64,000 bases of DNA, taken from contig NZ_KB911461.1 of assembly GCF_000383475.1 (NCBI RefSeq), positions 186,001-250,000 of the forward strand. Reading direction: 5' to 3'. This document shows, piece by piece, positions 1 to 64,000 of the stretch. Source of the DNA: Microbacterium sp. 11MF (lineage in GTDB: Bacteria > Actinomycetota > Actinomycetes > Actinomycetales > Microbacteriaceae). The notes beneath the pieces were generated by a model. It worked only from the letters and a program-made list of their open reading frames with translations. It made no database searches and had not been told where the DNA came from. Position 1 is the first letter of the stretch. Each line of letters begins with the position of its first letter. The translations under genes and the position numbers were made by a program.

Positions 1-329
1 ACCCAGGAGCCGACCGTGTACATCCCGACGAACAGGGCGACGTTGCCGACGTAGAGCTCGGGGATGCGCGCCGAGACGCCGACGAAGAACACGACCGAGA
101 CGACGATCAGGGCCGTCATCGGGTAAAGCCGCCGGAACGCGAGAGGCGCGGTCATGGCGAAGGAGTAGAGGAGCCCCCAGACGAGGTCGGGTTGCGCATC
201 GTTGTAGATGCCCGAGACCGAGCCCAGGGCTGTGCTGATCATCGCGGCGACGAACAGTCCGGCGGCGAGCCAGGCGTCCTGGCGGCGTTCGGCCGCGGTC
301 GCTGCGCGGCGGAGCATCGATTCGGGCAT
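1..329 (-). CDS. membrane sensor histidine kinase, N-terminal part (cut by window edge)
   Basis: Only the first 109 residues are in the window. Four hydrophobic segments follow a short basic N-terminus (about residues 19-38, 49-65, 71-87 and 93-109). This layout resembles the N-terminal membrane domain of actinobacterial NarL-type two-component sensor kinases, but the kinase core lies outside, so the assignment is by topology alone. The start at 329 is chosen because a TANNNT box ends exactly 7 bases upstream; a GTG three codons earlier is the alternative. It could also be another small multi-pass membrane protein. Confidence 0.5.
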   Translation of the reverse strand, partial: MPESMLRRAATAAERRQDAWLAAGLFVAAMISTALGSVSGIYNDAQPDLVWGLLYSFAMTAPLAFRRLYPMTALIVVSVVFFVGVSARIPELYVGNVALFVGMYTVGSW

Positions 330-336
330 GCTCTCC

Positions 337-342
337 ACGCTA
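337..342 (-). promoter_or_regulatory. leaderless -10 box of the partial kinase gene
   Basis: TAGCGT on the minus strand, 7 bases before the ATG at 329. Transcription would begin at or next to the start codon. Confidence 0.5.
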
Positions 343-395
343 GAGGGGGTCGCAGGCCCCGGCATCCGTCGCGCGGGGGAGCCGCCGGGCCGGCG

Positions 396-1235
396 TCAGA
401 AGATCATCGGACGATCGTCGTCGTCCTCGCCGTTCAGATCCAGGTCGACCACGACCGGCACGTGGTCGCTGGGGATCTCGCCCTTGCGCTCGTCGCGGTG
501 GATGGATGCCCCGACGACGCCGTCGGCGAAGGCCGGGGAGCCGAGGATGAAGTCGATGCGCAGGCCCTCGTTGCGGGGGAAGCGCAGCTGCTTGTAGTCC
601 CAGTACGTGTAGCCGGTCGGGACGAGCGGGCGCACGGTGTCGGTGAGTCCGGCGTCGAGCAGCGCCTGGAACGACGCGCGCTCCTCGGGGGAGACGTGGG
701 TCGACACGCCCTGAACGATCGTCGGGTCGCCGTTGTCGGCATCCGTCGGGGCGATGTTGAAGTCGCCGACGAGCGCGAGCGGCAGGTCGGGGTGAGCCGC
801 GAGCGTCGACTGCGTGTAGGCGCGGAGGGCCTCGAGCCAGTGCAGCTTGTACGTGAAGTGCGGGTCGTCGAGTCCGCGGCCGTTGGGGACGTAGAGGCTC
901 CAGACCTTGACCCCGTCGATCGTGGCGCCCAGCGCCCGCGCCTCCTGCGGGGCATCCGGTCCCTCATGCCCCTTCAGGAACCCCGGCATGTCGGGGAACG
1001 CGTACTCGACGTCGGTGATCGGCTCGCGGCTCGCGATCGCGACGCCGTTCCACTGATTCAGGCCGTGCGCCTCGACGTGGTACCCGGCCTCTTCGAACGC
1101 CTCGTACGGGAACTGCTCGGGCTTGCACTTGATCTCCTGCATCGCGAGCACGTCGATGTTCTCGCGCACGGCGAAGTCGACGGTGCGCACGATGCGCGCG
1201 CGGATCGAGTTGACGTTCCAGGTGGCAAGCCGCAT
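396..1235 (-). CDS. xth: exodeoxyribonuclease III
   Basis: A 279-residue exonuclease/endonuclease/phosphatase-fold protein, the usual length for exodeoxyribonuclease III, which cuts at abasic sites in base excision repair and trims 3' ends. Visible landmarks in order are the N-terminal ATWNVNSIRAR with the family Asn, MQEIKC with the metal-binding Glu34, YVPNGRG, the VGDFNIAP motif and the C-terminal SDHVPVVVDL with the catalytic Asp-His pair. The open frame extends further upstream, but homology begins at MRLATWN and a leaderless -10 box fits this ATG. It is divergent from pyrE, with only 52 bases between the start codons. Confidence 0.93.
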   Translation of the reverse strand: MRLATWNVNSIRARIVRTVDFAVRENIDVLAMQEIKCKPEQFPYEAFEEAGYHVEAHGLNQWNGVAIASREPITDVEYAFPDMPGFLKGHEGPDAPQEARALGATIDGVKVWSLYVPNGRGLDDPHFTYKLHWLEALRAYTQSTLAAHPDLPLALVGDFNIAPTDADNGDPTIVQGVSTHVSPEERASFQALLDAGLTDTVRPLVPTGYTYWDYKQLRFPRNEGLRIDFILGSPAFADGVVGASIHRDERKGEIPSDHVPVVVDLDLNGEDDDDRPMIF

Positions 1236-1242
1236 GGTCTCC

Positions 1243-1248
1243 AGCCTA
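1243..1248 (-). promoter_or_regulatory. leaderless -10 box of xth
   Basis: TAGGCT on the minus strand, 7 bases before the ATG at 1235. It lies 27 bases from the oppositely oriented pyrE box, so the two polymerase sites overlap. Confidence 0.55.
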
Positions 1249-1274
1249 GATCGGGCGTCCGACGCCGCCGGTCG

Positions 1275-1280
1275 TAGACT
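1275..1280 (+). promoter_or_regulatory. leaderless -10 box of pyrE
   Basis: TAGACT, followed by 7 bases and the GTG at 1288. It decides the pyrE start, because the reading frame stays open far upstream. Confidence 0.6.
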
Positions 1281-1287
1281 CGGAGCC

Positions 1288-1866
1288 GTGACCGTCGCCT
1301 CCACGCCCGCACTCGAAGCCGACCGCCAGCGCCTCATCTCGCTCATCCAGGAGGAGGCCGTCTTCCACGGCGACTTCACCCTGTCGAGCGGCAAGAAGGC
1401 GTCGTACTACGTCGACATGCGCAAGCTCACGCTCGACCACCGCGCCGCGCCGGCCATCGGGCGGATCATGCTCGACCTCATCCGCGACGTCGACGGCATC
1501 GTCGCGGTCGGCGGTCTGACGCTCGGCGCCGACCCGATCGCCAACGCCGTCATGCACGAATCTGCGCGCACCGATTCCCCGCTCGACGCGTTCGTGGTCC
1601 GCAAGGAGCCCAAGGACCACGGCCGCGGCCGTCAGGTCGAAGGAGCGGATGTCGTCGGCAAGCGCGTCATCGTCGTCGAAGACACCTCGACCACCGGCCA
1701 GTCGGCACTGAAGGCCGTCGAGGCGCTCCGCCGCGAGGGTGCCGAACCCGTCGCCGTCGCCGTCATCGTCGACCGCAAGACCGGAGCGCAGGCCGCCGTT
1801 GAGGCGGAGGGTCTCACGTGGCTCGCCGCGATCGACCTCGACGACCTGGGACTGCAGCCGCAGTAA
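1288..1866 (+). CDS. pyrE: orotate phosphoribosyltransferase
   Basis: A 192-residue PyrE that makes orotidine 5'-phosphate from orotate and PRPP in pyrimidine synthesis. The type I phosphoribosyltransferase PRPP-binding motif VIVVEDTSTTGQS lies at residues 128-140. The N-terminal FTLSSGKKASYYVDMRK and VGGLTLGADPIA segments are typical of the family. The open frame begins 55 codons earlier, but that extension overlaps xth and has no family match; the GTG start is supported by the leaderless promoter. It stands alone rather than in a pyrimidine operon. Confidence 0.95.
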   Translation: MTVASTPALEADRQRLISLIQEEAVFHGDFTLSSGKKASYYVDMRKLTLDHRAAPAIGRIMLDLIRDVDGIVAVGGLTLGADPIANAVMHESARTDSPLDAFVVRKEPKDHGRGRQVEGADVVGKRVIVVEDTSTTGQSALKAVEALRREGAEPVAVAVIVDRKTGAQAAVEAEGLTWLAAIDLDDLGLQPQ

Positions 1867-1871
1867 TCGGT

Positions 1872-2018
1872 CTATTTGGGCTTGAGGTCGTCCCAGGGTT
1901 TGCGGTCGTCGCGATCGTCGCCGCGTCGGCGCACCGCACCCACGATGATGACCACGAGTGACGTGACCAGCGAGAGTCCGACGACGGCGAACAGCAGATT
2001 CTGCTCGATTCCGTTCAT
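1872..2018 (-). CDS. small single-pass membrane protein, 48 residues
   Basis: Translation of the minus strand gives a 48-residue protein starting MNGIEQNLLF. It has one hydrophobic segment (about residues 8-29) and a strongly charged tail ending in WDDLKPK. A ribosome-binding GAGG lies just before the ATG. It converges on pyrE, whose stop is 5 bases away, and diverges from the dehydrogenase gene. The function is unknown; small proteins with this hydrophobic-then-charged layout are common in Microbacteriaceae, but no family could be named from the sequence alone. Confidence 0.6.
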   Translation of the reverse strand: MNGIEQNLLFAVVGLSLVTSLVVIIVGAVRRRGDDRDDRKPWDDLKPK

Positions 2019-2064
2019 GCCTCAACTCTCCCACGAAGGGATGCCGCGACGCGGCGCCCGAGCG

Positions 2065-2070
2065 TAGGGT
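2065..2070 (+). promoter_or_regulatory. leaderless -10 box of the SDR gene
   Basis: TAGGGT, then 7 bases, then GTG at 2078. Confidence 0.55.
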
Positions 2071-2077
2071 CGAGGGT

Positions 2078-3031
2078 GTGGCGCGAAACGACTGGGACCC
2101 CAACGATCTCCCCGATCTGAGCGGCCGTCGCTACCTCGTCACCGGGTCGAACACGGGCCTCGGATTCTTCTCCTGCCTGCAGCTCGCCGGCGCCGGTGCG
2201 CACGTCGTCATGACGGCGCGGAACCCGTCGAAACTGTCACGTGCGCGCGCCGCGATCCTGGCGCAGGTGCCGGATGCCGACCTCGAGACGCTCGCGCTCG
2301 ACACCAGCAACCTCGGCTCGGTGCGCGCCGCCGCGGCGACCGTCCGCGGCCGCGTGGGACTGCACGGCGTGCTGTTCAACGCCGGGATCGTGCACCCGCC
2401 GAAGACCCGTGAAGTCACCCGCGACGGCCACGAACTCGTCATCGCCACGAACGCCCTCGGCCACTACGCGCTCGCCGGTGCCCTCCTTCCCGCGCTCGCG
2501 GCGGCGCGGGGCCGGATGGTGTGGCTCGGCTCGGTCGCGACGAAGCTCTTCCCGTGGGATCCGATCGACCCCGAACTCGTCGACGACTACACGCCGTGGC
2601 GTGCCTACGTGCAGTCCAAGGTCGCGACCTCGGCGCTCGGTTTCGAAGCCGACCGGCGCCTGCGGGCGGCATCCGTCCCCGTCGCGAGTCTCGTCGCCCA
2701 CCCGGGGTACTCCCTCGGCGGTCGTACCCGGCGGATCGCGGGGGTCAGTGTGCCGTCGCGACGCAAGCGGTTCATCGGCGGGCTGCAGGCCGCGGTCTCG
2801 CAGTCGAAGGAGAGCGGCGCGTGGGCTCCCGTCCGGGCGCTGATCGACCCCGACGCCGAAGGCGGGCAGTACTGGGGGCCGGCGCGCACGTACACGGGGT
2901 CGCCCGTGCTCGTCCGCCCGTCGCGGGTCACGATCGATCCCGACGTCGGCGCCCGCATGTGGCACTACGCCGAGCACGCGACGCGGGCCGAATGGCCCTA
3001 CCTCAAGGGCCGCAAGCTGCGCCTTCGCTGA
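2078..3031 (+). CDS. SDR family oxidoreductase
   Basis: A 317-residue short-chain dehydrogenase/reductase with a Rossmann fold and NAD(P) cofactor. The glycine motif TGSNTGLG is at residues 22-29, the NAG motif at 101-103, and the catalytic Ser152, Tyr177 and Lys181 (YVQSK) are present. The length and the extended C-terminus resemble retinol dehydrogenase / WW-domain oxidoreductase-like SDRs in actinobacteria. The substrate is unknown. It ends only 3 bases before the convergent DtxR gene and has no operon partner. Confidence 0.88.
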   Translation: MARNDWDPNDLPDLSGRRYLVTGSNTGLGFFSCLQLAGAGAHVVMTARNPSKLSRARAAILAQVPDADLETLALDTSNLGSVRAAAATVRGRVGLHGVLFNAGIVHPPKTREVTRDGHELVIATNALGHYALAGALLPALAAARGRMVWLGSVATKLFPWDPIDPELVDDYTPWRAYVQSKVATSALGFEADRRLRAASVPVASLVAHPGYSLGGRTRRIAGVSVPSRRKRFIGGLQAAVSQSKESGAWAPVRALIDPDAEGGQYWGPARTYTGSPVLVRPSRVTIDPDVGARMWHYAEHATRAEWPYLKGRKLRLR

Positions 3032-3034
3032 CGC

Positions 3035-3673
3035 TCAGGCGGTGAGCCAGACCGCCCGCGCGGCGGCCGGCGGCAGGTCGATCGTCGGGCCGCCGTCGAC
3101 CTGGACGGCGTCGCGCCCCGTGGCGGTGACCGTGTGGCCGACGTCGAGGCCGACCTCCTCGAGCGAGCGCAGCAGCGCGGGGTCGCGATCCGAGACCCGG
3201 AGCACCCGTCCGGTGTGCCCGATCGTCGCCTCGGCGAGCAGGACGAACGGCTCGCGCTCGACGCTGCCGTCGGGTGCCGGGATGGCGTCGCCGTGCGGGT
3301 CGAACCGCGGATGCCCCAGCCGCGCGTCGATCCCCGCGAGCAGCCGATCGCTGATCGTGTGTTCGAGGACCTCGGCCTCGTCGTGCACCTCGTCCCACGC
3401 GTAGTCGAACTCGCGCACGAGCCACGTCTCGATGAGGCGGTGCCGTCGGATCACCGCGGTCGCGCGGCGGGTCCCGGCATCCGTCAGCGAGATCGGGCCG
3501 TAGGGACGGTGCGACACGAGACCCTGAGCGGCGAGCTTCTTGATCATCTCGGTCACCGACGAGGGTGCGAGTCCGAGTTCGGCGGCCAGCACCGAGGGAG
3601 TGACGGGATCGGTCTGCCACTCGGTGTGGTGGTAGATCGTCTTCAGATAGTCGTCGACGGTGGACGCGGGCAC
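3035..3673 (-). CDS. DtxR/MntR-family metal-dependent repressor
   Basis: A 212-residue iron/manganese-dependent repressor: an N-terminal winged helix (VDDYLKTIYH through about residue 70), a dimerisation and metal-binding domain with RHRLIE and an HDEAEVLEH segment carrying likely ligands, and a C-terminal FeoA/SH3-like domain from about residue 140. The start is the GTG at 3673, because a TAATCT box sits exactly 7 bases upstream; an in-frame ATG at 3721 would overlap the TetR gene. mntH lies 2 kb away with a palindrome over its start, so a manganese-sensing MntR role is likely but inferred. Confidence 0.85.
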   Translation of the reverse strand: MPASTVDDYLKTIYHHTEWQTDPVTPSVLAAELGLAPSSVTEMIKKLAAQGLVSHRPYGPISLTDAGTRRATAVIRRHRLIETWLVREFDYAWDEVHDEAEVLEHTISDRLLAGIDARLGHPRFDPHGDAIPAPDGSVEREPFVLLAEATIGHTGRVLRVSDRDPALLRSLEEVGLDVGHTVTATGRDAVQVDGGPTIDLPPAAARAVWLTA

Positions 3674-3680
3674 GCGCCCC

Positions 3681-3686
3681 AGATTA
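3681..3686 (-). promoter_or_regulatory. leaderless -10 box of the DtxR-family gene
   Basis: TAATCT on the minus strand, 7 bases before GTG at 3673. Its TAA is also the stop codon of the upstream TetR gene. Confidence 0.5.
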
Positions 3687-4454
3687 TCCGCCGACCGATC
3701 GCGAACCGAACGCGGCGACATCTCGAGCCACCGCCCCCCGCCCAGCGTCACCACGACTGACCCACTCGCGAAGAAGCGCCCTCTCGGCCGCACTGAGATC
3801 CGTCAATTCGTCGGCGACAGCCCGGAGTTGGATCAGGAGAGCATCGACAGGACGGGCGGACGTTTCACCCCGGCCCTCGACGATGCGGCCGAGGATGGCG
3901 TTCAGCATGTCGTCGGACAGGGTCGACATGCGCTCCGCGTCGGCCGGCGAGGTGAGCAGTGAGCGGATCACTCCGTCACCCGCCGCGCGGATCAGATCCA
4001 CTGCTCTTTCCTCGGTGACCAGCAGGACTCCCGCCGCCGCAACTGCTCGGACGCGCACTGTCAGCACGTCGGGGATGTCCGACGGCGGGGAGGCCTCGGC
4101 TCCTCGATTCGCCCGGGTGGCGTCGTTCATGAGGAGATACAGACCCGGATTGGCGAGCCCGAAGTCGATGTGTGCTCGCCATGCTGTCCTTAGAGCAACG
4201 ACGGGGTCGGCGTCGTCGTCGGCGACATCCTTCGATCGGGCATAGGTCTCGAGGACGTAGGCGGCGACCGCCCGCACCAGACCCTGCTTGTCTTCGAACA
4301 GGCGGTAGATCGTGGGGGCCTGCACGCCCGCCCGCACAGCAACGGCGCGGGTGGTCATCGCGGCTGCGCCGCCCTCGGCGATGAGCTCGCTGGCCGCGAG
4401 GAGGATCGTCTCCCGCAGACGATGCCGTTGGGTGTCCTCTTCCTCGGTGCTCAT
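3684..4454 (-). CDS. TetR/AcrR family transcriptional regulator
   Basis: A 256-residue regulator with an N-terminal TetR helix-turn-helix (about residues 30-58, including TTRAVAVRAGVQAPTIYRLF) and a longer ligand-binding domain than average. It is divergent from the amidohydrolase gene, and the 93-base gap holds a 27-base imperfect palindrome, so it probably represses that gene and itself until a small ligand binds. The start codon fits a leaderless promoter. The stop codon overlaps the -10 box of the downstream DtxR gene. Confidence 0.88.
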   Translation of the reverse strand: MSTEEEDTQRHRLRETILLAASELIAEGGAAAMTTRAVAVRAGVQAPTIYRLFEDKQGLVRAVAAYVLETYARSKDVADDDADPVVALRTAWRAHIDFGLANPGLYLLMNDATRANRGAEASPPSDIPDVLTVRVRAVAAAGVLLVTEERAVDLIRAAGDGVIRSLLTSPADAERMSTLSDDMLNAILGRIVEGRGETSARPVDALLIQLRAVADELTDLSAAERALLREWVSRGDAGRGAVARDVAAFGSRSVGG

Positions 4455-4461
4455 GGTTACG

Positions 4462-4467
4462 ACGATA
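4462..4467 (-). promoter_or_regulatory. leaderless -10 box of the TetR gene
   Basis: TATCGT on the minus strand, 7 bases before the ATG at 4454. Confidence 0.5.
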
Positions 4468-4477
4468 CCGTCTCGAT

Positions 4478-4504
4478 GTTACTGTCGATATTATCAGCGA
4501 TAAC
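4478..4504. promoter_or_regulatory. candidate TetR operator
   Basis: A 27-base imperfect palindrome centred at 4491. The outer arms are GTTA and TAAC, the inner arms GATA and TATC, and 9 of 13 positions per arm are symmetric. It lies between the divergent TetR and amidohydrolase genes. An overlapping perfect repeat, TTATC-AGC-GATAA, occupies 4491-4503. Confidence 0.55.
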
Positions 4505-4547
4505 ACTTCGCCGATATCACCGATAGAGCTCAGAAGGATGGTCAGCC

Positions 4548-5570
4548 ATGTCGCAAAAGATCACGATCGTCGGACTGGAGGAGCACATCGCGCTTCCCCT
4601 CGTGCTGGACGCCTGGGAGCGCTCCGGCGTCCAGCCCAACCCGCACGGCGGGTGGGGCGATGCCCCCTTCGCGCGCCGACTCCGCAGCACCGGGGAGGAA
4701 CGCCTGGCCGACATGGACGATCAGGGGATCGACATGGCCGTTCTCTCACTGAACTCGCCCGGGGTCCAGAACCTGTCTGCCGCGGACGCGCCCGTCGTCG
4801 CCCGCGACGCGAACGATCACCTTGCCGCGATCGTCGCGGAACGTCCCGACAGGTTCCAGGCCTGGGCCACGATCCCTACAGCCGATCCGACCGCGGCAGC
4901 CACGGAGCTCGAGCGGGCCGTCACCCGACTCGGCATGGTCGGCGCGATGCTCTACGGCCGGACCGGCGATGTCCTGGCGGATTCGCCGGCGTACGACGAG
5001 CTGTACGCGAAGGCCGTCGAACTCGGCGTGCCCCTGCACTTCCACCCGCAGGTGCCCACTCCCGGTGTCATCGACTCCTACTATTCGGGTCTCGGCCCCG
5101 CCGGGATGGGACTGGCCACCGCCGGCCTCGGGTGGTACTTCGACCTCGGCATCCAGTACATGCGGATGATCTTCAGCGGCGTCTTCGACCGCCACCCCGA
5201 CCTGCAGGTCGTTGCCGGGCACTGGGGCGAGTTGGTGATGTTCTACCTCGACCACACCGGCATCATGACCCACAACGCGCACCTCGAGCGCCCGCTGCTC
5301 GACTACTGGACGCAGAATTTCTGGATCGCCGGCAGCGGCACCGTGTCGGAGCGTTACCTGCGCTGGACCGCCGAGGTCGTCGGCACGGAGCGTATGGTCT
5401 ACTCCACCGACTACCCGTATACGTTCGGCACCCGGCCCGGCGGGTTTCCTTTCCTCGACACCTCGGCCGGGGTCGGGCGCAGCTTCCTCGAGGACTCCCC
5501 CTTCACCCACGAACAGAAGGTCGCCATCGGATCCGGAAACTGGGAGGCGCTGCGGGCCCGGCGGCGATGA
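4548..5570 (+). CDS. amidohydrolase-2 family metal-dependent hydrolase or decarboxylase
   Basis: A 340-residue TIM-barrel protein of the ACMSD / gamma-resorcylate decarboxylase-like branch. Likely metal ligands are Glu12 and His13 in GLEEHIALP, His164 or His166 in LHFHP, and Asp288 in YSTDYPY; His225 in GHWGE is the expected catalytic histidine. Members of this branch often decarboxylate aromatic acids without oxygen, but the substrate cannot be read from the sequence. The ATG at 4548 is preceded by AAGGA; an earlier ATG at 4538 is out of frame. Divergence from the TetR gene suggests substrate-induced expression. Confidence 0.85.
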   Translation: MSQKITIVGLEEHIALPLVLDAWERSGVQPNPHGGWGDAPFARRLRSTGEERLADMDDQGIDMAVLSLNSPGVQNLSAADAPVVARDANDHLAAIVAERPDRFQAWATIPTADPTAAATELERAVTRLGMVGAMLYGRTGDVLADSPAYDELYAKAVELGVPLHFHPQVPTPGVIDSYYSGLGPAGMGLATAGLGWYFDLGIQYMRMIFSGVFDRHPDLQVVAGHWGELVMFYLDHTGIMTHNAHLERPLLDYWTQNFWIAGSGTVSERYLRWTAEVVGTERMVYSTDYPYTFGTRPGGFPFLDTSAGVGRSFLEDSPFTHEQKVAIGSGNWEALRARRR

Positions 5571-5588
5571 CGGCCAAAGGTCGTGTCG

Positions 5589-6857
5589 TCACGAGCCGAA
5601 CAGGGTGAGCCAGAGCAGCAGCCCGTTGAGCGCGACGAGGAAGACCGACGCCAGGATTCCGGCGGCCGTCGTCCACGCCCGGTTGCGGTACGCGCCGAGC
5701 ACGTCCCGCTTCGCGGTGAGCGAGACGAGGGGGATGAGGGCGAACGGGATGCCGAAGCTCAGCACGACCTGGCTGATGATCAGCGCGAGCGTCGGGTCGA
5801 CGCCGACCGCGAGGATCGCGAGCGCCGGCACGAGCGTCACGAGGCGGCGCGCGAGGAGCGGGATGCGGACGCGCAGCAGCCCGTGCATGATCTCGGCTCC
5901 CGCATACGCGCCGACCGCGCTGCTGGCGAGGCCGCTCGCGAGGAGCCCGACGGCGAACAGCGTCGCGACGACCGGACCGATGCCGTTCTGCAGCGCCGCG
6001 TAGGCGCCCTCGAGACTGTCGGTTCCGGGGACCCCGGCGAGGTTCGCCGCCGCCAGCAGCAGGATGCCGAGGTTCACCGTCCCCGCGACGGCCAGGGCGA
6101 TCGTGACGTCCCAGCGCGTGGCGCGGAGCACCCGGCGGGTGTCGAGGGCCGCGCCGGTGGCCGCGGCATCCGCTCGCCGGCTCTCGGCCGGATGGAAGCG
6201 GTCACGGGCGAGCGAGCTGTGCGCGTAGATCGCATGCGGCATGATCGTCGCCCCGAGGATGGATGCCGCCAGCAGCACCGATCCGGTCCCCTCGAATCGC
6301 GGGAGCAAGCCGCGGGCGACGCCGGACGCCTCGGGCGGGCCGATGAAGACGCCGTAGGTGAAACCGACCGCGATGATCACCATCAGGCCGATGATGACGA
6401 ACTCGAAGGTGCGCGCGCCGCGGCGGGATTGGATCAGCAACAGCGCGATCGAGACGGCGCCCGTGATGAGCCCGCCCCACACGAGCGGCACGCCGAACAG
6501 CAGCCACAGGGCGACCGCACCGCCGATGATCTCGGCGACGTCGGTCGCCATCGCGACGAGCTCCGCCTGCAGCCAGTACGCGCGGCGAGCGGTGTGCGTG
6601 CGGAAGCGGGCGCCGAGGAGTTCGGGAAGGCTCCGCCCCGTCACGATGCCGAGCTTCGCCGACAGGTACTGGATCAGCCAGGCCATGACGTTGCCGAGCA
6701 CGACGACCCACACGAGCAGGTAGCCGTAGCGGGCGCCGGCGGTCATGTTGCTCGCGACGTTCCCCGGGTCGAGGTAGGCGACCCCCGCGACGAGTGCCGG
6801 CCCGAGCAGCCACGCCGCGCGGGTGCGCGGACGTGCGGTCCCGGGATTTTTCGGCAT
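5589..6857 (-). CDS. mntH: NRAMP-family manganese/divalent metal transporter
   Basis: A 422-residue polytopic membrane protein with about 11 helices. The two NRAMP signatures are present: LDPGN in helix 1 and IMPHAIYAHS in helix 6, which together bind the metal. It imports Mn2+ (and possibly Fe2+) with protons. The ATG at 6857 lies in the centre of a perfect inverted repeat, and a -10 box sits 7 bases upstream, so the transcript is probably leaderless and blocked directly by a metal-dependent repressor. It is divergent from the RNA methyltransferase gene. Confidence 0.94.
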   Translation of the reverse strand: MPKNPGTARPRTRAAWLLGPALVAGVAYLDPGNVASNMTAGARYGYLLVWVVVLGNVMAWLIQYLSAKLGIVTGRSLPELLGARFRTHTARRAYWLQAELVAMATDVAEIIGGAVALWLLFGVPLVWGGLITGAVSIALLLIQSRRGARTFEFVIIGLMVIIAVGFTYGVFIGPPEASGVARGLLPRFEGTGSVLLAASILGATIMPHAIYAHSSLARDRFHPAESRRADAAATGAALDTRRVLRATRWDVTIALAVAGTVNLGILLLAAANLAGVPGTDSLEGAYAALQNGIGPVVATLFAVGLLASGLASSAVGAYAGAEIMHGLLRVRIPLLARRLVTLVPALAILAVGVDPTLALIISQVVLSFGIPFALIPLVSLTAKRDVLGAYRNRAWTTAAGILASVFLVALNGLLLWLTLFGS

Positions 6858-6868
6858 ACCGAAAAATC
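6845..6868. promoter_or_regulatory. perfect inverted repeat over the mntH start, candidate MntR operator
   Basis: Arms GATTTTTCGG (6845-6854) and CCGAAAAATC (6859-6868) are separated by CATA, whose CAT is the mntH start codon read on the minus strand. The repeat covers part of the -10 box, the start site and the first codons. DtxR/MntR proteins bind palindromes of about this size; the pairing with the DtxR-family gene at 3035-3673 is inferred. Confidence 0.75.
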
Positions 6869-6870
6869 TA
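6865..6870 (-). promoter_or_regulatory. leaderless -10 box of mntH
   Basis: TAGATT on the minus strand, 7 bases before the ATG at 6857 and partly inside the palindrome. Confidence 0.6.
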
Positions 6871-6898
6871 GCGCACGAGGCCACCACGGTGCCCCGAC

Positions 6899-6904
6899 TA
6901 ACCT
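6899..6904 (+). promoter_or_regulatory. leaderless -10 box of the RNA methyltransferase gene
   Basis: TAACCT, then 6 bases, then the GTG at 6911. Confidence 0.45.
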
Positions 6905-6910
6905 GGACCG

Positions 6911-7540
6911 GTGCCAGACCCGACCGAGCCCGACGCCGAGCCGCAGCTTCCGGTGGGGGTCGGGCCGTGGCCGGGCGAGTGGCCCGACGATCCGCACTAC
7001 GACCGCGACCTGCTCGAGCACGGTGACCGCCGCAACGTCGTCGACCGCTACCGGTACTGGACGATGGCGGCGATCGTGGCGGACCTCGACGAGAAGCGGC
7101 ATCCGTTCCACGTGGCGATCGAGAACTGGCAGCACGACATGAACATCGGCTCGATCGTCCGCAGCGCCAACGCGTTCGGCGCCGCCGAGGTGCACATCAT
7201 CGGCAAGCGCCGCTGGAACCGCCGCGGCGCGATGGTCACCGACCGGTACCAGCACGTCCGCCACCACGAGGACGTCGCGTCCTTCGCGGCATGGGCGGAT
7301 GCCGCGGGCCTTCCGGTCCTCGCGATCGACAACGTCGACGGCTCGGTTCCGGTCGACCGGGCGGACCTGCCCGAGCGCTGCGTCCTGCTGTTCGGGCAGG
7401 AGGGGCCGGGGCTGTCGCCCGAGGCGCTCGCCGCGGCATCCGGCGTCGTCGAGATCACCCAGTACGGGTCGACCCGGTCGATCAACGCCTCGGCCGCCGC
7501 GGCGGTCGTCATGTACGAATGGTGCCGCCGCTACGCGTGA
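6911..7540 (+). CDS. TrmH/SpoU-family RNA methyltransferase
   Basis: A 209-residue SPOUT methyltransferase that would 2'-O-methylate tRNA or rRNA using S-adenosylmethionine. The three SpoU motifs are clear: NIGSIVRSANAFGA (motif 1), LLFGQEGPGLSPE (motif 2) and GSTRSINASAAAAVVMYEW (motif 3, forming the trefoil knot). The N-terminal 70 residues are a short extension without an L30e-like domain. The RNA target is not identifiable. It starts with GTG and is probably leaderless. Confidence 0.9.
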   Translation: MPDPTEPDAEPQLPVGVGPWPGEWPDDPHYDRDLLEHGDRRNVVDRYRYWTMAAIVADLDEKRHPFHVAIENWQHDMNIGSIVRSANAFGAAEVHIIGKRRWNRRGAMVTDRYQHVRHHEDVASFAAWADAAGLPVLAIDNVDGSVPVDRADLPERCVLLFGQEGPGLSPEALAAASGVVEITQYGSTRSINASAAAAVVMYEWCRRYA

Positions 7541-7550
7541 GCCCGCGTCG

Positions 7551-7970
7551 TCAGGCCACGGCGTACCGGCGGGACCGCAGGTAGAAGGCGGCGAGCGTCA
7601 CGGCGAGAGCGGTTGCCGGCACGGCGAGGACCGAGCCGACGAGCAGGAGCAGTCCCGCTCCGATGTTCGCGAATCCTCCCGCCGCAGCATCCTGGAGGGT
7701 CGTCACGGCGCCGAGGAAAATCGTCGCCCCCACGACCAGGTATCCCACCGTCGCGAAGGCGGAGACGACGGTGCTCAACCGGTGCAGCCACACGCCGACG
7801 ATGCCGGTGACGATGGCGGTGCCGGCGGCGCCGGCGACCACGACGAGCTCGGCGAAGGTGCCGTCCGCTGTCAGCAGGTAGGTCGCGAGTGCCGCGGCTC
7901 CGATGGTCAGTGCGAGACCCGATGCGACCATCAGAGCGGTCGCGAGTGTGATCCTGCTGGTGTTCTTCAT
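7551..7970 (-). CDS. hypothetical membrane protein, four helices
   Basis: A 139-residue protein with four hydrophobic segments and short charged ends; no recognised domain. The ATG at 7970 is chosen because the upstream 25 codons are charged and lack coding character. It sits between the convergent methyltransferase and the citrate-type two-component operon, with no obvious partner. Function unknown. Confidence 0.65.
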   Translation of the reverse strand: MKNTSRITLATALMVASGLALTIGAAALATYLLTADGTFAELVVVAGAAGTAIVTGIVGVWLHRLSTVVSAFATVGYLVVGATIFLGAVTTLQDAAAGGFANIGAGLLLLVGSVLAVPATALAVTLAAFYLRSRRYAVA

Positions 7971-8031
7971 GGTGGAGTCCGTTCCCCCGAGCGGTTCCTG
8001 CCCGACACGGCCGTCGTGGCGTGGTGTCACC

Positions 8032-8691
8032 TTAGCCCGCGGCATCCGCCACGCGGAAGCGGTGCTCGGGGCGGCCCGTCGTGCCGTATCGCAGGCTGAT
8101 CTCCACGAGCCCGCGCGACGCGAGCGCGGTGAGGTGGCGCTGGGCCGTTGCGCGTGAGATGCCGCTGCGCTCGGCGACCTCGCTCGCCGACGCCTCGCCG
8201 TCGGCGAGGGCGCCGAGGATGGTCCGCTCCGTCGCCGACCGCGACACCGACGCCTGGTCGGGGGCGCCGCGCATCGCCGTCGCCGCGCGGTCGATCTGGT
8301 CCTGCGTGAGCGGGGCGGCGTCGGAGAGCAGGTTGCGGTAGCGCGCGTACCGGTCGAGGCGATCGGCCAGCGTCCGCGCGTCGAACGGCTTCACGAGGTA
8401 GGCGAGGGCGCCGGCGCGGAAGGCGCGCCGCACCGTCCGCGCGTCCGTCGCCGCACTCAGCACGAACGCGTCGACGCCGCATGAGCGCACGACCTCGATG
8501 CCGTCCCCGTCGGGCAGGTACACGTCGGCGAGGATCAGGTCGGGGGTATCGGCCCGCACGGCACCCAGCGCCTCGGCCGCGGTGCGGACCGGCTCGAGCG
8601 CGGTGAATCCGCGCACCCCCGTCACGATGTCGCGGTGCACGCCGGCGACGCGGAAGTCGTCGTCGATGATCAGCACGCGGATGTCACTCAT
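8032..8691 (-). CDS. CitB/DctR-type response regulator
   Basis: A 219-residue response regulator. The receiver domain has the acidic pocket IIDDD near residues 8-12, the phospho-acceptor Asp in ADVYLPDGDG near residue 54 and the conserved Lys in LVKPF. The C-terminal helix-turn-helix (TERTILGALADGEASASEVAERSGISRATAQRHL region) matches the CitB/DpiA class that responds to di- and tricarboxylates. Its start overlaps the end of the kinase gene by 8 bases, so the pair is translationally coupled. The likely target is the divergent CitMHS transporter gene. Confidence 0.88.
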   Translation of the reverse strand: MSDIRVLIIDDDFRVAGVHRDIVTGVRGFTALEPVRTAAEALGAVRADTPDLILADVYLPDGDGIEVVRSCGVDAFVLSAATDARTVRRAFRAGALAYLVKPFDARTLADRLDRYARYRNLLSDAAPLTQDQIDRAATAMRGAPDQASVSRSATERTILGALADGEASASEVAERSGISRATAQRHLTALASRGLVEISLRYGTTGRPEHRFRVADAAG

Positions 8692-10330
8692 CGTCGCTCT
8701 CCTCGATCTCACCCGGTCCCGCCGGACCCATCACCGCGGGTAGACGAGCCCCGAAGATCGCGCCGCCGTCGCGGCCGCCCGCGTCGATGATCCAGACCTC
8801 GCCCCCGCGTCGCCTCGCGAGCTCACGGGACAGCGGCAGCCCGATGCCGTGGCCGTGCACAGCCGTCTCGGTCTCCGACACCGTGCGCGCGGCGAACACG
8901 TCGCCGGGCTCCGTCACGCCGCCTCCCGAATCCGCCACCGTCAGGACGAGCTCGCCCCCGTCGAGCTCGTCGAGGAGGGTCACCTCTACCCAGGCGTCCG
9001 CCGACGAGGATGCCGCGGCCGTCACCGCGTTCCCCACGAGGTTACCGAGCACGGCGAGGGTGTCCTCCACCTCGCGCAGCGTGCTGCGCAGCAGGGTGTC
9101 GGGCCCGACGCGCAACTCGACGCCGCGTTCGCGGGCGCTCTCGGCCATCGCGCCGAGGAACGACTGCAGGACCGGGTCGGTCACGGCATCCAGCCCGGCC
9201 ACCCGCAGGTCGACGGCGCCGCGACCCGAGACCTCGCGCAGGAAGTCGCGGGCCTCCTCGCCGCGGCCCGCGTCCAGCAGACCGGATGCCGCGTGCAGGC
9301 GGTTCGCGAACTCGTGGCGCTGCGCGCGCAGCGCGTCGGTCAGGGTGCGGACGCCGTCAAGACGCTCGGTGAGGGCGAGCAGATCGGTCCGGTCGCGGAG
9401 GATCGCCGCGGTGCCGAGTGCGCGGGAACCGCGACGCACCGGGCGGACGTCGACATAGACGATGCGGTCGCCGACCGCGAGTCCCGACGGCGCGCCCCCC
9501 GTGAGCGCATCGCGCACCGACGGGTCGACCGGGACGTCGCGAAGGGCGGTCCCAGGCGCGGCGGCGACGCCCAGCATCCGCGTCGTCGCCTCGCTCCACA
9601 CGCGCACGGTGCCGTCCGGGTCCACCGCGACGACACCCTCGTCCGCGCTCTCGAACACGGCGGTCTGCGTCTGGACGAGTGCCGCGAGCTCTTCGGGCTG
9701 CAGCCCCAGCGTCACGCGCTCGAGCCGCCGACGCATCAGCAGCGCCGCGACCGCGCCGAGGGCGAGGGCCAGCACGACCGCGACGGCGATGCCGGTGAGG
9801 AGGGCGGGCAGATCGCGGAACACACTGGCTCGCTCGAATCCGACGCTCACCTCGCCGACCGGCCGGTCGCCGTCGCCGGGCGCGTACACCGGCACCTTGG
9901 CGCGTGCGGATTCGCCGAGCGTGCCGGACTCCCACGTCACGACCTCGCGCCCGGCGAGGGCGTCGACGAAGCTCGTGCTCACGACATCGCCGAGCCGGTC
10001 CGGGTCGGGGTGGGCGAGACGGATGCCGTGATCGTCGGTGATCACGACGAACAGCACGTCCGTACGGTCCGAGACGGCGGTCGCGTACCCCTGCAGAGGG
10101 CCACCGCGAAGCTTCGCGGCATCCGGCGTGCCGGGGTCGGCGGAGTATTCCGCGACCAGCTCGCGGACGTCGGGGGTCGCCGCGACGCTCCGGGCGATGT
10201 TCAGCGCCGAGGACTCCGCTTCGGCGCGCAGCTGCTGCACCCCGAGGAAGAGGAAGACGCCGGCGCACGCCGCCACGACGCACACCTGCGTGACGAGCTG
10301 GAGGACCAGCATCCTGCTCCCGAACCGCAC
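8684..10330 (-). CDS. CitA/DcuS-type sensor histidine kinase
   Basis: A 548-residue kinase: membrane helix near residues 7-28, an extracytoplasmic PAS-like sensor domain of about 140 residues, a second helix near 170-195, a cytoplasmic PAS domain, the phospho-acceptor His in QRHEFANRLH and a HATPase domain with LGNLVGNAV and HGHGIGLPLSREL. This architecture is that of CitA/DcuS sensors of citrate or C4-dicarboxylates. The GTG start at 10330 is preferred to the upstream TTG because AGGAGGT lies 6 bases before it. It is divergent from the citrate transporter gene. Confidence 0.88.
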   Translation of the reverse strand: MRFGSRMLVLQLVTQVCVVAACAGVFLFLGVQQLRAEAESSALNIARSVAATPDVRELVAEYSADPGTPDAAKLRGGPLQGYATAVSDRTDVLFVVITDDHGIRLAHPDPDRLGDVVSTSFVDALAGREVVTWESGTLGESARAKVPVYAPGDGDRPVGEVSVGFERASVFRDLPALLTGIAVAVVLALALGAVAALLMRRRLERVTLGLQPEELAALVQTQTAVFESADEGVVAVDPDGTVRVWSEATTRMLGVAAAPGTALRDVPVDPSVRDALTGGAPSGLAVGDRIVYVDVRPVRRGSRALGTAAILRDRTDLLALTERLDGVRTLTDALRAQRHEFANRLHAASGLLDAGRGEEARDFLREVSGRGAVDLRVAGLDAVTDPVLQSFLGAMAESARERGVELRVGPDTLLRSTLREVEDTLAVLGNLVGNAVTAAASSSADAWVEVTLLDELDGGELVLTVADSGGGVTEPGDVFAARTVSETETAVHGHGIGLPLSRELARRRGGEVWIIDAGGRDGGAIFGARLPAVMGPAGPGEIEESDDE

Positions 10331-10482
10331 CCGACCACCTCCTGCGCACAATGAGCGAAAGCCACGTTACGCGCACAACGCGGGGGAATGAGCCTTAGCG
10401 CGCGCCCTGGCTCACGGCATCCCTACGATCGCGGGACCAGGCACCGAACCCGCCGGAGCCGCTTCACGACGAAGGAGTCGCG

Positions 10483-12003
10483 ATGAGCATCGTGCATACC
10501 GAGGCAGCCGAGTACCCGGTGGCCTTCACCCCACCCGACACCGTCCTGGTCATCCTGGGCTTCGTGATGGTCCTGACCTTCATGGCGCTGATCATGACGA
10601 GGCGCCTCACCCCCATGGTCGCGCTCATCACCGTGCCGACGATCTTCGGCCTCTTCGCCGGCGCGGGTCTCGGCCTCGGCGACATGGTCATCGACGCGAT
10701 CGGCGACCTCGCCCCCACTGCGGCGCTCCTCATGTTCGCGATCATGTACTTCGGCATCATGATCGACGTCGGGTTGTTCGACCCGCTCATCCGCCTCATC
10801 ACCCGCCTGCTGGGCGACGACCCCGCCAAGGTCGTGCTCGGCACGGCGATCCTCGCTGGTGCGGTCTCGCTCGACGGCGACGGCTCGACCACCTTCATCA
10901 TCACGACGTCGGCGATGCTGCCCATCTACCTGCGGCTCGGGATGAGCCCCGTCGTCCTGACCTGTGTCGCGGGCCTCATGAACGGCACGCTGAACATCGT
11001 CCCCTGGGGCGGCCCCACGGTGCGCGCTGCCTCGGCGCTCGGCCTGCAGCCGACCGACATCTTCGTCCCCATGCTGCCCTCGCTGGCCACCGGCCTCGTG
11101 ATCTCCCTGCTGTTCGCCTGGTTCCTGGGGCTCTCCGAGCGTCGCCGCCTGGCCGGATCGGTCGACACGTCGCGTCTCGAAGCCACGGCCGGCGACGGAC
11201 GCCTCGGCGCTCCCCGCCTGTTCCGCGGCGCCGAGAACAAGCCCGGCGCGCTCGCGCACCTGCGCACCGGCAACATCGTCACCGTTCGCGGCGCCCGCAA
11301 CGCGGTCGACGCCGCGAAGCTCGTCGACACGGCTGACACCGCGATGGCCGATACCCTGCTCGACCCGAACCGTGCCTCGCTCCGGCCGAAGCTCATCTGG
11401 TTCAACCTCGTGCTGACCCTCGCCGTCATGGTGATGCTCGTGCTCGACATCTACCCGCTGGCCTACGTGTTCATGGTCGGTGCGGCCATCGCACTGATCG
11501 TGAACTTCCCCCGGCTCAAGACGCAGGCCGATGAGATCGTCGCCCACGCCCCCAGCATCGTCGGCGTCGTCTCGATGGTCCTCGCCGCCGGCGTCCTGGT
11601 CGGCGTGCTGAACGGCACCGGCATGGTGTCGGCGATGGCCAGCTGGGTGACCGAGGTGATCCCGCCGTCGCTCGGACCGTTCATGGCCGTGATCACCGGC
11701 ATCCTGTCGATCCCGTTCACGTTCTTCATGTCGAACGACGCCTTCTACTTCGGCATCCTGCCGATCCTCGCCGAGAGCGCGACGACCTACGGCATCGAAC
11801 CCGTCGAGATGGCGCGCGCCTCGATCACCGGCCAGCCCGTGCACCTGCAGAGCCCGCTCGTGCCCGCGATCCTGCTGCTCGTCTCGCTCGCAGGCGTCAA
11901 CCTCGGCGACCACCACAAGAAGGTCCTGTGGCGCGCTGTGATCGTCTCGCTCGTCATGCTCGCCGTGGGCGTGCTCGTGGGGTCCATCCCGCTGATGGCC
12001 TGA
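10483..12003 (+). CDS. CitMHS-family citrate transporter
   Basis: A 506-residue, about 12-helix permease of the CitMHS (citrate-Mg2+ or citrate-Ca2+ : H+ symporter) family. Features are the TRRLTPMVALI segment near the N-terminus, a GDGSTTFIITTSA loop and NGTLNIVPWGGPT, with a long hydrophilic linker near residues 215-295 and the C-terminal HLQSPLVPAILLL. GAAGGAG precedes the ATG. It is divergent from the CitA/CitB-like pair with a 152-base gap, so citrate sensing and uptake are probably linked. Confidence 0.93.
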   Translation: MSIVHTEAAEYPVAFTPPDTVLVILGFVMVLTFMALIMTRRLTPMVALITVPTIFGLFAGAGLGLGDMVIDAIGDLAPTAALLMFAIMYFGIMIDVGLFDPLIRLITRLLGDDPAKVVLGTAILAGAVSLDGDGSTTFIITTSAMLPIYLRLGMSPVVLTCVAGLMNGTLNIVPWGGPTVRAASALGLQPTDIFVPMLPSLATGLVISLLFAWFLGLSERRRLAGSVDTSRLEATAGDGRLGAPRLFRGAENKPGALAHLRTGNIVTVRGARNAVDAAKLVDTADTAMADTLLDPNRASLRPKLIWFNLVLTLAVMVMLVLDIYPLAYVFMVGAAIALIVNFPRLKTQADEIVAHAPSIVGVVSMVLAAGVLVGVLNGTGMVSAMASWVTEVIPPSLGPFMAVITGILSIPFTFFMSNDAFYFGILPILAESATTYGIEPVEMARASITGQPVHLQSPLVPAILLLVSLAGVNLGDHHKKVLWRAVIVSLVMLAVGVLVGSIPLMA

Positions 12004-12042
12004 GTCCTGGCGCGGGTCAGGCGAACACGCGAGAGGGGCGCA

Positions 12043-13470
12043 TCAGTAGTCCGCTCCGAAGCGGATGCTGCTGGTGACGCCGTGCGGGCCTGCCGCGTCG
12101 GCGGCGGCCTCACCGCCGAACAGCACGCGGGAGATTCCCCGGGTGTCGTCGATCATGGCGTCGAGCGCGGTGGCCAGGTCGCCGTCCGTGACGTCTCGGT
12201 CGTCGGACACCGCCCGGAGCACCGCGCGTCGGATCACCTCCTTCACGAAGGATGCGGTGACGCCTTCGGCGCGCTCGGCGGCGCGCTCCAGCGCCTCGGC
12301 GGAGAACGGCAGGTCGCTCCCGTACACCTGGAACAGCCGCTGACGGGCGGACAGTTCGGGCAGCGGGATCTCGAGCGCGAGGTCGACCCGGCCAGGGCGT
12401 GCGGCGAGGGCCGGCTCGAGGATCTCGGCGCGGTTCGTCGTCAGGATGAAGGCGACGTCGGCGTCGCCGTCCAGACCGTCGAGAGCGTCGAGCACCTCGA
12501 ACAGCAGCGGCTGCAGTCCGAAGTCGCCCCGATCGGCGGCCACGAGGTCGACGTCTTCGAGGACGACCAGAGCGGGGCTCATCGCACGTGCGAGTGAGGC
12601 GGCCTCGCCGATCAGCCCGAGTGCGGCGCCCTGCAGCAACACGACCGTCGTTCCGGGCGTCTCGTGGATGAGGTGGCGGATGGTCAGGGTCTTGCCGGTT
12701 CCGGGAGGGCCGTACAGCAGCACGCCCCGCTTGAGGTGCTGGCCGCGGGCACGCAGCTCGTCGGCGCGATCCCCGATCTCGACGACGTGAGCGCAGATGC
12801 GGTCGAGCAGGCCCTCGGGCAGGATCACCTGATCGGCGGTGATCGTCGGCCGCTCGAGGAACGTCATGCCCCCGACGCCGCTCGCCCCGTACTCGCTCCG
12901 CGCGAAGCTCACGACGTTGCCGCGGACGACGCTGAGCTCGTTCATGAGCCGACGGATCTCGGCCAGAAGCCTGGGCGCGACCTCCGGCGTCGCGGTGATG
13001 ACGTCGAGTGTCGCCTCGCTGCGGCCGGCCCGCGGGTCGGCAGCCCGTTGCAGCGCCGCGACCGGCACCCCCTCGAAGCGGAAGAGGTGCACTGCAGTCG
13101 ACTTGGTCTGCCGAGTCGTCGTCGGACCGGTGGCGACGGTCACGTACTCGACCGGGCCCGGCTGGATGCGCGCGTAGGGCGATGCGAGGAGGCCGGCGAA
13201 CTCCTCGTGCTGCAGGTGCTGCCCGCCGCGGATGCCGACGACCTCGGCATCCGTTCCCCCGATCGCATCGACCGCGAGATCCAGGTCGACGAGACGATGC
13301 GGCGGGACCGCTTCCGTGACCATCGGCAGTTGGGCCGGGTCAGCGCCCAGGTGGTCGCGCACCCGCTCGCCGAGGGGGGTCAGCGGGGCGGTCTCGACCT
13401 CCGGCATCCGATTCACCCGCTGGATGAGGCGGTGGAAGTCGCGGAGGAAGTCGTCGTCACGGGAGTCCAT
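12043..13470 (-). CDS. AAA+ ATPase
   Basis: A 475-residue protein with a non-catalytic N-terminal half (residues 1-210, no recognised domain) and a classical AAA module: Walker A GPPGTGKT at 254-261, Walker B LVVLEDVD at 301-308 and the arginine region ARPGRVD at 357-363. It resembles the single-ring AAA family of FtsH/Cdc48-type ATPases but has no protease or transmembrane part. It probably remodels a protein partner; the target is unknown. The start fits a leaderless promoter. It is convergent with the citrate carrier and tandem with the MATE gene. Confidence 0.88.
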   Translation of the reverse strand: MDSRDDDFLRDFHRLIQRVNRMPEVETAPLTPLGERVRDHLGADPAQLPMVTEAVPPHRLVDLDLAVDAIGGTDAEVVGIRGGQHLQHEEFAGLLASPYARIQPGPVEYVTVATGPTTTRQTKSTAVHLFRFEGVPVAALQRAADPRAGRSEATLDVITATPEVAPRLLAEIRRLMNELSVVRGNVVSFARSEYGASGVGGMTFLERPTITADQVILPEGLLDRICAHVVEIGDRADELRARGQHLKRGVLLYGPPGTGKTLTIRHLIHETPGTTVVLLQGAALGLIGEAASLARAMSPALVVLEDVDLVAADRGDFGLQPLLFEVLDALDGLDGDADVAFILTTNRAEILEPALAARPGRVDLALEIPLPELSARQRLFQVYGSDLPFSAEALERAAERAEGVTASFVKEVIRRAVLRAVSDDRDVTDGDLATALDAMIDDTRGISRVLFGGEAAADAAGPHGVTSSIRFGADY

Positions 13471-13476
13471 GCCCGC

Positions 13477-13482
13477 ACTCTA
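13477..13482 (-). promoter_or_regulatory. leaderless -10 box of the AAA ATPase gene
   Basis: TAGAGT on the minus strand, 6 bases before the ATG at 13470. Confidence 0.5.
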
Positions 13483-13510
13483 GGGGAGTGGGGTGACACG
13501 CGAGACTTGC

Positions 13511-14830
13511 TCAGACCGCGGCGGTCATCCACTCCGAGCGGCGCACACGCCAGCCGAGGGTGCCGAGGCGCGCGAGCATGTAGACGCCGAAGAAGCACGC
13601 CGCCAGCCAGGCGAGGCCGCCCGATCCGCCCGGGTGCAGGGCGATCACGATCGCGAGGGCGGGCAGGTACGGCAGGAGATTGAGGCCGCCGGCGATCGCG
13701 AGGTACTTGGCGTCGCCGGCGCCCATGAGCACGCCGTCGAGGACGAACACCACTCCGCACACGGGCTGTGCGATCGCCAGCACGAGAAGGGCGGGCACGA
13801 TGAGGGCCGCGAGTTCGGGGTCGCCCGTGAAGGCGAGCCCGATCACGCCGGACAGTGCCGCGATGATCACCCCGACGATCACTCCGAACCATGCGCCCCA
13901 CGCGACCGTCCGGCCGAGCACGCGCCGGACGAACGGTTCGTCGCCGGCTCCGAGCCCGCGCCCGATCAAGGCCTGCGCCGCGATCGCGAGCGCGTCGAGC
14001 GCGAAGGCGGCCGTCGAGAAGATCGTGAAGGCGACCTGCCACCCGGCGAGCTCGGCGGTGCCGAGCCCCGTCGCGACCGCGACCGTCGCGAGCAGGGCGA
14101 CGCGCAGCGACACGGTCCGCAGGAACAGCCACCCGCCCGACCGCGCCGACCCGCGCACCCCATCGCGCTGAGGCAGTACGGATGCCGCGTGCCGCCGCGC
14201 GAGCCGGCCGATGACGACGACGTAGGCGGCGACCATGCCCCACTGCGCCGCGACGGTGCCGGCGGCGGAGCCCGAGATGCCCCATCCGAACCCGTAGATG
14301 AAGAGCCAGTTGAGCAGGGCGTTGGCGCCGAAGCCGAGACCGGCGATCCAGAGCGGGGTGACGGTGTCCTGCATCCCGCGCAGCAGGCCGGTCGCGGCGA
14401 AGACGATGAGCATCGCCGGCAGTCCCCACATCGACAAGCCGAGGTAGGCGATCGCCTGGTCGGTCACATCGGGACCGGCGTCGAAGAGCCCCACGAGCCA
14501 CGGCGTCGCGAGCGACCCGACGAGGGCGAGCAGTGCGCCGAGCCCGAGCGCGAGCCACAGGCCGTCGATGCCGACGCTCACGGCGCTCTTGCGGTCGCCG
14601 GCTCCGAAGCGACGAGCGACGGCGGGCGTCGTCGAATAGGCGAGGAAGACCATCAGCCCGACGATCGTCTGCAGGATGGCTCCGGCGATGCCGAGACCCG
14701 CGAGCGGAACGACGCCGAGGTGGCCGATCAGGGCGGCATCCACGATCAGGAACATCGGCTCGGCGACCAGCGCGCCGAGCGCGGGCACGGCGAGGCGCAG
14801 GATCTCGCGGTTCAGGGTCGGCGCAGGCAT
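13511..14830 (-). CDS. MATE-family efflux transporter (DinF-like)
   Basis: A 439-residue membrane protein with about 12 helices arranged as two similar halves, typical of MATE cation/drug antiporters of the DinF branch. The N-terminal region carries PALGALVAEPMFLIVDAALIG-like features, including a conserved Pro and an Asp in helix 1 expected for H+ or Na+ coupling. The frame is open further upstream, but the ATG at 14830 begins the family homology and has a -10 box 7 bases before it. The exported substrate is unknown. Confidence 0.9.
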   Translation of the reverse strand: MPAPTLNREILRLAVPALGALVAEPMFLIVDAALIGHLGVVPLAGLGIAGAILQTIVGLMVFLAYSTTPAVARRFGAGDRKSAVSVGIDGLWLALGLGALLALVGSLATPWLVGLFDAGPDVTDQAIAYLGLSMWGLPAMLIVFAATGLLRGMQDTVTPLWIAGLGFGANALLNWLFIYGFGWGISGSAAGTVAAQWGMVAAYVVVIGRLARRHAASVLPQRDGVRGSARSGGWLFLRTVSLRVALLATVAVATGLGTAELAGWQVAFTIFSTAAFALDALAIAAQALIGRGLGAGDEPFVRRVLGRTVAWGAWFGVIVGVIIAALSGVIGLAFTGDPELAALIVPALLVLAIAQPVCGVVFVLDGVLMGAGDAKYLAIAGGLNLLPYLPALAIVIALHPGGSGGLAWLAACFFGVYMLARLGTLGWRVRRSEWMTAAV

Positions 14831-14837
14831 GATTTTC

Positions 14838-14843
14838 AGCCTA
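14838..14843 (-). promoter_or_regulatory. leaderless -10 box of the MATE gene
   Basis: TAGGCT on the minus strand, 7 bases before the ATG at 14830. Confidence 0.5.
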
Positions 14844-14874
14844 GGGGTGACGAGTGGCTCAGCTCGCCCGGCGG

Positions 14875-16293
14875 TCAGCGAGCACCGGGCTCGTATCGAC
14901 GGGGCTCGTGCGTGCGGGCGACGAGGTCCCGCAGGGCTTCGAGCGAGCCCGAGACGAGACCCGCGGCCCGCGCCTGCACGAGGATGTTGCCGAGCGCGGT
15001 CGCCTCGACCGGGCCCGCGAGCACCGGGACGCCCGCCCGATCGGCGGTGCGCCGGCACAGCAACTCATTGAGCGAGCCGCCGCCGACGATGTGGATGACG
15101 CGCACGTCGACCCCGCCGATACGGCCGGCCTCGTGCGCGGCGTCGGCGAAGGCCTGCGCCAGCGACTCGATGATGCTCCGGGCGATCTCGGCCCGGCTCT
15201 GCGGGGCGGCGGCGCCGTGCTCCTCGCACCACGCCGCGATGCGCGACGGCATGTCGCCCGGGGGCAGGAACCGCGCGTCGTCGACGTCGAACACGGCGAC
15301 CGGGCCCGGCACGTCGGCCGCCGCGGCCAGCAGGTCGGCGAGCTCGATCTCGTGCCCCTCGCGCTGCCACCCGCGGACGGTCTCGCTGAGGATCCAGAGA
15401 CCCATGACGTTGCGGAGCAGTCGGGTGCGTCCGTCGACGCCGCCCTCGTTCGTGAACTTCGCCTCGCGGGCCGCGTCGGTCAGCACCGGGCGGTCGACCT
15501 CGACGCCCACGAGTCCCCACGTGCCGCACGAGATGTAGGCGGCATCGCCCGACGCCATCGGTACGGCGACGACGGCGGACGCCGTGTCGTGCGACCCGAC
15601 GGCGGTCACGGCGGTCCGCGGTGCGCCGAGGCTCGCGGCGACCTCGGCGGTGAGGGATCCGAGTGTCTCGCCGGGGGAGATGAGCGGGGTCAGCAGATGC
15701 TGGGGGATGCCGAGGGCGGCCGCCAGGTCGGCATCCCATTCGCCCGTGTCGGCGCGCAGGAGACCGGTCGTCGACGCGTTCGTCCGTTCCGTGCGCGCCT
15801 GGCCCGTGAGCCAATACCCGATGAGGTCGGGGATGAGCAGGGCGTGCTCGGCGAGGCGCAGCACGGAACGGTCCTCGGCGGCGAACTGGTAGAGCGTGTT
15901 GAACGGCAGGAACTGCAGGCCGTTGCGGGCGAACAGTGCCTCGTGCGGGTGAGAGGCGTGCACCGCCTCGACGCCCCGCGTCGTGCGCTCGTCGCGGTAG
16001 TGGAACGGCTCGCCGAGCAGGCGCGAGCGCGCGATGAGGCCGTAGTCGACGGCCCAGGAGTCCACGCCGATGCTCGCGACGTCGTCGCGCAGCGCCTCGC
16101 GGAGTCCGTCGAGCACCGAGCCGTAGAGGCCCAGGATGTTCCAGTGCAGGCCGTCCGAGACCCGCACCGGGTCGTTCGCGAACCGGGCGACGGTGCTCGT
16201 CTCGAGCGTGTCGGAGCCGACGTTGCCGACGATCACCCGGCCGCTCGTCGCACCGAGGTCGACGGCGACGACGGTGCCCCCCGCGGTGCTCAC
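14875..16293 (-). CDS. rhaB: rhamnulokinase
   Basis: A 472-residue FGGY-family sugar kinase that phosphorylates L-rhamnulose to L-rhamnulose 1-phosphate. The N-terminal phosphate-binding loop DLGATSGR lies at residues 12-19. GVDSWAVDYGL with the catalytic Asp, and FHYRDERT, TSGQ-like and GLQFLPFNTLYQ segments, are characteristic of RhaB. Its GTG start overlaps the stop of the alpha/beta hydrolase gene by 4 bases. It is the last gene of the rhaM-rhaI-hydrolase-rhaB operon. No rhamnulose-1-phosphate aldolase is encoded in this window. Confidence 0.95.
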   Translation of the reverse strand: MSTAGGTVVAVDLGATSGRVIVGNVGSDTLETSTVARFANDPVRVSDGLHWNILGLYGSVLDGLREALRDDVASIGVDSWAVDYGLIARSRLLGEPFHYRDERTTRGVEAVHASHPHEALFARNGLQFLPFNTLYQFAAEDRSVLRLAEHALLIPDLIGYWLTGQARTERTNASTTGLLRADTGEWDADLAAALGIPQHLLTPLISPGETLGSLTAEVAASLGAPRTAVTAVGSHDTASAVVAVPMASGDAAYISCGTWGLVGVEVDRPVLTDAAREAKFTNEGGVDGRTRLLRNVMGLWILSETVRGWQREGHEIELADLLAAAADVPGPVAVFDVDDARFLPPGDMPSRIAAWCEEHGAAAPQSRAEIARSIIESLAQAFADAAHEAGRIGGVDVRVIHIVGGGSLNELLCRRTADRAGVPVLAGPVEATALGNILVQARAAGLVSGSLEALRDLVARTHEPRRYEPGAR

Positions 16294-17147
16294 GGGTTGA
16301 GGGCCGCCAGGCGAGCGGCGAAGCGGGCCAGCGTGAGGGATGCGGCATCCCCCTCGTCGGGACGGTTGAGGTGGCCGTGGTCGGTGCCGGGCTCGATCAC
16401 GTGCTCGACGTCGCGGCCGGCCGACGCGAGGGTCCGCGCGAAGTGCTCGCTCGAGACGCGGAGCTCGTCAACGTCGCCGGCGACGATGAGCGTCGGCGGG
16501 AACTCGGCGAGGTCCTCGTGAGTCGCGAGCCCCGGGATGGCCGCCAGCGGCGCGTCGACGACCGATCCGCCGAGGTAGTTCTCGTACATGCCGCGAACGG
16601 CATCCGGCCCGAACCGGTCGGCCGCGGGTCGGGCGTCGAGCGCGGCGCGGAGCTCGCCCTCGGGTGCGGGCTGCTCGGCCAGCAGCGTCGGGTAGGCGAG
16701 CAGGACGAGCGCGGGCAGGTGTCGATCGTTCTGGATGAGGCGGAGGACCGCACCGGTCGCGATGTTCGCGCCGGCGCTCGCGCCGCCGATCGCGAGCCGT
16801 GCCGGATCCACGCCGAGCGTCGCGGCCTCGGTCAGCAGCCAGTCCCAGGCCGCAAGGGTGTCGTCGGATGCCGCGGGGAACCCCGCGCGCTCGCGCCCGG
16901 GTTCGGTCGCGGGAGCCTCCCACCCGTCGGGCAGCGGCGCCAGGCGGTAGTCGACGGAGACGACCGTGGTCCCGGCATCCGCCAACGTCCGTGCGACGTG
17001 GTCGGCCTCGGGCATGTCGATGTCGCCGGCGGCGAACCCGCCGCCGTGCAGCCACACCAGTCCCGGGGTCGGGCGCTCGAGGATGCGGGCGGGGTAGACG
17101 CGGACGAGGCCGCCGGCAGCGCCGTAGGGGGTGGGGATGTCGCTCAT
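16290..17147 (-). CDS. HSL-type alpha/beta hydrolase (esterase)
   Basis: A 285-residue esterase of the hormone-sensitive lipase type. The oxyanion motif HGGGFAAGD is near residue 36, the nucleophile Ser is in GGASAGAN (GxSxG), and the C-terminal GDVDELR and GTDHGHL supply the Asp and His of the triad. There is no signal peptide, so it acts in the cytoplasm. Placed between rhamnose isomerase and rhamnulokinase with overlapping or near-contiguous ends, it probably removes acetyl or another acyl group from imported rhamnose-containing sugars; that role is inferred from position. Confidence 0.85.
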   Translation of the reverse strand: MSDIPTPYGAAGGLVRVYPARILERPTPGLVWLHGGGFAAGDIDMPEADHVARTLADAGTTVVSVDYRLAPLPDGWEAPATEPGRERAGFPAASDDTLAAWDWLLTEAATLGVDPARLAIGGASAGANIATGAVLRLIQNDRHLPALVLLAYPTLLAEQPAPEGELRAALDARPAADRFGPDAVRGMYENYLGGSVVDAPLAAIPGLATHEDLAEFPPTLIVAGDVDELRVSSEHFARTLASAGRDVEHVIEPGTDHGHLNRPDEGDAASLTLARFAARLAALNP

Positions 17148-17154
17148 CGGTCGA

Positions 17155-18321
17155 TCATGCACCCCAGCCGGCCTGCGTGCCGCCGACGCGCTCGTCGGCG
17201 ATCTTCTGCAGGTGACCGGATGCCGCGAACGCGGCCATCGGGTCGGCGGGAAGCCCGCGCGACTCGCGCCACTCGGCGAGGGCGGGGCGGACGTCGGTGT
17301 AGAAGGCGTCCATGAGGATGCCGTTGGCGCCGAGCACGTCGTTGGCCTGCTGTGCGGCATCCAGGGCGTCGCGGTCGATGAGCAGGGCGCGCGCCGTCAT
17401 CTCCTGCACGTTGAGCACCGAGCGGATCTGGCCGGGGATCTTGTCCTCGATGTTGTGGCACTGGTCGAGCATGAAGGCGACGTCGGGGTTGTTCAGTCCG
17501 CCGCCGCGGACGACCTCGGTGAGGATCCGGAACAGCTGGAACGGGTCGGCCGAGCCCACGATGAGGTCGTCGTCGGCGTAGAAGCGCGAGTTGAAGTCGA
17601 AGGACCCGAGCTTTCCGAGACGCAGAAGCTGCATGACGATGAACTCGATGTTGGTGCCGGGGGCGTGGTGGCCGGTGTCGAGGCAGACCATCGCCTTGTC
17701 GCCGAGGGCGGCGACCTGGGCGTAGGACGTGCCCCAGTCGGGAACGTCGGTGTGGTAGAACGACGGCTCGAAGAACTTGTACTCGAGGACGAGGCGCTGC
17801 GCGTCGCCGAGGCGGGCGTAGATCTGCTGCAGCGAGTCCTGCAGGCGGTCCTGGCGTCCGCGCATGTCGTTCTGGCCGGGGTAGTTCGATCCCTCGGCGA
17901 GCCAGATTTTGAGGTCGCGCGACCCCGTCTCGTGCATGATGTCGATGCACTCGAGGTGGTGGTCGATCGCCTTGCGGCGGATCGCCTCGTCGTGATGGGT
18001 GAGTGCGCCGAACTTGTAGTCCTCGTCCTGGAACGTGTTCGAGTTGACGGTGCCCAGCTGCACGCCGAGGTCCTCGGCATGGCGGCGGAGGGCGGCGTAG
18101 TCGTCGACCTTGTCCCACGGGATGTGCAGCGCGACGGTCGGAGCCAGCGCGGTGTAGCGGTTGACCTCGGCGGCGTCCGCGATCTTCTCGAACGGATCGC
18201 GCGGCGTGCCGGCCGTCGCGAAGACGCGGAACCGGGTGCCGGAGTTGCCGAACGCCCAGCTGGGCAGTTCGATGGCCTGCCCCTCGAGCTGGGTGAGGAT
18301 GTCGTGTGACAGCGTCGTCAT
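17155..18321 (-). CDS. rhaI: L-rhamnose isomerase
   Basis: A 388-residue TIM-barrel isomerase converting L-rhamnose to L-rhamnulose. It belongs to the RhaI type described from Pseudomonas stutzeri, not the larger E. coli RhaA. Recognisable segments are the N-terminal IELPSWAFGNSGTRFRVF, the metal-site region WLAEGSNYPGQNDMRGRQ, YKFFEPSFYHTDVPDWG and CLDTGHHAPGTNIEFIV with the metal-binding Asp and His residues. Its ATG overlaps the mutarotase stop by 4 bases. Confidence 0.95.
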   Translation of the reverse strand: MTTLSHDILTQLEGQAIELPSWAFGNSGTRFRVFATAGTPRDPFEKIADAAEVNRYTALAPTVALHIPWDKVDDYAALRRHAEDLGVQLGTVNSNTFQDEDYKFGALTHHDEAIRRKAIDHHLECIDIMHETGSRDLKIWLAEGSNYPGQNDMRGRQDRLQDSLQQIYARLGDAQRLVLEYKFFEPSFYHTDVPDWGTSYAQVAALGDKAMVCLDTGHHAPGTNIEFIVMQLLRLGKLGSFDFNSRFYADDDLIVGSADPFQLFRILTEVVRGGGLNNPDVAFMLDQCHNIEDKIPGQIRSVLNVQEMTARALLIDRDALDAAQQANDVLGANGILMDAFYTDVRPALAEWRESRGLPADPMAAFAASGHLQKIADERVGGTQAGWGA

Positions 18322-18683
18322 GAGGGGTCGCTTTCTGAGGGGGCGTCGGCGGTGGCCGCCAACTGGTCGTGCAGGTTGAAGACTTCGGCGAGTGGGGTCG
18401 CCGCCTGGTCGGGGCGGCCCTCGAGGCCGACGAAGTAGCGGGCCATCTCGGCCTCCCAGCGTGCGGTGACGGGGGAGGCGGCGAGGTAGGCCTGCGCCGC
18501 GGTGTCGTCGTCGACCTCGTAGTAGCCGAACAGGCGCCCGCCGTCGCCGAGGAACAGGGAGTAGTTGCGACGACCGGATGCCTCGATCTCGGCGAGCATC
18601 TCGGGCCAGACGGGCGTGTGGCGCGCGACGTATTCGTCGATCAGGGCAGGGTCGATCTGCAGCTGGAAGGCGACGCGGGTCAT
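18318..18683 (-). CDS. rhaM: L-rhamnose mutarotase
   Basis: A 121-residue RhaM-type protein with a dimeric alpha/beta-barrel fold that interconverts the anomers of L-rhamnose. Family marks are FQLQIDPALIDEYVARHTPVWPEM with the catalytic His, the RNYSLFL segment and the WEAEMARYF motif. GAAGGAG before the ATG at 18683 sets the start. It is the first gene of the rhamnose operon, and its promoter region holds the shared LacI-type operator. Confidence 0.92.
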   Translation of the reverse strand: MTRVAFQLQIDPALIDEYVARHTPVWPEMLAEIEASGRRNYSLFLGDGGRLFGYYEVDDDTAAQAYLAASPVTARWEAEMARYFVGLEGRPDQAATPLAEVFNLHDQLAATADAPSESDPS

Positions 18684-18720
18684 GTCACTCCTTCGTGAGG
18701 CCGGTGCATCGTCGGGGAAG

Positions 18721-18740
18721 CGTTTCATGAAACGATTCAA
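18721..18740. promoter_or_regulatory. candidate rhamnose LacI operator
   Basis: CGTTTCATGAAACG is a perfect 14-base palindrome at 18721-18734. Overlapping it, 18728-18740 reads on the minus strand as TTGAATCGTTTCA, nearly the same as the site at -35 of the rhamnogalacturonan lyase gene. It lies between the divergent rhaM operon and LacI gene. Confidence 0.65.
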
Positions 18741-18788
18741 GATTCAGAACAGTAACGTGGGTCCGAAGCATCCGTCAAGGCAGGTCAT

Positions 18789-19790
18789 GTGGCAGTCAGT
18801 GTGAAGGACGTCGCTCGCGCGGCAGGAGTGTCGGTGGGGACCGTGTCGAACGTCCTCAACCGGCCGGCGAAGGTATCCCCGGCGACCGTGGAACGCGTGC
18901 ACGCGGCCATCTCCGCGCTCGGGTTCGTCCGCAACGACGCCGCGCGCCAACTGCGCGCCGGACGCAGTCGCACCGTCGGGCTCGTCGTCCTCGATACGGC
19001 CAACCCGTTCTTCGCCGAAGTCGCCCGCGGCGCCGAAGAGCGCGCCGCCGCGCACGGCGTGACGATCCTCCTCGGCAGCAGCGGGCAGGATGCCGCCCGC
19101 GAGAACGCCTACCTCGACCTGTTCCGCGAGCAGCGCGTCAACGGCGTGCTCCTCACCCCGTTGGCCCTCGACGACGCACGCGCCGAGACGCTCGAGACCG
19201 CCGGCGTCCCGATCGTCCTCCTCGACGCCGAAGCGGACGGCGACCTGCCGTCCGTGGCCGTCGACGACGTCGAGGGCGGATACCTCGCCGTCCAGCACCT
19301 GTTGCAGCAGGGGCGTCGCCGGATCCTGTTCGCCGGGGGACCGGCATCCGTCCGCCAGGTGGCGGACCGCCTCGAGGGGGCGCGGCGCGCGCTCGCCGAG
19401 GTGCCCGAGGCGTCGCTCGAGGTCGCCGCGACCGACGAGCTCACAGTGCTCGCAGGGCGGCTCGTCGGCGAGCAGCTCGCCCGACGCGACGCGGCCGAGC
19501 GGCCCGACGGCGTGTTCTGCGCGAACGACCTGCTGGCCGTCGGCGTGCTGCAGGGTGCCGGCATCCTCGGTTCGTTGCGCGTCCCCGAGGACCTCGCCCT
19601 CATCGGCTACGACGACATCGATTTCGCGCAGTCGACGGTCGTTCCGCTCAGCTCGATCCGTCAGCCCGCGCGCGAGATCGGCGCCGCGGCCGTCGACGCG
19701 CTGTTCGCCCTGCTGGAGGACCCGGATGCCGAGCCGCAGCGCATCCGCTTCCGCCCCGAACTCGTCGTCCGGGCGTCGACCGGGGGCTGA
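18789..19790 (+). CDS. LacI-family regulator of rhamnose genes
   Basis: A 333-residue LacI/GalR repressor. The helix-turn-helix VKDVARAAGVSVGTVSNVLN with hinge helix fills residues 5-60, followed by a periplasmic-binding-protein-like sugar domain (RTVGLVVLDTANPFFAEV, GYDDIDFA). The start is the GTG at 18789 with AAGGCAGG upstream. Divergence from the rhamnose operon and the shared operator motif at 20848-20861 suggest it controls rhamnose catabolism and the lyase gene. The inducer is probably L-rhamnose or L-rhamnulose, inferred from context. Confidence 0.9.
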   Translation: MAVSVKDVARAAGVSVGTVSNVLNRPAKVSPATVERVHAAISALGFVRNDAARQLRAGRSRTVGLVVLDTANPFFAEVARGAEERAAAHGVTILLGSSGQDAARENAYLDLFREQRVNGVLLTPLALDDARAETLETAGVPIVLLDAEADGDLPSVAVDDVEGGYLAVQHLLQQGRRRILFAGGPASVRQVADRLEGARRALAEVPEASLEVAATDELTVLAGRLVGEQLARRDAAERPDGVFCANDLLAVGVLQGAGILGSLRVPEDLALIGYDDIDFAQSTVVPLSSIRQPAREIGAAAVDALFALLEDPDAEPQRIRFRPELVVRASTGG

Positions 19791-19808
19791 GGCGCGGGCG
19801 ACCGGGCG

Positions 19809-20753
19809 TCAGCGCGCGGCCGAGCGCACCAGCGAGGTCAGGAGCGCTGCCGCGTACTCGCGGTTGTCGGCGGTGATGGCGGGCACCGCCGGGGCGCGAT
19901 GGTCCGACGCGATGCGGAAGCCTTTGGCCTCGGCATCCCACGTGATCTCCGTGATGTCGGCGAGCGGCGTCCGGTTCACGTCCTCCATCAGGTCGCGCGA
20001 GTAGAGCGCGGCGTCGGTGATCGCGATCCCGTAGACGCCGGCGAGTGTGGCGCTCGACAGCGAAGCGAGGGGGCGGTCGGATGCCGGCAGCTTCCATTTC
20101 GCGGAGAGCTTGGCGAGGTGCTTCGCGTCCTTGGGCCGCGAGGGAAGCGAGAAGTCGGAGGACAGCCTGCTGGCGAGCACCAGCTCCTCGACGGTGGCGG
20201 GCGCCTCGACCGGCGGTTCGGTGACGGCGACCGTCCCGCGCACCGTGTCGATGACGGCGGCCAGATAGCGCGCGACCGCAGGACGGTCGTCGGGTGCCAG
20301 CACCCGCTCGGTCGGGGCGAGATCGACCGGGGCGTCGCGCACGCGCAGGGCGGTCCCCTCGATCCGGATCTCGGACGTCCCCAGTGAGGCGAGGCTGAGG
20401 GGGATCGCGTCGAGGTCGTCGACGCCCTCGACGTAGAGGGAGCGATCGGTCACGAGCACACCGCGGGAGTGGCGCCGGCCGAGCAGATCGAGGGTGTGGA
20501 AGCCCCAGAACAGGACCGGTAGATCTCCGTCCGAGACGGCTCCGCGCAGGTACATCTGCTCGACCGCCTTCCAGAACACGGCTTCGGCGTCGGCGTAGTC
20601 GGGGTGGTCGGTCTGGCCGGCGCGGAACACCAGCCGGCTGATCGCCTCGGGCGTCTCGACCGCCGACACCTCGGCGATCAGGCGGTCGAACAGCTCCCGC
20701 CTGCCGGGGCTGAGGGTCTGGAGGTACTCGGTGAGGTTGCTCGGCCCAGGCAT
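19809..20753 (-). CDS. hypothetical protein with two PH-like segments
   Basis: A 314-residue cytoplasmic protein without signal or membrane segment. Two internal segments have a similar pattern, VLVTDRSLYVEGVDDLDAI and IAITDAALYSRDLMEDVNRT. They resemble the strand pattern of bacterial PH-like (bPH) domains, which suggests an internal duplication. No enzyme motif was seen. It is convergent with the LacI gene and divergent from the rhamnogalacturonan lyase gene, which it may neighbour by chance. Function unknown. Confidence 0.6.
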   Translation of the reverse strand: MPGPSNLTEYLQTLSPGRRELFDRLIAEVSAVETPEAISRLVFRAGQTDHPDYADAEAVFWKAVEQMYLRGAVSDGDLPVLFWGFHTLDLLGRRHSRGVLVTDRSLYVEGVDDLDAIPLSLASLGTSEIRIEGTALRVRDAPVDLAPTERVLAPDDRPAVARYLAAVIDTVRGTVAVTEPPVEAPATVEELVLASRLSSDFSLPSRPKDAKHLAKLSAKWKLPASDRPLASLSSATLAGVYGIAITDAALYSRDLMEDVNRTPLADITEITWDAEAKGFRIASDHRAPAVPAITADNREYAAALLTSLVRSAAR

Positions 20754-20847
20754 GGCTCGTCCCGTCGTCGGTTCCGGATGTCGTGGCCATTGTGGCCGGT
20801 CCCGGGGTTTCGCGGGAAGGGGAGGCGCGAGCGCTCCCGCGCCCCCG

Positions 20848-20876
20848 TTGACACGATTCAACACCGCGCATAAGCT
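20848..20876 (+). promoter_or_regulatory. promoter of the rhamnogalacturonan lyase gene with embedded LacI operator
   Basis: TTGACA (-35) at 20848-20853 and TAAGCT (-10) at 20871-20876 are separated by 17 bases. The -35 lies in TTGACACGATTCAA (20848-20861), which matches the candidate rhamnose operator in reverse. Repression by the LacI protein would block RNA polymerase directly. Confidence 0.75.
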
Positions 20877-20928
20877 CGGCGAACGACTGGGGAAAACGCA
20901 TTCCATCACGAGTTCAAGGGTGAACAGC

Positions 20929-23223
20929 ATGAGAAGACCCGTCCGCACATCCGTCGTCGCCGCGCTCGCCGCAGCGGCCCTCCTCATCCCGGCGCAGGCC
21001 GCGATGGCGCACCCCGGCCATGGGCCGGGAAAGCCGAAGCCTGGCACGTCGCCACAGCTCGAGAAGCTCGACCGGGGCCTCGTCGCCCTGCCGGGTGAGG
21101 ACGGTGTCCACCTCACCTGGCGCCTCTTCAAGAGCGAGGCGACCGGCGCGTCGGCGACGGGCCTCACCGGCACCGACTTCGTCGTCAAGCGCGATGGCAA
21201 GCGCATCGCGACCGTCACCGATTCGACGACCTATGTCGACCCCGACGGCACCGACCGCTCGACCTACACCGTCTCGCCGCTGCAGGGCAAGCGCGAGGGC
21301 AAGCCGTCCGAGAGGGCGACCGTGCAGGGGTCGCCGTTCCTCGACATCCCGCTCACGAAGCCGGCTGACGGCGTGACCCCCGCGGGCGAGGCGTACACGT
21401 ATTCGGCGAACGACGTCTCGGTGGGCGACGTGGACGGCGACGGCGCGTACGAGTACGTCGTGAAGTGGGACCCGTCGAACTCGAAAGACGTCTCGCAGGT
21501 CGGCTACACGGGCCCGGTCTACATCGACACGTACGAGCTCGACGGCACGCTGCTGAACCGCATCGACCTCGGTGTGAACATCCGCGCCGGCGCGCACTAC
21601 ACGCAGTTCCTCGTCTACGACTTCGACGGCAACGGCAAGGCCGAGATCATGATGAAGACGGCGCCGGGCACGAAGAGCACGGAGTTCAAGAAGGGCAAGG
21701 CGAAGAAGTCCGAGTACGTCACGATGCCGAAGGCCGACCGCAAGGCCGGCTACTCGCACTCCGACGACTACCGGTTGAGCGCCGACGACTACGCCGCGCA
21801 CCTCGCTGGCGTGTTCCAGGGCTGGTCGGATCGCCCCGAGGTCGTCTCGGGTCAGTGGCCCGCCACGATCGAAGAGGCGCTCGGCACCGAACCGACGCAC
21901 GACTACCCGCTGTCCCGTGCTGACGCCGAGGAGCTCGTCGACTACTTCATCGACGTCTATGCCCCCTCGCGATCTGCCCGCAACGTGCTGCGGAACTTCG
22001 AGGGCTTCATCGTCGACGGCCCCGAGTACCTGACGGTGTTCGAGGGCAAGACCGGCAAGGAACTCGAGACGGTCCGCTACGAACCGGGTCGCGGTGACGA
22101 CGGCCTGCTTTGGGGCGACTATGCGATGTCGCGCATCGAGCCGGGCAACCGCGTCGACCGCTTCCTGTCGGGCGTCGCCTACCTCGACGGAAAGCGTCCG
22201 TCGGCGGTGTTCGCCCGCGGCTACTACACGCGCTCGACCGTCGCGACGTACGACTGGAACGGCAAGCACCTGACGAAGCGCTGGTTCGTCGACAGTGGCC
22301 ACGTCCCGATGACGAACCCGTTCAACGACGGTCCGCACGGCCGCGACGGCACCGATCCCGAGTACGGCACGCTCACGACGCAGGGCTTCCACAGCTTGAG
22401 CGCCGCCGACGTCGACGGCGACGGAAAGCAGGAGATCGTCTACGGCTCCGCGACGCTCGACGACGACGGCAGCCTGCTGTACTCGTCGTTCGACACGATG
22501 CCCGAGGGCAGTGCGACGCCCGGCGAGAACGTGCGTCTCGGTCACGGCGACGCGATGCACGTCGGCGACTTCGACCCGAACCGCCCCGGCAAGGAGATCT
22601 TCACGGTCCACGAGGGCGGCGCGTACGCCCCGTACGGCACGGCGATGCGGGATGCCGCGACGGGTGAGGTGCTCTTCGGCGCCTACTCCGGAAAGGACAC
22701 CGGCCGCGGGATGGTCGGCGACGTCCGCCCGGACGTCCCGGGCATCGAGGCGTGGTCGAGCATGCCCGCGGGGACGGATGCCTCCGGCCTCCTCTCCGCG
22801 GACGGCGACGTCCTGCAGTCCACCAACCCCGGCACGAACATGTCGATCCGCTGGGCCGGCGACCTGACGACGCAGATCGTGAACGGCGCGCAGACCGTGA
22901 CCCCGACGATCGACGACTGGACGCGCGGGACGATGCTCACGGCATCCGGCACCCTCACCAACAACGGCACGAAGGGCAACCCGTCGCTGGTGGCGGACGT
23001 CCTCGGCGACTGGCGTGAGGAACTGCTCGTGAGGACGGCCGACTCGTCGGCGCTGCGCATGTACATCTCGACCGAGCCGACCGAGCACAAGCTCTACACG
23101 CTCATGCACGACCCGCAGTATCGGGCCGAGATCGCGCGTCAGCAGACGACGTACAACCAGCCCGCGTACACGGACTTCTATCTGGCGTCCGACATGTCGT
23201 TCGCGAAGGTGCCGCTGCGCTGA
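20929..23223 (+). CDS. secreted rhamnogalacturonan lyase, PL11 family
   Basis: A 764-residue secreted enzyme. A Sec signal peptide occupies residues 1-27 with a likely cut after AMA. The N-terminal beta domain is followed by an eight-bladed propeller with Ca2+-binding DxDGDG repeats, for example DVDGDGAYEY, DFDGNGKAE and DVDGDGKQE. It matches YesW/YesX-type PL11 lyases, which cleave the galacturonate-rhamnose backbone of rhamnogalacturonan-I by beta-elimination. AAGGG lies 8 bases before the ATG. It is monocistronic, with its own regulated promoter and a strong terminator. Confidence 0.93.
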   Translation: MRRPVRTSVVAALAAAALLIPAQAAMAHPGHGPGKPKPGTSPQLEKLDRGLVALPGEDGVHLTWRLFKSEATGASATGLTGTDFVVKRDGKRIATVTDSTTYVDPDGTDRSTYTVSPLQGKREGKPSERATVQGSPFLDIPLTKPADGVTPAGEAYTYSANDVSVGDVDGDGAYEYVVKWDPSNSKDVSQVGYTGPVYIDTYELDGTLLNRIDLGVNIRAGAHYTQFLVYDFDGNGKAEIMMKTAPGTKSTEFKKGKAKKSEYVTMPKADRKAGYSHSDDYRLSADDYAAHLAGVFQGWSDRPEVVSGQWPATIEEALGTEPTHDYPLSRADAEELVDYFIDVYAPSRSARNVLRNFEGFIVDGPEYLTVFEGKTGKELETVRYEPGRGDDGLLWGDYAMSRIEPGNRVDRFLSGVAYLDGKRPSAVFARGYYTRSTVATYDWNGKHLTKRWFVDSGHVPMTNPFNDGPHGRDGTDPEYGTLTTQGFHSLSAADVDGDGKQEIVYGSATLDDDGSLLYSSFDTMPEGSATPGENVRLGHGDAMHVGDFDPNRPGKEIFTVHEGGAYAPYGTAMRDAATGEVLFGAYSGKDTGRGMVGDVRPDVPGIEAWSSMPAGTDASGLLSADGDVLQSTNPGTNMSIRWAGDLTTQIVNGAQTVTPTIDDWTRGTMLTASGTLTNNGTKGNPSLVADVLGDWREELLVRTADSSALRMYISTEPTEHKLYTLMHDPQYRAEIARQQTTYNQPAYTDFYLASDMSFAKVPLR

Positions 23224-23234
23224 GTGGTGACGTG

Positions 23235-23269
23235 AGAGGGGGCGGATGCCGGTGGCATCCGCCCCCTCT
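23235..23269. terminator. bidirectional hairpin terminator
   Basis: A 16-base perfect stem with a GGT loop (stem 23235-23250 and 23254-23269) lies between the convergent lyase and GH-A genes. There is no long T tract, as is usual in actinobacteria. Confidence 0.8.
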
Positions 23270-23278
23270 TCGCGTGCG

Positions 23279-24583
23279 TCAGCGGGCGCGGACGAGCGCG
23301 TTCACACGCTGCTGCCACTCGCGCAGCTGCCACATCGGGTGGTGCGGGGCGGCGTTCGAGCAGAGGACGACGCCCCACACGCCGCGGTCGAGGGCGGTAC
23401 GGATGCCGTGTTCCGCCAGCTCGCGCCCGGTCTCGGACTCCTCGAACCCGCCCTGCAGCGGCGTGTAGCCGACCCAGCCCTCGCCGATCACCGCGGGCAC
23501 ACCGTGCCAGCGCGCCCACTCGGCGATCGCGATGACGCGGGACTCGATCTCGCGGTGCATCACCTCGGCGTAGCGCGGGTACTCGGTGTCGAGCCAGGCG
23601 TCCCAGGCCGCGGCATCCACCCAGTCGTAGCCGTAGATCATCTGGTCGGTGACGACCGTGGCGCGCAGCTTCCACTCGGCGGGCCGGCCGTACTCGGCGG
23701 GCGTGGGCGCATCGGCGCGCACCAGGGCGCCCAGGTCGGCGTTCGGGAAGTCCCCGCTCCCCTCGGAACGGATGTCGATGCGCTTCTGGAGGGCGTCGAG
23801 CACCCCGTAGCTGTAGACGTGGCACTGCGCGGCCGAGAGGGTGGCGGGCAGTTGGTGCATCGCCAGGTGCGGCGGCTTGCCGATGCTCGCCGTCACGATC
23901 AGGTCGGGATGCCGCTGCTGCAGCCCTTCCAGCGCGGTCGCCCCGCCGTCGGTCACCGCGGGCAGGATCGAGAAGTCGACCTCGTTGTGGATCTCGACGA
24001 GGGCGATGAGGTCGCGGGCGCCCTGTTCGTCGATCCACGCGAGCATCCGGTCCCACGCCTCCGCGAGCACCCGGTAGCGGTCCTCCAACGGCACGGCCTC
24101 GACGGCCTCGAACCACCGGGGTGACGCGGCGAACGCGCAGGACTGCTGATACTCCCAGCTCGACAGGATCAGCACGAGGCCGTGCCGCCGTGCGGCGGCG
24201 AACAGTGCGGCGAGGTGTGCGCGCACGTCGATCGCGTAGCCGCCCGGGGTGTCGTACCACCGCGTGCGCTGCCCGTAGTACCCGCCGGATGCCGCGGCTC
24301 CGAGCCCCTCGATCGTGAGGTCCCGGGAGAGGTCGTCGAGGCCCAGGTTGCCGAACAGCAGCAAGGGAGCGGCGCAGATGCGGATCGCGTTGTAGCCGAG
24401 CGACGCGGCGTCGGCGCACGCGGCATCGAGGTCGGCGTACACGTCTCCCTCGCCGGCGCGGGTGTACCAGGAGAAGTCCCACAGTGTGATCGCGAGACGG
24501 TCCGGGAGGTGTGCGGGAACGGGTCCTGTCGGTCCGTACGGGTTTTGGGGAAGGTTGCCCGACCCCAGGTAGCGATCGGTCAT
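23279..24583 (-). CDS. clan GH-A glycoside hydrolase, cellulase-like
   Basis: A 434-residue TIM-barrel hydrolase without signal peptide, so it acts on imported oligosaccharides. The acid/base Asn200-Glu201 lies in VEIHNEVD and the nucleophile Glu368 in VIGEGWVG, both as in clan GH-A. It fits the 'cellulase-like' sugar-binding family found in pectin and arabinogalactan loci. The ATG at 24583 overlaps the stop of the DUF5107 gene by 4 bases, so the two are made together. The exact linkage cut is not known. Confidence 0.8.
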   Translation of the reverse strand: MTDRYLGSGNLPQNPYGPTGPVPAHLPDRLAITLWDFSWYTRAGEGDVYADLDAACADAASLGYNAIRICAAPLLLFGNLGLDDLSRDLTIEGLGAAASGGYYGQRTRWYDTPGGYAIDVRAHLAALFAAARRHGLVLILSSWEYQQSCAFAASPRWFEAVEAVPLEDRYRVLAEAWDRMLAWIDEQGARDLIALVEIHNEVDFSILPAVTDGGATALEGLQQRHPDLIVTASIGKPPHLAMHQLPATLSAAQCHVYSYGVLDALQKRIDIRSEGSGDFPNADLGALVRADAPTPAEYGRPAEWKLRATVVTDQMIYGYDWVDAAAWDAWLDTEYPRYAEVMHREIESRVIAIAEWARWHGVPAVIGEGWVGYTPLQGGFEESETGRELAEHGIRTALDRGVWGVVLCSNAAPHHPMWQLREWQQRVNALVRAR

Positions 24584-27500
24584 GCGTTCATCCTCTCGTT
24601 CGCGATGGTGCGGCCGTCGGCGGCCAGGTCGCGCAGCGCGGCGGCCTGCGTCCGGCGACGGTCGGCGGTGTCGAGATCGAACACCAGGAGCTCCGGCAGC
24701 GAGGTCGCGAAGTAGTCGACCTCGTCGGGTGCGGCCTCGATCTGTGCGGCACGCGCATCGAGCGCCTCCCAGATCGCCTCGGCGGCGGCGGTCTCGCCCA
24801 GACGTGCGTGGGCGACGCCGATCCAGAACGTGGCTTCGTCGGCGGGACGCGGAGCGACCGCGAGGGGCGTCGCCGCACACGCCCGCTCCCAGGCGGCGCG
24901 GGCGGCCGCGTCGTCGCCCGCGAGGCGGTGCGCGTCGCCGAGGGCCACGAACCGTTCGGCCTGAGGGACGGCGGGATGCCGCCCCTCGCCGAGATTCGCG
25001 GGAGCGTCGATCCCCGCTTCGAGCAGGGCGACGGCGGCATCCGCTCGGCCCTCGGCGCAGGCGCGTCGCGCGAGCAGGCACGCCGCGCGGTCGTAGGCGG
25101 CCAGCACGATTCCCTCGCCGCCTTCGAACGGACGGAACACGCGCGTCGTCAGGATCCGCCACGCGTCGTCGACGCGGTCGGCGTCGAGCAGAAGTCCGAC
25201 ATGGGTGACCGCGAGGTCGTCGCGGGCGTCGAGTGCGGCGGGGTGGCGTTCCATGAGCGCGAGGCGGGCGGAGGCATCCGTTTCCGTCAACTGCGCGAGC
25301 AGGTCGCGTTCGAGGACGAGACGCGGGTCGGGGCGGTGGGCGAGCGCGGTCTCGTAGTGATCGGCTGCCCGGGCGGGGTCGCCGCCCGTGCGGACCGTCG
25401 CGAGGGCGAGGTTGCGCAGCAGGACCGGGTCGTCGCAGCCCAGGTCCCGCGCGCGCTGGAAAGCCGCGTGGGCGTCGTCGTCGCGCCCGGCGTCGAGCAG
25501 CCAGGCGCCGAGCATCGCCGCGGCGGCGGAGGACCCGGCCGCGGTGCCGGCGACGAGGGCATCGAGCTGGTCGAGTCCTGCGGGGAAGGCGCCGCCGAGG
25601 TCGAGGAGGTCGGCGGCGGCGCGCTCAGTCGCGGCCAGATCGGGGCGCCCGGCGGCATCCGCCCAGGCGGTGCGGAGGATCAGGCGGACCGGCTCGAGGT
25701 TGCCGAACCCGGCGTCGCCGGTCGCCTCGCGCTCGGTCGCGGCGAGGGCTTCGTCGAGCGCGCCGGCCCGGGCGAACTCGGCGCCGGCGTCGAGCGCGGC
25801 GCGCGGGTCCGACGGTGCGGAGCCCGTCAGGCAGGCGGTGATCGGGTCGAGGGGGTCCGCCGCGATCAGGGCATCGAGTGCTGCGTCGTCGTCGCGCCCG
25901 AGCCGGCGCAGCGCGAGTACGCGGAGGCGCCGGGCCTCGGCGATCGACCCGGCGGCGTCTGCCCGTCGAAGGGCGTCGGCCGGTCGACCGTCCGCCAGGG
26001 CAAGACGGGCGCGAGCGAGGGATGCCGGTGCCGCCCACACCGCGTTCCACGCCGCGCGCGCGAACCGCCGGTCGGCGTCGGCGCGCTCGCCGAGACGCTC
26101 GAGCGCGAGCCCGAGCAGGTAGTGCGCCTCGCCGTCACGGGGGTTGAGGTTGCGTCGGGTCTCGCGGGCGACCGCCGCCTCGAGGTGATCGCGCGCCGCG
26201 GCGTACTCGCCCCGCGCGAGGTGCCACGATCCGAGCATCGTGCGCGCGCGGGCGTCGTCCGGATCACGCCGGAGTGCTTCGTGGAGGTAGGGGAGGGGCG
26301 ACCGGGAGGGATGCCGGTACTGCACGAGATGCGTCGCGGTGAGCAGCAGCTCGTCGGTGCCCTCGATTCGCTCGGCCGGCTCGGGCGCTGTCGCGACCCA
26401 GGGCTCGATCGGTTCCGCGTCGCGCCGGAACCATCGGACGAGGGTCGCGTCGCCCGCGACCAGCGCCACCGCGACTGCCGTCCCGGCGACCTCGACAACG
26501 GCGGGGGAGTCGGGTCCGACGGAGACCTGGAACATCTCCCGTCTGTCGTCGACCTCGACCTCGAGGTGTGCCGCCTCGTGCGCGCGCGTCGTGATCACGC
26601 CGATGCGCGATCGGCCGCCCTCGGTCGTGACCGAGACCGCGGCATCCGTCGTCGCCTGCCGCACCGGACCGATGGCGTGCACGGGGAACCAGTGCTGCGA
26701 GAACGTCTTCGTCTCGCCGGGCATGAGCCAGGCGAAGTCGGGCTGGTTGTCGGTGTAGACGCCAGCCATGAGCTCGACGTAGGGGCCGTCGGTGTCGGTC
26801 AGCTGGTCGTCCCACGCGCGTCCGATCGGCCCGTCGCCCCATGTCCACTGCTTCTTGCCCGGTGAGATCGCGGGGTCGGCCCAGTGCACGAAGCCCGCAT
26901 CGGCGGCGTGGTCGTAGCCGCCGAAGAAGCCGTCGTCGGTGTCGGTGATCATGTACGACGTCGGCACCGGGATGTTGCTGTAAACATCGATGCGGTCGGC
27001 GTCCGGGCGCTCGGCGGCGAGGGCGGGGTAGTCGACGCCGTAGTACGGCCGGTCGGCGCGGGGGAACGCAGTGATCGCGCGGCGGGCGTGATCGGCGACG
27101 TAGCTCACGTCGTCGGGGAAGAAGGATTGGTACTGCTCGTGCGACCGGGCGGCGACGTTCGCCCACCACAGGAAGGTCTGCGGAACGTCGGTGCGGTTGT
27201 GCAGACGCACGTCGAGCTCGATGAGGGAGGACCCCGGGCGCAGCCGCACGCCGTGAAGACCCCGCATCCGCTGCAGCGGGTCGAGGTCGCTTTGCCAGAC
27301 GACCGCCGCGCCGTCGTCCTCGCGCTCGATGCGGCTGTCGACGGGGAGGAACGTCGCCGGGCGATGGTGCTGTGGCCAGTTGAACTCGACGCCGCCCGAG
27401 ATCCACGGGCCGGCGAGGCCGACGAGCGCCGGTTTGATGACGTTGTTCCGGTAGAAGAAGTCGTAGCCGGCGACCTTGTCGTACCCGATGTGGATGCGGC

Positions 27501-27801
27501 CGCCGAGCTCGGGCAGCAGCATCAGCCGGACGTAGGCGTTCTCGAGGTGGATCGCCCGCCACGCGCGGGGACGCTTGTCGTGCGAGATCGACTCGATCAT
27601 CGGCAGCGGATAGACCCGTCCGCTCGAGCCCTGGTAGACGCGCCGGTCGAGGAACGCCGGGTACGGGTCGGGTTCGCCGGGCTCGTAGGTGTCGATGGTG
27701 ACGTTCTCGCTCCAGCACGCGACCCCGCCGACGTCGAGCAGCGCCTGCTGGTCGGCGGGGGCGTCGGGAAGGCGGATGCGGCTGGGCGCGGCGTCGGGCA
27801 T
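24580..27801 (-). CDS. DUF5107 domain protein with TPR repeats
   Basis: A 1073-residue cytoplasmic protein. Residues about 60-370 form a DUF5107 domain (LMLLPELGGRIHIGYDK, GPWISGGVEFNWPQHHRP, SYMITDTDDGFFGGYDH), a beta-rich fold similar to aldose-epimerase-like sugar-binding domains. From about residue 480 to 1040 follow many TPR-like helix pairs. DUF5107-TPR proteins recur in carbohydrate loci, and here the gene is coupled to a GH-A hydrolase. It could be a glycosidase or a sugar-sensing scaffold; the function is unproven. The start fits a leaderless promoter. Confidence 0.75.
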   Translation of the reverse strand: MPDAAPSRIRLPDAPADQQALLDVGGVACWSENVTIDTYEPGEPDPYPAFLDRRVYQGSSGRVYPLPMIESISHDKRPRAWRAIHLENAYVRLMLLPELGGRIHIGYDKVAGYDFFYRNNVIKPALVGLAGPWISGGVEFNWPQHHRPATFLPVDSRIEREDDGAAVVWQSDLDPLQRMRGLHGVRLRPGSSLIELDVRLHNRTDVPQTFLWWANVAARSHEQYQSFFPDDVSYVADHARRAITAFPRADRPYYGVDYPALAAERPDADRIDVYSNIPVPTSYMITDTDDGFFGGYDHAADAGFVHWADPAISPGKKQWTWGDGPIGRAWDDQLTDTDGPYVELMAGVYTDNQPDFAWLMPGETKTFSQHWFPVHAIGPVRQATTDAAVSVTTEGGRSRIGVITTRAHEAAHLEVEVDDRREMFQVSVGPDSPAVVEVAGTAVAVALVAGDATLVRWFRRDAEPIEPWVATAPEPAERIEGTDELLLTATHLVQYRHPSRSPLPYLHEALRRDPDDARARTMLGSWHLARGEYAAARDHLEAAVARETRRNLNPRDGEAHYLLGLALERLGERADADRRFARAAWNAVWAAPASLARARLALADGRPADALRRADAAGSIAEARRLRVLALRRLGRDDDAALDALIAADPLDPITACLTGSAPSDPRAALDAGAEFARAGALDEALAATEREATGDAGFGNLEPVRLILRTAWADAAGRPDLAATERAAADLLDLGGAFPAGLDQLDALVAGTAAGSSAAAAMLGAWLLDAGRDDDAHAAFQRARDLGCDDPVLLRNLALATVRTGGDPARAADHYETALAHRPDPRLVLERDLLAQLTETDASARLALMERHPAALDARDDLAVTHVGLLLDADRVDDAWRILTTRVFRPFEGGEGIVLAAYDRAACLLARRACAEGRADAAVALLEAGIDAPANLGEGRHPAVPQAERFVALGDAHRLAGDDAAARAAWERACAATPLAVAPRPADEATFWIGVAHARLGETAAAEAIWEALDARAAQIEAAPDEVDYFATSLPELLVFDLDTADRRRTQAAALRDLAADGRTIANERMNA

Positions 27802-27807
27802 GGGGCG

Positions 27808-27813
27808 AATCTA
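27808..27813 (-). promoter_or_regulatory. leaderless -10 box of the DUF5107 gene
   Basis: TAGATT on the minus strand, 6 bases before the ATG at 27801. The divergent AraC gene starts 93 bases away. Confidence 0.5.
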
Positions 27814-27894
27814 AGCGCGGTGGCGAGCTCGGGCCATGGGTTCGCGTGCGGTCGACATGGACGATTCGACGATGCGGTGCGGCAGGATGAAGGG

Positions 27895-28758
27895 ATGCAG
27901 CGCGCGGACGGGTTCGAGCGGCAGCGGCTGAGCGTCGTGCCGCGTCCCGTCGTCGAGGCAGCCCTCGCCAAGCCGGTGACCCGGCGGATGGTGGTGACGG
28001 ATGCCGGGTACTTTCCACGCGCGGCGGGCCACGGCCGGCATCGCCCTGCGGGTGCGCCCGAGACGATCGTCATCGTCTGCGTGTCGGGGGCCGGATGGGT
28101 CGAGGCGGGCGGTCAACGGACGCGCATCGGGTCGGCGACGGCGATCGTCATCCCTGGCGATGTGCCCCATTCCTACGGAGCGGATGCCGCGGATCCCTGG
28201 ACGATCTGGTGGTGCCACGTGCGCGGCTCGGACGTGCCGGAGCTGGTCGAGGCGGTCGGGGTATCGATCGACCGGCTGGTGCTGCCGCTGCGCGCCGTCG
28301 ACCGGGCGACCGCCCTGCTCGACGAGATCTCGACGTCGCTGGCGCGAGACACGACGCCCGCGCGGATGGTCGCGGCATCCGGGATGGCGTGGCGGTTGTT
28401 CACACAGCTCGCCGTCGACCGTCTGCTGCCGGAGCACGGGACGCCCGTCGAGCGGGCGCTGCGCTACCTCGAGCAGCGCATCGACGGCACGGTGCACGTG
28501 GGAGAGCTCGCGGCGATGGTCGGGGTGTCGCCCTCGCACCTCGCTGCCCTGTTCCGCGATGCGACCGGCGGCGGGGTCATCGCGCACCACCTCGCGCTGA
28601 AGATGGCGCACGCCCGCCACCTGCTCGATACGACCGACCTGCCCGTCGCCGAGGTCGCGCGTCGCGTCGGGATGGACGATGCGTTCTACTTCTCGCGGAG
28701 GTTCCGCGTCGCCCACGGGGTGTCGCCGACGGCGTATCGGGGGCAGGGGAAGGGCTGA
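27895..28758 (+). CDS. AraC-family regulator
   Basis: A 287-residue AraC/XylS activator with an N-terminal cupin-like effector domain (PGDVPHSYGAD, WTIWWCHVRG) and a C-terminal double helix-turn-helix (VGELAAMVGVSPSHLAALF and VAEVARRVGMDDAFYFSRRF). WTIWWCHVRG-type motifs are common in AraC proteins that control plant-sugar genes. It is divergent from the DUF5107-hydrolase operon and probably activates it. The ATG at 27895 is preferred; an in-frame GTG at 27877 is possible. Confidence 0.85.
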   Translation: MQRADGFERQRLSVVPRPVVEAALAKPVTRRMVVTDAGYFPRAAGHGRHRPAGAPETIVIVCVSGAGWVEAGGQRTRIGSATAIVIPGDVPHSYGADAADPWTIWWCHVRGSDVPELVEAVGVSIDRLVLPLRAVDRATALLDEISTSLARDTTPARMVAASGMAWRLFTQLAVDRLLPEHGTPVERALRYLEQRIDGTVHVGELAAMVGVSPSHLAALFRDATGGGVIAHHLALKMAHARHLLDTTDLPVAEVARRVGMDDAFYFSRRFRVAHGVSPTAYRGQGKG

Positions 28759-28806
28759 TCGGTCCACTTTCGCGGGCGCAGTCGTCGTCTGAGCGCGCCG
28801 CGGACG

Positions 28807-29589
28807 CTAGTGGGTGCCGTCGAGGATGAGTCGGGTTGCTTCATCCGCCGCGTCCCATTGAGGGAAGTGGCCGCAGCGCTCGAACCAGTGCAGTACGGCG
28901 TCCGGGAACAGTTCTGTGGCTCGAGAGGCCTGACGGGGCACCGTAACCAGATCACGCCGCCCCCACCCGATCGTGACCCGGCCAGGTACCGTCCCGGCCG
29001 GGGCGCCCTGTTGCTTGGGTCCCTTTGTGAGGGCGTTCATGGCGGCACCGGTCGACGGCGAATCGGCCAGTCCGCGCACGTCCGGCAGCACGGTCTCGGG
29101 CGAGAGGGCCCACGGCCGCGCCGACAACTGCGCCAGCAGCAGGGTCCGTCCGACGGGGTTGCCCAGCAGGGCCGGCAGCATGCCTCGCAGCGCTCTGACC
29201 AGAGCGATCGAGGGCCGCAACGTGGCGCCGAAGACGGCGAGCTCGCGGTGACTCCAGAAGCCGCCCGGGTCCAACGCCACAGCGTCACCGCCGACCCCTC
29301 GCCGCGCGAGCTCGAGCACGATTCGGCCGCCCATCGACTGGCCTGCGGTCGAAACCCCGTCCAGCCCCTGCTCGCGGATGAAGTCCGCGACAGAGTCGGT
29401 CAACGTGGCGATCGAGACCTCACCGGCCAAGGCCGGAGTCTCACCGAACCCGGGTAAGTCGACGGCGATGACCTCACGATGTTCCGCCAGTTGGTCGAGG
29501 ATCGGGGCCCAAGACCGCCACCCTGCACCCAGGCCGTGTACGAGTAGCAGAGGGCTGCCGTTCCCGCGTCGAATGTGGTTCAGCGTCAC
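28807..29589 (-). CDS. alpha/beta hydrolase
   Basis: A 260-residue hydrolase with the classical fold: oxyanion segment LLLVHGLGAGWRSW, nucleophile Ser in GQSMGGR, Asp in WGRRDLV and His in RCGHFPQWD. No signal peptide. The frame is open far upstream, but homology begins near VTLNHIRRGNG and a leaderless promoter fixes the GTG at 29589. It lies between the AraC gene and the GH35 gene on the opposite strand. The substrate is unknown. Confidence 0.82.
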   Translation of the reverse strand: MTLNHIRRGNGSPLLLVHGLGAGWRSWAPILDQLAEHREVIAVDLPGFGETPALAGEVSIATLTDSVADFIREQGLDGVSTAGQSMGGRIVLELARRGVGGDAVALDPGGFWSHRELAVFGATLRPSIALVRALRGMLPALLGNPVGRTLLLAQLSARPWALSPETVLPDVRGLADSPSTGAAMNALTKGPKQQGAPAGTVPGRVTIGWGRRDLVTVPRQASRATELFPDAVLHWFERCGHFPQWDAADEATRLILDGTH

Positions 29590-29596
29590 CCATGCA

Positions 29597-29602
29597 ACGC
29601 TA
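29597..29602 (-). promoter_or_regulatory. leaderless -10 box of the alpha/beta hydrolase gene
   Basis: TAGCGT on the minus strand, 7 bases before the GTG at 29589. The remaining 29603-29845 shows no other clear element. Confidence 0.5.
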
Positions 29603-29845
29603 TCCCGCGCGGGTCTAGGGAGGGCCGGATCGCCAGAAGCAGCCATCGCCCCTGCGTGTGCGTGCGTTCGATCCGCATCCGCGTTTCCATGGTCGCGAGT
29701 TCGGCCCGCTTCGGAGAGTCCTGTCCACGGTGGCAGCGAGGGCGACCGCCGCCGACGGCATGCCTGGACGATCCGACGGCCTCGCCGCGCCACGTCGGCT
29801 CGCGCTCCTAGGCTCGGACCCGTCCCCGCCCCCGTTGGAGTCTCG

Positions 29846-31978
29846 ATGACGCGCGTCCACGCCCTCACCGTCCACCCGCCCGCCACGACCGAGCTCGCGG
29901 GCATCCGCCCATCGGCGGGTGATGACTCCGGCGTCGAGGTGACGGTCCAGTCCGTCCGGCAGGGCGGCATCCCGATCTTCCCGATCACCGGCGAGATCCA
30001 CTACTCCCGCATCCCTCGCGGGGAGTGGATGCCGGTGCTCACCGCCGCCCGCGCCGGCGGCCTCACCCACGTGTCGACCTACGTCCTCTGGAATCACCAC
30101 GAGCCGGAGCGCGGACGGCCGGACTTCACCGGCGGACTCGACGTGCGCGCCTTCCTTGAGACAGCGCGCGACGCCGGTCTCGGGCTCATCCTGCGGATCG
30201 GCCCGTACGCCCACGCCGAGGCGCGGCACGGCGGTCTGCCGGACTGGCTCGTCGACTCGGGGCTGCCGCTGCGCACCAACGACCCGGCCTACCTCGGCGA
30301 AGTCGAGCGGTGGTACGCCCTGCTCGCCGAGCAGGTTCGCGGCATCCCGCTGTTCTCGATCCAGGTCGACAACGAGCTCTACGACGGTGCCGATCACCTC
30401 ACCCGGCTGCGCGAGATGGCGGAGGGGCTCGGCCTGCGCGCGCCCGTCTGGACGGCGACCGGGTGGGGCGGAGCCCAGCTGCCGGACGGATTCCTGCCGG
30501 TCTACGGCGGATACCCCGAGTCGTTCTGGGTCGACGCCGACGTCGAGCCCGATCTGCGCAGCCACGCGAACTTCTACCCGTCACCGCGCCGCGACGACGA
30601 TTCGATCGGCGCCGACCACCGCGCCGGCGAGCCCGTCGCCGAAGCGGTGCGGTCGCCGCATCCGTTCACGACCTGCGAGCTCGGGTCGGGTATGACCTCG
30701 GCGTACCACCGCCGTCTCGACGTGCCGGCCGCTGATGTCGCGGCCCTCGCGATGGCCAAGCTCGCCTCGGGCAGCGTCTGGCAGGGGTACTACATGTACG
30801 CCGACGGCCGGAATCCGCGCCGCGGGCTGCAGGAGTCGCACGCCGCGGCCGGACCGAACGACTTTCCCGAGATCGCCTACGACTTCGGTGCGCCGGTCCA
30901 GGTCGACGGCGCGACGCGGCCGAGCTGGGCGGCGCTCCGCCGCCAGCACCTCATGCTCGCGCGCTGGGGCTCGGCGCTCGCCGCGATGCCGGCCTTCTTC
31001 GCCGAGGACGCCGTCGACTCGCCTGACGTCTCGGGGCTGCGGTGGTCGGTGCGCTCCAACGGATCGAGCGGTTTCGTGTTCGTCGTGAACCGGCATCCCG
31101 GGGTCGACCTGCCCGCCCAAGAGGGTGTGCGGTTCGAGGTGGGTGAGACGGTGTTCCCCGAGGTCGACATCCCGACCGGCGCGGTGTTCGCCTGGCCGTT
31201 CGGGATGCCGCTCGGCGACGCGACCGTGCACTGGCTCACCGCGCAACCGGTGACCGAGGTGCTGTGGCGGGGAGCGCCGCTGCTGGTCGCGGCGGCGACC
31301 GACGGCATCCCGCCTCAGCTCTCAGCCGACGCGGACGTCACGGAGGTCGCCGCGGACCGTGGGCGCATGTGGGAGCTGACGCGCGGCGGTGGAGTTCTCG
31401 CGCGGGTGCTCGTGCTCGATGACGCGGATGCCGACGCGATCGCGGTCGCCGACGGGCGGCTCGTCTGGGCGCCCGGCGCGGTCGTGACCAACGGCGGTGA
31501 GGTGACGTTCGCGGGGGATGCCGCCGTCGCGCCCCGGGCCGAGGTGCTCGACGACGGCGGGTGGGTGGCAATCGAGGTCGAGCCCGGACAAGCCGCGGAG
31601 GTCGCGGTGACGCTCGAACGGTCCGCCGGGGCGCCCCCGGCCGGCGCCGAACAGGGCGGTCGCGCGTCGATCCCGACGGAGTGGGATGCCGCGGCGGTCG
31701 TGACGCTGGCGGTCGACCCGGCCGACGAGCGCACGTTGCGCCTGGAGTGGATCGGCGATGTCGCCCGCGCGTGGGCCGCCGACCGGCTCGTCTCCGACGC
31801 TCTGTGGACCGGTCGCCCCTGGCGCATCCCGGCACACCTTCGCGGCGACGCGACCGAGCTGCGGATCGAGATCCTGCCCGGGAAGCCGTCCGCACGTGTG
31901 CGCTTCCCCGGCCAGGTGCCCGTCGGGGCGGGGATCACGCGCGCGGAGCTCGAGCCGCGCGCGAGCGTGCGTATCTGA
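29846..31978 (+). CDS. GH35 beta-galactosidase
   Basis: A 710-residue enzyme without signal peptide. The GH35 barrel holds ITGEIHYSRIPRGEW near residue 48 and VLWNHHEP near 80. The acid/base Glu177 is in IQVDNELYD and the nucleophile Glu278 in TTCELGSGM. The C-terminal 300 residues form beta-sandwich domains. It would release galactose from imported galactan or arabinogalactan side chains of rhamnogalacturonan-I. The ATG at 29846 has GGAG upstream; the frame is open further back, but that part is not homologous. It is a single gene. Confidence 0.9.
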   Translation: MTRVHALTVHPPATTELAGIRPSAGDDSGVEVTVQSVRQGGIPIFPITGEIHYSRIPRGEWMPVLTAARAGGLTHVSTYVLWNHHEPERGRPDFTGGLDVRAFLETARDAGLGLILRIGPYAHAEARHGGLPDWLVDSGLPLRTNDPAYLGEVERWYALLAEQVRGIPLFSIQVDNELYDGADHLTRLREMAEGLGLRAPVWTATGWGGAQLPDGFLPVYGGYPESFWVDADVEPDLRSHANFYPSPRRDDDSIGADHRAGEPVAEAVRSPHPFTTCELGSGMTSAYHRRLDVPAADVAALAMAKLASGSVWQGYYMYADGRNPRRGLQESHAAAGPNDFPEIAYDFGAPVQVDGATRPSWAALRRQHLMLARWGSALAAMPAFFAEDAVDSPDVSGLRWSVRSNGSSGFVFVVNRHPGVDLPAQEGVRFEVGETVFPEVDIPTGAVFAWPFGMPLGDATVHWLTAQPVTEVLWRGAPLLVAAATDGIPPQLSADADVTEVAADRGRMWELTRGGGVLARVLVLDDADADAIAVADGRLVWAPGAVVTNGGEVTFAGDAAVAPRAEVLDDGGWVAIEVEPGQAAEVAVTLERSAGAPPAGAEQGGRASIPTEWDAAAVVTLAVDPADERTLRLEWIGDVARAWAADRLVSDALWTGRPWRIPAHLRGDATELRIEILPGKPSARVRFPGQVPVGAGITRAELEPRASVRI

Positions 31979-32004
31979 CGCGTTCCTCGACAGCGCTGTC
32001 TGGT

Positions 32005-32062
32005 GCCGAAAGCGCACCGGCGGCCCGGTTTACAGGGGGGCGCTCTGGGCACGAGGGGGCGC
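32005..32062. repeat. degenerate inverted repeat
   Basis: GTGCCGAAAGCGC and GCGCTCTGGGCAC form imperfect arms (11 of 13 bases). They look like a decayed copy of the larger palindrome that follows, in the same intergenic space after the GH35 gene. Confidence 0.45.
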
Positions 32063-32142
32063 TCTCGCGCGTGTGCGGCGCGGGCCGGTGCAGGATCGCG
32101 CGCGGGGAGCCCCAGTATCGAGCGCGCGGGTAGCGTCGCGAG

Positions 32143-32240
32143 ACTCAGTCGCGAGAGCGCCGCCTGTTGCCGAGAGCGCTGCAGGATGCCGGGCACGTCA
32201 GGGCGCTCTCGGCACAACGGGACGCTCTCGCGGGCTGAGT
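32143..32240. repeat. 98-base nested palindrome between convergent genes
   Basis: Three nested arm pairs are visible: ACTCAG with CTGAGT at the ends, CGCGAGAGCG with CGCTCTCGCG, and GCCGAGAGCGC with GCGCTCTCGGC around a central loop near 32183-32209. It can fold into one long hairpin. It sits between the convergent GH35 and serine hydrolase genes, so it may end both transcripts, or it may be a REP-like element. Confidence 0.65.
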
Positions 32241-32248
32241 CACACCCC

Positions 32249-33208
32249 TCAGCGCGCGGAAACCACCGCGTTGTCGAGCGCGTCGAGGTCGACGCCGGGG
32301 CGTGAGACGGCGTTGGTGAGCAGCACCCACGCGATCCCCGCACTCGGATGCACCCAGAACTCGGTGCCGGCCCAGCCGCCGTGGCCGTAGACGTCCTGGT
32401 CGATGAGGCCGGGCGCGCGCGTGCGGAGGTTCCACGTGAACCCCCAGTCCTGCCCGCGCTCGGCGATGTACGGCTCGAGCCGAGGGATGTCGTCCGTCAG
32501 CGGTCGCCGCATCATCGCGAGCGTCGCCGGCTGCAGGATGCCGCCGGTCGCCCCGCCTTCGATCCGCAGCAGCTCCGAGCCCAGCCGCAGCAGGTCTTCG
32601 GCGCGGCCGACCATGCCGGCGCCCGGATGCCGCAGCGCTGCGAAGCGCGCCATGTCGACGCCCGACGCCGCAGCATCGACGACCTCGACCGAGCCGGTGT
32701 GGTCGAGGCTGAGCCCGTCCGCCCCGATCTCGCCGGCCCACTGGGTGACGGCATCCGCCCAGTCCCGTCCGGTCGCGTGCTCGACGAGCGCGGCGATGCC
32801 TTCGAACGCAAGCGACGAATAGCGTGAGGCGCTGCCCGCGACGAAGTCCCGCCCACGGGTGATCAGCTCGTCACGCAGCGGCGTCACGGGATCCAGCGGC
32901 GGCTCGGCGATGCCGGCGGTGTGCGAGGCGAGGTGACGCAGCAGCACCGAGTCGTCGCGACCCTCGCCGAACTCCGGCACAGCATCCCGAAGCGGCGTCT
33001 CGGGTGTCAGCAGCCCGCGCTCGATCGCCCGCGCCGCGGCGATCCCCAGCAGGGGCTTCGTGATCGAGAAGAGCGGGTACCGATCGGATGCCGCGGCCCC
33101 GAAGCCCTCGAGCGCAACCGTCCCCTCGGCCGTGGCCACACCGAGCACGGCCGACGGCAGCCGGCCGGCATCGACGTGCCCGCGGACGAGGTCGAACGCC
33201 GCGCTCAT
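32249..33208 (-). CDS. beta-lactamase-fold serine hydrolase
   Basis: A 319-residue class C beta-lactamase / EstB-type hydrolase without signal peptide. Nucleophile motif SITK is at residues 48-51, Tyr130-Ser-Ser is the second motif and HGG in YGHGGWAG is the third. It is the last gene of the six-gene uronate operon, with its ATG overlapping the dehydrogenase stop by 4 bases. Such proteins hydrolyse esters and some lactones. Because the pathway forms an aldarolactone, a lactonase or a deacylase role is plausible but unproven. Confidence 0.85.
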   Translation of the reverse strand: MSAAFDLVRGHVDAGRLPSAVLGVATAEGTVALEGFGAAASDRYPLFSITKPLLGIAAARAIERGLLTPETPLRDAVPEFGEGRDDSVLLRHLASHTAGIAEPPLDPVTPLRDELITRGRDFVAGSASRYSSLAFEGIAALVEHATGRDWADAVTQWAGEIGADGLSLDHTGSVEVVDAAASGVDMARFAALRHPGAGMVGRAEDLLRLGSELLRIEGGATGGILQPATLAMMRRPLTDDIPRLEPYIAERGQDWGFTWNLRTRAPGLIDQDVYGHGGWAGTEFWVHPSAGIAWVLLTNAVSRPGVDLDALDNAVVSAR

Positions 33209-34653
33209 GCGGACGGCACCTGCAGCACGCCATTACGGCGGTGCGGCAGCCGAGCGAGCGATGCATCGCGGAGCGCCTCCGGCAGCAGCGCGTCGGGCGC
33301 GTCCTGGAACGCGACCGGTCGCAGGAACCGGCGGATCGCGGTCGCGCCGACCGAGGTGTGGAGCGACGTCGTCGCGGGCCACGGTCCGCCGTGCTGCTGC
33401 GACCACGTCACGGCGACGCCGGTCGGCCAGCCTGCGAACAGTACGCGTCCGGCGCGCAGCTGCAGCAGCTCGAGCACCTCGGTGACGTCTTCGCCCGCCT
33501 CGCTATGGAGGGTTGCGGTGAGGCTTCCCGGCACGGCACGCAGGGCCCGCAGCAGCTCGGCGTGGTCGCTGTAGCGGACGAGCAGCGTGACCGGTCCGAA
33601 CACCTCGGCGATCAGCGTCTCGGGGCGCTCGGCGACCGCCGCGGCATCCGTCGTCAACACCACGGGGCGGGCGCCGTCGGGCGTCTCGGCGCCCTGGGCG
33701 AGCACCTCGACCGACGGGTCGGCCTCGAGGTCGCGGATGCCGTCGGGGAATGCGGTCGTGATGCGCTCGGTCAGCAGCGGCCCACCCGCCGCGCCGGCGA
33801 CGGCGTCGGCGACGAGCTGCTCGATGCCGGCATCCCGCGGGATGAAGACGACGCCCGGCTTCGTGCAGAACTGGCCGGCGCCGAGGGTGAACGAGCCGAC
33901 GAGGCCCGTCGCAAGCGCCTCACCGCGCGCGGCGGCCGCGCCGGTCGTGACGACGACGGGGTTCACGCTGCCGAGCTCGCCGTAGAACGGGATCGGGTCG
34001 GGCCGTCCGTTCGCGAGGTCGAACAGCGCGCGGCCGCCCGAGAGCGAGCCGGTGAACCCGGCCGCCTGGATGGCGGGGTGCTGCACGAGCGCGTTCCCGG
34101 CCTCGCGGCCCTCGATGAGGGCGAGCGATCCGTCGGGCGCCCCCGCGGCGCGAAGCGCCTCGATCGCGATCGCGGCGGTGCGCTCCGACAGCTCGGGGTG
34201 GCCGGAGTGCGCCTTCACGATGACGGGGTTGCCCGCCGCCCACGCCGAGGCGGTGTCGCCGCCGCAGACCGAGAAGGCGAACGGGAAGTTGGATGCCGAG
34301 AACACGGCGACCGGGCCGACGCCGACCAGCAGGCGACGCAGCTCCGGGCGGGGCGGGGTGGCCGCGGCATCCGCGTCGTCGACCGTCAGCTCGAGGTAAG
34401 AACCCTCGCGGACGACCGCGGCGAACAGGCGCAGCTGACCGGTCGTGCGACCGACCTCGCCGCGCAGGCGCACGGCGCCGAGGCGCGTCTCACGGTCGGC
34501 GATCGCGACCAGCTCGTCGGCGTTCGCGTCGAGCGCGTCGGCGACGGCGCTCAGCCAGCGGGCGCGATCGTCGGCGGACGACGTGCGCCAGATCGGCGCG
34601 GCGGCCGCCGCAGCGTCGGTGAGGCGGGCGAGCTCTTCGGGTGACGTGGTCAT
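33205..34653 (-). CDS. 2-oxoglutarate semialdehyde dehydrogenase
   Basis: A 482-residue aldehyde dehydrogenase-superfamily enzyme. The catalytic Cys263 lies in GAGQFCTKPG and Glu226 in FYGELGSVNP, as in 2,5-dioxopentanoate (KGSA) dehydrogenases. It oxidises 2-oxoglutarate semialdehyde to 2-oxoglutarate, the last step of the oxidative uronate route. The ATG at 34653 shares one base with the stop of the enolase-superfamily gene (TGATG). The frame is open upstream, but that part is antisense shadow. Confidence 0.9.
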   Translation of the reverse strand: MTTSPEELARLTDAAAAAAPIWRTSSADDRARWLSAVADALDANADELVAIADRETRLGAVRLRGEVGRTTGQLRLFAAVVREGSYLELTVDDADAAATPPRPELRRLLVGVGPVAVFSASNFPFAFSVCGGDTASAWAAGNPVIVKAHSGHPELSERTAAIAIEALRAAGAPDGSLALIEGREAGNALVQHPAIQAAGFTGSLSGGRALFDLANGRPDPIPFYGELGSVNPVVVTTGAAAARGEALATGLVGSFTLGAGQFCTKPGVVFIPRDAGIEQLVADAVAGAAGGPLLTERITTAFPDGIRDLEADPSVEVLAQGAETPDGARPVVLTTDAAAVAERPETLIAEVFGPVTLLVRYSDHAELLRALRAVPGSLTATLHSEAGEDVTEVLELLQLRAGRVLFAGWPTGVAVTWSQQHGGPWPATTSLHTSVGATAIRRFLRPVAFQDAPDALLPEALRDASLARLPHRRNGVLQVPSA

Positions 34654-35741
34654 CACAGTCCTTCCGGGTGGGTGAAGCGCAGTCCGAGACCCTCGTGGGG
34701 CACCTCGGTCAGGGTTCCGTCGACGATGGCGACGGGGGAGGGGCCCTCGAGCGCACCGAGGGCGCCAAACGCAGCGTCCTCGATGTCCTCGACGAGGACC
34801 TCCTGCGGCAGGACCAGCGCGAGCTGGCCCGACAGTTCGGGCAACAGGTGGGGGTGCAGGTCCATGCCCGCAGCGTGCGCGTCGCCCGCGATCTCGAGGA
34901 ACGGCGTGATCCCGCCGACGCGGACGATGTTCGGCTGCACGACCTGCGCGGCGCCCGAGCGCACGAAGTCGTCGAAGCGGTAGCGGGTGTGGACGTTCTC
35001 GCCGAGGGCGATCGGCACTCCCGATCCGGCACGCAGGCGCCTCGCGAGCTCGATGTGGCCGGCGAGGTCGTCGGCGCGCAGCGGCTCTTCGATCCAGGCG
35101 ATGTCGGATGCCGCGAGTGCCTCGACGGCGGTCGTCGCCCGGTCGAGGTCCCACCGCTGGTTCGCGTCGATCATGAGTTGCCGGTCCGTTCCGATGACGT
35201 CACGCACCGCCGCGACGCGCGCGACGTCGCGCGCGAGATCGGGGCTGCCGACCTTCATCTTCACGGCGTCGAAGCCGGCATCGACCCAGCGCTGCGCCTG
35301 GGCGAGCAGGTCGTCGAGCTCGTAGTGCAGATTGATGCCGCTGCCGTAGGAGCGCACCGATTCGCGACGGCGACCGATCGAGGTCGACACCGAGAGGCCG
35401 GCGGCGCGGGCCGCGGCATCCCACAGCGCGAGGTCGAGACCCGCGATCGCGATCGTCGTGAGGCCGCCGCCACCCGCCTCGTGCAGGTGGCGCCACAGCT
35501 CGCGCCAGACCTCCGCCGGCTCGGCCGAGCGGCCGACGGCGAAGGCGGGGATGTCGTGCTGAAGCAGCGCGAGAACCGCCTCGGCGCCGATCTGCGGGGT
35601 CCAGGAGAAGCCCCACCCCTCGGCGCCGTCCGATCGCACGACGTGGGTCGCGATGACGCCGACCGACGTGACGTCTGCGGCCCACGGGCGCGTCAGCGGC
35701 ACCCGGATCAGCCGGGCGCCTAGTGAGGCGATCGTGGTCAC
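34653..35741 (-). CDS. enolase-superfamily dehydratase or lactone cycloisomerase
   Basis: A 362-residue mandelate racemase/muconate lactonising enzyme-like protein. The base motif KMK is at 161-163, metal ligands are Asp192 (MIDANQRW), Glu218 or Glu219 (IEEP) and Glu248 (LGEN), and His296/His298 lie in LHPHLLPE. Between uronate dehydrogenase and KdgD it should act on the aldarolactone or aldarate, giving 3-deoxy-2-ketohexarate, as galactarolactone cycloisomerase (Gci) or galactarate dehydratase does. The sequence alone does not separate these. GTG start, coupled to kdgD by GTGA. Confidence 0.85.
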   Translation of the reverse strand: MTTIASLGARLIRVPLTRPWAADVTSVGVIATHVVRSDGAEGWGFSWTPQIGAEAVLALLQHDIPAFAVGRSAEPAEVWRELWRHLHEAGGGGLTTIAIAGLDLALWDAAARAAGLSVSTSIGRRRESVRSYGSGINLHYELDDLLAQAQRWVDAGFDAVKMKVGSPDLARDVARVAAVRDVIGTDRQLMIDANQRWDLDRATTAVEALAASDIAWIEEPLRADDLAGHIELARRLRAGSGVPIALGENVHTRYRFDDFVRSGAAQVVQPNIVRVGGITPFLEIAGDAHAAGMDLHPHLLPELSGQLALVLPQEVLVEDIEDAAFGALGALEGPSPVAIVDGTLTEVPHEGLGLRFTHPEGL

Positions 35742-36637
35742 AGCAGTGCGCGGCCCGCGGCGAGGATCTCGGCCAGACGGGCCTCCTGGGCCGCGGTCGG
35801 GTCGACCAGCGGAGCGCGGACCGAACCGACGGGGAGTCCCTCGAGGCGCAGGCCCGCCTTGATGAGCGAGACGCCGAAGCCAGGGGTCTCGTCGCGGAGC
35901 GCGACGAGCGGCGCGTAGAACCCGTCGAGGATCGCCATCCGACGCGCCTCGTCGCCGTCGATGTACGCGCGGTAGTACGCGTTCGCCACCTCCGGGATCA
36001 TCGCGAAGGCCGCCGAGGAGTACAGCGGCACGCCGATGCCGCGGTACGCGCCCTGGGTCAGCTCGGCGGTCAGCAGACCGTTGAAGAACGCGAAGTCCTC
36101 ACGACCGGCATCCGCGACCGCCCGGACGATCAGCTGCGTGGCGCCGATGTCGCCGATGCCGTCCTTGAAGCCGATGACCTTCGGGTTCGCGGCGAGCGTG
36201 CGGATCGACTCGGCCGTGAACGCCGCCGACCCGCGGTGGTAGACGATGACAGGCAGATCGGATGCCGCGGCGATCGCCTCGACGTAGGCGATGAGCCCGC
36301 GCTGCGGGGCCCCCACGAGGTACGGCGGCAGGACGAGCAGGCCGTCGGCACCGGCATCGGCCGCGGAGCGCGCGACCTCGATCGCGTGGCCCAGAGGGCC
36401 GCCGGCTCCGGCGATGACGGGGACGCGACCGGCGACCGCGTCGACCGCGGTGCGGACCACGAGCGCCGACTCGCTGGCGGACAGGGCGTGGAACTCGCCC
36501 GTGCCGCACGCGGGGAAGACGCCGCCGGCACCGGCATCCACTCCTGCGGTGACGTGCTGGGTCAGGAGGTCGGTCTCGACGCGGTCCGCCGAGTCGAACG
36601 GGGTGACGGGGAAGAAGAGGATGCCGCGGAAGTTCAT
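35738..36637 (-). CDS. kdgD: 5-dehydro-4-deoxyglucarate dehydratase
   Basis: A 299-residue member of the dihydrodipicolinate synthase family. Tyr133 (VYHRGS) and the Schiff-base Lys158 (IGFKDGIGD) are at the usual places, and FPACGTGEFHAL matches KdgD rather than DapA. It dehydrates and decarboxylates 3-deoxy-2-keto-hexarate to 2-oxoglutarate semialdehyde. Its ATG overlaps the uronate dehydrogenase stop by 4 bases. Confidence 0.9.
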   Translation of the reverse strand: MNFRGILFFPVTPFDSADRVETDLLTQHVTAGVDAGAGGVFPACGTGEFHALSASESALVVRTAVDAVAGRVPVIAGAGGPLGHAIEVARSAADAGADGLLVLPPYLVGAPQRGLIAYVEAIAAASDLPVIVYHRGSAAFTAESIRTLAANPKVIGFKDGIGDIGATQLIVRAVADAGREDFAFFNGLLTAELTQGAYRGIGVPLYSSAAFAMIPEVANAYYRAYIDGDEARRMAILDGFYAPLVALRDETPGFGVSLIKAGLRLEGLPVGSVRAPLVDPTAAQEARLAEILAAGRALL

Positions 36638-37572
36638 ACCGGCACGTCCTTTCGATCGGAGACGGCGTTCAGGGAGGAGGAGGTGAGTTCGGTCCGCCAC
36701 GAGTGCTGCGGCCGCCAGCCGAGCACGCGCGCCGCCTTCGCGTTCGAGAACGCGGGCGAGGTGCCGGTGAGGGCGCGGGCGAGGTCGTCGGTCCCGGGGA
36801 CGAAGCGCGGCAGGAGCTCGGCCAGGGGGGCGTCGGCCAGCGCATCGTCGGCGCCGACGAAGAACACCTCGGCGTTCGGGATGTCGGGGAGCGCCCCCAG
36901 CAGCAGATCGGTGAACGATGCAACGTCGCGGGCGTCGACGTAGTTGAAGAGGGCCGGAGCCGACAGTGCGGGATCGGCGATCCGCTCGGCGACCGTGTGG
37001 CCCTGCTGGGTCGGGGCCCCCGCCCATTCCTCGGGCGCGATGACGTAGCAGGGGCGGAACGTCGCGTAGCGGACGTCGTCGCCGGTGCGCCGGTGCAGCA
37101 TCGACACGGTCTGCTCGATCATGAGCTTCGACAGCGCGTACGCGTTCCACGGCCGCGGCGTCGACGTCTCGTCGAGCGGCAGGGACTCGGGCAGCCAGCC
37201 CGACGGGTTGCCGTAACCGAGCACGGTGGGGCTGGATGCCGCGACGACGCGTCCGATGCCGGCATCCACCGCTCCGCCGAGGACCGAGACGGCGAGACCG
37301 GTGTTCGTCCGCATGATCACGTCTTCGGGGGCGCTGAACGGTACGGCGATTGCGGCGAGGTGCACGAGCGAGTCGGCCTTCGCCCGCATGAGCGTCTCGG
37401 CGGTGGCCGCCGCGTCGAGCAGGTCGATCGAGATCTGCTCGACGCCGTCGATGCGGAGGTCGTCGGACGGGGCGCGATCGAGCGAGACGACCTCGTGCCC
37501 GAATGCGGCGAGCCCGGCGACGAGGTTGCGCCCGAGTCGGCCTGAGCCGCCGGTGACGACGACGCGACTCAT
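36634..37572 (-). CDS. udh: uronate dehydrogenase
   Basis: A 312-residue NAD-dependent epimerase/dehydratase-fold protein. It has GGSGRLG at residues 8-14, LVHLAAI near 69-75 and catalytic Tyr145 and Lys149 in NAYALSK. The length and context match uronate dehydrogenase, which oxidises D-galacturonate or D-glucuronate to the aldarolactone. It overlaps the Gfo/Idh gene by 4 bases upstream. A sugar epimerase is the alternative, less likely next to kdgD. Confidence 0.82.
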   Translation of the reverse strand: MSRVVVTGGSGRLGRNLVAGLAAFGHEVVSLDRAPSDDLRIDGVEQISIDLLDAAATAETLMRAKADSLVHLAAIAVPFSAPEDVIMRTNTGLAVSVLGGAVDAGIGRVVAASSPTVLGYGNPSGWLPESLPLDETSTPRPWNAYALSKLMIEQTVSMLHRRTGDDVRYATFRPCYVIAPEEWAGAPTQQGHTVAERIADPALSAPALFNYVDARDVASFTDLLLGALPDIPNAEVFFVGADDALADAPLAELLPRFVPGTDDLARALTGTSPAFSNAKAARVLGWRPQHSWRTELTSSSLNAVSDRKDVPV

Positions 37573-38915
37573 CGGGGAATCCGGGGTGTCGAGTCGCGGA
37601 GGATCGCGACGCCGAGATCGGCGACCTGCACCGGCAGGCCGGTCTCGAGCGAGCGGTTGCCGGCGATGCCGACCGCGATCGATCGGACGCCGTCGGTCCA
37701 GTCGGCAGGACGGCCGAGCGGGTCGTTCACCGGCCCTGCGAAGACATCGGCCAGGAGCAGGGCGTCGCCGCCGCCGTGAGCGGATTCGCCCGAGACGATC
37801 GGAACCTCGACGGCCTCCTCCCAGTGGCGCTGCACGAGCAGGCGCTCGCCCATGGGGCGGAGGCTCGAGTGCGCGGCATCCTGCACCGCGCTGGGGTCGA
37901 CGACCGGGTGCAGTCCGTCGCCGACGAGGACGGCGCCCCGCTCGACGACCTCAAGCTCCGCGCGGCCCTCGGTGCCGTTGATCGCGACGCGGTAGCCCTC
38001 CCAGGGGGCGTGCGCGTTCAGCGAGTACGACAGGGTCGCGCCGTCCGAGTAGTCGACGACGAGGGCGAGGTTGTCCTCGATCGTGATGCCGGGTCCGAAG
38101 ACGTCGCGGTCGCGGACGTAACCGTCGTGCTGCTCGGCGTCGAGGTACAGCGCGCGCAGGCGCTCGTCGCCGCGCAGGTCGAGCTCGAACGGGTCGCGGT
38201 TGCCGTCGTGCGTGCCGCGGTCGGGGCGGTCACCGAGGCCACGGGCGGCGGCGTTGTCGGCGCCGTAGAAGCGGAGGGCTCCCGAGGCGAAGACGCGGCG
38301 CGGGCGCTGCCCGATCCACCAGTTGACGAGGTCGAAGTGGTGGCTGGACTTGTGGACGAGGAGCCCGCCGGAGTGCTCCTTCTCGCGGTGCCAGCGGCGG
38401 AAGTAGTCCGCGCCGTGCTGCGTGTCGAGCATCCAGGAGAAGTCGATGGAGGTGACGCGACCGATCCGGCCCTCGGCGATGACCTGGCGCAGGGCGGTGT
38501 TGCGCGGCGCGTACCGATAGTTGAAGGTCAGGACGACCGATCGCCCCGTGCGCTGGGCGGCCGCCTCGATCGCGGCGGCGCTGGCCGCGTCGATGGTGAG
38601 GGGCTTCTCGACGACGACGTCGGCCCCAGCATCCATCGATCGGACGATCAGCTCGGCGTGCAGGTCGTCGCGCGCCGTCACGATGACCCGCTCGATGCGC
38701 TCTGCGCGGATCATCTCCTCGAGCTGGTCGGGCTGCCAGGTGGACGGAGCGGCGAGGCCGTGGTCGACGAGGCGGTCGACGTAGAACTGCGCGCGGGTCG
38801 GGTTCGGCTCGCAGATCGCGACGAGGTCGGCGCGGTCGCGGTAGTCGTCGGCGATGGCGTCCACGTACATCTGTGCGCGGTGGCCTGCGCCGACGAGGGC
38901 GTACCGGGTGGTCAT
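37569..38915 (-). CDS. Gfo/Idh/MocA-family oxidoreductase
   Basis: A 448-residue oxidoreductase with an N-terminal NAD(P) fold (YALVGAGHRAQMYVDAI) and the EKP motif in DVVVEKPLT near residue 104. The rest is the C-terminal substrate domain with HKSSHHFDLVNWWIG, which supplies likely catalytic His and Asp residues. It is the first gene of the uronate operon and follows a LacI-type operator. The substrate is unknown; it may oxidise a modified uronate or an oligosaccharide end so that it can enter the pathway. Confidence 0.85.
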   Translation of the reverse strand: MTTRYALVGAGHRAQMYVDAIADDYRDRADLVAICEPNPTRAQFYVDRLVDHGLAAPSTWQPDQLEEMIRAERIERVIVTARDDLHAELIVRSMDAGADVVVEKPLTIDAASAAAIEAAAQRTGRSVVLTFNYRYAPRNTALRQVIAEGRIGRVTSIDFSWMLDTQHGADYFRRWHREKEHSGGLLVHKSSHHFDLVNWWIGQRPRRVFASGALRFYGADNAAARGLGDRPDRGTHDGNRDPFELDLRGDERLRALYLDAEQHDGYVRDRDVFGPGITIEDNLALVVDYSDGATLSYSLNAHAPWEGYRVAINGTEGRAELEVVERGAVLVGDGLHPVVDPSAVQDAAHSSLRPMGERLLVQRHWEEAVEVPIVSGESAHGGGDALLLADVFAGPVNDPLGRPADWTDGVRSIAVGIAGNRSLETGLPVQVADLGVAILRDSTPRIPR

Positions 38916-38960
38916 GGCTCTCCTTCGTGCCGGACTCCTCCGAGCCGGGAAACAGGCTCA

Positions 38961-38972
38961 GGAAACGTTTTC
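38961..38972. promoter_or_regulatory. LacI-type operator of the uronate operon
   Basis: GGAAACGTTTTC at 38961-38972, flanked by CTCA and CTCAG. It lies just downstream of a TACCGT -10 box (minus strand, 38977-38982), so binding would cover the transcription start of the six-gene operon. Confidence 0.65.
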
Positions 38973-39048
38973 TCAGACGGTAGCACGGATGCCACCGGCT
39001 CCGCGAGGAATGTTCTCGAGCGGCAGTGGATCGTTTCAGTCGCGCGAT

Positions 39049-40041
39049 TCAGCGCGTGGGCGCGGCGGTCGTTCCGCGGAGGATGACCTCGGGGACGACG
39101 GTGTGCGTGGCGTCGGGCGTCTCGCCCTGCAGCAGGGCGCGGAGTGCTCGCCAGGCGAGGGCGCCGAGCTCCGCCGTCGGGACGGCGGCGGTCGTCAGCC
39201 CGGGGGAGGTGTAGCGCGCGAAGGGGATGTCGTCGAAGCCCGCGATCGACAGATCGCCGGGCACGGTCAGACCGCGCTCGGTGGCGGCGCTGAGGAGGCC
39301 CATGGCGGACAGGTCGTTGAAGGCGAGGACGGCGGTCGCGCCCGAGTCGAGGACGGCGTCGAGCGAGTCGGCGCCGGCCGCGAAGTCGACACCCGCCGGG
39401 ATCTCGAAGATCTCGCACCCGTCGAGGGTCGCGCGGGCGTCGTCGAGTGCGGCGAGGCGCTGCGCGTTCGAGGCGCTCCGCTTGGCGCCGGCGAGGTAGG
39501 CGATGCGGCGGTGGCCGAGACCGTAGAGGTGGTCGATGACCTCGCGGAGCGGGGTGCGGTAGTCGGCCGCGACGCTGGGGGCGTCGCCGGCGCGGTTCAC
39601 GAGCACGACGGGCGCCACCTCGGCGAGGACCTCGGCGAGGGCGGCATCCGACATGCGGGGAGCGCAGAGCACGAGACCGTCGGAGCGGCGGCGGGACTCG
39701 AGGGCGAGCAGGCGCTCCTGGTCTTCGTGCTCATCGGAGTCGGCGACGAGCACGTGGTAGCCGTCTGCGACGGCGGCGCGACTGAGGCCGCGGAGCATGC
39801 CCTGGAACGTCGGGTTCGAGAGGTCGGGCACGACGACCGAGATCGTCTGGGTCTTGCCGAGGACGAGGCTGCGGGCGAGCGGGTTGGCGGAGTAGCCGAG
39901 TTCGGTGGCCGACGTGCGGACCCGTTCGGCGAGGGCCGGATCGACGGTCGCGTTGCCGTTCATCACGCGGGAGACGGTGGCCAGCGAGACGCCGGCGTGC
40001 TTGGCCACGTCGGTGATCGTGGTCTGCTTCTGCCCTGCCAT
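39049..40041 (-). CDS. LacI-family regulator of the uronate genes
   Basis: A 330-residue LacI/GalR repressor with the DNA-binding part TITDVAKHAGVSLATVSRVMNG and a sugar-binding domain (VVVPDLSNPTFQGML, AGFDDIPFARY). GGGGGAG before the ATG at 40041 sets the start; an upstream ATG at 40095 would add 18 residues of low quality. Operators of the GGAAACGTTTT type lie upstream of this gene and of the neighbouring uronate operon, so it probably controls both and itself. Confidence 0.9.
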   Translation of the reverse strand: MAGQKQTTITDVAKHAGVSLATVSRVMNGNATVDPALAERVRTSATELGYSANPLARSLVLGKTQTISVVVPDLSNPTFQGMLRGLSRAAVADGYHVLVADSDEHEDQERLLALESRRRSDGLVLCAPRMSDAALAEVLAEVAPVVLVNRAGDAPSVAADYRTPLREVIDHLYGLGHRRIAYLAGAKRSASNAQRLAALDDARATLDGCEIFEIPAGVDFAAGADSLDAVLDSGATAVLAFNDLSAMGLLSAATERGLTVPGDLSIAGFDDIPFARYTSPGLTTAAVPTAELGALAWRALRALLQGETPDATHTVVPEVILRGTTAAPTR

Positions 40042-40094
40042 CGGCTCCCCCTCGCGCCTGCCCGGCATGCGCATCGCGCGCGCCAGTGTGGCCA

Positions 40095-40116
40095 TACTAT
40101 GCGAGGAAACGTTTTA
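40095..40116. promoter_or_regulatory. shared promoter and LacI operator
   Basis: TACTAT at 40095-40100 serves as -10 for the M24-like gene, and its reverse, ATAGTA, overlaps a TAGTAT box for the LacI gene. GGAAACGTTTTA at 40105-40116 is the operator over the + strand start site. Confidence 0.55.
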
Positions 40117-40131
40117 TGACGGGAGACGACG

Positions 40132-41169
40132 ATGTCCGGATCTGCTGCTGACCGAGCCGCGAAACGTGAGCGGATGGCTGGTGTGCGGCGGGATGCCGGG
40201 GGTCGCCCACTCGTGCTCTCGTCGTACGAAGCGCTCGCCTGGTACCTCGAGGGCGCCCGCACGCATGTCTCCCTCGCCGGCCCGCCGGTGTTGGCGGTTC
40301 GCGTCGACGATGACGGAGACACACTGTTCGTGAGCGCGAACGAGGCCGACCGGCTGATCGCCGAGGAGCTGCTGCCCGAGGATGCCGACCGCGTCGTCCG
40401 TGTGCCGTGGCACCAGCCCGTGCTCGAGGCCGCGGGTGCCGGTCTCGCCGAGGTCGATGTCACAGCCGCGCTGCGCGCCGCGCGCGCATCGCTGCTTCCC
40501 GCCGAGGCCGATCGGTACCGCGCGCTCGGGCGCGAGACGGCGGAGGTGCTGACGGCGGTCGCCCGCGGACTGAGTGCGTCTTCGACCGAGCGCTCGGCCG
40601 CGGCTGCGCTCGCCGAGGGGCTCGTGGCGCGGGGCATCGATCCGCTCGTGATTCTGGTCGCGGGGGAGGAGCGGCTGCCTCACCGGCATCCGCTCCCCAC
40701 CGACGGGGCGCTCGGGCGTCGGGCGATGCTCGTCGTCTGCGGGCGGCGGCACGGCCTGATCGCCAACGCGACGCGGTGGGTCGGCGAGGCGGACGCCGAT
40801 GACGAACGGATCCTCGAGGTCGAGGCGGCGTTCTTCGCCGCCACACGTCCGGGCGCCCGGCTGAACGACGTCTTCGCGGCCGGGACCGTCGGGTACGCGG
40901 CATCCGGGTTCGACGCGGACGAGTGGACGAAGCACCACCAGGGCGGACCGACCGGGTACGCCGGGCGCGACCCCCGCGCGACGACGCTGACGACGGATGT
41001 CGTCGCGTCACCGCACGCGTTTGCGTGGAACCCCAGCGCCCCGGGCGCGAAGGTCGAGGACACCGTGCTCGTGACGGAGTCGGGTATCGAGGTGCTGACG
41101 GTCGACCCCGCGTGGCCGACCGTGGAGTTCGGCGGGGTGCGGCGGCCGATGGCGCGGGCGTTCGGCTGA
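40132..41169 (+). CDS. M24-family peptidase-like protein
   Basis: A 345-residue protein with a creatinase-like N-terminal domain and a pita-bread C-terminal domain. HHQGGPTGY near residue 265 matches the family His motif and a Glu is kept in TESGIEVLT. However, the metal-binding Asp pair of Xaa-Pro peptidases is replaced (GRRHGLIANATRWVG region), so it may be inactive as a metallopeptidase. It is under the LacI operator and divergent from the LacI gene, which links it to uronate use rather than to protein turnover. Confidence 0.75.
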   Translation: MSGSAADRAAKRERMAGVRRDAGGRPLVLSSYEALAWYLEGARTHVSLAGPPVLAVRVDDDGDTLFVSANEADRLIAEELLPEDADRVVRVPWHQPVLEAAGAGLAEVDVTAALRAARASLLPAEADRYRALGRETAEVLTAVARGLSASSTERSAAAALAEGLVARGIDPLVILVAGEERLPHRHPLPTDGALGRRAMLVVCGRRHGLIANATRWVGEADADDERILEVEAAFFAATRPGARLNDVFAAGTVGYAASGFDADEWTKHHQGGPTGYAGRDPRATTLTTDVVASPHAFAWNPSAPGAKVEDTVLVTESGIEVLTVDPAWPTVEFGGVRRPMARAFG

Positions 41170-41481
41170 CGCGGCACGCTCGGATTCGGAGACGTCTATG
41201 GCGTTGATCCTGCATTTCCGCACGGGCGCCCGCATCGTGGACGGGTCTCCACCCTCGACACGGCGCAGGGGTCCATCGATATCTCCGCCTTCGGCGGCTC
41301 GGCTGCGCTGCGCGAGCTGCACGTGGCGGAGAACCTGCCGCTGCGAGGCGTCCCGGCCGTGCTGGCGGGCGCACCCCACGCGACCGTGCATGTCGCTCGT
41401 GATTTCCATGACGCACCCGACGGAGCGGAGCGGGTCCATCGCATCGCGGTCCCGATCAAGAAGCCCCGCGCCACGCGCTGA
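41170..41481 (+). pseudogene. possible remnant of a gene C-terminus
   Basis: A stop-free frame of 103 codons ending in TGA, with high third-position GC from about 41260. It reads ...SIDISAFGGSAALRELHVAENL... and has no good start codon or ribosome site. It lies in the same frame as the M24-like gene after that gene's own stop. It looks like the tail of a lost gene, but no family could be assigned, and it may be chance. Confidence 0.3.
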
Positions 41482-41592
41482 CGTGAGGGCCCGCTCGAGA
41501 TGAATGAACTCTCATTCTCGGGATGTGGATAGGGGTCGTTTTCGGCTGATTCTGCCGGGGACGATGTCGGAGGTTGGTGGCAGAGTGCAGGT
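41482..41592. other. upstream region of the DUF222-HNH gene
   Basis: A 111-base AT-richer stretch with TGATTCT and GTTTTC runs but no clear promoter. Only a weak AGAGTGCAGG precedes the ATG at 41593. Nothing else is recognisable. Confidence 0.4.
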
Positions 41593-42909
41593 ATGACGGA
41601 AGCGATGGAAACCCCCGGTGGCGAGGCATATATCGCTGCCATCGCGGGGATCGTCGCGGACGTCGAGACGGTGGGTCGGCAGATCGCTGCGGGGCAGATC
41701 GCGGAGCTTCGCGTGCTCGCCGCGGCGGGACGGTTGGCGGAGGCGCAGAGCGCTCACGCGGACGCGAACGTCCTCCTGCACGACATGGCACTGAGGTCGA
41801 TCGCTGCAGAAGTCGCCGGGGCAATGCGGATGACCGACCGGACGGTGCAACGCCGGATCGGTGAAGCACGGGTGACCATCGAGGGATTCCCGGCCGCGGT
41901 CGCCGCGTGGGAAGCGGGGCGGATCGTCCGCGGACACGTCTCGGCGATCGTGGATGCCGGGGTGAACCTGCCCGCCGAGTTGTGGGCGGAGTTCGAGAAG
42001 GTCGCGATCGAACGGTGCGAACGAGACACCCCGAACCGGGTGCGGGGTGAGTTGGAGATCCTCGCGCACCGGATGCACCCGCGATCCTTCGCGGAGAGGC
42101 ACGAAGAGGCGGCCGCGGGACGTTGCGTCCGGTTGGTCGCCGGCCGGGATGGGATGAGCGACCTGATCGCGACCCTCCCCACCGTGATCGCCGAGGGGAT
42201 CCACGATCGACTCACCCAACAGGCGCGCGCGATCATCGACACGCGAGGCGAGCGTGCGGCGACCTCCGATGTGATCGCGACCGATGGCCGCTCGACGGAC
42301 CAGGTCCGGGCTGACGTGTTCTCAGACCTGCTCCTCGCGGGCATCCCGTCGTTGGACGACACCCGGGACACCGCGGCTGGGCCGCTGGGCGCGATCCGCG
42401 CACGCGTGCAAGTGCTGATCCCCGCCGCGACACTCACCGGTGCAGATGACGGGCCCTGCGATCTCTCGGGGCGCTCACCGATCGACCCGGTCACCGCTCG
42501 CACGCTCGCCGGTGAAACCGGAGTCTGGGAGCGTCTGCTGCACGACCCCGTCACCGGGGTCACCGTCGCGACGGACTCGTACCGTGTCCCGTCGAGGATG
42601 CGCAGGTTCCTGCAAGCTCGGGATCAGCACTGCCGGTTCCCCGGATGCCGGGTCGCCGCCATCCGCTGCGAAGTAGACCACACGCATGATCACGCGCTCG
42701 GCGGCAAGACAGAACTCTCGAACCTGGCCCACTTGTGCCAGAGACACCATTCGATGAAGCAGTTCACGGCCTGGAAAGTCCGACAACTCCAGGGTGGTGT
42801 CCTCGAATGGACCTCACCCCTCGGCAGGACCTACAGAGAAGACGCACCCACTCCGGCCGTCGCCTTCACCTCTGCCACCGCAAACCCCGGAGACCCGGCG
42901 CCCTTCTGA
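41593..42909 (+). CDS. DUF222 / HNH endonuclease-like protein
   Basis: A 438-residue protein with an N-terminal DUF222 (13E12-repeat) region of about 300 residues and a C-terminal HNH nuclease motif. The zinc Cys residues are in CRFPGC and the catalytic histidines in RCEVDHTHD and LCQRHHSMK. Such genes occur in several copies in actinobacterial genomes and are often linked with mobile or repetitive DNA. No terminal repeats were seen here. The role in the cell is unknown. Confidence 0.88.
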   Translation: MTEAMETPGGEAYIAAIAGIVADVETVGRQIAAGQIAELRVLAAAGRLAEAQSAHADANVLLHDMALRSIAAEVAGAMRMTDRTVQRRIGEARVTIEGFPAAVAAWEAGRIVRGHVSAIVDAGVNLPAELWAEFEKVAIERCERDTPNRVRGELEILAHRMHPRSFAERHEEAAAGRCVRLVAGRDGMSDLIATLPTVIAEGIHDRLTQQARAIIDTRGERAATSDVIATDGRSTDQVRADVFSDLLLAGIPSLDDTRDTAAGPLGAIRARVQVLIPAATLTGADDGPCDLSGRSPIDPVTARTLAGETGVWERLLHDPVTGVTVATDSYRVPSRMRRFLQARDQHCRFPGCRVAAIRCEVDHTHDHALGGKTELSNLAHLCQRHHSMKQFTAWKVRQLQGGVLEWTSPLGRTYREDAPTPAVAFTSATANPGDPAPF

Positions 42910-42965
42910 TCCGGGCCTCCGGCGGTCAGGTCGGCGCGTCAGCTCCGCGCCCGCGCGTCAGTGCT

Positions 42966-43187
42966 TCAGCTCCGCCCCGTGACGCGGCTGCGCGCCATGA
43001 GGGCTCCGACACCGACCGCGATCGCGACGACGCCGGCGAGCCCGAGCCAGAAGACGTCCGGGGCGAAGAGGTTGCCCGCGGTGCCCTCCCGGCCGACGCG
43101 GTCCATTTGCGCGTAGAGGTTCACCTGCGCGAGCACGACGATCGCGAGGCCGCCCAGGATGAGGGCAGTGCCGACGGTGAGACGCAT
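42966..43187 (-). CDS. small membrane protein, 73 residues
   Basis: Two hydrophobic segments (about residues 4-21 and 45-65) separated by a short polar loop, with a basic C-terminus. GGAGGAG lies 6 bases before the ATG at 43187, which decides the start over an upstream ATG. It lies between the HNH gene and the acetylesterase gene; the function is unknown. Confidence 0.65.
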   Translation of the reverse strand: MRLTVGTALILGGLAIVVLAQVNLYAQMDRVGREGTAGNLFAPDVFWLGLAGVVAIAVGVGALMARSRVTGRS

Positions 43188-43239
43188 CAGGATCTCCTCC
43201 GGAACGTGGCTGATGCTCCTCACCGTACGACCATCTCGG

Positions 43240-43914
43240 TCACGCCGTGAAGGTCGACCCCTTCGCCGCCTGATCGCCGTCGCGCCGCTCGATCGCCCGC
43301 AGGTTCTTCGCCACGAACCGTGCGATGCGTCGTGCCCCCTCGACGCGGAAGTGCGTGTCGTCGATCAGACCGTCCGGCCAGGCGGCGGTCTCGCCCGGCG
43401 CGTAGTGCGAGAGCAGACGAGCGGATGCCTCGTCCCCGAGGTCCTCGTAGAGCCAGGTCGTGAACGCCGTGAGGTCGATGAGGTCGACGCCGTCGGCGGC
43501 AGCGAGGTCGCGGACCGCGTTCGGATAGTCGCCGTGCGTCGGCGTCACGCGATCCCCGTCGAACCAGCGCCGCTCGCACGACGTGCAGAGCACCGGTCGG
43601 GCCCCGCGAGCGCGGACCTCGGAGACCATCCGATGCAGCCGATCGGTGTAGCCGCCGCGCGAGGCGAGCGACTCCGGCTGCTTCTGGTCGTTGTGCCCGA
43701 ATTGGATGACGACGGTGTCGCCAGGGACGACATCGGTCAGCAGCGCATCCCACGCCCCGCTCGCGAGGAACGACTCTGTCGTCGCCCCACCGAACGCGTG
43801 ATTGCGCACCTCCTCCGAGACGAACTCGTCGAGGCATTCGCCCCAGCCGGCCATGGGCTCCTCACCCGCCTTCATCGGCGCGACGGTCGAGTCTCCTGCC
43901 AGGTGGTAGGTCAT
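43240..43914 (-). CDS. rhamnogalacturonan acetylesterase, CE12 family
   Basis: A 224-residue SGNH esterase that removes acetyl groups from rhamnogalacturonan-I. Block I is YHLAGDSTV with the nucleophile Ser, block III is FGHND, and the C-terminal DDTHF gives the catalytic Asp and His. There is no signal peptide, so it deacetylates oligosaccharides after uptake. GAGGG 8 bases before the ATG at 43914 favours it over the ATG two codons upstream. It follows the binding-protein gene, with about 70 bases between. Confidence 0.88.
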   Translation of the reverse strand: MTYHLAGDSTVAPMKAGEEPMAGWGECLDEFVSEEVRNHAFGGATTESFLASGAWDALLTDVVPGDTVVIQFGHNDQKQPESLASRGGYTDRLHRMVSEVRARGARPVLCTSCERRWFDGDRVTPTHGDYPNAVRDLAAADGVDLIDLTAFTTWLYEDLGDEASARLLSHYAPGETAAWPDGLIDDTHFRVEGARRIARFVAKNLRAIERRDGDQAAKGSTFTA

Positions 43915-43983
43915 CGGCATCCCTCTTTCATCCCGCACATGGCGATGCGGCGGCCGGGTGATCCCGACCGCCGCATCCGTCTG

Positions 43984-45267
43984 TCAGCTCGCGGCGAGTG
44001 CCGTCTCCACCTGCGAGATGAGCTCCTTCGCGGCATCCGCGGGAGTCGTCTTGTCGAAGGTGACGTCGTCGAGCAGCTTCGTGATGATCGGCCCGAGCTG
44101 CGAGGTCGGCAGCGCGATCGGGTTCTGCGGCGTGCCACCGGCCTTCGACAGGCGGTCGATGAAGGCCACCTGCTCCTTCTCGGAGTCGGTCAGATCGGGC
44201 GTGATGGCCTCGAGCACGGTCGGGTCGGCGGGGATGCCGAGGGTCAGCTTGTTGAGCGGACCGGCCTGCTCGCTGTTCAGCAGGAAGTCGATCAGCTTCG
44301 CAGCCTCCTTCGGGTGCTTCGACTTCGAGTAGACCGCGTACTGCACGGTCGGCTGGATGACCAGACCCACCTTGTCGGCGCTGTCACCGGGGACGTTGAG
44401 GATCTTCAGCTCCTGACCGGCTGCGCCCGCGTAGATGCTGATGAAGTTCAGCGGCGCGAACGTCATGCCGACCTTGCCCTGACCCATGAGGCTCTGCTCG
44501 AGCGACGCCGACGCGTCCTCGGCCGCGGTCGAGGCATCGGGCGACCCGCCGGAGTCCTGCAGGTCCTTCGAGAACTCGAAGAACTTCTCGGCCGTGGCCT
44601 CGCTGACGCCGAACTTGCCGTCCGCCGTATAGAGGTCCTCGCCGTTCTGGCGGGCGAACGCCATGAGCGACTGGTCGTTCGAGATGGCCGACGAGCCGTA
44701 CGTGCCCTTGCCTGCCTTGTCGGAGATCTCCTTGGCGATCGAGATGTAGTCGTCCCACGTCCAGGTCGTGTCGTCGGGGATCGCGACGCCCGCCTTCTCG
44801 AAGACGGCCGGGTTGACGATGATGCCGCGCGAGCCGACACCCGTCGGCAGGGCGTAGAGCTTGCCGTCGATGATGCCGGCGTCGAGCGAGCCCGCCTGGA
44901 ACTTCGACTGGTCGATGTCACCCGTGATGTCGGCGATCGCGTTCTTGCTCTTGTACAGCGGCAGCGCGTCGTACGTGATCTGCAGCGCGTCGGGCGCGCC
45001 GCCGCCGGCGACCTGGGTCGCGAGCTTGTCGTAGTACCCGTTGTACTCGCTCGGCTCGCCCTCGACCTTGATGTTCGGGTTCGCCTTCTCGAACAGCTTG
45101 ATCTGCTCGGCCTTGATGGCGTTCAGCTCATCGCTGCCCCACCAGGCGAAGCGGAGGGTGATCTGCTCGTCGCCGTTTCCGGCTCCGGATCCACCGCCGC
45201 AACCGGTCAGCGTGACGGCCAGCGCCACGCCGGCAGCGGCGAAGGCGAGGAGGCGTCGGTTCTTCAT
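43984..45267 (-). CDS. sugar ABC transporter substrate-binding lipoprotein
   Basis: A 427-residue extracytoplasmic solute-binding protein of cluster 1 (UgpB/MalE-type). The signal peptide ends in the lipobox LTGC with Cys23 lipidated and membrane-anchored. The mature part has LRFAWWGSDELN and DDTTWTWDDY motifs typical for oligosaccharide binders. Its probable permeases are at 46762-48604 on the other strand. Two LacI-type operators follow the promoter, and the CE12 gene lies downstream, which suggests acetylated rhamnogalacturonan oligosaccharides as ligand. Confidence 0.92.
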   Translation of the reverse strand: MKNRRLLAFAAAGVALAVTLTGCGGGSGAGNGDEQITLRFAWWGSDELNAIKAEQIKLFEKANPNIKVEGEPSEYNGYYDKLATQVAGGGAPDALQITYDALPLYKSKNAIADITGDIDQSKFQAGSLDAGIIDGKLYALPTGVGSRGIIVNPAVFEKAGVAIPDDTTWTWDDYISIAKEISDKAGKGTYGSSAISNDQSLMAFARQNGEDLYTADGKFGVSEATAEKFFEFSKDLQDSGGSPDASTAAEDASASLEQSLMGQGKVGMTFAPLNFISIYAGAAGQELKILNVPGDSADKVGLVIQPTVQYAVYSKSKHPKEAAKLIDFLLNSEQAGPLNKLTLGIPADPTVLEAITPDLTDSEKEQVAFIDRLSKAGGTPQNPIALPTSQLGPIITKLLDDVTFDKTTPADAAKELISQVETALAAS

Positions 45268-45415
45268 GGGGTTCCTCTCAGACGGTGCGGCGGCGGAGGG
45301 CGCGCAGCAGGACAGGGGTGATCCGAGCGGAGCGGAGGATCGATCCACCGGCGGCCGTACGTTCGTGTCGGGTCGGGCCGGAGGTGATCGGGGTCATGCC
45401 GCTCCTTCGCGGATC

Positions 45416-45483
45416 AAACGTTTTCTCAGCTGTGAGAAAACGCTTACTGACGGACGGTAGCGCCGGGGTCGCGATGTTGTCAA
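45416..45483 (-). promoter_or_regulatory. promoter with double LacI operator of the binding-protein gene
   Basis: On the minus strand TTGACA (45478-45483) and TACCGT (45454-45459) are separated by 18 bases. Immediately downstream, 45419-45442 is a perfect inverted repeat with arms CGTTTTCTCA and TGAGAAAACG around GCTG; each arm lies in a LacI-type AAACGTTTTC-like half (45416-45445). Confidence 0.75.
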
Positions 45484-45505
45484 CGATCGGTGTGTCTCGC
45501 TTGGG

Positions 45506-46636
45506 TCACGCCGTCAGTGTCGCGGCGAAGAATGCGCGTGCCTCGTCCTGCATCGCGGGACTCGAGACGTGACCGTCGTCGAAGAATGTCCCGCGGTAGC
45601 CCGGCGTCCCCGCCAGGGCTCGGTCCGCGTCGCGCATCCCCTCGATCGGGAACAGCGGATCCTGCGCCCCGTACTGCACGAGGAGCTCGCGCGGAGACGC
45701 GGATGCCGCGATTTCGGGGAGGTCTCCCGCCGCCCGGATGCCGGGGCTGTTCAGCAGCCACGAGTGCGTGTCGATCTCGCGCGGGACGAGCGAAGCGAAG
45801 GTCGCCATCATGCACGTCACGACGGTCGCCCGCACCCGGTCGTCGAGGGCGCGCAGCATCACGGCGCGGCCGCCGCCGCCCGACAGCCCGAACGTGCCGA
45901 GCCTCTCGGCATCCACATCGTCGAGACCGGCGAGCACGTCGAGGGCGGCGACGTCCTCGGTCATCACGGCACCCGCGAGCGACGTGCCGAGCATGCCCGC
46001 GGCCTTCGCGAGGGAATCCTCGTGCAACGACGCGACGGCATCGAACCGCTCGGCCTCGGTCGGGGTCACGCCCTCCTCGCGCCAGAGCGCCTCGCGACCT
46101 GCGATCAGTCCCGCGAGACGGGGTGTCGGGTGCGAGAGGTCGAACGCCCTGCTGCCCCACGAGAACGTGTCTTGGGCGAGGACGACGAAGCCGTCGCGCG
46201 CCAGGTCGTTCGCGGGAGCGAGGCCGCCGTAGACGTTCTCGCGCAGACGGGATGCCGACGGGTGCGGCGCCTGGTCCGTCTCGAGCAGCTGCTCCGCGCC
46301 GACCGAACGGACGCCACCGTGGCAGTGCAGGCCGAGCAGTCCGGGGAGGCCGCGACGATCGTCGTCGGGACGCAGCACCCAGGCGCGGGTGCGGGGGCCG
46401 TACGGCAGCTGCCAGGAGAGCTCGCGGCCGTGCACGCCGCCTGACCGCCACTCGCGCTCTACGCGGACGTCGCCGGCGACGGCGCGGCGGACGCCGAGGA
46501 CCGAGGCGAGGATGCGGCGCGTCTCGGATCCGCTCGTCGGCACCTGCTCGCGTTCCAGGAAGGCCGGCCAGTCGGGGTACCCGGCGATCGGGCCGAGGTC
46601 CTGCATCTGCTCGTCGACACGGGCGGAATCGGCCAT
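45506..46636 (-). CDS. alpha/beta hydrolase, possible acetyl esterase
   Basis: A 376-residue hydrolase. GLHCHGGV gives the oxyanion hole, the nucleophile Ser lies in FGLSGGGGR, the Asp in YGAQDPLFP and the His in DDGHVSSP. It resembles large bacterial acetyl-xylan-esterase-like hydrolases found in plant-polymer loci. No signal peptide. AGGAG lies before the ATG at 46636. It separates the binding-protein gene from its permeases and probably deacylates imported sugars; the exact ester is unknown. Confidence 0.78.
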   Translation of the reverse strand: MADSARVDEQMQDLGPIAGYPDWPAFLEREQVPTSGSETRRILASVLGVRRAVAGDVRVEREWRSGGVHGRELSWQLPYGPRTRAWVLRPDDDRRGLPGLLGLHCHGGVRSVGAEQLLETDQAPHPSASRLRENVYGGLAPANDLARDGFVVLAQDTFSWGSRAFDLSHPTPRLAGLIAGREALWREEGVTPTEAERFDAVASLHEDSLAKAAGMLGTSLAGAVMTEDVAALDVLAGLDDVDAERLGTFGLSGGGGRAVMLRALDDRVRATVVTCMMATFASLVPREIDTHSWLLNSPGIRAAGDLPEIAASASPRELLVQYGAQDPLFPIEGMRDADRALAGTPGYRGTFFDDGHVSSPAMQDEARAFFAATLTA

Positions 46637-46684
46637 GGCGGCTCCTCGTCTTCGGGGACCGCTTGTGCGCTCCGCTCGATAGTG

Positions 46685-46708
46685 TATCGTCACAGAAAGC
46701 GCTTTCTG
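46685..46708. promoter_or_regulatory. LacI-type operator between esterase and permease genes
   Basis: CAGAAAGCGCTTTCTG at 46693-46708 is a perfect 16-base palindrome. A TATCGT box (46685-46690) with TTGTGC 16 bases upstream serves the permease genes, whose start site would fall in the operator. Confidence 0.65.
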
Positions 46709-46761
46709 AGCGTGTCGTCGGCGGTCGCAGAAGACCGTCGAAAGTGTCGAGGAGGACCCGG

Positions 46762-47697
46762 ATGAGCGCGATCAGCGAGCTGTCCCAGATACGCCGCCCG
46801 CGCGGCAAACGAGGCGCGCGCGAGCGACCCAAGGACACGAAGGCCGCCCTGGTCTTCCTGGCCCCGTGGCTCCTCGGGCTGATCCTCGTCACGGTGCTGC
46901 CCATCATGGCGTCGCTGTACCTGTCGTTCACGAAATACGACCTGTTCAACGCTCCCGAGTGGATCGGGCTCGACAACTACGTGCGCATGTCGCAGGATCC
47001 CCGACTCGGGGCATCCCTCGGTGTGACCTTCGTCTACGTGCTCGTCGGCGTCCCGCTCGCCATGGCCGCTGCCCTCGGCGTCGCGCTGCTGCTCGACAAG
47101 GGACTGCGCGGACTCGCGTTCTACCGGTCGATGTTCTACCTGCCGTCGCTGCTCGGCTCCTCGGTCGCCGTCGCGATCCTGTGGAAGCAGATCTTCGGCG
47201 TCGACGGCATCGTGAACCAGTTCCTCGCCGTCTTCGGCATCGAGGGACCGGGCTGGATCTCGAACCCCGACACCGCGCTGTCGACCATCATCCTGCTGAG
47301 CGTGTGGGGCTTCGGCGCCCCGATGGTCATCTTCCTCGCGGGCCTCCGGCAGATCCCGGTCATGTACTACGAGGCCGCATCCGTCGACGGGGCCGGACCC
47401 GCGCGCCAGTTCTTCTCGATCACGCTGCCGCTGCTGAGCCCGATCGTCTTCTTCAACCTCGTGCTGTCGATGATCGGCGCGTTCCAGGCCTTCACGCAGG
47501 CCTTCATCATCTCGGGTGGATCCGGCGGACCGTCGGACTCGACCCTCTTCTACACGCTGTACCTCTACCAGAAGGGGTTCACGGCGTTCGACATGGGCTA
47601 CGCCTCGGCCATGGCCTGGCTGCTGGTCGCCATCATCGCGGGCTTCACTGCCGTGAACTTCGCTCTCTCCAAGCTGTGGGTGTTCTATGACGACTGA
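46762..47697 (+). CDS. sugar ABC transporter permease (MalF-type)
   Basis: A 311-residue inner-membrane permease with six helices. The cytoplasmic EAA loop EAASVDGAGPARQFFSITLP contacts the ATPase. It forms the channel with the next gene for oligosaccharide import, probably with the binding protein at 43984-45267. GGAGGA precedes the ATG; the frame is open upstream, but that portion is antisense to the esterase gene. Confidence 0.93.
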   Translation: MSAISELSQIRRPRGKRGARERPKDTKAALVFLAPWLLGLILVTVLPIMASLYLSFTKYDLFNAPEWIGLDNYVRMSQDPRLGASLGVTFVYVLVGVPLAMAAALGVALLLDKGLRGLAFYRSMFYLPSLLGSSVAVAILWKQIFGVDGIVNQFLAVFGIEGPGWISNPDTALSTIILLSVWGFGAPMVIFLAGLRQIPVMYYEAASVDGAGPARQFFSITLPLLSPIVFFNLVLSMIGAFQAFTQAFIISGGSGGPSDSTLFYTLYLYQKGFTAFDMGYASAMAWLLVAIIAGFTAVNFALSKLWVFYDD

Positions 47698-48604
47698 ACT
47701 GATCACGACCCGCGACCGTCGCTTCGCCCAGGAGCGTCAGCGCATCCGACGGCGGCAGAGCGCGGGTCTCGGCGGACGCTCGAAGGTGAGCGTCGTCGCC
47801 CGTCACGTCTTCCTCATCGCGACGTCCGCGCTGATGCTCTATCCGCTCCTGTGGATGGTCGTCAGCTCGCTGCGACCCAACGACGAGATCTTCCGCCTGC
47901 CGGGCCTCTGGCCGCTGTCGTTCGAGGTGTCGAACTACACCGAGGGCTGGAACGCCCTCTCGCCCTCGTTCGGCACGTACCTGTGGAACTCGATCGTCGT
48001 GGTCGCCGGCTCCATCGTCGGCAACCTGATCTCGTGCTCCATGGCGGCGTACGCGTTCGCCCGTCTGAACTTCCACTTCAAGCGCACGATGTTCGCGATC
48101 ATGCTCGTGACGATCATGCTCCCCGTGCACATCGTGATCGTGCCGCAGTACATCATGTTCAGCCAGCTCGGCATGGTGAACACGTTCTGGCCGCTCATCC
48201 TGCCGAAGGCGCTCGCGACCGACGCGTTCTTCATCTTCCTGATGGTGCAGTTCATCCGCGGCATCCCTCGCGACCTCGACGAGGCCGCCCGGATCGACGG
48301 CGCCGGACATGCGCGCATCTTCCTGCAGATCCTGCTGCCGATGATGACCCCGGCCCTCGCGACGACGGCGATCTTCACCTTCGTCTGGGTGTGGAACGAC
48401 TTCTTCGGCGCCCTCATCTATCTGAACAACCCCGACCTGTTCACCGTGCCGCTGGCGCTCCGCCAGTTCATGTCGGCCCAGGGTGCGTCGAACTTCGGCG
48501 GCATGTTCGCGATGTCGGTCGTCTCGCTCGTCCCGGTGTTCCTGGCGTTCCTGTTCGGTCAGCGCTTCCTCATCCGAGGCATCGCCACCACCGGCATCAA
48601 GTAG
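47687..48604 (+). CDS. sugar ABC transporter permease (MalG-type)
   Basis: A 305-residue permease with six helices and the EAA loop EAARIDGAGHARIFLQILLP. It is the second channel subunit and overlaps the first permease gene by 11 bases. No ATPase gene follows. A strong hairpin terminator comes 10 bases after the stop. Confidence 0.93.
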   Translation: MTTELITTRDRRFAQERQRIRRRQSAGLGGRSKVSVVARHVFLIATSALMLYPLLWMVVSSLRPNDEIFRLPGLWPLSFEVSNYTEGWNALSPSFGTYLWNSIVVVAGSIVGNLISCSMAAYAFARLNFHFKRTMFAIMLVTIMLPVHIVIVPQYIMFSQLGMVNTFWPLILPKALATDAFFIFLMVQFIRGIPRDLDEAARIDGAGHARIFLQILLPMMTPALATTAIFTFVWVWNDFFGALIYLNNPDLFTVPLALRQFMSAQGASNFGGMFAMSVVSLVPVFLAFLFGQRFLIRGIATTGIK

Positions 48605-48613
48605 GCCCGAACG

Positions 48614-48647
48614 CGAAGGCGGCGACCCCAGGAGGTCGCCGCCTTCG
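48614..48647. terminator. bidirectional hairpin terminator
   Basis: A 14-base perfect stem (48614-48627 and 48634-48647) with a six-base loop lies between the convergent permease and Gfo/Idh-DUF6807 genes. Confidence 0.8.
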
Positions 48648-48664
48648 TCGTGCGTGGGGGAGCG

Positions 48665-50623
48665 TCAGCCGAGGCGGAGAGCGGTGACAACCTCGGCATC
48701 CGACAGCCGACCGTCGGCGACGAGCAGGCGGTAGGAGCGGGTGACGGGGATGCCGGGGGCCAGCTCCACGGCACGGTCCCAGGCGAGGGCGGCGCCGATG
48801 CCCGGGTAGCCCGCGACCCGGACGAACCAGGGGTCGGCCGCCGAGTCCTGGTCGAGCGGCGCCATCGCGACGGTCGCCGTGCCGGTGGGGAACTCCGCTG
48901 ACCACGCGAGCCAGGGGGCGACGGTGCCGTGCACCGCATCCTCGCCCTGCGCCGAGGCGGTCCGCACGTCGACGTCGGTCGCCGCGGGCAGCCGCCACGC
49001 GAGTCCGCCGTAGCCGCCGCCGACCCGGCCGTTGCTGCCCGGGCCGCCGAGGTGCAGCGTGCCGGCGCGCGTGGCGAGCGTGAACGTCAGGTCGATGGTG
49101 GCCGCGCCGGGCCCGGCCTCGGCGACCGTCATCCGACGCTGCTCGGTGAGCATCTGCGCGCCATCGCGGCCGATCCACGCGAACTCGGCTTCGAGGGCGG
49201 ATGCCGCCCCCTCGACGCGCGTCGCGACGATGCGTCCGTGGTCGTCGCGCCAGACGTAGTCGCGTCCGGGGGTGTAGGTGCGGCCGCCCCAGAAGTTGAC
49301 TCCCGAGACGTCTTGCAGCGAGACGCTGATGCCGAGGTGCCAGTCGTGGTCGGCGGGGTGCGTGTCTGACACGACGACGCCGCCCGGCGTGCTCACCGGA
49401 TGGAGGTAGGGACGCGGGCTCGACGATCGGGTCACATCGGCGCCGTCGACGAGGACGGCGATCGGATGCTGCGGCTCGCCCGGTGCGGCGAGGTCGGCCA
49501 GGACGGCGGCCTCGGTCTTCGCGGCCCACGGCAGGTGCAGCTCCGCGAAGGTCGCCTCGGCGTCGACCGCGCGCTCCACGGCGTCCTGCACGCCCGTGAT
49601 GACGACGCGCGGCGAGCGGCCCTCCTCGTTCCACGTCACGAACGCGGCGTCGATCGCGACCGGCTCGGTGTCGGCGACGGCATCCATCACACGGACGAAG
49701 GCTCCCGTCTCGTGCAGCGGAGCGAGCATCGGCGTGCCGTGGTCGCGGTGGTCGAGCAGGTTCTCGACGAGGTCCACGCGGCCGAACTCGACGCGGCGGC
49801 CGTCGGTCTCGACGACGTCCTCCGTGTAGAAGAAGGTGGCCGATCCGCGCGTGCCGCGGATGAGGACGTACGGGTCCTCGTCCTGCACGGCGCAGAGGGT
49901 CAGCGCGGAGGTGACGCGGATGCCGCGCCCGGTCGACAGACGGATGACGCTGGTGTCGTCCCCCTCGATGGCGTTGGCGCGGTAGAGATCGGCGGTGATC
50001 TGCGTCACGTCCGTGGCGGCGGTCGACTGGGCGACGGCGAGGGCGGTCGCGGTCGCGTGGGCGAGCGGGTTCGCGACGACGCCGTCGAGGACGGGGAACC
50101 CGTCGAGCACACGGTGCCCGGCCCAGCGGCTGCGCGACCAGTACGCCCGGTCGCGGCACCACAGGCCGACGGCGCCGATCGCCTGGATAGGTCCGAGCCC
50201 GAACTCGTCGGCGATGAGGGCGGGGATGGCGAGCGATCCGAGGCTCTGGAACCCTACCTGGACGCGCGCGCCCGAGGCCGCGGCGGCATCCGCCAACACG
50301 GTGAAGTCGGCGGACGACAGCACGGGCGGCTTCTCGAGGTAGAGGTCGATGCCGCGCGAGACGACGAGGCCGGCGAGGGCGGCGTGGGTGTGCAGCGGCG
50401 TCGCGACGATGACCACGTGGATGTCGTCGACGGCGTCGAGCGCATCGGCGAGTGAGGCGAACGCCTGCGTGCCCGTCGGCAGGTTCTCGGGCGGCACGGG
50501 GGTGGGATCGGCGACGGCCACGAGCTCCACGCGATCGCCGAGGCGGCGCAGGTTCTCGAGGTGGACGGTTCCGAAGCCCTGGGCTCCGGCGAGGACGATG
50601 CGGGTTCGTCGGGGGACGGTCAC
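48665..50623 (-). CDS. Gfo/Idh oxidoreductase fused to DUF6807 domain
   Basis: A 652-residue two-domain protein. Residues 1-about 360 are a Gfo/Idh/MocA dehydrogenase with IVLAGAQGFGTVHLENL and the EKP motif in YLEKPPVLS. Residues about 380-652 are a DUF6807 (PmoA-like) beta domain with HDWHLGISVSLQDVSGVNFWG. DUF6807 is usually a separate protein in sugar loci, so the fusion joins two steps acting on one substrate. GAAGGAG sets the GTG start at 50623. The reaction is unknown. Confidence 0.82.
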   Translation of the reverse strand: MTVPRRTRIVLAGAQGFGTVHLENLRRLGDRVELVAVADPTPVPPENLPTGTQAFASLADALDAVDDIHVVIVATPLHTHAALAGLVVSRGIDLYLEKPPVLSSADFTVLADAAAASGARVQVGFQSLGSLAIPALIADEFGLGPIQAIGAVGLWCRDRAYWSRSRWAGHRVLDGFPVLDGVVANPLAHATATALAVAQSTAATDVTQITADLYRANAIEGDDTSVIRLSTGRGIRVTSALTLCAVQDEDPYVLIRGTRGSATFFYTEDVVETDGRRVEFGRVDLVENLLDHRDHGTPMLAPLHETGAFVRVMDAVADTEPVAIDAAFVTWNEEGRSPRVVITGVQDAVERAVDAEATFAELHLPWAAKTEAAVLADLAAPGEPQHPIAVLVDGADVTRSSSPRPYLHPVSTPGGVVVSDTHPADHDWHLGISVSLQDVSGVNFWGGRTYTPGRDYVWRDDHGRIVATRVEGAASALEAEFAWIGRDGAQMLTEQRRMTVAEAGPGAATIDLTFTLATRAGTLHLGGPGSNGRVGGGYGGLAWRLPAATDVDVRTASAQGEDAVHGTVAPWLAWSAEFPTGTATVAMAPLDQDSAADPWFVRVAGYPGIGAALAWDRAVELAPGIPVTRSYRLLVADGRLSDAEVVTALRLG

Positions 50624-50659
50624 GGGGACTCCTTCGTCGGCTCCTTCGAGTATGCCAGC

Positions 50660-50672
50660 AAGCGCTTTCCCA
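50660..50672. promoter_or_regulatory. LacI-type operator upstream of the Gfo/Idh-DUF6807 gene
   Basis: On the minus strand GGGAAAGCGCTTG, a near-palindrome around GCGC, lies 37 bases before the GTG at 50623, downstream of the crcB gene end. It is the same GCGC-centred type as the site at 46693. Confidence 0.55.
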
Positions 50673-50690
50673 TGCGGCACCCTCTTCCCG

Positions 50691-51074
50691 TCATCCGCTG
50701 ATCAGGCGGCCGAGCACGATGCCGAGAAGTCCTGCCGCGACGGCGGCCACCAGCGTCCCGACGGCGTTCACCGATGCCAGAGCGTATCGGCGCTGCTGCA
50801 CGAGCCGGACCGTCTCGAAGCTCGCGGTGCTGAACGTGGTGAACCCGCCGCACAGGCCCGTGCCGATCACGAGTCGCCACGCGTCGTCGAGGCTGCCGCC
50901 GGTGGCGAGCTGCGTGACGAACCCCAGGATGAACGAGCCCGACACGTTGATGAGGAGGGTGCCGAGCGGGAACGCGCCCCGCACGCGGGCTTTGATCGCA
51001 CCGTCGACGATGAGGCGGAGCGCCGCCCCCACGCCCCCCGCGAGCGAGAGCGCCACGAAGAGAAGGGGCGTCAT
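50691..51074 (-). CDS. crcB: CrcB fluoride channel subunit
   Basis: A 127-residue four-helix protein of the Fluc/CrcB family that exports fluoride as a dual-topology dimer. The GTGLCGGFTTFSTAS motif with the conserved Phe-Ser-Thr residues and an N-terminal GGVGAALR are diagnostic. It overlaps the second crcB gene by 4 bases. In Gram-positive bacteria two paralogous subunits often pair as a heterodimer. Confidence 0.93.
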   Translation of the reverse strand: MTPLLFVALSLAGGVGAALRLIVDGAIKARVRGAFPLGTLLINVSGSFILGFVTQLATGGSLDDAWRLVIGTGLCGGFTTFSTASFETVRLVQQRRYALASVNAVGTLVAAVAAGLLGIVLGRLISG

Positions 51075-51517
51075 CGGGCAGCCTGCTTCCGGTGGCGTGC
51101 GGCAGCGAGGGCGATGCCCGCCACCGTCGCCAGCGCCCCGACCGCGACGGTGGCGAGCGCGTATCCGATGCCGGCCGCGGCGTGGCCGTCCGTCAACAGC
51201 AGCCCGGTGTCGACGGCGAGGGCGCTGTACGTCGTGAATCCGCCCGCGAAGCCGGTGCCGAGCAGCAACCGCAACGACCGACGCCGGCCGACGTCGGGTC
51301 CTCGGCGGGAGAGGCCCTCGAGCAGCGCACCAAGGAAGAGGGCGCCGACGATGTTGATGGCGAAGATCGCGACCGGGATGCCGCCCACCGCCGGGATCGT
51401 GAGCGACAGCGCTTCGCGGGCCGCCGTTCCCGCCGTCCCGCCGGCGAGCACGAGCAGGATCGACCGCCCCGCGAGATGCACGGGGCGTTGCTCGTGCTCG
51501 GGTGCTGGCGTGGTCAT
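51071..51517 (-). CDS. crcB: CrcB fluoride channel subunit, second copy
   Basis: A 148-residue homologue with a 20-residue polar N-terminal extension. LLLGTGFAGGFTTYSALAVDT matches the family motif with Tyr instead of Phe. The start at 51517 is the first ATG after a stretch without coding character. Together with the preceding gene it forms a two-subunit channel. No fluoride riboswitch was recognised upstream. Confidence 0.9.
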   Translation of the reverse strand: MTTPAPEHEQRPVHLAGRSILLVLAGGTAGTAAREALSLTIPAVGGIPVAIFAINIVGALFLGALLEGLSRRGPDVGRRRSLRLLLGTGFAGGFTTYSALAVDTGLLLTDGHAAAGIGYALATVAVGALATVAGIALAAARHRKQAAR

Positions 51518-51694
51518 CAGGTCCCGGTGTCGAGGGAAGGCGGGCGGTTCCACGATAGACCCGCGGGTTCCGGCGCCAGGGCTGGGCTTGCGGGGACCCG
51601 ACGTGTCGCGGATGCCGGGGCTCGGCGGCATCCCGCGTCCCCGGAACGCGCGTGGACCGGTCGCAGGGGCTTCCGGCCCGGCATCCGTCGCGCC

Positions 51695-51700
51695 TACGAT
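51695..51700 (+). promoter_or_regulatory. leaderless -10 box of the ABC exporter gene
   Basis: TACGAT, 6 bases before the ATG at 51707. Confidence 0.5.
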
Positions 51701-51706
51701 GGGACC

Positions 51707-53482
51707 ATGACGCGGAAAACGCTTTCCCATCTGGAAGGTCTCATCGACGGCGACCGCCCCGCGCGGTCGGTGCTGCGTCTGCTCGCCCGGCGGCCGGGAC
51801 GGATGACCGTCGCCGTCCTCGCGTTCGCGGCGAAGGAGATCCCGCTCTGGTTCCTGCCGGTCGTCACGGCCGCGGTCATCGACGTCGTCGCCGGCCGCGG
51901 CGACGTGTCGCAGGTCATGTGGTGGTTCGTGCTGGCCGCCGTCCTCCTGCTGCAGAACTACCCGAACCACATCCTCTACACGCGCAGCTTCATGACGGTC
52001 GTCCGCGACACCGGCGCTGACCTGCGCAACGCCCTCGCCGAGCGGCTGCAGAGCCTGTCGATCGGCTACCACACGCGCATCAGCTCGTCGATCGTGCAGA
52101 CCAAGGTCGTCCGCGACGTCGAGAACGTCGAGCTCATGCTGCAGCAGGTCACGCACCCGCTCCTGTCCGCGACGATGGTCATGATCGGCGCCATCACGAT
52201 GACCGCGATCGCCGTCCCCGCGTTCCTGCCGGTCTACGCGCTCGCCGTCCCGATCGCGATCGGCATCCGCTACGGCATGCGGCGACGTTCGCACGATCGC
52301 AACGCGCACTTCCGCCGCGAGGTCGAGACGCTCTCGGCCCGCGTCGGCGAGATGGCGTCCCTCATCCCCGTCACCCGGGCGCACGGCCTCGAGCAGACCG
52401 CTGTGACCCGGGTCGCGACCGGGGCCGACGGCGTCCGACGCGCCGGGCTGCACCTCGACATGCTCAACGGCCACGTCGCGTCCGTGTCGTGGGTCGCGAT
52501 GCAGCTGCTCGGGGTGGGATGCCTCGTCCTCGCCGCGACCTTCTCGCTCACGGGCATCCTGCCGATCACCCCCGGTGAGGTGGTGCTGCTGTCGACGTAC
52601 TTCACGCTGCTCACGCAGGGTCTGACGCAGCTGCTCATGCTCATCCCGGTCGGAGCGCGCGGACTCGAGTCGGTGCGCTCCATCGCCGAGGTGCTGCAGG
52701 ACCCCGACCTCGAGCAGAACGCCGGCAAGCGCACGGTCGACGCCGTCACGGGCAACCTGACCCTCCACCGCGCGTCGCACCGGTACGCCGGCGCCGCCGA
52801 GGATGCGCTGCACGCCATCGACCTGCACGTCCCCGCCGGCGCGACCGTCGCCTTCGTCGGGTCGTCGGGCTCGGGCAAGTCCACGATGCTCAACCTCATC
52901 CTCGGGTTCCTCCGCCCGACGGGAGGGCGCATCCTCCTCGACGGCGACGACATGCAGGACCTCGACCTGCGCACCGTCCGCCGATTCGTGTCGGTCGTTC
53001 CGCAGGAGTCCGTCCTCTTCGAGGGGACCATCCGCGAGAACATCGCCTACGGTCTCGGCGACGTCGACGACGCTCGGATTGAGCGGGCCCTGCGCGATGC
53101 GAACGCGTGGGGGTTCGTGCAGGACCAGCCGCAGGGGTGGGACACCGTGGTCGGCGAACGCGGCGCGCGCCTGTCGGGCGGCCAGCGGCAGCGGCTCGCG
53201 ATCGCCCGCGCTCTCATCCGCGACCCGAGGATCCTCCTGCTGGATGAGGCGACCAGCGCCCTCGACCCCGAGTCCGAGGAGCTCGTGAAAGATGCCCTCG
53301 GTCGCCTCATGACGGGGCGCACGACCCTTGTCGTCGCGCACCGGCTCTCGACCGTCCGGCAAGCCGACGTCATCGTCGTCCTCGAGCGCGGCGAGATCGT
53401 CGAGCGCGGCTCGCACGACGAACTGCTCGAGCGCGGCGGCCGCTACGCGCAGCTCCATCTCGCGCAGGCGGGTCTCGCATGA
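51707..53482 (+). CDS. ABC exporter, fused membrane and ATPase domains
   Basis: A 591-residue half-transporter with six helices (about residues 25-330) and an ATPase domain with Walker A GSSGSGKST near 384, signature LSGGQRQR near 487 and Walker B ILLLDEAT. It resembles lipid/multidrug-type exporters and acts as a dimer. The leaderless start and a LacI-type site inside codons 3-7 tie it to sugar control. It overlaps the next gene, a glycosidase-like protein, by 4 bases, which is unusual for an exporter. The substrate is unknown. Confidence 0.9.
   Translation: MTRKTLSHLEGLIDGDRPARSVLRLLARRPGRMTVAVLAFAAKEIPLWFLPVVTAAVIDVVAGRGDVSQVMWWFVLAAVLLLQNYPNHILYTRSFMTVVRDTGADLRNALAERLQSLSIGYHTRISSSIVQTKVVRDVENVELMLQQVTHPLLSATMVMIGAITMTAIAVPAFLPVYALAVPIAIGIRYGMRRRSHDRNAHFRREVETLSARVGEMASLIPVTRAHGLEQTAVTRVATGADGVRRAGLHLDMLNGHVASVSWVAMQLLGVGCLVLAATFSLTGILPITPGEVVLLSTYFTLLTQGLTQLLMLIPVGARGLESVRSIAEVLQDPDLEQNAGKRTVDAVTGNLTLHRASHRYAGAAEDALHAIDLHVPAGATVAFVGSSGSGKSTMLNLILGFLRPTGGRILLDGDDMQDLDLRTVRRFVSVVPQESVLFEGTIRENIAYGLGDVDDARIERALRDANAWGFVQDQPQGWDTVVGERGARLSGGQRQRLAIARALIRDPRILLLDEATSALDPESEELVKDALGRLMTGRTTLVVAHRLSTVRQADVIVVLERGEIVERGSHDELLERGGRYAQLHLAQAGLA
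51714..51727. promoter_or_regulatory. LacI-type operator inside the exporter coding start
   Basis: GGAAAACGCTTTCC covers codons 3-7 of the exporter gene, a few bases after the presumed transcription start. Confidence 0.6.
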
Positions 53483-54384
53483 TCGAGGTCTACCGCGATC
53501 CCGTCTACGACGGCGCGACCGATCCGCTCGTCGTGATCGCCGGCCCCGGCGACTGGTGGATGTTCTACACGCAGCGGCGCGCGACCCATCCCGACCCGGG
53601 TCCGGGCGTCGCCTGGGTGCACGGGAGTCGCATCGGCGTCGCCCGCTCGACCGACGGCATCCGCTGGTCGTACGCGGGGACGCTCGAGCCGACCGCCGAC
53701 GGGCTGCAGCTGGATGCCGCCGGCCCGCCCGCGCGCACGGATCGCACCCACTGGGCGCCCGAGGTCGTGTTCGACGGGCAGATCTGGCGGATGTACCTGA
53801 CCGAGATCGACGGAGTCCCCGACCGGTGGCCGGGGTACGCGCGTCACATCGTGGAGTACCGGTCGGCGGACCTGTCCGAGTGGCATCGGATCGGCGGGCT
53901 CGCTCTCGACAGCGACCGCGTGATCGACGCGGGTGTCGCTCGCACCCCCGACGGGCGCTGGCGCCTCTGGTACAAAGACGAGGCCGCCGAGTCGGTCACC
54001 AAGGTGGCCGTCTCGGACGACCTGACCACCTGGGAATCCGAGGGCACCGCGATCGGCGGACGGCCCCACGAGGGTCCGACGGTGTTCGAGCTGGGCGGGT
54101 TCTGGTGGATGATCGTCGACGAGTGGCGCGGCATGGGCGTGTACCGCTCGGACGATGCGACCTCGTGGCAGCGGCAGGGCGGAGCGGATGCCGTCATCCT
54201 CAGCGCCGGCACGGTGCCGAGCCCGGGGTTCGGCCATCACGGGGCGCCCGTGCGCGACGGGGAGCGCGTCTGGTTCTACTTCTTCACGCACCCGGGCGCG
54301 CCCGATGAACCCGATGAGCGACGCTGCGCCGTGCTCCGCGCCCGCCTCGAGGTGCGCGGCGACGAGCTCGTCGTGGTGCGCTGA
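53479..54384 (+). CDS. five-bladed beta-propeller glycosidase (GH43/GH117-like)
   Basis: A 301-residue protein without signal peptide. It begins EVYRDPVYDGATDPLVV, with the N-terminal Asp typical of GH43-clan propellers, followed by THWAPEVVFDG and repeated WxxxY blades. It could remove arabinose, galactose or another terminal sugar; family and substrate remain uncertain. It is translated with the ABC exporter (ATGA overlap). Confidence 0.75.
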   Translation: MIEVYRDPVYDGATDPLVVIAGPGDWWMFYTQRRATHPDPGPGVAWVHGSRIGVARSTDGIRWSYAGTLEPTADGLQLDAAGPPARTDRTHWAPEVVFDGQIWRMYLTEIDGVPDRWPGYARHIVEYRSADLSEWHRIGGLALDSDRVIDAGVARTPDGRWRLWYKDEAAESVTKVAVSDDLTTWESEGTAIGGRPHEGPTVFELGGFWWMIVDEWRGMGVYRSDDATSWQRQGGADAVILSAGTVPSPGFGHHGAPVRDGERVWFYFFTHPGAPDEPDERRCAVLRARLEVRGDELVVVR

Positions 54385-54461
54385 CTCGCGGCCTGGCCGG
54401 TCCGCTCAAGGTGCGAGTATGGTCCATAGGGTGGGTTGGGACCGGTCACAGGTGGCGTCGT

Positions 54462-54525
54462 AAAAACGTTTCAATCTTCTTGAAAAACGTTTCAATTGGC
54501 GCTACTCTCGGGGCAAGCGCTTTCC
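54462..54525 (+). promoter_or_regulatory. promoter and three LacI-type operators of the main ABC importer
   Basis: TTGAAA (54480-54485) and TACTCT (54503-54508) are 17 bases apart. AAAAACGTTTCAAT occurs at 54462-54475 and again at 54483-54496, 21 bases (two helical turns) apart; the second covers the -35 spacer. AAGCGCTTTCC at 54515-54525 covers the start site. Confidence 0.8.
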
Positions 54526-54619
54526 TGTGGGCATCGATCCACGGCACCGAAGGAAGTCGCAATCACGGACCATGACGTCCACCAGCACTCGCAACACGGA
54601 CGTTCGAGAGAGGACAAAG

Positions 54620-55906
54620 ATGTTCAGCAAACGCGTACTCGCCGCCGTCGCACTCGCGACGGGGTCAGTCATCGCCCTTGCCGGCTGCGCCGGCTCGCCG
54701 GAGCCCGCCGGCACCTACGACCCCGATGAGAAGGTCTCGCTCGACCTCGCGTTCTGGGGCAACGACGTGCGAGCCGATCTCTACAACAAGGCGATCGACG
54801 CGTTCAACGAGAAGTACCCGAATATCAAGGTGAGCACGAGCTTCCTCGCGTTCCCTGAGTTCTGGGAGAAGCGGCAGACCGAGGCGGCGGGCAAGAACCT
54901 CCCCGACGTCATGCAGTTCGACTACTCGTACCTGCGGCAGTACTCCGAGAACGGGCTCCTCCTCGACCTCGACCCGTACCTCGGCGGCATCATCGAGACC
55001 GACCCGCTCCCGCAGAACATCCTCGACATCGGCGTCGTAAACGACACCACCTACGGCATCGCCACCTCGACGAACGCCTGGGGTCTGTTCACCAACCCGG
55101 TCCTGCTCGAGAAGGCCGGTGTCGACGAGTTCCCCGGCGGCTCCTGGGACGACTACACCGCCTGGATGAAGGACATCACCGACGCCAGCGGCGGTGAGTA
55201 CTGGGGCGGCAGCGATTACACCGGCCGCATCCAGAACTTCGAACTCCAGTTGCGCGCGGAGGGCGGCAACCTCTTCACCGAGGACGGCAAGCCCGGTTTC
55301 GACGAGGCGCGCCTGAAGGCGTTCTGGGAGGAGGGCCAGTCGATCCGTGACGGCATCGGGGCGCCGCAGCAGACCGTCGAAGAGGCTCTGCCGCTCGGTC
55401 CGTTCGACACGGCCATCACCGCCAGCGAACTCACCTGGGACAACTTCGGCGCCGGCTACCTCGGCAACCTCGGCGAGAGCTACACCGAGCTCGGCCTCGT
55501 CGCCCCGCCGGTGACCGAGGAAGGCGCCAAGGACCTCTACCTGAAGCCCTCCATGCTGCACTCGATCGCGGCGAACACCGACCACCCCGAGGCTGCGGCG
55601 ACGCTCGTGAACTTCCTCGTCAACTCGCCCGAGTCGGGTGAGATCTTCGGCACCAACCGCGGTCTGCCCGCGTCGGAGACCGCTCTGGCCGCCGCCGACC
55701 TCGACCCGCTGAGCCAGCAGGTCAAGGCGTACGAGGAGTCCATCGCCGACCGTCTCGGCGACGCGCCTCCCGTTCCGATCGTCGGCTATGGCACCCTCGA
55801 GGAGAAGTTCCGTCAGCTCGGCGTCGAACTGAACTTCGGGACCATGACCGTGGACGAGGCCGTCTCGCAGTTCTTCACCGAGATGGACGTCGCCCTCAAC
55901 TCGTGA
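54620..55906 (+). CDS. sugar ABC transporter substrate-binding lipoprotein
   Basis: A 428-residue solute-binding protein. The signal peptide carries the lipobox LAGC with Cys23. The mature region shows LDLAFWGNDVRADLYNKA and an ITDASGGEYWGGSDY segment like those of the YtcQ/YesO/RhiL group that binds rhamnogalacturonan or galacturonan oligosaccharides. GAGAGGAC before the ATG at 54620 favours it over an ATG 31 codons upstream. It is followed by two permeases and a DUF624 protein, and is preceded by the strongly controlled promoter. Confidence 0.93.
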   Translation: MFSKRVLAAVALATGSVIALAGCAGSPEPAGTYDPDEKVSLDLAFWGNDVRADLYNKAIDAFNEKYPNIKVSTSFLAFPEFWEKRQTEAAGKNLPDVMQFDYSYLRQYSENGLLLDLDPYLGGIIETDPLPQNILDIGVVNDTTYGIATSTNAWGLFTNPVLLEKAGVDEFPGGSWDDYTAWMKDITDASGGEYWGGSDYTGRIQNFELQLRAEGGNLFTEDGKPGFDEARLKAFWEEGQSIRDGIGAPQQTVEEALPLGPFDTAITASELTWDNFGAGYLGNLGESYTELGLVAPPVTEEGAKDLYLKPSMLHSIAANTDHPEAAATLVNFLVNSPESGEIFGTNRGLPASETALAAADLDPLSQQVKAYEESIADRLGDAPPVPIVGYGTLEEKFRQLGVELNFGTMTVDEAVSQFFTEMDVALNS

Positions 55907-55975
55907 CCGATCGCGGGGTCCGGATGCCGCGGCATCCGGGCCCCGCACCGTCCCCCCCGACATCAGGAGCCACCC

Positions 55976-56968
55976 GTGAGCACCACCGCGACGAGAGTCA
56001 TCGTCACCGGCGAGAAGCGGCGTCGCGCACTCGCGAACAAACGCCGGCCCGAGAACCTCAGCCGTCCCACCCAGCGCTCGCGCGCCCGCAAGGAGACGCT
56101 CGCCGGCTACGGATTCCTCATCCCATGGCTGGTCGGCTTCTTCGGGCTGACGATCATCCCGATGGGGTACTCGCTGTACCTGTCGTTCACGCGGTACAAC
56201 ATCTTCACGCCGCCCCGCTGGATCGGGTTCGACAACTACGTCCGCCTGTTCACGAACGACCCGCAGTTCATCCAGTCGGCGCAGATCACTCTCGTCTACG
56301 TGTTCGTCGGCACTCCGATCACTCTGATCGCGGCGCTTCTCGTGGCGATACTGCTCAATTACCGCGACAAGGGCGCCGGCTTCTTCCGCTCGGCCTTCTA
56401 CGCCCCGTCGCTCATCGGCGGATCGGTGTCGGTCGCGATCGTCTGGCGCGCCATGTTCGGCTCCGAGGGTCCCGTCGACTCGTCGCTCTCGGCCATCGGC
56501 ATCGACCTCGGCGGGTGGATCGGTAACCCGAGTCTCGTCCTGCCCGCGATGATCATCCTGTCGATCTGGCAGTTCGGCGCGACGATGGTCATCTTCCTCG
56601 CGGGACTCAAGCAGGTCCCGAAGGAGCTCTACGAAGCGGCCGAGATGGACGGCGCCGGGCCCTGGTACCGCTTCCGCGCGGTGACCCTTCCGATGCTGTC
56701 GCCGGTCATCTTCTTCAACCTGCTGCTGGGCCTGATCGGTGCGTTCCAGGTGTTCGCCTCGGCGTACATCATCTCGAACGGCTCGGGCGGCCCCGCCGGC
56801 ATGACGAACTTCATCACGATCTACCTCTACAAGCGGGGCTTCAGCGACGGCCAGATGGGCTATGCCGCTGCGATCGCCTGGGTCCTGCTGGTGGTCGTCG
56901 CGATCATCGCCTTCATCCTCTTCCGCACCCAGCGCTCCTGGGTGCACTACGCCGGAGACAACCGATGA
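55976..56968 (+). CDS. sugar ABC transporter permease (MalF-type)
   Basis: A 330-residue permease with a basic 40-residue cytoplasmic N-terminus, six helices and the EAA loop EAAEMDGAGPWYRFRAVTLP. AGGAG precedes the GTG start. It belongs to the same operon as the binding protein. Confidence 0.93.
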   Translation: MSTTATRVIVTGEKRRRALANKRRPENLSRPTQRSRARKETLAGYGFLIPWLVGFFGLTIIPMGYSLYLSFTRYNIFTPPRWIGFDNYVRLFTNDPQFIQSAQITLVYVFVGTPITLIAALLVAILLNYRDKGAGFFRSAFYAPSLIGGSVSVAIVWRAMFGSEGPVDSSLSAIGIDLGGWIGNPSLVLPAMIILSIWQFGATMVIFLAGLKQVPKELYEAAEMDGAGPWYRFRAVTLPMLSPVIFFNLLLGLIGAFQVFASAYIISNGSGGPAGMTNFITIYLYKRGFSDGQMGYAAAIAWVLLVVVAIIAFILFRTQRSWVHYAGDNR

Positions 56969-57900
56969 GCACATCCAACGTCGCCACGACCTCGGGCGCG
57001 GCATCCACCCCCGTCTTCGCCGCGCAGCAGACGATCGCCGCTCCGCCGCGGCGTCGCCGCGTCAAGCGCAAGACCTGGCAGACAGTCGTCTGGCTCGTCG
57101 TCCTGATCGCGCTGACCGCCCTCGTCCTGTACCCGCTCGTGTGGCTGGGCATCTCGACGCTGAAACCGAACTCCGAGTTCGGTCAGAACCCCGGACTCAT
57201 CCCGCAGCAGCCGACCTTCGACAACTATCTGAAGGTCTTCGACGGCATCGCCGGCGTCCCGCTGTGGCAGTTCTTCGGCAACTCGCTCATCCTCGCGGTC
57301 CTGGCCGTCGTCGGAACCGTGTTCTCGAGCGCGCTGGCCGCCTACGCGTTCGCTCGCATCCAGTTCAAGGGACTCGGCATCCTGTTCGCGGCGATGATCG
57401 GCACGCTGTTGCTGCCGTTCCACGTCGTGATCATCCCGCAGTACATCCTGTTCAACAATCTGGGTCTGGTCGACACGTTCTGGCCGCTCGTGCTGCCGAA
57501 GTTCCTCGCGACGGAGGCGTTCTTCGTCTTCCTCCTCGTGCAGTTCATGCGTCAGATGCCGCGCGACATGGATGAGGCGGCCCGCATCGACGGCGCCGGA
57601 CACGTCCGGATCTTCTGGGCGATCATCCTTCCGCTCGTGAAGCCGGCGCTGATCACGTGCGCGATCTTCGCCTTCATCTGGTCGTGGAACGACTTCCTCG
57701 GGCCCCTGCTGTACCTGACGAGCCCGGAGAACTACCCGCTCCCGATCGCGCTGCGCCTCTACAACGACCAGTCGTCGACGAGCGACTTCGGCGCGACGGT
57801 CACGGCCTCGTTCCTCGCCCTCGTGCCCGTGCTGCTGTTCTTCCTCGTGTTCCAGCGCTTCCTCGTCGACGGCGTCGCGACGCAGGGCCTCAAGGGCTGA
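56965..57900 (+). CDS. sugar ABC transporter permease (MalG-type)
   Basis: A 311-residue permease with six helices and the EAA loop EAARIDGAGHVRIFWAIILP. Its ATG overlaps the previous stop by 4 bases. It completes the channel. Confidence 0.93.
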   Translation: MSTSNVATTSGAASTPVFAAQQTIAAPPRRRRVKRKTWQTVVWLVVLIALTALVLYPLVWLGISTLKPNSEFGQNPGLIPQQPTFDNYLKVFDGIAGVPLWQFFGNSLILAVLAVVGTVFSSALAAYAFARIQFKGLGILFAAMIGTLLLPFHVVIIPQYILFNNLGLVDTFWPLVLPKFLATEAFFVFLLVQFMRQMPRDMDEAARIDGAGHVRIFWAIILPLVKPALITCAIFAFIWSWNDFLGPLLYLTSPENYPLPIALRLYNDQSSTSDFGATVTASFLALVPVLLFFLVFQRFLVDGVATQGLKG

Positions 57901-57902
57901 CG

Positions 57903-58559
57903 ATGGCCGCGACGCGAACGGATCGGCGGGCCGTGCGTGCCGCGGTGCGCGCCGACCGTTCCGGCAGCGGTCCGGTCCTCGAGGAGCGGGCTCCGTCCCG
58001 GTTCCCCGGCGCCGCCGCGAAGTTCGCGCTCTTCGGGGAGGTCCTCCTCGTGGGTCTGCTCGTCGTGCTCGTCGGCGTGCTGGTCGTGACCCTGCCGATC
58101 GCGCTGGCGGCCGGCATCCGTCACCTGGCCCGCTACATCGCGGCGGAGGACTCGCGGCTCGGTCTGTTCTGGCGCGACGTCCGTGCCGGGATCGCCGGCG
58201 GCAGCGTCGTCGGGCTCATCGCCGCGGTGATCGCCGTCGTGCTGGCCATCGACATCGACCTCGCACGGTCGGGGTTCCTGCCCGGGGGCGGCGTCATCGA
58301 GGCCGTCGGATGGACGGGCCTCGCCGTCCTCACCGTCGGGCTGCTGATCGCAGCGGGCGCGTGGGATCCGCGGACCGGCTGGCGAGCGGCCGTCCGCAGC
58401 GTTCCGGCGACCGTCCGCAGCGACCTGCGGGGGCTCGCGTTCTACGTCGCGGCGGTCGCGCTCGTCGTCGTCCTGACGTGGATGCTGCCGCCCCTCCTGC
58501 CCGCCGCGCTCGGCTGCGCGGTCCTCGCCGTCGTGGCGGTTCCCGAGCGCCGACGCTGA
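57903..58559 (+). CDS. DUF624 (YesL-like) membrane protein
   Basis: A 218-residue protein with five or six hydrophobic segments and the FWRDVRAGI segment typical of DUF624. In Bacillus, yesL lies in the rhamnogalacturonan operon next to the yesO-yesP-yesQ importer, and the order here is similar. Its role is not established; it is probably linked to the importer. It starts 2 bases after the permease stop. Confidence 0.75.
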   Translation: MAATRTDRRAVRAAVRADRSGSGPVLEERAPSRFPGAAAKFALFGEVLLVGLLVVLVGVLVVTLPIALAAGIRHLARYIAAEDSRLGLFWRDVRAGIAGGSVVGLIAAVIAVVLAIDIDLARSGFLPGGGVIEAVGWTGLAVLTVGLLIAAGAWDPRTGWRAAVRSVPATVRSDLRGLAFYVAAVALVVVLTWMLPPLLPAALGCAVLAVVAVPERRR

Positions 58560-58560
58560 G

Positions 58561-60246
58561 TCAGCGCACGCGACGGGCGGTGAACGTCGCCCGCCCGGGT
58601 GTCGTCCCGGTCACGTAGAGCCGCGGACCACCCAGGGCGTCGGTGCCGCCCAGGTAGTCGTAGTCCTCACCGGGAAGGTACGCGGCCGGTGCGGACGAGC
58701 CCGTCCCGGGGCCGATCTCGAGGATGTCGTCGCCGACGGCGTACCGCGCGGTCCCGTCGGTGAGCACGGCCGTGCCGTCGGCCCGCACGTCGACCCCCTC
58801 AAACGCGCCGCCCGCGCGGAAGGCGAACTCGAGGCTCCACGCACAGATCGGACCCTCGGTCTCGACCGTCAGCTGAACGCCGTCCTCGACGGGCACGACG
58901 TCGATGCGGGTACGGAGCGGAACCTCGTCGCGCGGACGCTCGTCGAACGACATCGCGGCCGAGAAGCGACCCTCGTCGACGACGCGGTAGTCGCCGCCCG
59001 GGCGGCGGAGCGTGGTGTCCAGCGGCCCGAAGTACGCGGGGGAGAGCCGCTCCTCGAGCACGATGCGGTCGTCCTCGACGGTCATCTCATCGGCGCGGAG
59101 CGGGCCGAGACCGAAGAAGTGCCGCGAGAGTCGCACCGAGTCGAGGACGGCGTCGCCGGCGAACAGGCGCAGGAACGTCGGGTTGCTCGCGAGGCCCGAG
59201 CGGATGCGGCGGGCGACGGTGTAGTCCGACCCGCCGAAGACCACCAGCGAACGGTCGGGCGTTCGGTCGACGACGAGCCCCGAGACCGGCCACACGAGTC
59301 GCGCCCGGTCAGCCGGCGCCGTGCCCGCGGGCAGCGGCTCGCGCAGCGCCGGGTGCAGGATCATGTCGGCGAGGGCCGTCTGCGGATCGATGACGGGGGC
59401 GGATGCCGCGACCCGCGCCGCCCACGCGAAGTCACCCCGTCCCGTCTCGAGTGCGATGCGGCGGTAGTGGAGGGTGAACGGCGCGAGGGGGAACCTGGTC
59501 TCGCGCTGATCCTGCCTGCGGGAGTGCACGGTCTCGACGGAGCCGTCGGGGTGGATGAGTCCCAGGGTCGCCTCGAGGTTCCGTGCCACGACGTCGTGGA
59601 GCTCGGGCAGGCCGAGGACGTCGCCGATGACCAGAAGGGAGGGATTCGAGACGTAGACGGCGTAGTTGGCGCTGCGCTCGGAGTACAGGCCGTCGGCGTC
59701 GATGTCGATGCCCTCGGCGAGCCACTCGCGCGCCCGCGCCTCGAGCCGCGGGTCGGGGCGGTGTCGATGCAGCCGGGTGAGCGCGGCGCTCAGCTCCCAG
59801 CGATGGTTCGGCGTGTGCACGCCACCCGCGAGCAGCGCCGGGGCGGCGCGATCGGCGATGCCTCCCAGCACCTCGGCGACCCGGTCGAGCCGGGCGTCGC
59901 CCGAGCGGCGCGCGAGCTCGAGGATGTCGCCGACGTCGTTGATCGTGAATCCGGTGTCGGGCGGCGACTCGACGTTGTCGCCGCCGAGGAAGAGCCCCGT
60001 CGGCGACTGCAGGTCGTGCAGGATCCCCGCATACTTCTCGGCGAGGGCGACCGCCGCCGGGTCGCCGGCGAACGCGGACCCCGGCTCGAGGAAGACCGCG
60101 ACCAGCAGTTTGGCGCGCCGCATCGACTCGCGGTGCGGACCGAGCGGGGCGAGCGACACATCGGTCGACGCCTGCAGGAGCGCGGTGGCCTCGGCATCCG
60201 CCGCGGCGATCACGTCGGCGATGAAGGTATCGGTGTCGATCATCAT
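58561..60246 (-). CDS. alpha/alpha-toroid protein, candidate polysaccharide lyase
   Basis: A 561-residue protein without signal peptide. Residues 1-about 310 are helix-rich, with GVHTPNHRWELSAAL near 145 and DGLYSERSANYAVYVSNP near 190. These carry Asn-His and Tyr residues placed as in heparinase-type toroid lyases. The rest is a beta-sandwich domain. No known family could be named. It overlaps the GH38 gene by 4 bases, so it acts on the same imported glycan, possibly a uronic-acid-containing mannose glycan. Function inferred. Confidence 0.7.
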   Translation of the reverse strand: MMIDTDTFIADVIAAADAEATALLQASTDVSLAPLGPHRESMRRAKLLVAVFLEPGSAFAGDPAAVALAEKYAGILHDLQSPTGLFLGGDNVESPPDTGFTINDVGDILELARRSGDARLDRVAEVLGGIADRAAPALLAGGVHTPNHRWELSAALTRLHRHRPDPRLEARAREWLAEGIDIDADGLYSERSANYAVYVSNPSLLVIGDVLGLPELHDVVARNLEATLGLIHPDGSVETVHSRRQDQRETRFPLAPFTLHYRRIALETGRGDFAWAARVAASAPVIDPQTALADMILHPALREPLPAGTAPADRARLVWPVSGLVVDRTPDRSLVVFGGSDYTVARRIRSGLASNPTFLRLFAGDAVLDSVRLSRHFFGLGPLRADEMTVEDDRIVLEERLSPAYFGPLDTTLRRPGGDYRVVDEGRFSAAMSFDERPRDEVPLRTRIDVVPVEDGVQLTVETEGPICAWSLEFAFRAGGAFEGVDVRADGTAVLTDGTARYAVGDDILEIGPGTGSSAPAAYLPGEDYDYLGGTDALGGPRLYVTGTTPGRATFTARRVR

Positions 60247-63200
60247 GACTGCTCCGGTTCGTGCAGGGCGATGCGCAGGGTGACGACCTCGAACGCGCGC
60301 AAGTCGAGCGCGACGGTGCGGTCGTCGGTCCGCGCGGCGTCGGCGCGGCCGCGGCCGACGGTCTCGACGAGGTCGCAGACCTCGAGCGATGAGGCGGGGA
60401 CGTCGAGGTGCAGCGTGCCGCCGGTGCGGGCGCCGCGCTGCTCGAAGGCGCGGACGATGAGGTCGCCGCTGCCGTCCGCCGCGAGCTTGACCGCCGAGAC
60501 GACGATGCCGTCGGTCGAGCTCGTCACGAGCGGTGCGACCGGCGCTGCGCCCGTGACCTCGCGCAGCGGCGAACCGACGATCGCACCCCAGCGAGCGGCA
60601 TCCGTCGTCGTCTCGGCCGGCGCGAAGAGCGACGTGAACTCGTGCACGCCCTGATCCGCGTCGGGGTCGGGGAACGTCGGCGCGCGCAGCAGCGACTGCC
60701 GCACGGTCGTGACCGTCCCGTCCTCGTCGCTCGTGCGCGTCGCATCGTGGCCGTACATGCCGTCGTTGACGATCGCCGCACCGGTGCCCGGCTCGCCGAC
60801 GTGCACCCACCTGTGCGCGCAGACCTCGTAGCGGGCGGCATCCCACGACGTGTTCGTGTGCAGCGGGCGACGCACGTGACCGAACTGCGTCTCGTAGGCC
60901 GCGTCCTGCGCGTGCACCGCGACGGGGAAGGCGAGCTTGAGCAGACGGTGCCGCTCGTGCCAGTCGACGCGGGTGCGGATGCGGACGCCGCCGCCCTCGG
61001 GGTGGATGTCGATCCATTGCTCGGCGGTGCCGTTCGGCAGCGGGTGCACGACGTGCACGACGCCGTCGACCAGCTCGGCCGTGCCGCCGTCGACGTCTGT
61101 CGTGGCGAGGCGGTACGAGGCGTCGAGCTCCCACGCGTCCCACTTCGACGGTGCATCGACGTGCAGCTGCAGCAGTCCGCCGCGGTGACCGGCGGGGATG
61201 AGGTCACGCCCGGTGGCGAGCTCGACCACGCTCCGGAGGGTGCCGTCGGGTCCGACGCGCACGTCGATCTGGTCGGAGCACAGGCGGAATCCGCCGTCGA
61301 CGTTCTCGGCCGTGACCGGCACCGGCGCCGGCGCGGGTCCCGCGCCGCCCGCGGCGATCGCGGCGACGGGTGCCGTGCCCGGGTTGAGCGCCATGGGCTG
61401 CGAACCCTCGCCGACGAGGGCGGCGACGGCATCCGCGATGATCCGCTCGAGCCGGTCGGTCGTCTCGGCGTGCGAGCGCTCCGCCTCGCGGTGCACCCAC
61501 GCGATCGCGCTGCCGGGGAGGATGTCGTGGAACTGAAGCAGCAGCACCTCGCGCCAGAGCTCGTCGAGCTCGGCCGCCGGATAGGGGATGCCGCGGCGTA
61601 CCGTGGCCGCGGCGCTCCAGTGCTCCGCCTCGACGAGCAGGGCCTCGTTGCGACGGTTGCCGCGCTTGGTGCGCATCTGCGACGTGAAGATGCCGCGGTG
61701 GAACTGCAGGTACATCTCGCCGGACCAGACCGGCGGGTCGGTCGGTTCGGCGGCCGCCTCGAGGAAGAACTCGCGCGGCGTGCCGAAGGCGACCGTGGGG
61801 GAGCCCTCGAGGTCGGCCTGCAGGCGGGCGTCGGCCATCATCTCGCGTGTCGGTCCGCCGCCGCCGTCGCCGAAGCCGAACGGCATGAGCGAGCGGGTGC
61901 TGGCCGCGTGGTCGGCGAAGTTGCGGACACTGCGGGCGAGCTCGGTCGGCCGCATGTCGCCGCTGTAGGTGTTGTTCGGCGGGAAGTGCGTGAAGATCCG
62001 CGACCCGTCGAGTCCCTCCCAGACGAAGGAGTGGTGCGGCATCGTGTCGACGTCGTTCCAGCACATCTTCTGCGTGAAGAACCACTCCAGTCCCGCGCCG
62101 CGCAGCAGCTGGGGGAGTCCGGCGGGGAACCCGAACGAGTCGGGCAGCCACCCGACGTCGCTGCGCGCTCCGAAGTGCTCCTCGAAGAAGCGCGTGCCCG
62201 CCAGTAGCTGACGGGCCAGCGATTCGCCCGAGGGCATGTTGACGTCGGATTCGACCCACATGTTGCCGACGGGGAGGAAACGTCCCTCGGCGACGCGTTC
62301 CTTGATCCGCGCGAAGAGCTCGGGATCGCTGCGGCGCACCCACTCGAAGTGCTGCGCCGACGAGCTGACGAAGACGGCATCGGGATCGGCTTCCATGAGA
62401 TCGAGCACGTTCGCGTACGTGCGCGTGACCTTCCGCACCGTCTCGCGGCTCGGCCACAGCCACGCAGAGTCGATGTGGGCGTGCCCCGTCGCGGTGATGC
62501 GGTGAGCGGATGCCGCGGCCGGTGCCGCGAGGAGGGGAGCGAGGATGCCGCGGGCCGCCGCCGCACCCTCGGCGGGCGCGTCGGGGTCGATCGCGTACAG
62601 CGCGCGCTCGAGTCCGTCGAGGATGCGCGCGCGACGCGGATCGGAGTCGACCAGCTCGCGGGCGAGGCCGACGAGCACGATGACCTCGCGGCGGAGGCGC
62701 TCGACGTTCTCGTCGACGAGGTGCAGCTCCATCCGTCCGAGGCGGTAGAGGGGCTCGGCGCCGGCCGTGGCCGGGTCGCCGAGCGGAGTGGGCGAGAAGG
62801 CGAGGGGGCTCTTGAAGTCGTCGCCCCCCGACAGGTCGGGATTCGCGGCGGCCTCGACCGTGAACGACACGCGCTCACCGGGGCCGTTCGACACGGGGAC
62901 GTGATGGTTCCGCGGCTCGAGGCCCTTCACCACGACGCCCTCCGGCGTCCGCACGAGTCCCTCGCACTGGAAGCCGGGTTTGGCCTGCGAGAAGCCGAGG
63001 TCGAGCGACAACTCGATGCGGCCGTCGCGCTCGGCCCAAGACCGCGGCACCTCGCCCTCGACGGTGAACCACGTCGTGCCCCAGGCGCGGCCCCAGCGGT
63101 GACCGCCCTCGACGGGGGCGAACGCGGCATCCTGCCGCATCCGCTCCACCGACACCGGTTCGCCCGGCAGGTCGCCCTTGTCGGGGACCTGCCAGGCGGA

Positions 63201-63299
63201 CACGTGGAGCGGAGCTCGGTCGGCGACGACGGCCCGGTCGAGGTACTCCCCGACGAAGCGGTCGACGCGTTCCAGGACGAGGTGGTCCCGTGAATGCAT
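60243..63299 (-). CDS. GH38 alpha-mannosidase
   Basis: A 1018-residue enzyme with an N-terminal beta domain (residues 1-about 260), the GH38 barrel with GHAHIDSAW (residues 272-280, zinc ligands His273? and Asp277) and the nucleophile Asp387 in GWLPDSFGFP, and a large C-terminal beta-sandwich region. It cuts alpha-mannosides in the cytoplasm after uptake. The ATG at 63299 shares one base with the stop of the ABC permease gene. The frame is open further upstream but overlaps the permease. Confidence 0.92.
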   Translation of the reverse strand: MHSRDHLVLERVDRFVGEYLDRAVVADRAPLHVSAWQVPDKGDLPGEPVSVERMRQDAAFAPVEGGHRWGRAWGTTWFTVEGEVPRSWAERDGRIELSLDLGFSQAKPGFQCEGLVRTPEGVVVKGLEPRNHHVPVSNGPGERVSFTVEAAANPDLSGGDDFKSPLAFSPTPLGDPATAGAEPLYRLGRMELHLVDENVERLRREVIVLVGLARELVDSDPRRARILDGLERALYAIDPDAPAEGAAAARGILAPLLAAPAAASAHRITATGHAHIDSAWLWPSRETVRKVTRTYANVLDLMEADPDAVFVSSSAQHFEWVRRSDPELFARIKERVAEGRFLPVGNMWVESDVNMPSGESLARQLLAGTRFFEEHFGARSDVGWLPDSFGFPAGLPQLLRGAGLEWFFTQKMCWNDVDTMPHHSFVWEGLDGSRIFTHFPPNNTYSGDMRPTELARSVRNFADHAASTRSLMPFGFGDGGGGPTREMMADARLQADLEGSPTVAFGTPREFFLEAAAEPTDPPVWSGEMYLQFHRGIFTSQMRTKRGNRRNEALLVEAEHWSAAATVRRGIPYPAAELDELWREVLLLQFHDILPGSAIAWVHREAERSHAETTDRLERIIADAVAALVGEGSQPMALNPGTAPVAAIAAGGAGPAPAPVPVTAENVDGGFRLCSDQIDVRVGPDGTLRSVVELATGRDLIPAGHRGGLLQLHVDAPSKWDAWELDASYRLATTDVDGGTAELVDGVVHVVHPLPNGTAEQWIDIHPEGGGVRIRTRVDWHERHRLLKLAFPVAVHAQDAAYETQFGHVRRPLHTNTSWDAARYEVCAHRWVHVGEPGTGAAIVNDGMYGHDATRTSDEDGTVTTVRQSLLRAPTFPDPDADQGVHEFTSLFAPAETTTDAARWGAIVGSPLREVTGAAPVAPLVTSSTDGIVVSAVKLAADGSGDLIVRAFEQRGARTGGTLHLDVPASSLEVCDLVETVGRGRADAARTDDRTVALDLRAFEVVTLRIALHEPEQS

Positions 63300-64000
63300 C
63301 AGTCCTTGAGTCCTGCGTTGATGTTCGACGAGGTCACGTACTTCTGGAACACGAGGTACAGCGCGACCAGGGGGATCATCGACAGCACTGATGCCGCCAG
63401 GAGGATCGTCCACTCGATGTTCTCGGCGCCGACCAGGGCCCGCAGCGCGATCTGCAGGGTGAACTGCTCGGGGTCGCCGAGGATGATGAGCGGGAAGATG
63501 TAGTCGTTCCAGCGCCACTGGAAGGACATGATCGCCAGCGTCAGCGCGATGGGCCGGGCCAGCGGCAGCATGATCCGGAAGAAGATGCCGTATTCGCTCG
63601 CACCGTCGATGCGCGCGGCCTGCATGAGCTCGTCCGGGATCGTGATGAAGAACTGGCGGAACATGAAGACGCCGGTCGGGGTGACGATCGAGGGGATGAT
63701 CACACCGGCGAGCTGGTTGTAGAGCCCGAGGTCGCGGATGACGACGAACATGGGGTTGAGGATGACCTCGCCCGGCAGCATCGTCATCGAGAGGATGAAG
63801 AGTCCCAGGACGCTCAGCCACGGGTTCTTGTACTTCGCGAGCGCGTAGCCCGTCGTCGCGCAGAGGAAGACCGTCAGGACGGTCGACACCGTCGCCACGA
63901 TCGCCGTGTTCAGGAAGTAGCGGGCGAAGTCGATGCGCTCGAGCGCCGCCTCGTAGCCGCCGAGCGTCCACTCCTTGGGGAAGAACGACAGCGGGTAGCT
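63299..64000 (-). CDS. sugar ABC transporter permease (MalG-type), cut by window edge
   Basis: The C-terminal 233 residues of a permease reach the window edge, in frame from 64000. It has several helices and the EAA loop QAARIDGASEYGIFFRIMLP. It is the last gene of an upstream importer operon coupled to the GH38 and toroid genes, so the imported sugar is probably a mannose-containing oligosaccharide. Confidence 0.9.
   Translation of the reverse strand, partial: SYPLSFFPKEWTLGGYEAALERIDFARYFLNTAIVATVSTVLTVFLCATTGYALAKYKNPWLSVLGLFILSMTMLPGEVILNPMFVVIRDLGLYNQLAGVIIPSIVTPTGVFMFRQFFITIPDELMQAARIDGASEYGIFFRIMLPLARPIALTLAIMSFQWRWNDYIFPLIILGDPEQFTLQIALRALVGAENIEWTILLAASVLSMIPLVALYLVFQKYVTSSNINAGLKD

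Follow-up and report, generated by a model that had tools for sequence, protein, structure and literature searches.

The 561-residue lyase-like protein encoded near the end of the window (the whole analyzed stretch of 64,000 nucleotides, bases 186001-250000 of its contig) probably belongs to an uncharacterised family in the toroid-plus-beta-sandwich clan, whose members would be cytosolic lyases that cut oligosaccharides at 4-O-glycosylated uronates, as judged from its structural model, conserved residues and gene context. Computation gives good support to the enzyme class. Two features make this probable family of intracellular uronate lyases unusual, the lack of a conserved histidine in the beta domain and an association with inositol catabolism.

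The lyase-like gene and its operon

The lyase-like gene is part of a sugar import operon (Table 1) and has its closest relatives in Microbacterium oleivorans. The initial annotation had reported that the GH38 alpha-mannosidase gene overlaps both of its neighbors, and both junctions were found. The overlap with the lyase-like gene comprises 4 bases (ATGA; GH38 stop TGA at 60245-60243, lyase start ATG at 60246-60244), that with the permease gene 1 base (TGATG; permease stop TGA at 63301-63299, GH38 start ATG at 63299-63297). The earlier view ended inside the permease gene; what lies beyond position 64000 (L008) comprises a divergent gene run in addition to the genes for the second permease and the binding protein. 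Four Pfam domains of the GH38 protein scored above the curated cut-offs (PF01074 with 307 bits, PF09261, PF07748, PF17677), with the N-terminal, middle and C-terminal GH38 domains all present, and PDB alpha-mannosidases were matched with an E-value of 3e-218. The permease encoded in the window matched PF00528, and the binding protein carries a lipoprotein-type N-terminus.

Table 1. Features of the lyase locus and its surroundings (positions refer to the window unless preceded by L008)
Feature	Position	Strand	Remarks
Lyase-like gene	58561..60246	minus	561 aa; ORF, AlphaFold2 model, fold matches, invariant residues, profile alignment
GH38 alpha-mannosidase gene	60243..63299	minus	1018 aa; Pfam, NCBIfam, PDB, junctions
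ABC sugar permease 2 gene	63299..64000	minus	cut by window end, continues in L008; Pfam
Permease 1 and binding protein genes	L008:1186-3423		beyond permease 2, outside window
Gfo/Idh-DUF993-TIM barrel run	L008:3694-7031		divergent from importer operon
Glycerate kinase and DUF2264 protein	L008:8120-11125		after LacI regulator, same sugar island
Gfo/Idh/MocA-DUF6807 fusion ORF	48665..50680	minus	671 aa

For the lyase-like protein, as for the 41 members searched, no Pfam or NCBIfam family match was obtained, including PL12, PL15, PL17, PL21 and the other PL families modelled there. Single-sequence and profile searches yielded no PDB chain related by sequence, and the matches that appeared (ETO domain, designed repeat protein) were rejected as short chance matches. 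The earlier statement that no family could be named holds for Pfam/NCBIfam models and PDB sequences, by which it was judged; a numbered CAZy family without a Pfam model could still fit. The N-terminus of the protein is not strongly hydrophobic (best 19-residue mean 1.2), and the protein is therefore probably cytosolic. As this N-terminus does not resemble a signal peptide and an ABC importer would feed the enzyme, imported oligosaccharides are the probable substrates, and the term "polysaccharide" lyase used in the initial annotation is unlikely to apply.

Predicted fold and comparison with known lyases

An AlphaFold2 model calculated from 41 sequences (pLDDT 89.2, pTM 0.89) showed both domains proposed from the sequence, i.e., helices forming an alpha/alpha toroid up to about residue 302, followed by the strands of an antiparallel beta-sandwich. 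The 50 matches listed by Foldseek were all toroid lyases, except for human dermatan sulfate epimerase 1 (DSE1), which itself has the same fold. In VIA-align, heparinase III/HepC (PL12) ranked first with a Z of 20.3, followed by PL35, PL39, PL33, PL8, and PL17; the matches spanned residues 5-561 approximately, and thus both domains, at 8-14% identity. According to the tool, helical arrangements may commonly give Z values as high as about 13, and the observed values exceed that. The suggested structure prediction and fold search hence returned polysaccharide lyases and not a hydrolase family, and the model shows the fold of the toroid-plus-sandwich lyase clan. A match of this kind over the whole length supports the term lyase; a shared fold by itself is no proof of function.

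Among the known enzymes, PL12 heparinase III/HepC (4mmh, 4fnv, 5jmf) reached the highest Z values (19.4-20.3) and likewise has some 50 residues between its Asn and Tyr. However, identity is only 11-13%, and the lyase-like protein has no Pfam Hepar_II_III match, lacks a conserved beta-domain His and is apparently cytosolic. The fold is also shared by the PL35 GAGases II and VII (8khv, 8khw) and by PL33 (BtPL33HA), with Z values of 17-19.5. These enzymes use an Asn neutraliser and a Tyr as acid/base (PMC12088678; PMC11848413), but they also employ a beta-domain His and bind Mn or Zn, and no such invariant His is present here. PL15 exo-heparinase (6lja) contains adjacent Asn336-His337 and Tyr390, and PL21 heparinase II contains His202, Glu205, and Tyr257 (PMC12088678, Table 4). 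N147-H148, E151, and Y195 of the lyase-like protein resemble these sets, a match based on spacing and not on superposition; identity to both is low, and both add a beta-domain His.

Candidate catalytic residues

In 110 family sequences H144, N147, H148, R149, E151, E190, Y195, and the SRRQDQ block at 242-247 (numbering of the 561-residue protein) were invariant or nearly so; the HTPNHRWE motif and Y195 were essentially invariant, so the motifs picked out initially are no accident. The Asn-His and Tyr motifs had been called lyase-like before, and they indeed aligned with heparinase-like catalytic positions. When the family profile was compared with that of 23 heparinase-type proteins (score 45, E-value 2e-4, a weak probability of 45%, 193 columns), N147-H148 fell on their conserved NH and E190...Y195 on their dG...E.s..Y motif. 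Shuffled templates scored at most 23, except for 4 of 100 at 131-141, the single inspected one of which was a 7-column end artefact. The Asn(-His) neutraliser and the toroid Tyr typical of the clan were thus both found at the level of a profile alignment, which is not a structural superposition.

In lyases of the toroid fold an Asn neutralises the carboxylate and a Tyr serves as acid or base, and in PL12, 17, 33, 35, and 39 a catalytic His is located in the beta domain (PMC12088678; PMC11848413). After residue 300 no position held a His in more than 48% of the 110 sequences. On present evidence the protein would work like the lyases of this fold, but for lack of such a conserved beta-domain His it is not to be placed in any of these five families. 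The invariant residues Y405, Y420, R372, R384, R427, and R437 are candidates for taking over the role of the missing His.

Distribution and gene context in relatives

Scanning a genome collection for the family gave 294 confirmed loci, and all 80 that were kept are actinobacterial. Lyase genes were carried by 35 of 396 genomes in an even sample of the order and by 5 of 396 in a phylum-wide sample, the latter indicating a patchy distribution. A total of 114 loci was compared (the 80 named actinobacterial loci plus 34 stretches from the even sample of the order). Permeases of the same type accompanied the lyase in 110 of them, and a binding protein did so in 107. The general unit consists of the lyase, a binding protein and two permeases. 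GH38 was found at the window locus and in only 15 of the 114 loci of relatives, so mannose is not a general theme and the GH38 coupling is local. The pathway proposed initially, in which lyase and mannosidase together cut a uronic-acid-containing mannose glycan, therefore stood in part: fold, motifs and the neighbors described next speak for its lyase, but mannose could not be retained as a common denominator.

UGL is a GH88 enzyme. At two loci of related genomes from one family (L145 and L148) the lyase gene is surrounded by genes for GH88, an SDR protein scoring as gluconate 5-dehydrogenase (KduD/DhuD-like) and an RpiB/LacAB isomerase. UGL, DhuD, and DhuI process unsaturated uronates and belong to the families observed there (PMC12838403), and the neighbors thus point to an unsaturated uronate as product. 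This context, assigned at family level in two related genomes, is the strongest independent hint of such a product. The arrangement resembles the streptococcal-type UGL-DhuD-DhuI pathway, whereas such genes are missing from the window's own locus and the lyase belongs to a different, unnamed family. At a further locus (L151) the lyase operon contains a GH88-fold gene that scores as NCBIfam "BglB". A search of the own genome (2.9 Mb) found no GH88.

Outside the actinobacteria, Subdoligranulum variabile (Bacillota) encodes a distant relative (L197:11836-13464, about 28% identical) with the HTPNHRW motif, adjoining genes for GH2, a GH78 rhamnosidase and a ROK protein. The family thus extends past the actinobacteria, and perhaps to other substrates as well. 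In Streptomyces, a second unnamed toroid-plus-strand protein is encoded directly downstream of the lyase gene (L074:11649-13475 and about 35 other loci); its conserved N177, Y237, and H393 are spaced as in the Asn-Tyr-His triad of polysaccharide lyases, and its model is of low confidence (pLDDT 62). GH65, PAP2, and PMT-type neighbors in Streptomyces were judged bystanders, and two recurrent ORF clusters (c53, c20) that appear antisense to real genes were dropped.

Inositol genes and the surrounding sugar island

The best extra clue to the substrate is inositol. Genes for myo-inositol catabolism were located within about 10 kb of the lyase gene in 14 of the compared loci. At L040 iolC, an aldolase gene, iolB, iolD, iolE, iolG, a DUF6807 gene and the genes for lyase, binding protein and permeases follow each other in one direction, and at L151 inositol genes flank the lyase operon on both sides. 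Relative gene order varies by lineage. In Microbacterium the inositol and lyase genes converge or point the same way; they diverge in one genus belonging to another family and converge in a second. Using a quick method, the inositol-adjacent state was found to change at least 7 times on the lyase tree. In the 396-genome sample of the order iolD was present in 32 of the 35 lyase genomes versus 129 of the 361 others (Fisher p 8e-11, ignoring relatedness), and it adjoined the lyase gene in 8 of these 32, with 0.15 expected. Most Streptomyces lyase loci are without inositol genes. The own genome carries iolD on a different contig, and at the window locus Gfo/Idh, DUF993, and TIM-barrel genes are found in place of the inositol genes.

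These genes open the run that diverges from the importer operon beyond position 64000, where they are followed by genes for LacI, glycerate kinase and DUF2264. At another locus (L141) the Gfo/Idh, DUF993, and TIM-barrel genes form one run with lyase, importer and GH38. Our literature search found no paper mentioning DUF993. For the Gfo/Idh/MocA-DUF6807 fusion of the window, separate homologues of both halves adjoin the lyase gene at L029, L030, L042, L040, and L141, and the two parts are possibly an accessory enzyme or functional pair, which is a weak assignment. Between the lyase operon and this fusion, genes at 53479-57900 (plus strand) encode a second sugar ABC importer, which is complete, and a protein of weak GH43 type, as part of a larger sugar island. 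A further Gfo/Idh/MocA protein (37572-38915, minus strand) is 57% identical to one encoded near the lyase gene at L140 and L142.

Proposed function and alternative explanations

While operon, fold, invariant residues and gene context were computed, we infer the chemistry, the residue roles and the substrate. The binding protein and the two permeases would import a short glycan with a 4-O-glycosylated hexuronate, from which GH38 would trim alpha-mannose. N147, aided by H144, H148, and R149, would neutralise the uronate carboxylate, and Y195, possibly with H148 as base, would handle the C5 proton and protonate the leaving O4, leaving a 4,5-unsaturated uronate.

The leading candidate class of substrate is that of the glycosyl-glucuronosyl-inositols, e.g., Man- or GlcNAc-GlcA-inositol, the head group of plant glycosylinositol phosphorylceramides (GIPCs, a kind of sphingolipid); taken by itself, this substrate assignment is less likely than not. 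The BadF-type kinase superfamily, represented at the lyase loci of other branches, includes N-acetylglucosamine kinases. A uronate lyase together with alpha-mannosidase in one branch, BadF-type kinase in others and inositol catabolism would fit plant GIPC heads. In Arabidopsis this head is Man-GlcA-inositol phosphate, in tomato GlcNAc replaces Man (PMC11496612; PMC9113257), and phospholipases cutting GIPCs release free head groups (PMC11496612). A bacterial pathway consuming such heads, which would import them, trim them, cleave them at the glucuronate by beta-elimination in the cytosol and deliver the inositol to the iol pathway, is conceivable and rather doubtful as a whole. Its weak point is a head with a single mannose, where GH38 would be in competition with the lyase for one bond.

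Among the alternatives, a different reaction on the same fold deserves most attention, although it is unlikely. The protein might be an epimerase, or a lyase acting with Gfo/Idh, DUF6807, DUF993, and TIM-barrel proteins on oxidised (keto) sugars and not on plain uronates. Dermatan sulfate epimerase 1 among the fold matches, the missing beta-domain His and the recurrence of Gfo/Idh with DUF6807, or of Gfo/Idh-DUF993-TIM, near the lyase gene (all in one run at L141) are in line with this. It is countered by the strict conservation of the Asn-His and Tyr positions of uronate lyases and by the GH88 and DhuD/DhuI-like neighbors, which indicate an unsaturated-uronate product.

Two other explanations keep the lyase and change the substrate. 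The Man-GlcA-glycerol head of actinobacterial glycolipids, which occurs in Corynebacterium, would be attacked by the same lyase mechanism in place of an inositol glycan. Its alpha-Man on GlcA suits GH38 plus lyase, and a glycerate kinase gene is located in the same island (L008:8120-9223); we nevertheless consider it improbable, given that no further lyase locus has a glycerate kinase neighbor in the flanks examined and that several lineages repeatedly have inositol genes next to the lyase. Digestion of xanthan-type side chains (Man-GlcA-Man), in which the lyase would replace PL8 xanthan lyase and the inner alpha-mannose would be taken off by GH38, is very unlikely. The xanthan regions of Paenarthrobacter 6C and Microbacterium XT11 do cluster a lyase (PL8), GH38, and ABC importers, and an enzyme removing glucuronate intracellularly is not known there (PMC12772297). 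Unlike these regions, which contain PL8 and GH9, the own genome gave no match for PF08124 (PL8) or PF00759 (GH9), both searches being positive in other genomes; the absence of GH9, PL8, and GH88 makes xanthan unlikely. Moreover, most relatives are without GH38, and the inositol genes would be left unexplained.

No bacterial route for the use of plant sphingolipid head groups was found in the literature searched. For a widespread actinobacterial family without assigned function, the analysis proposes an enzyme class, catalytic residues and a substrate that can be put to the test. If the inositol reading is true, these genes would be the first candidates for a set of enzymes with which bacteria consume the heads of plant sphingolipids, and a lyase of this kind would moreover serve as a tool in the analysis of GIPC-type glycans.
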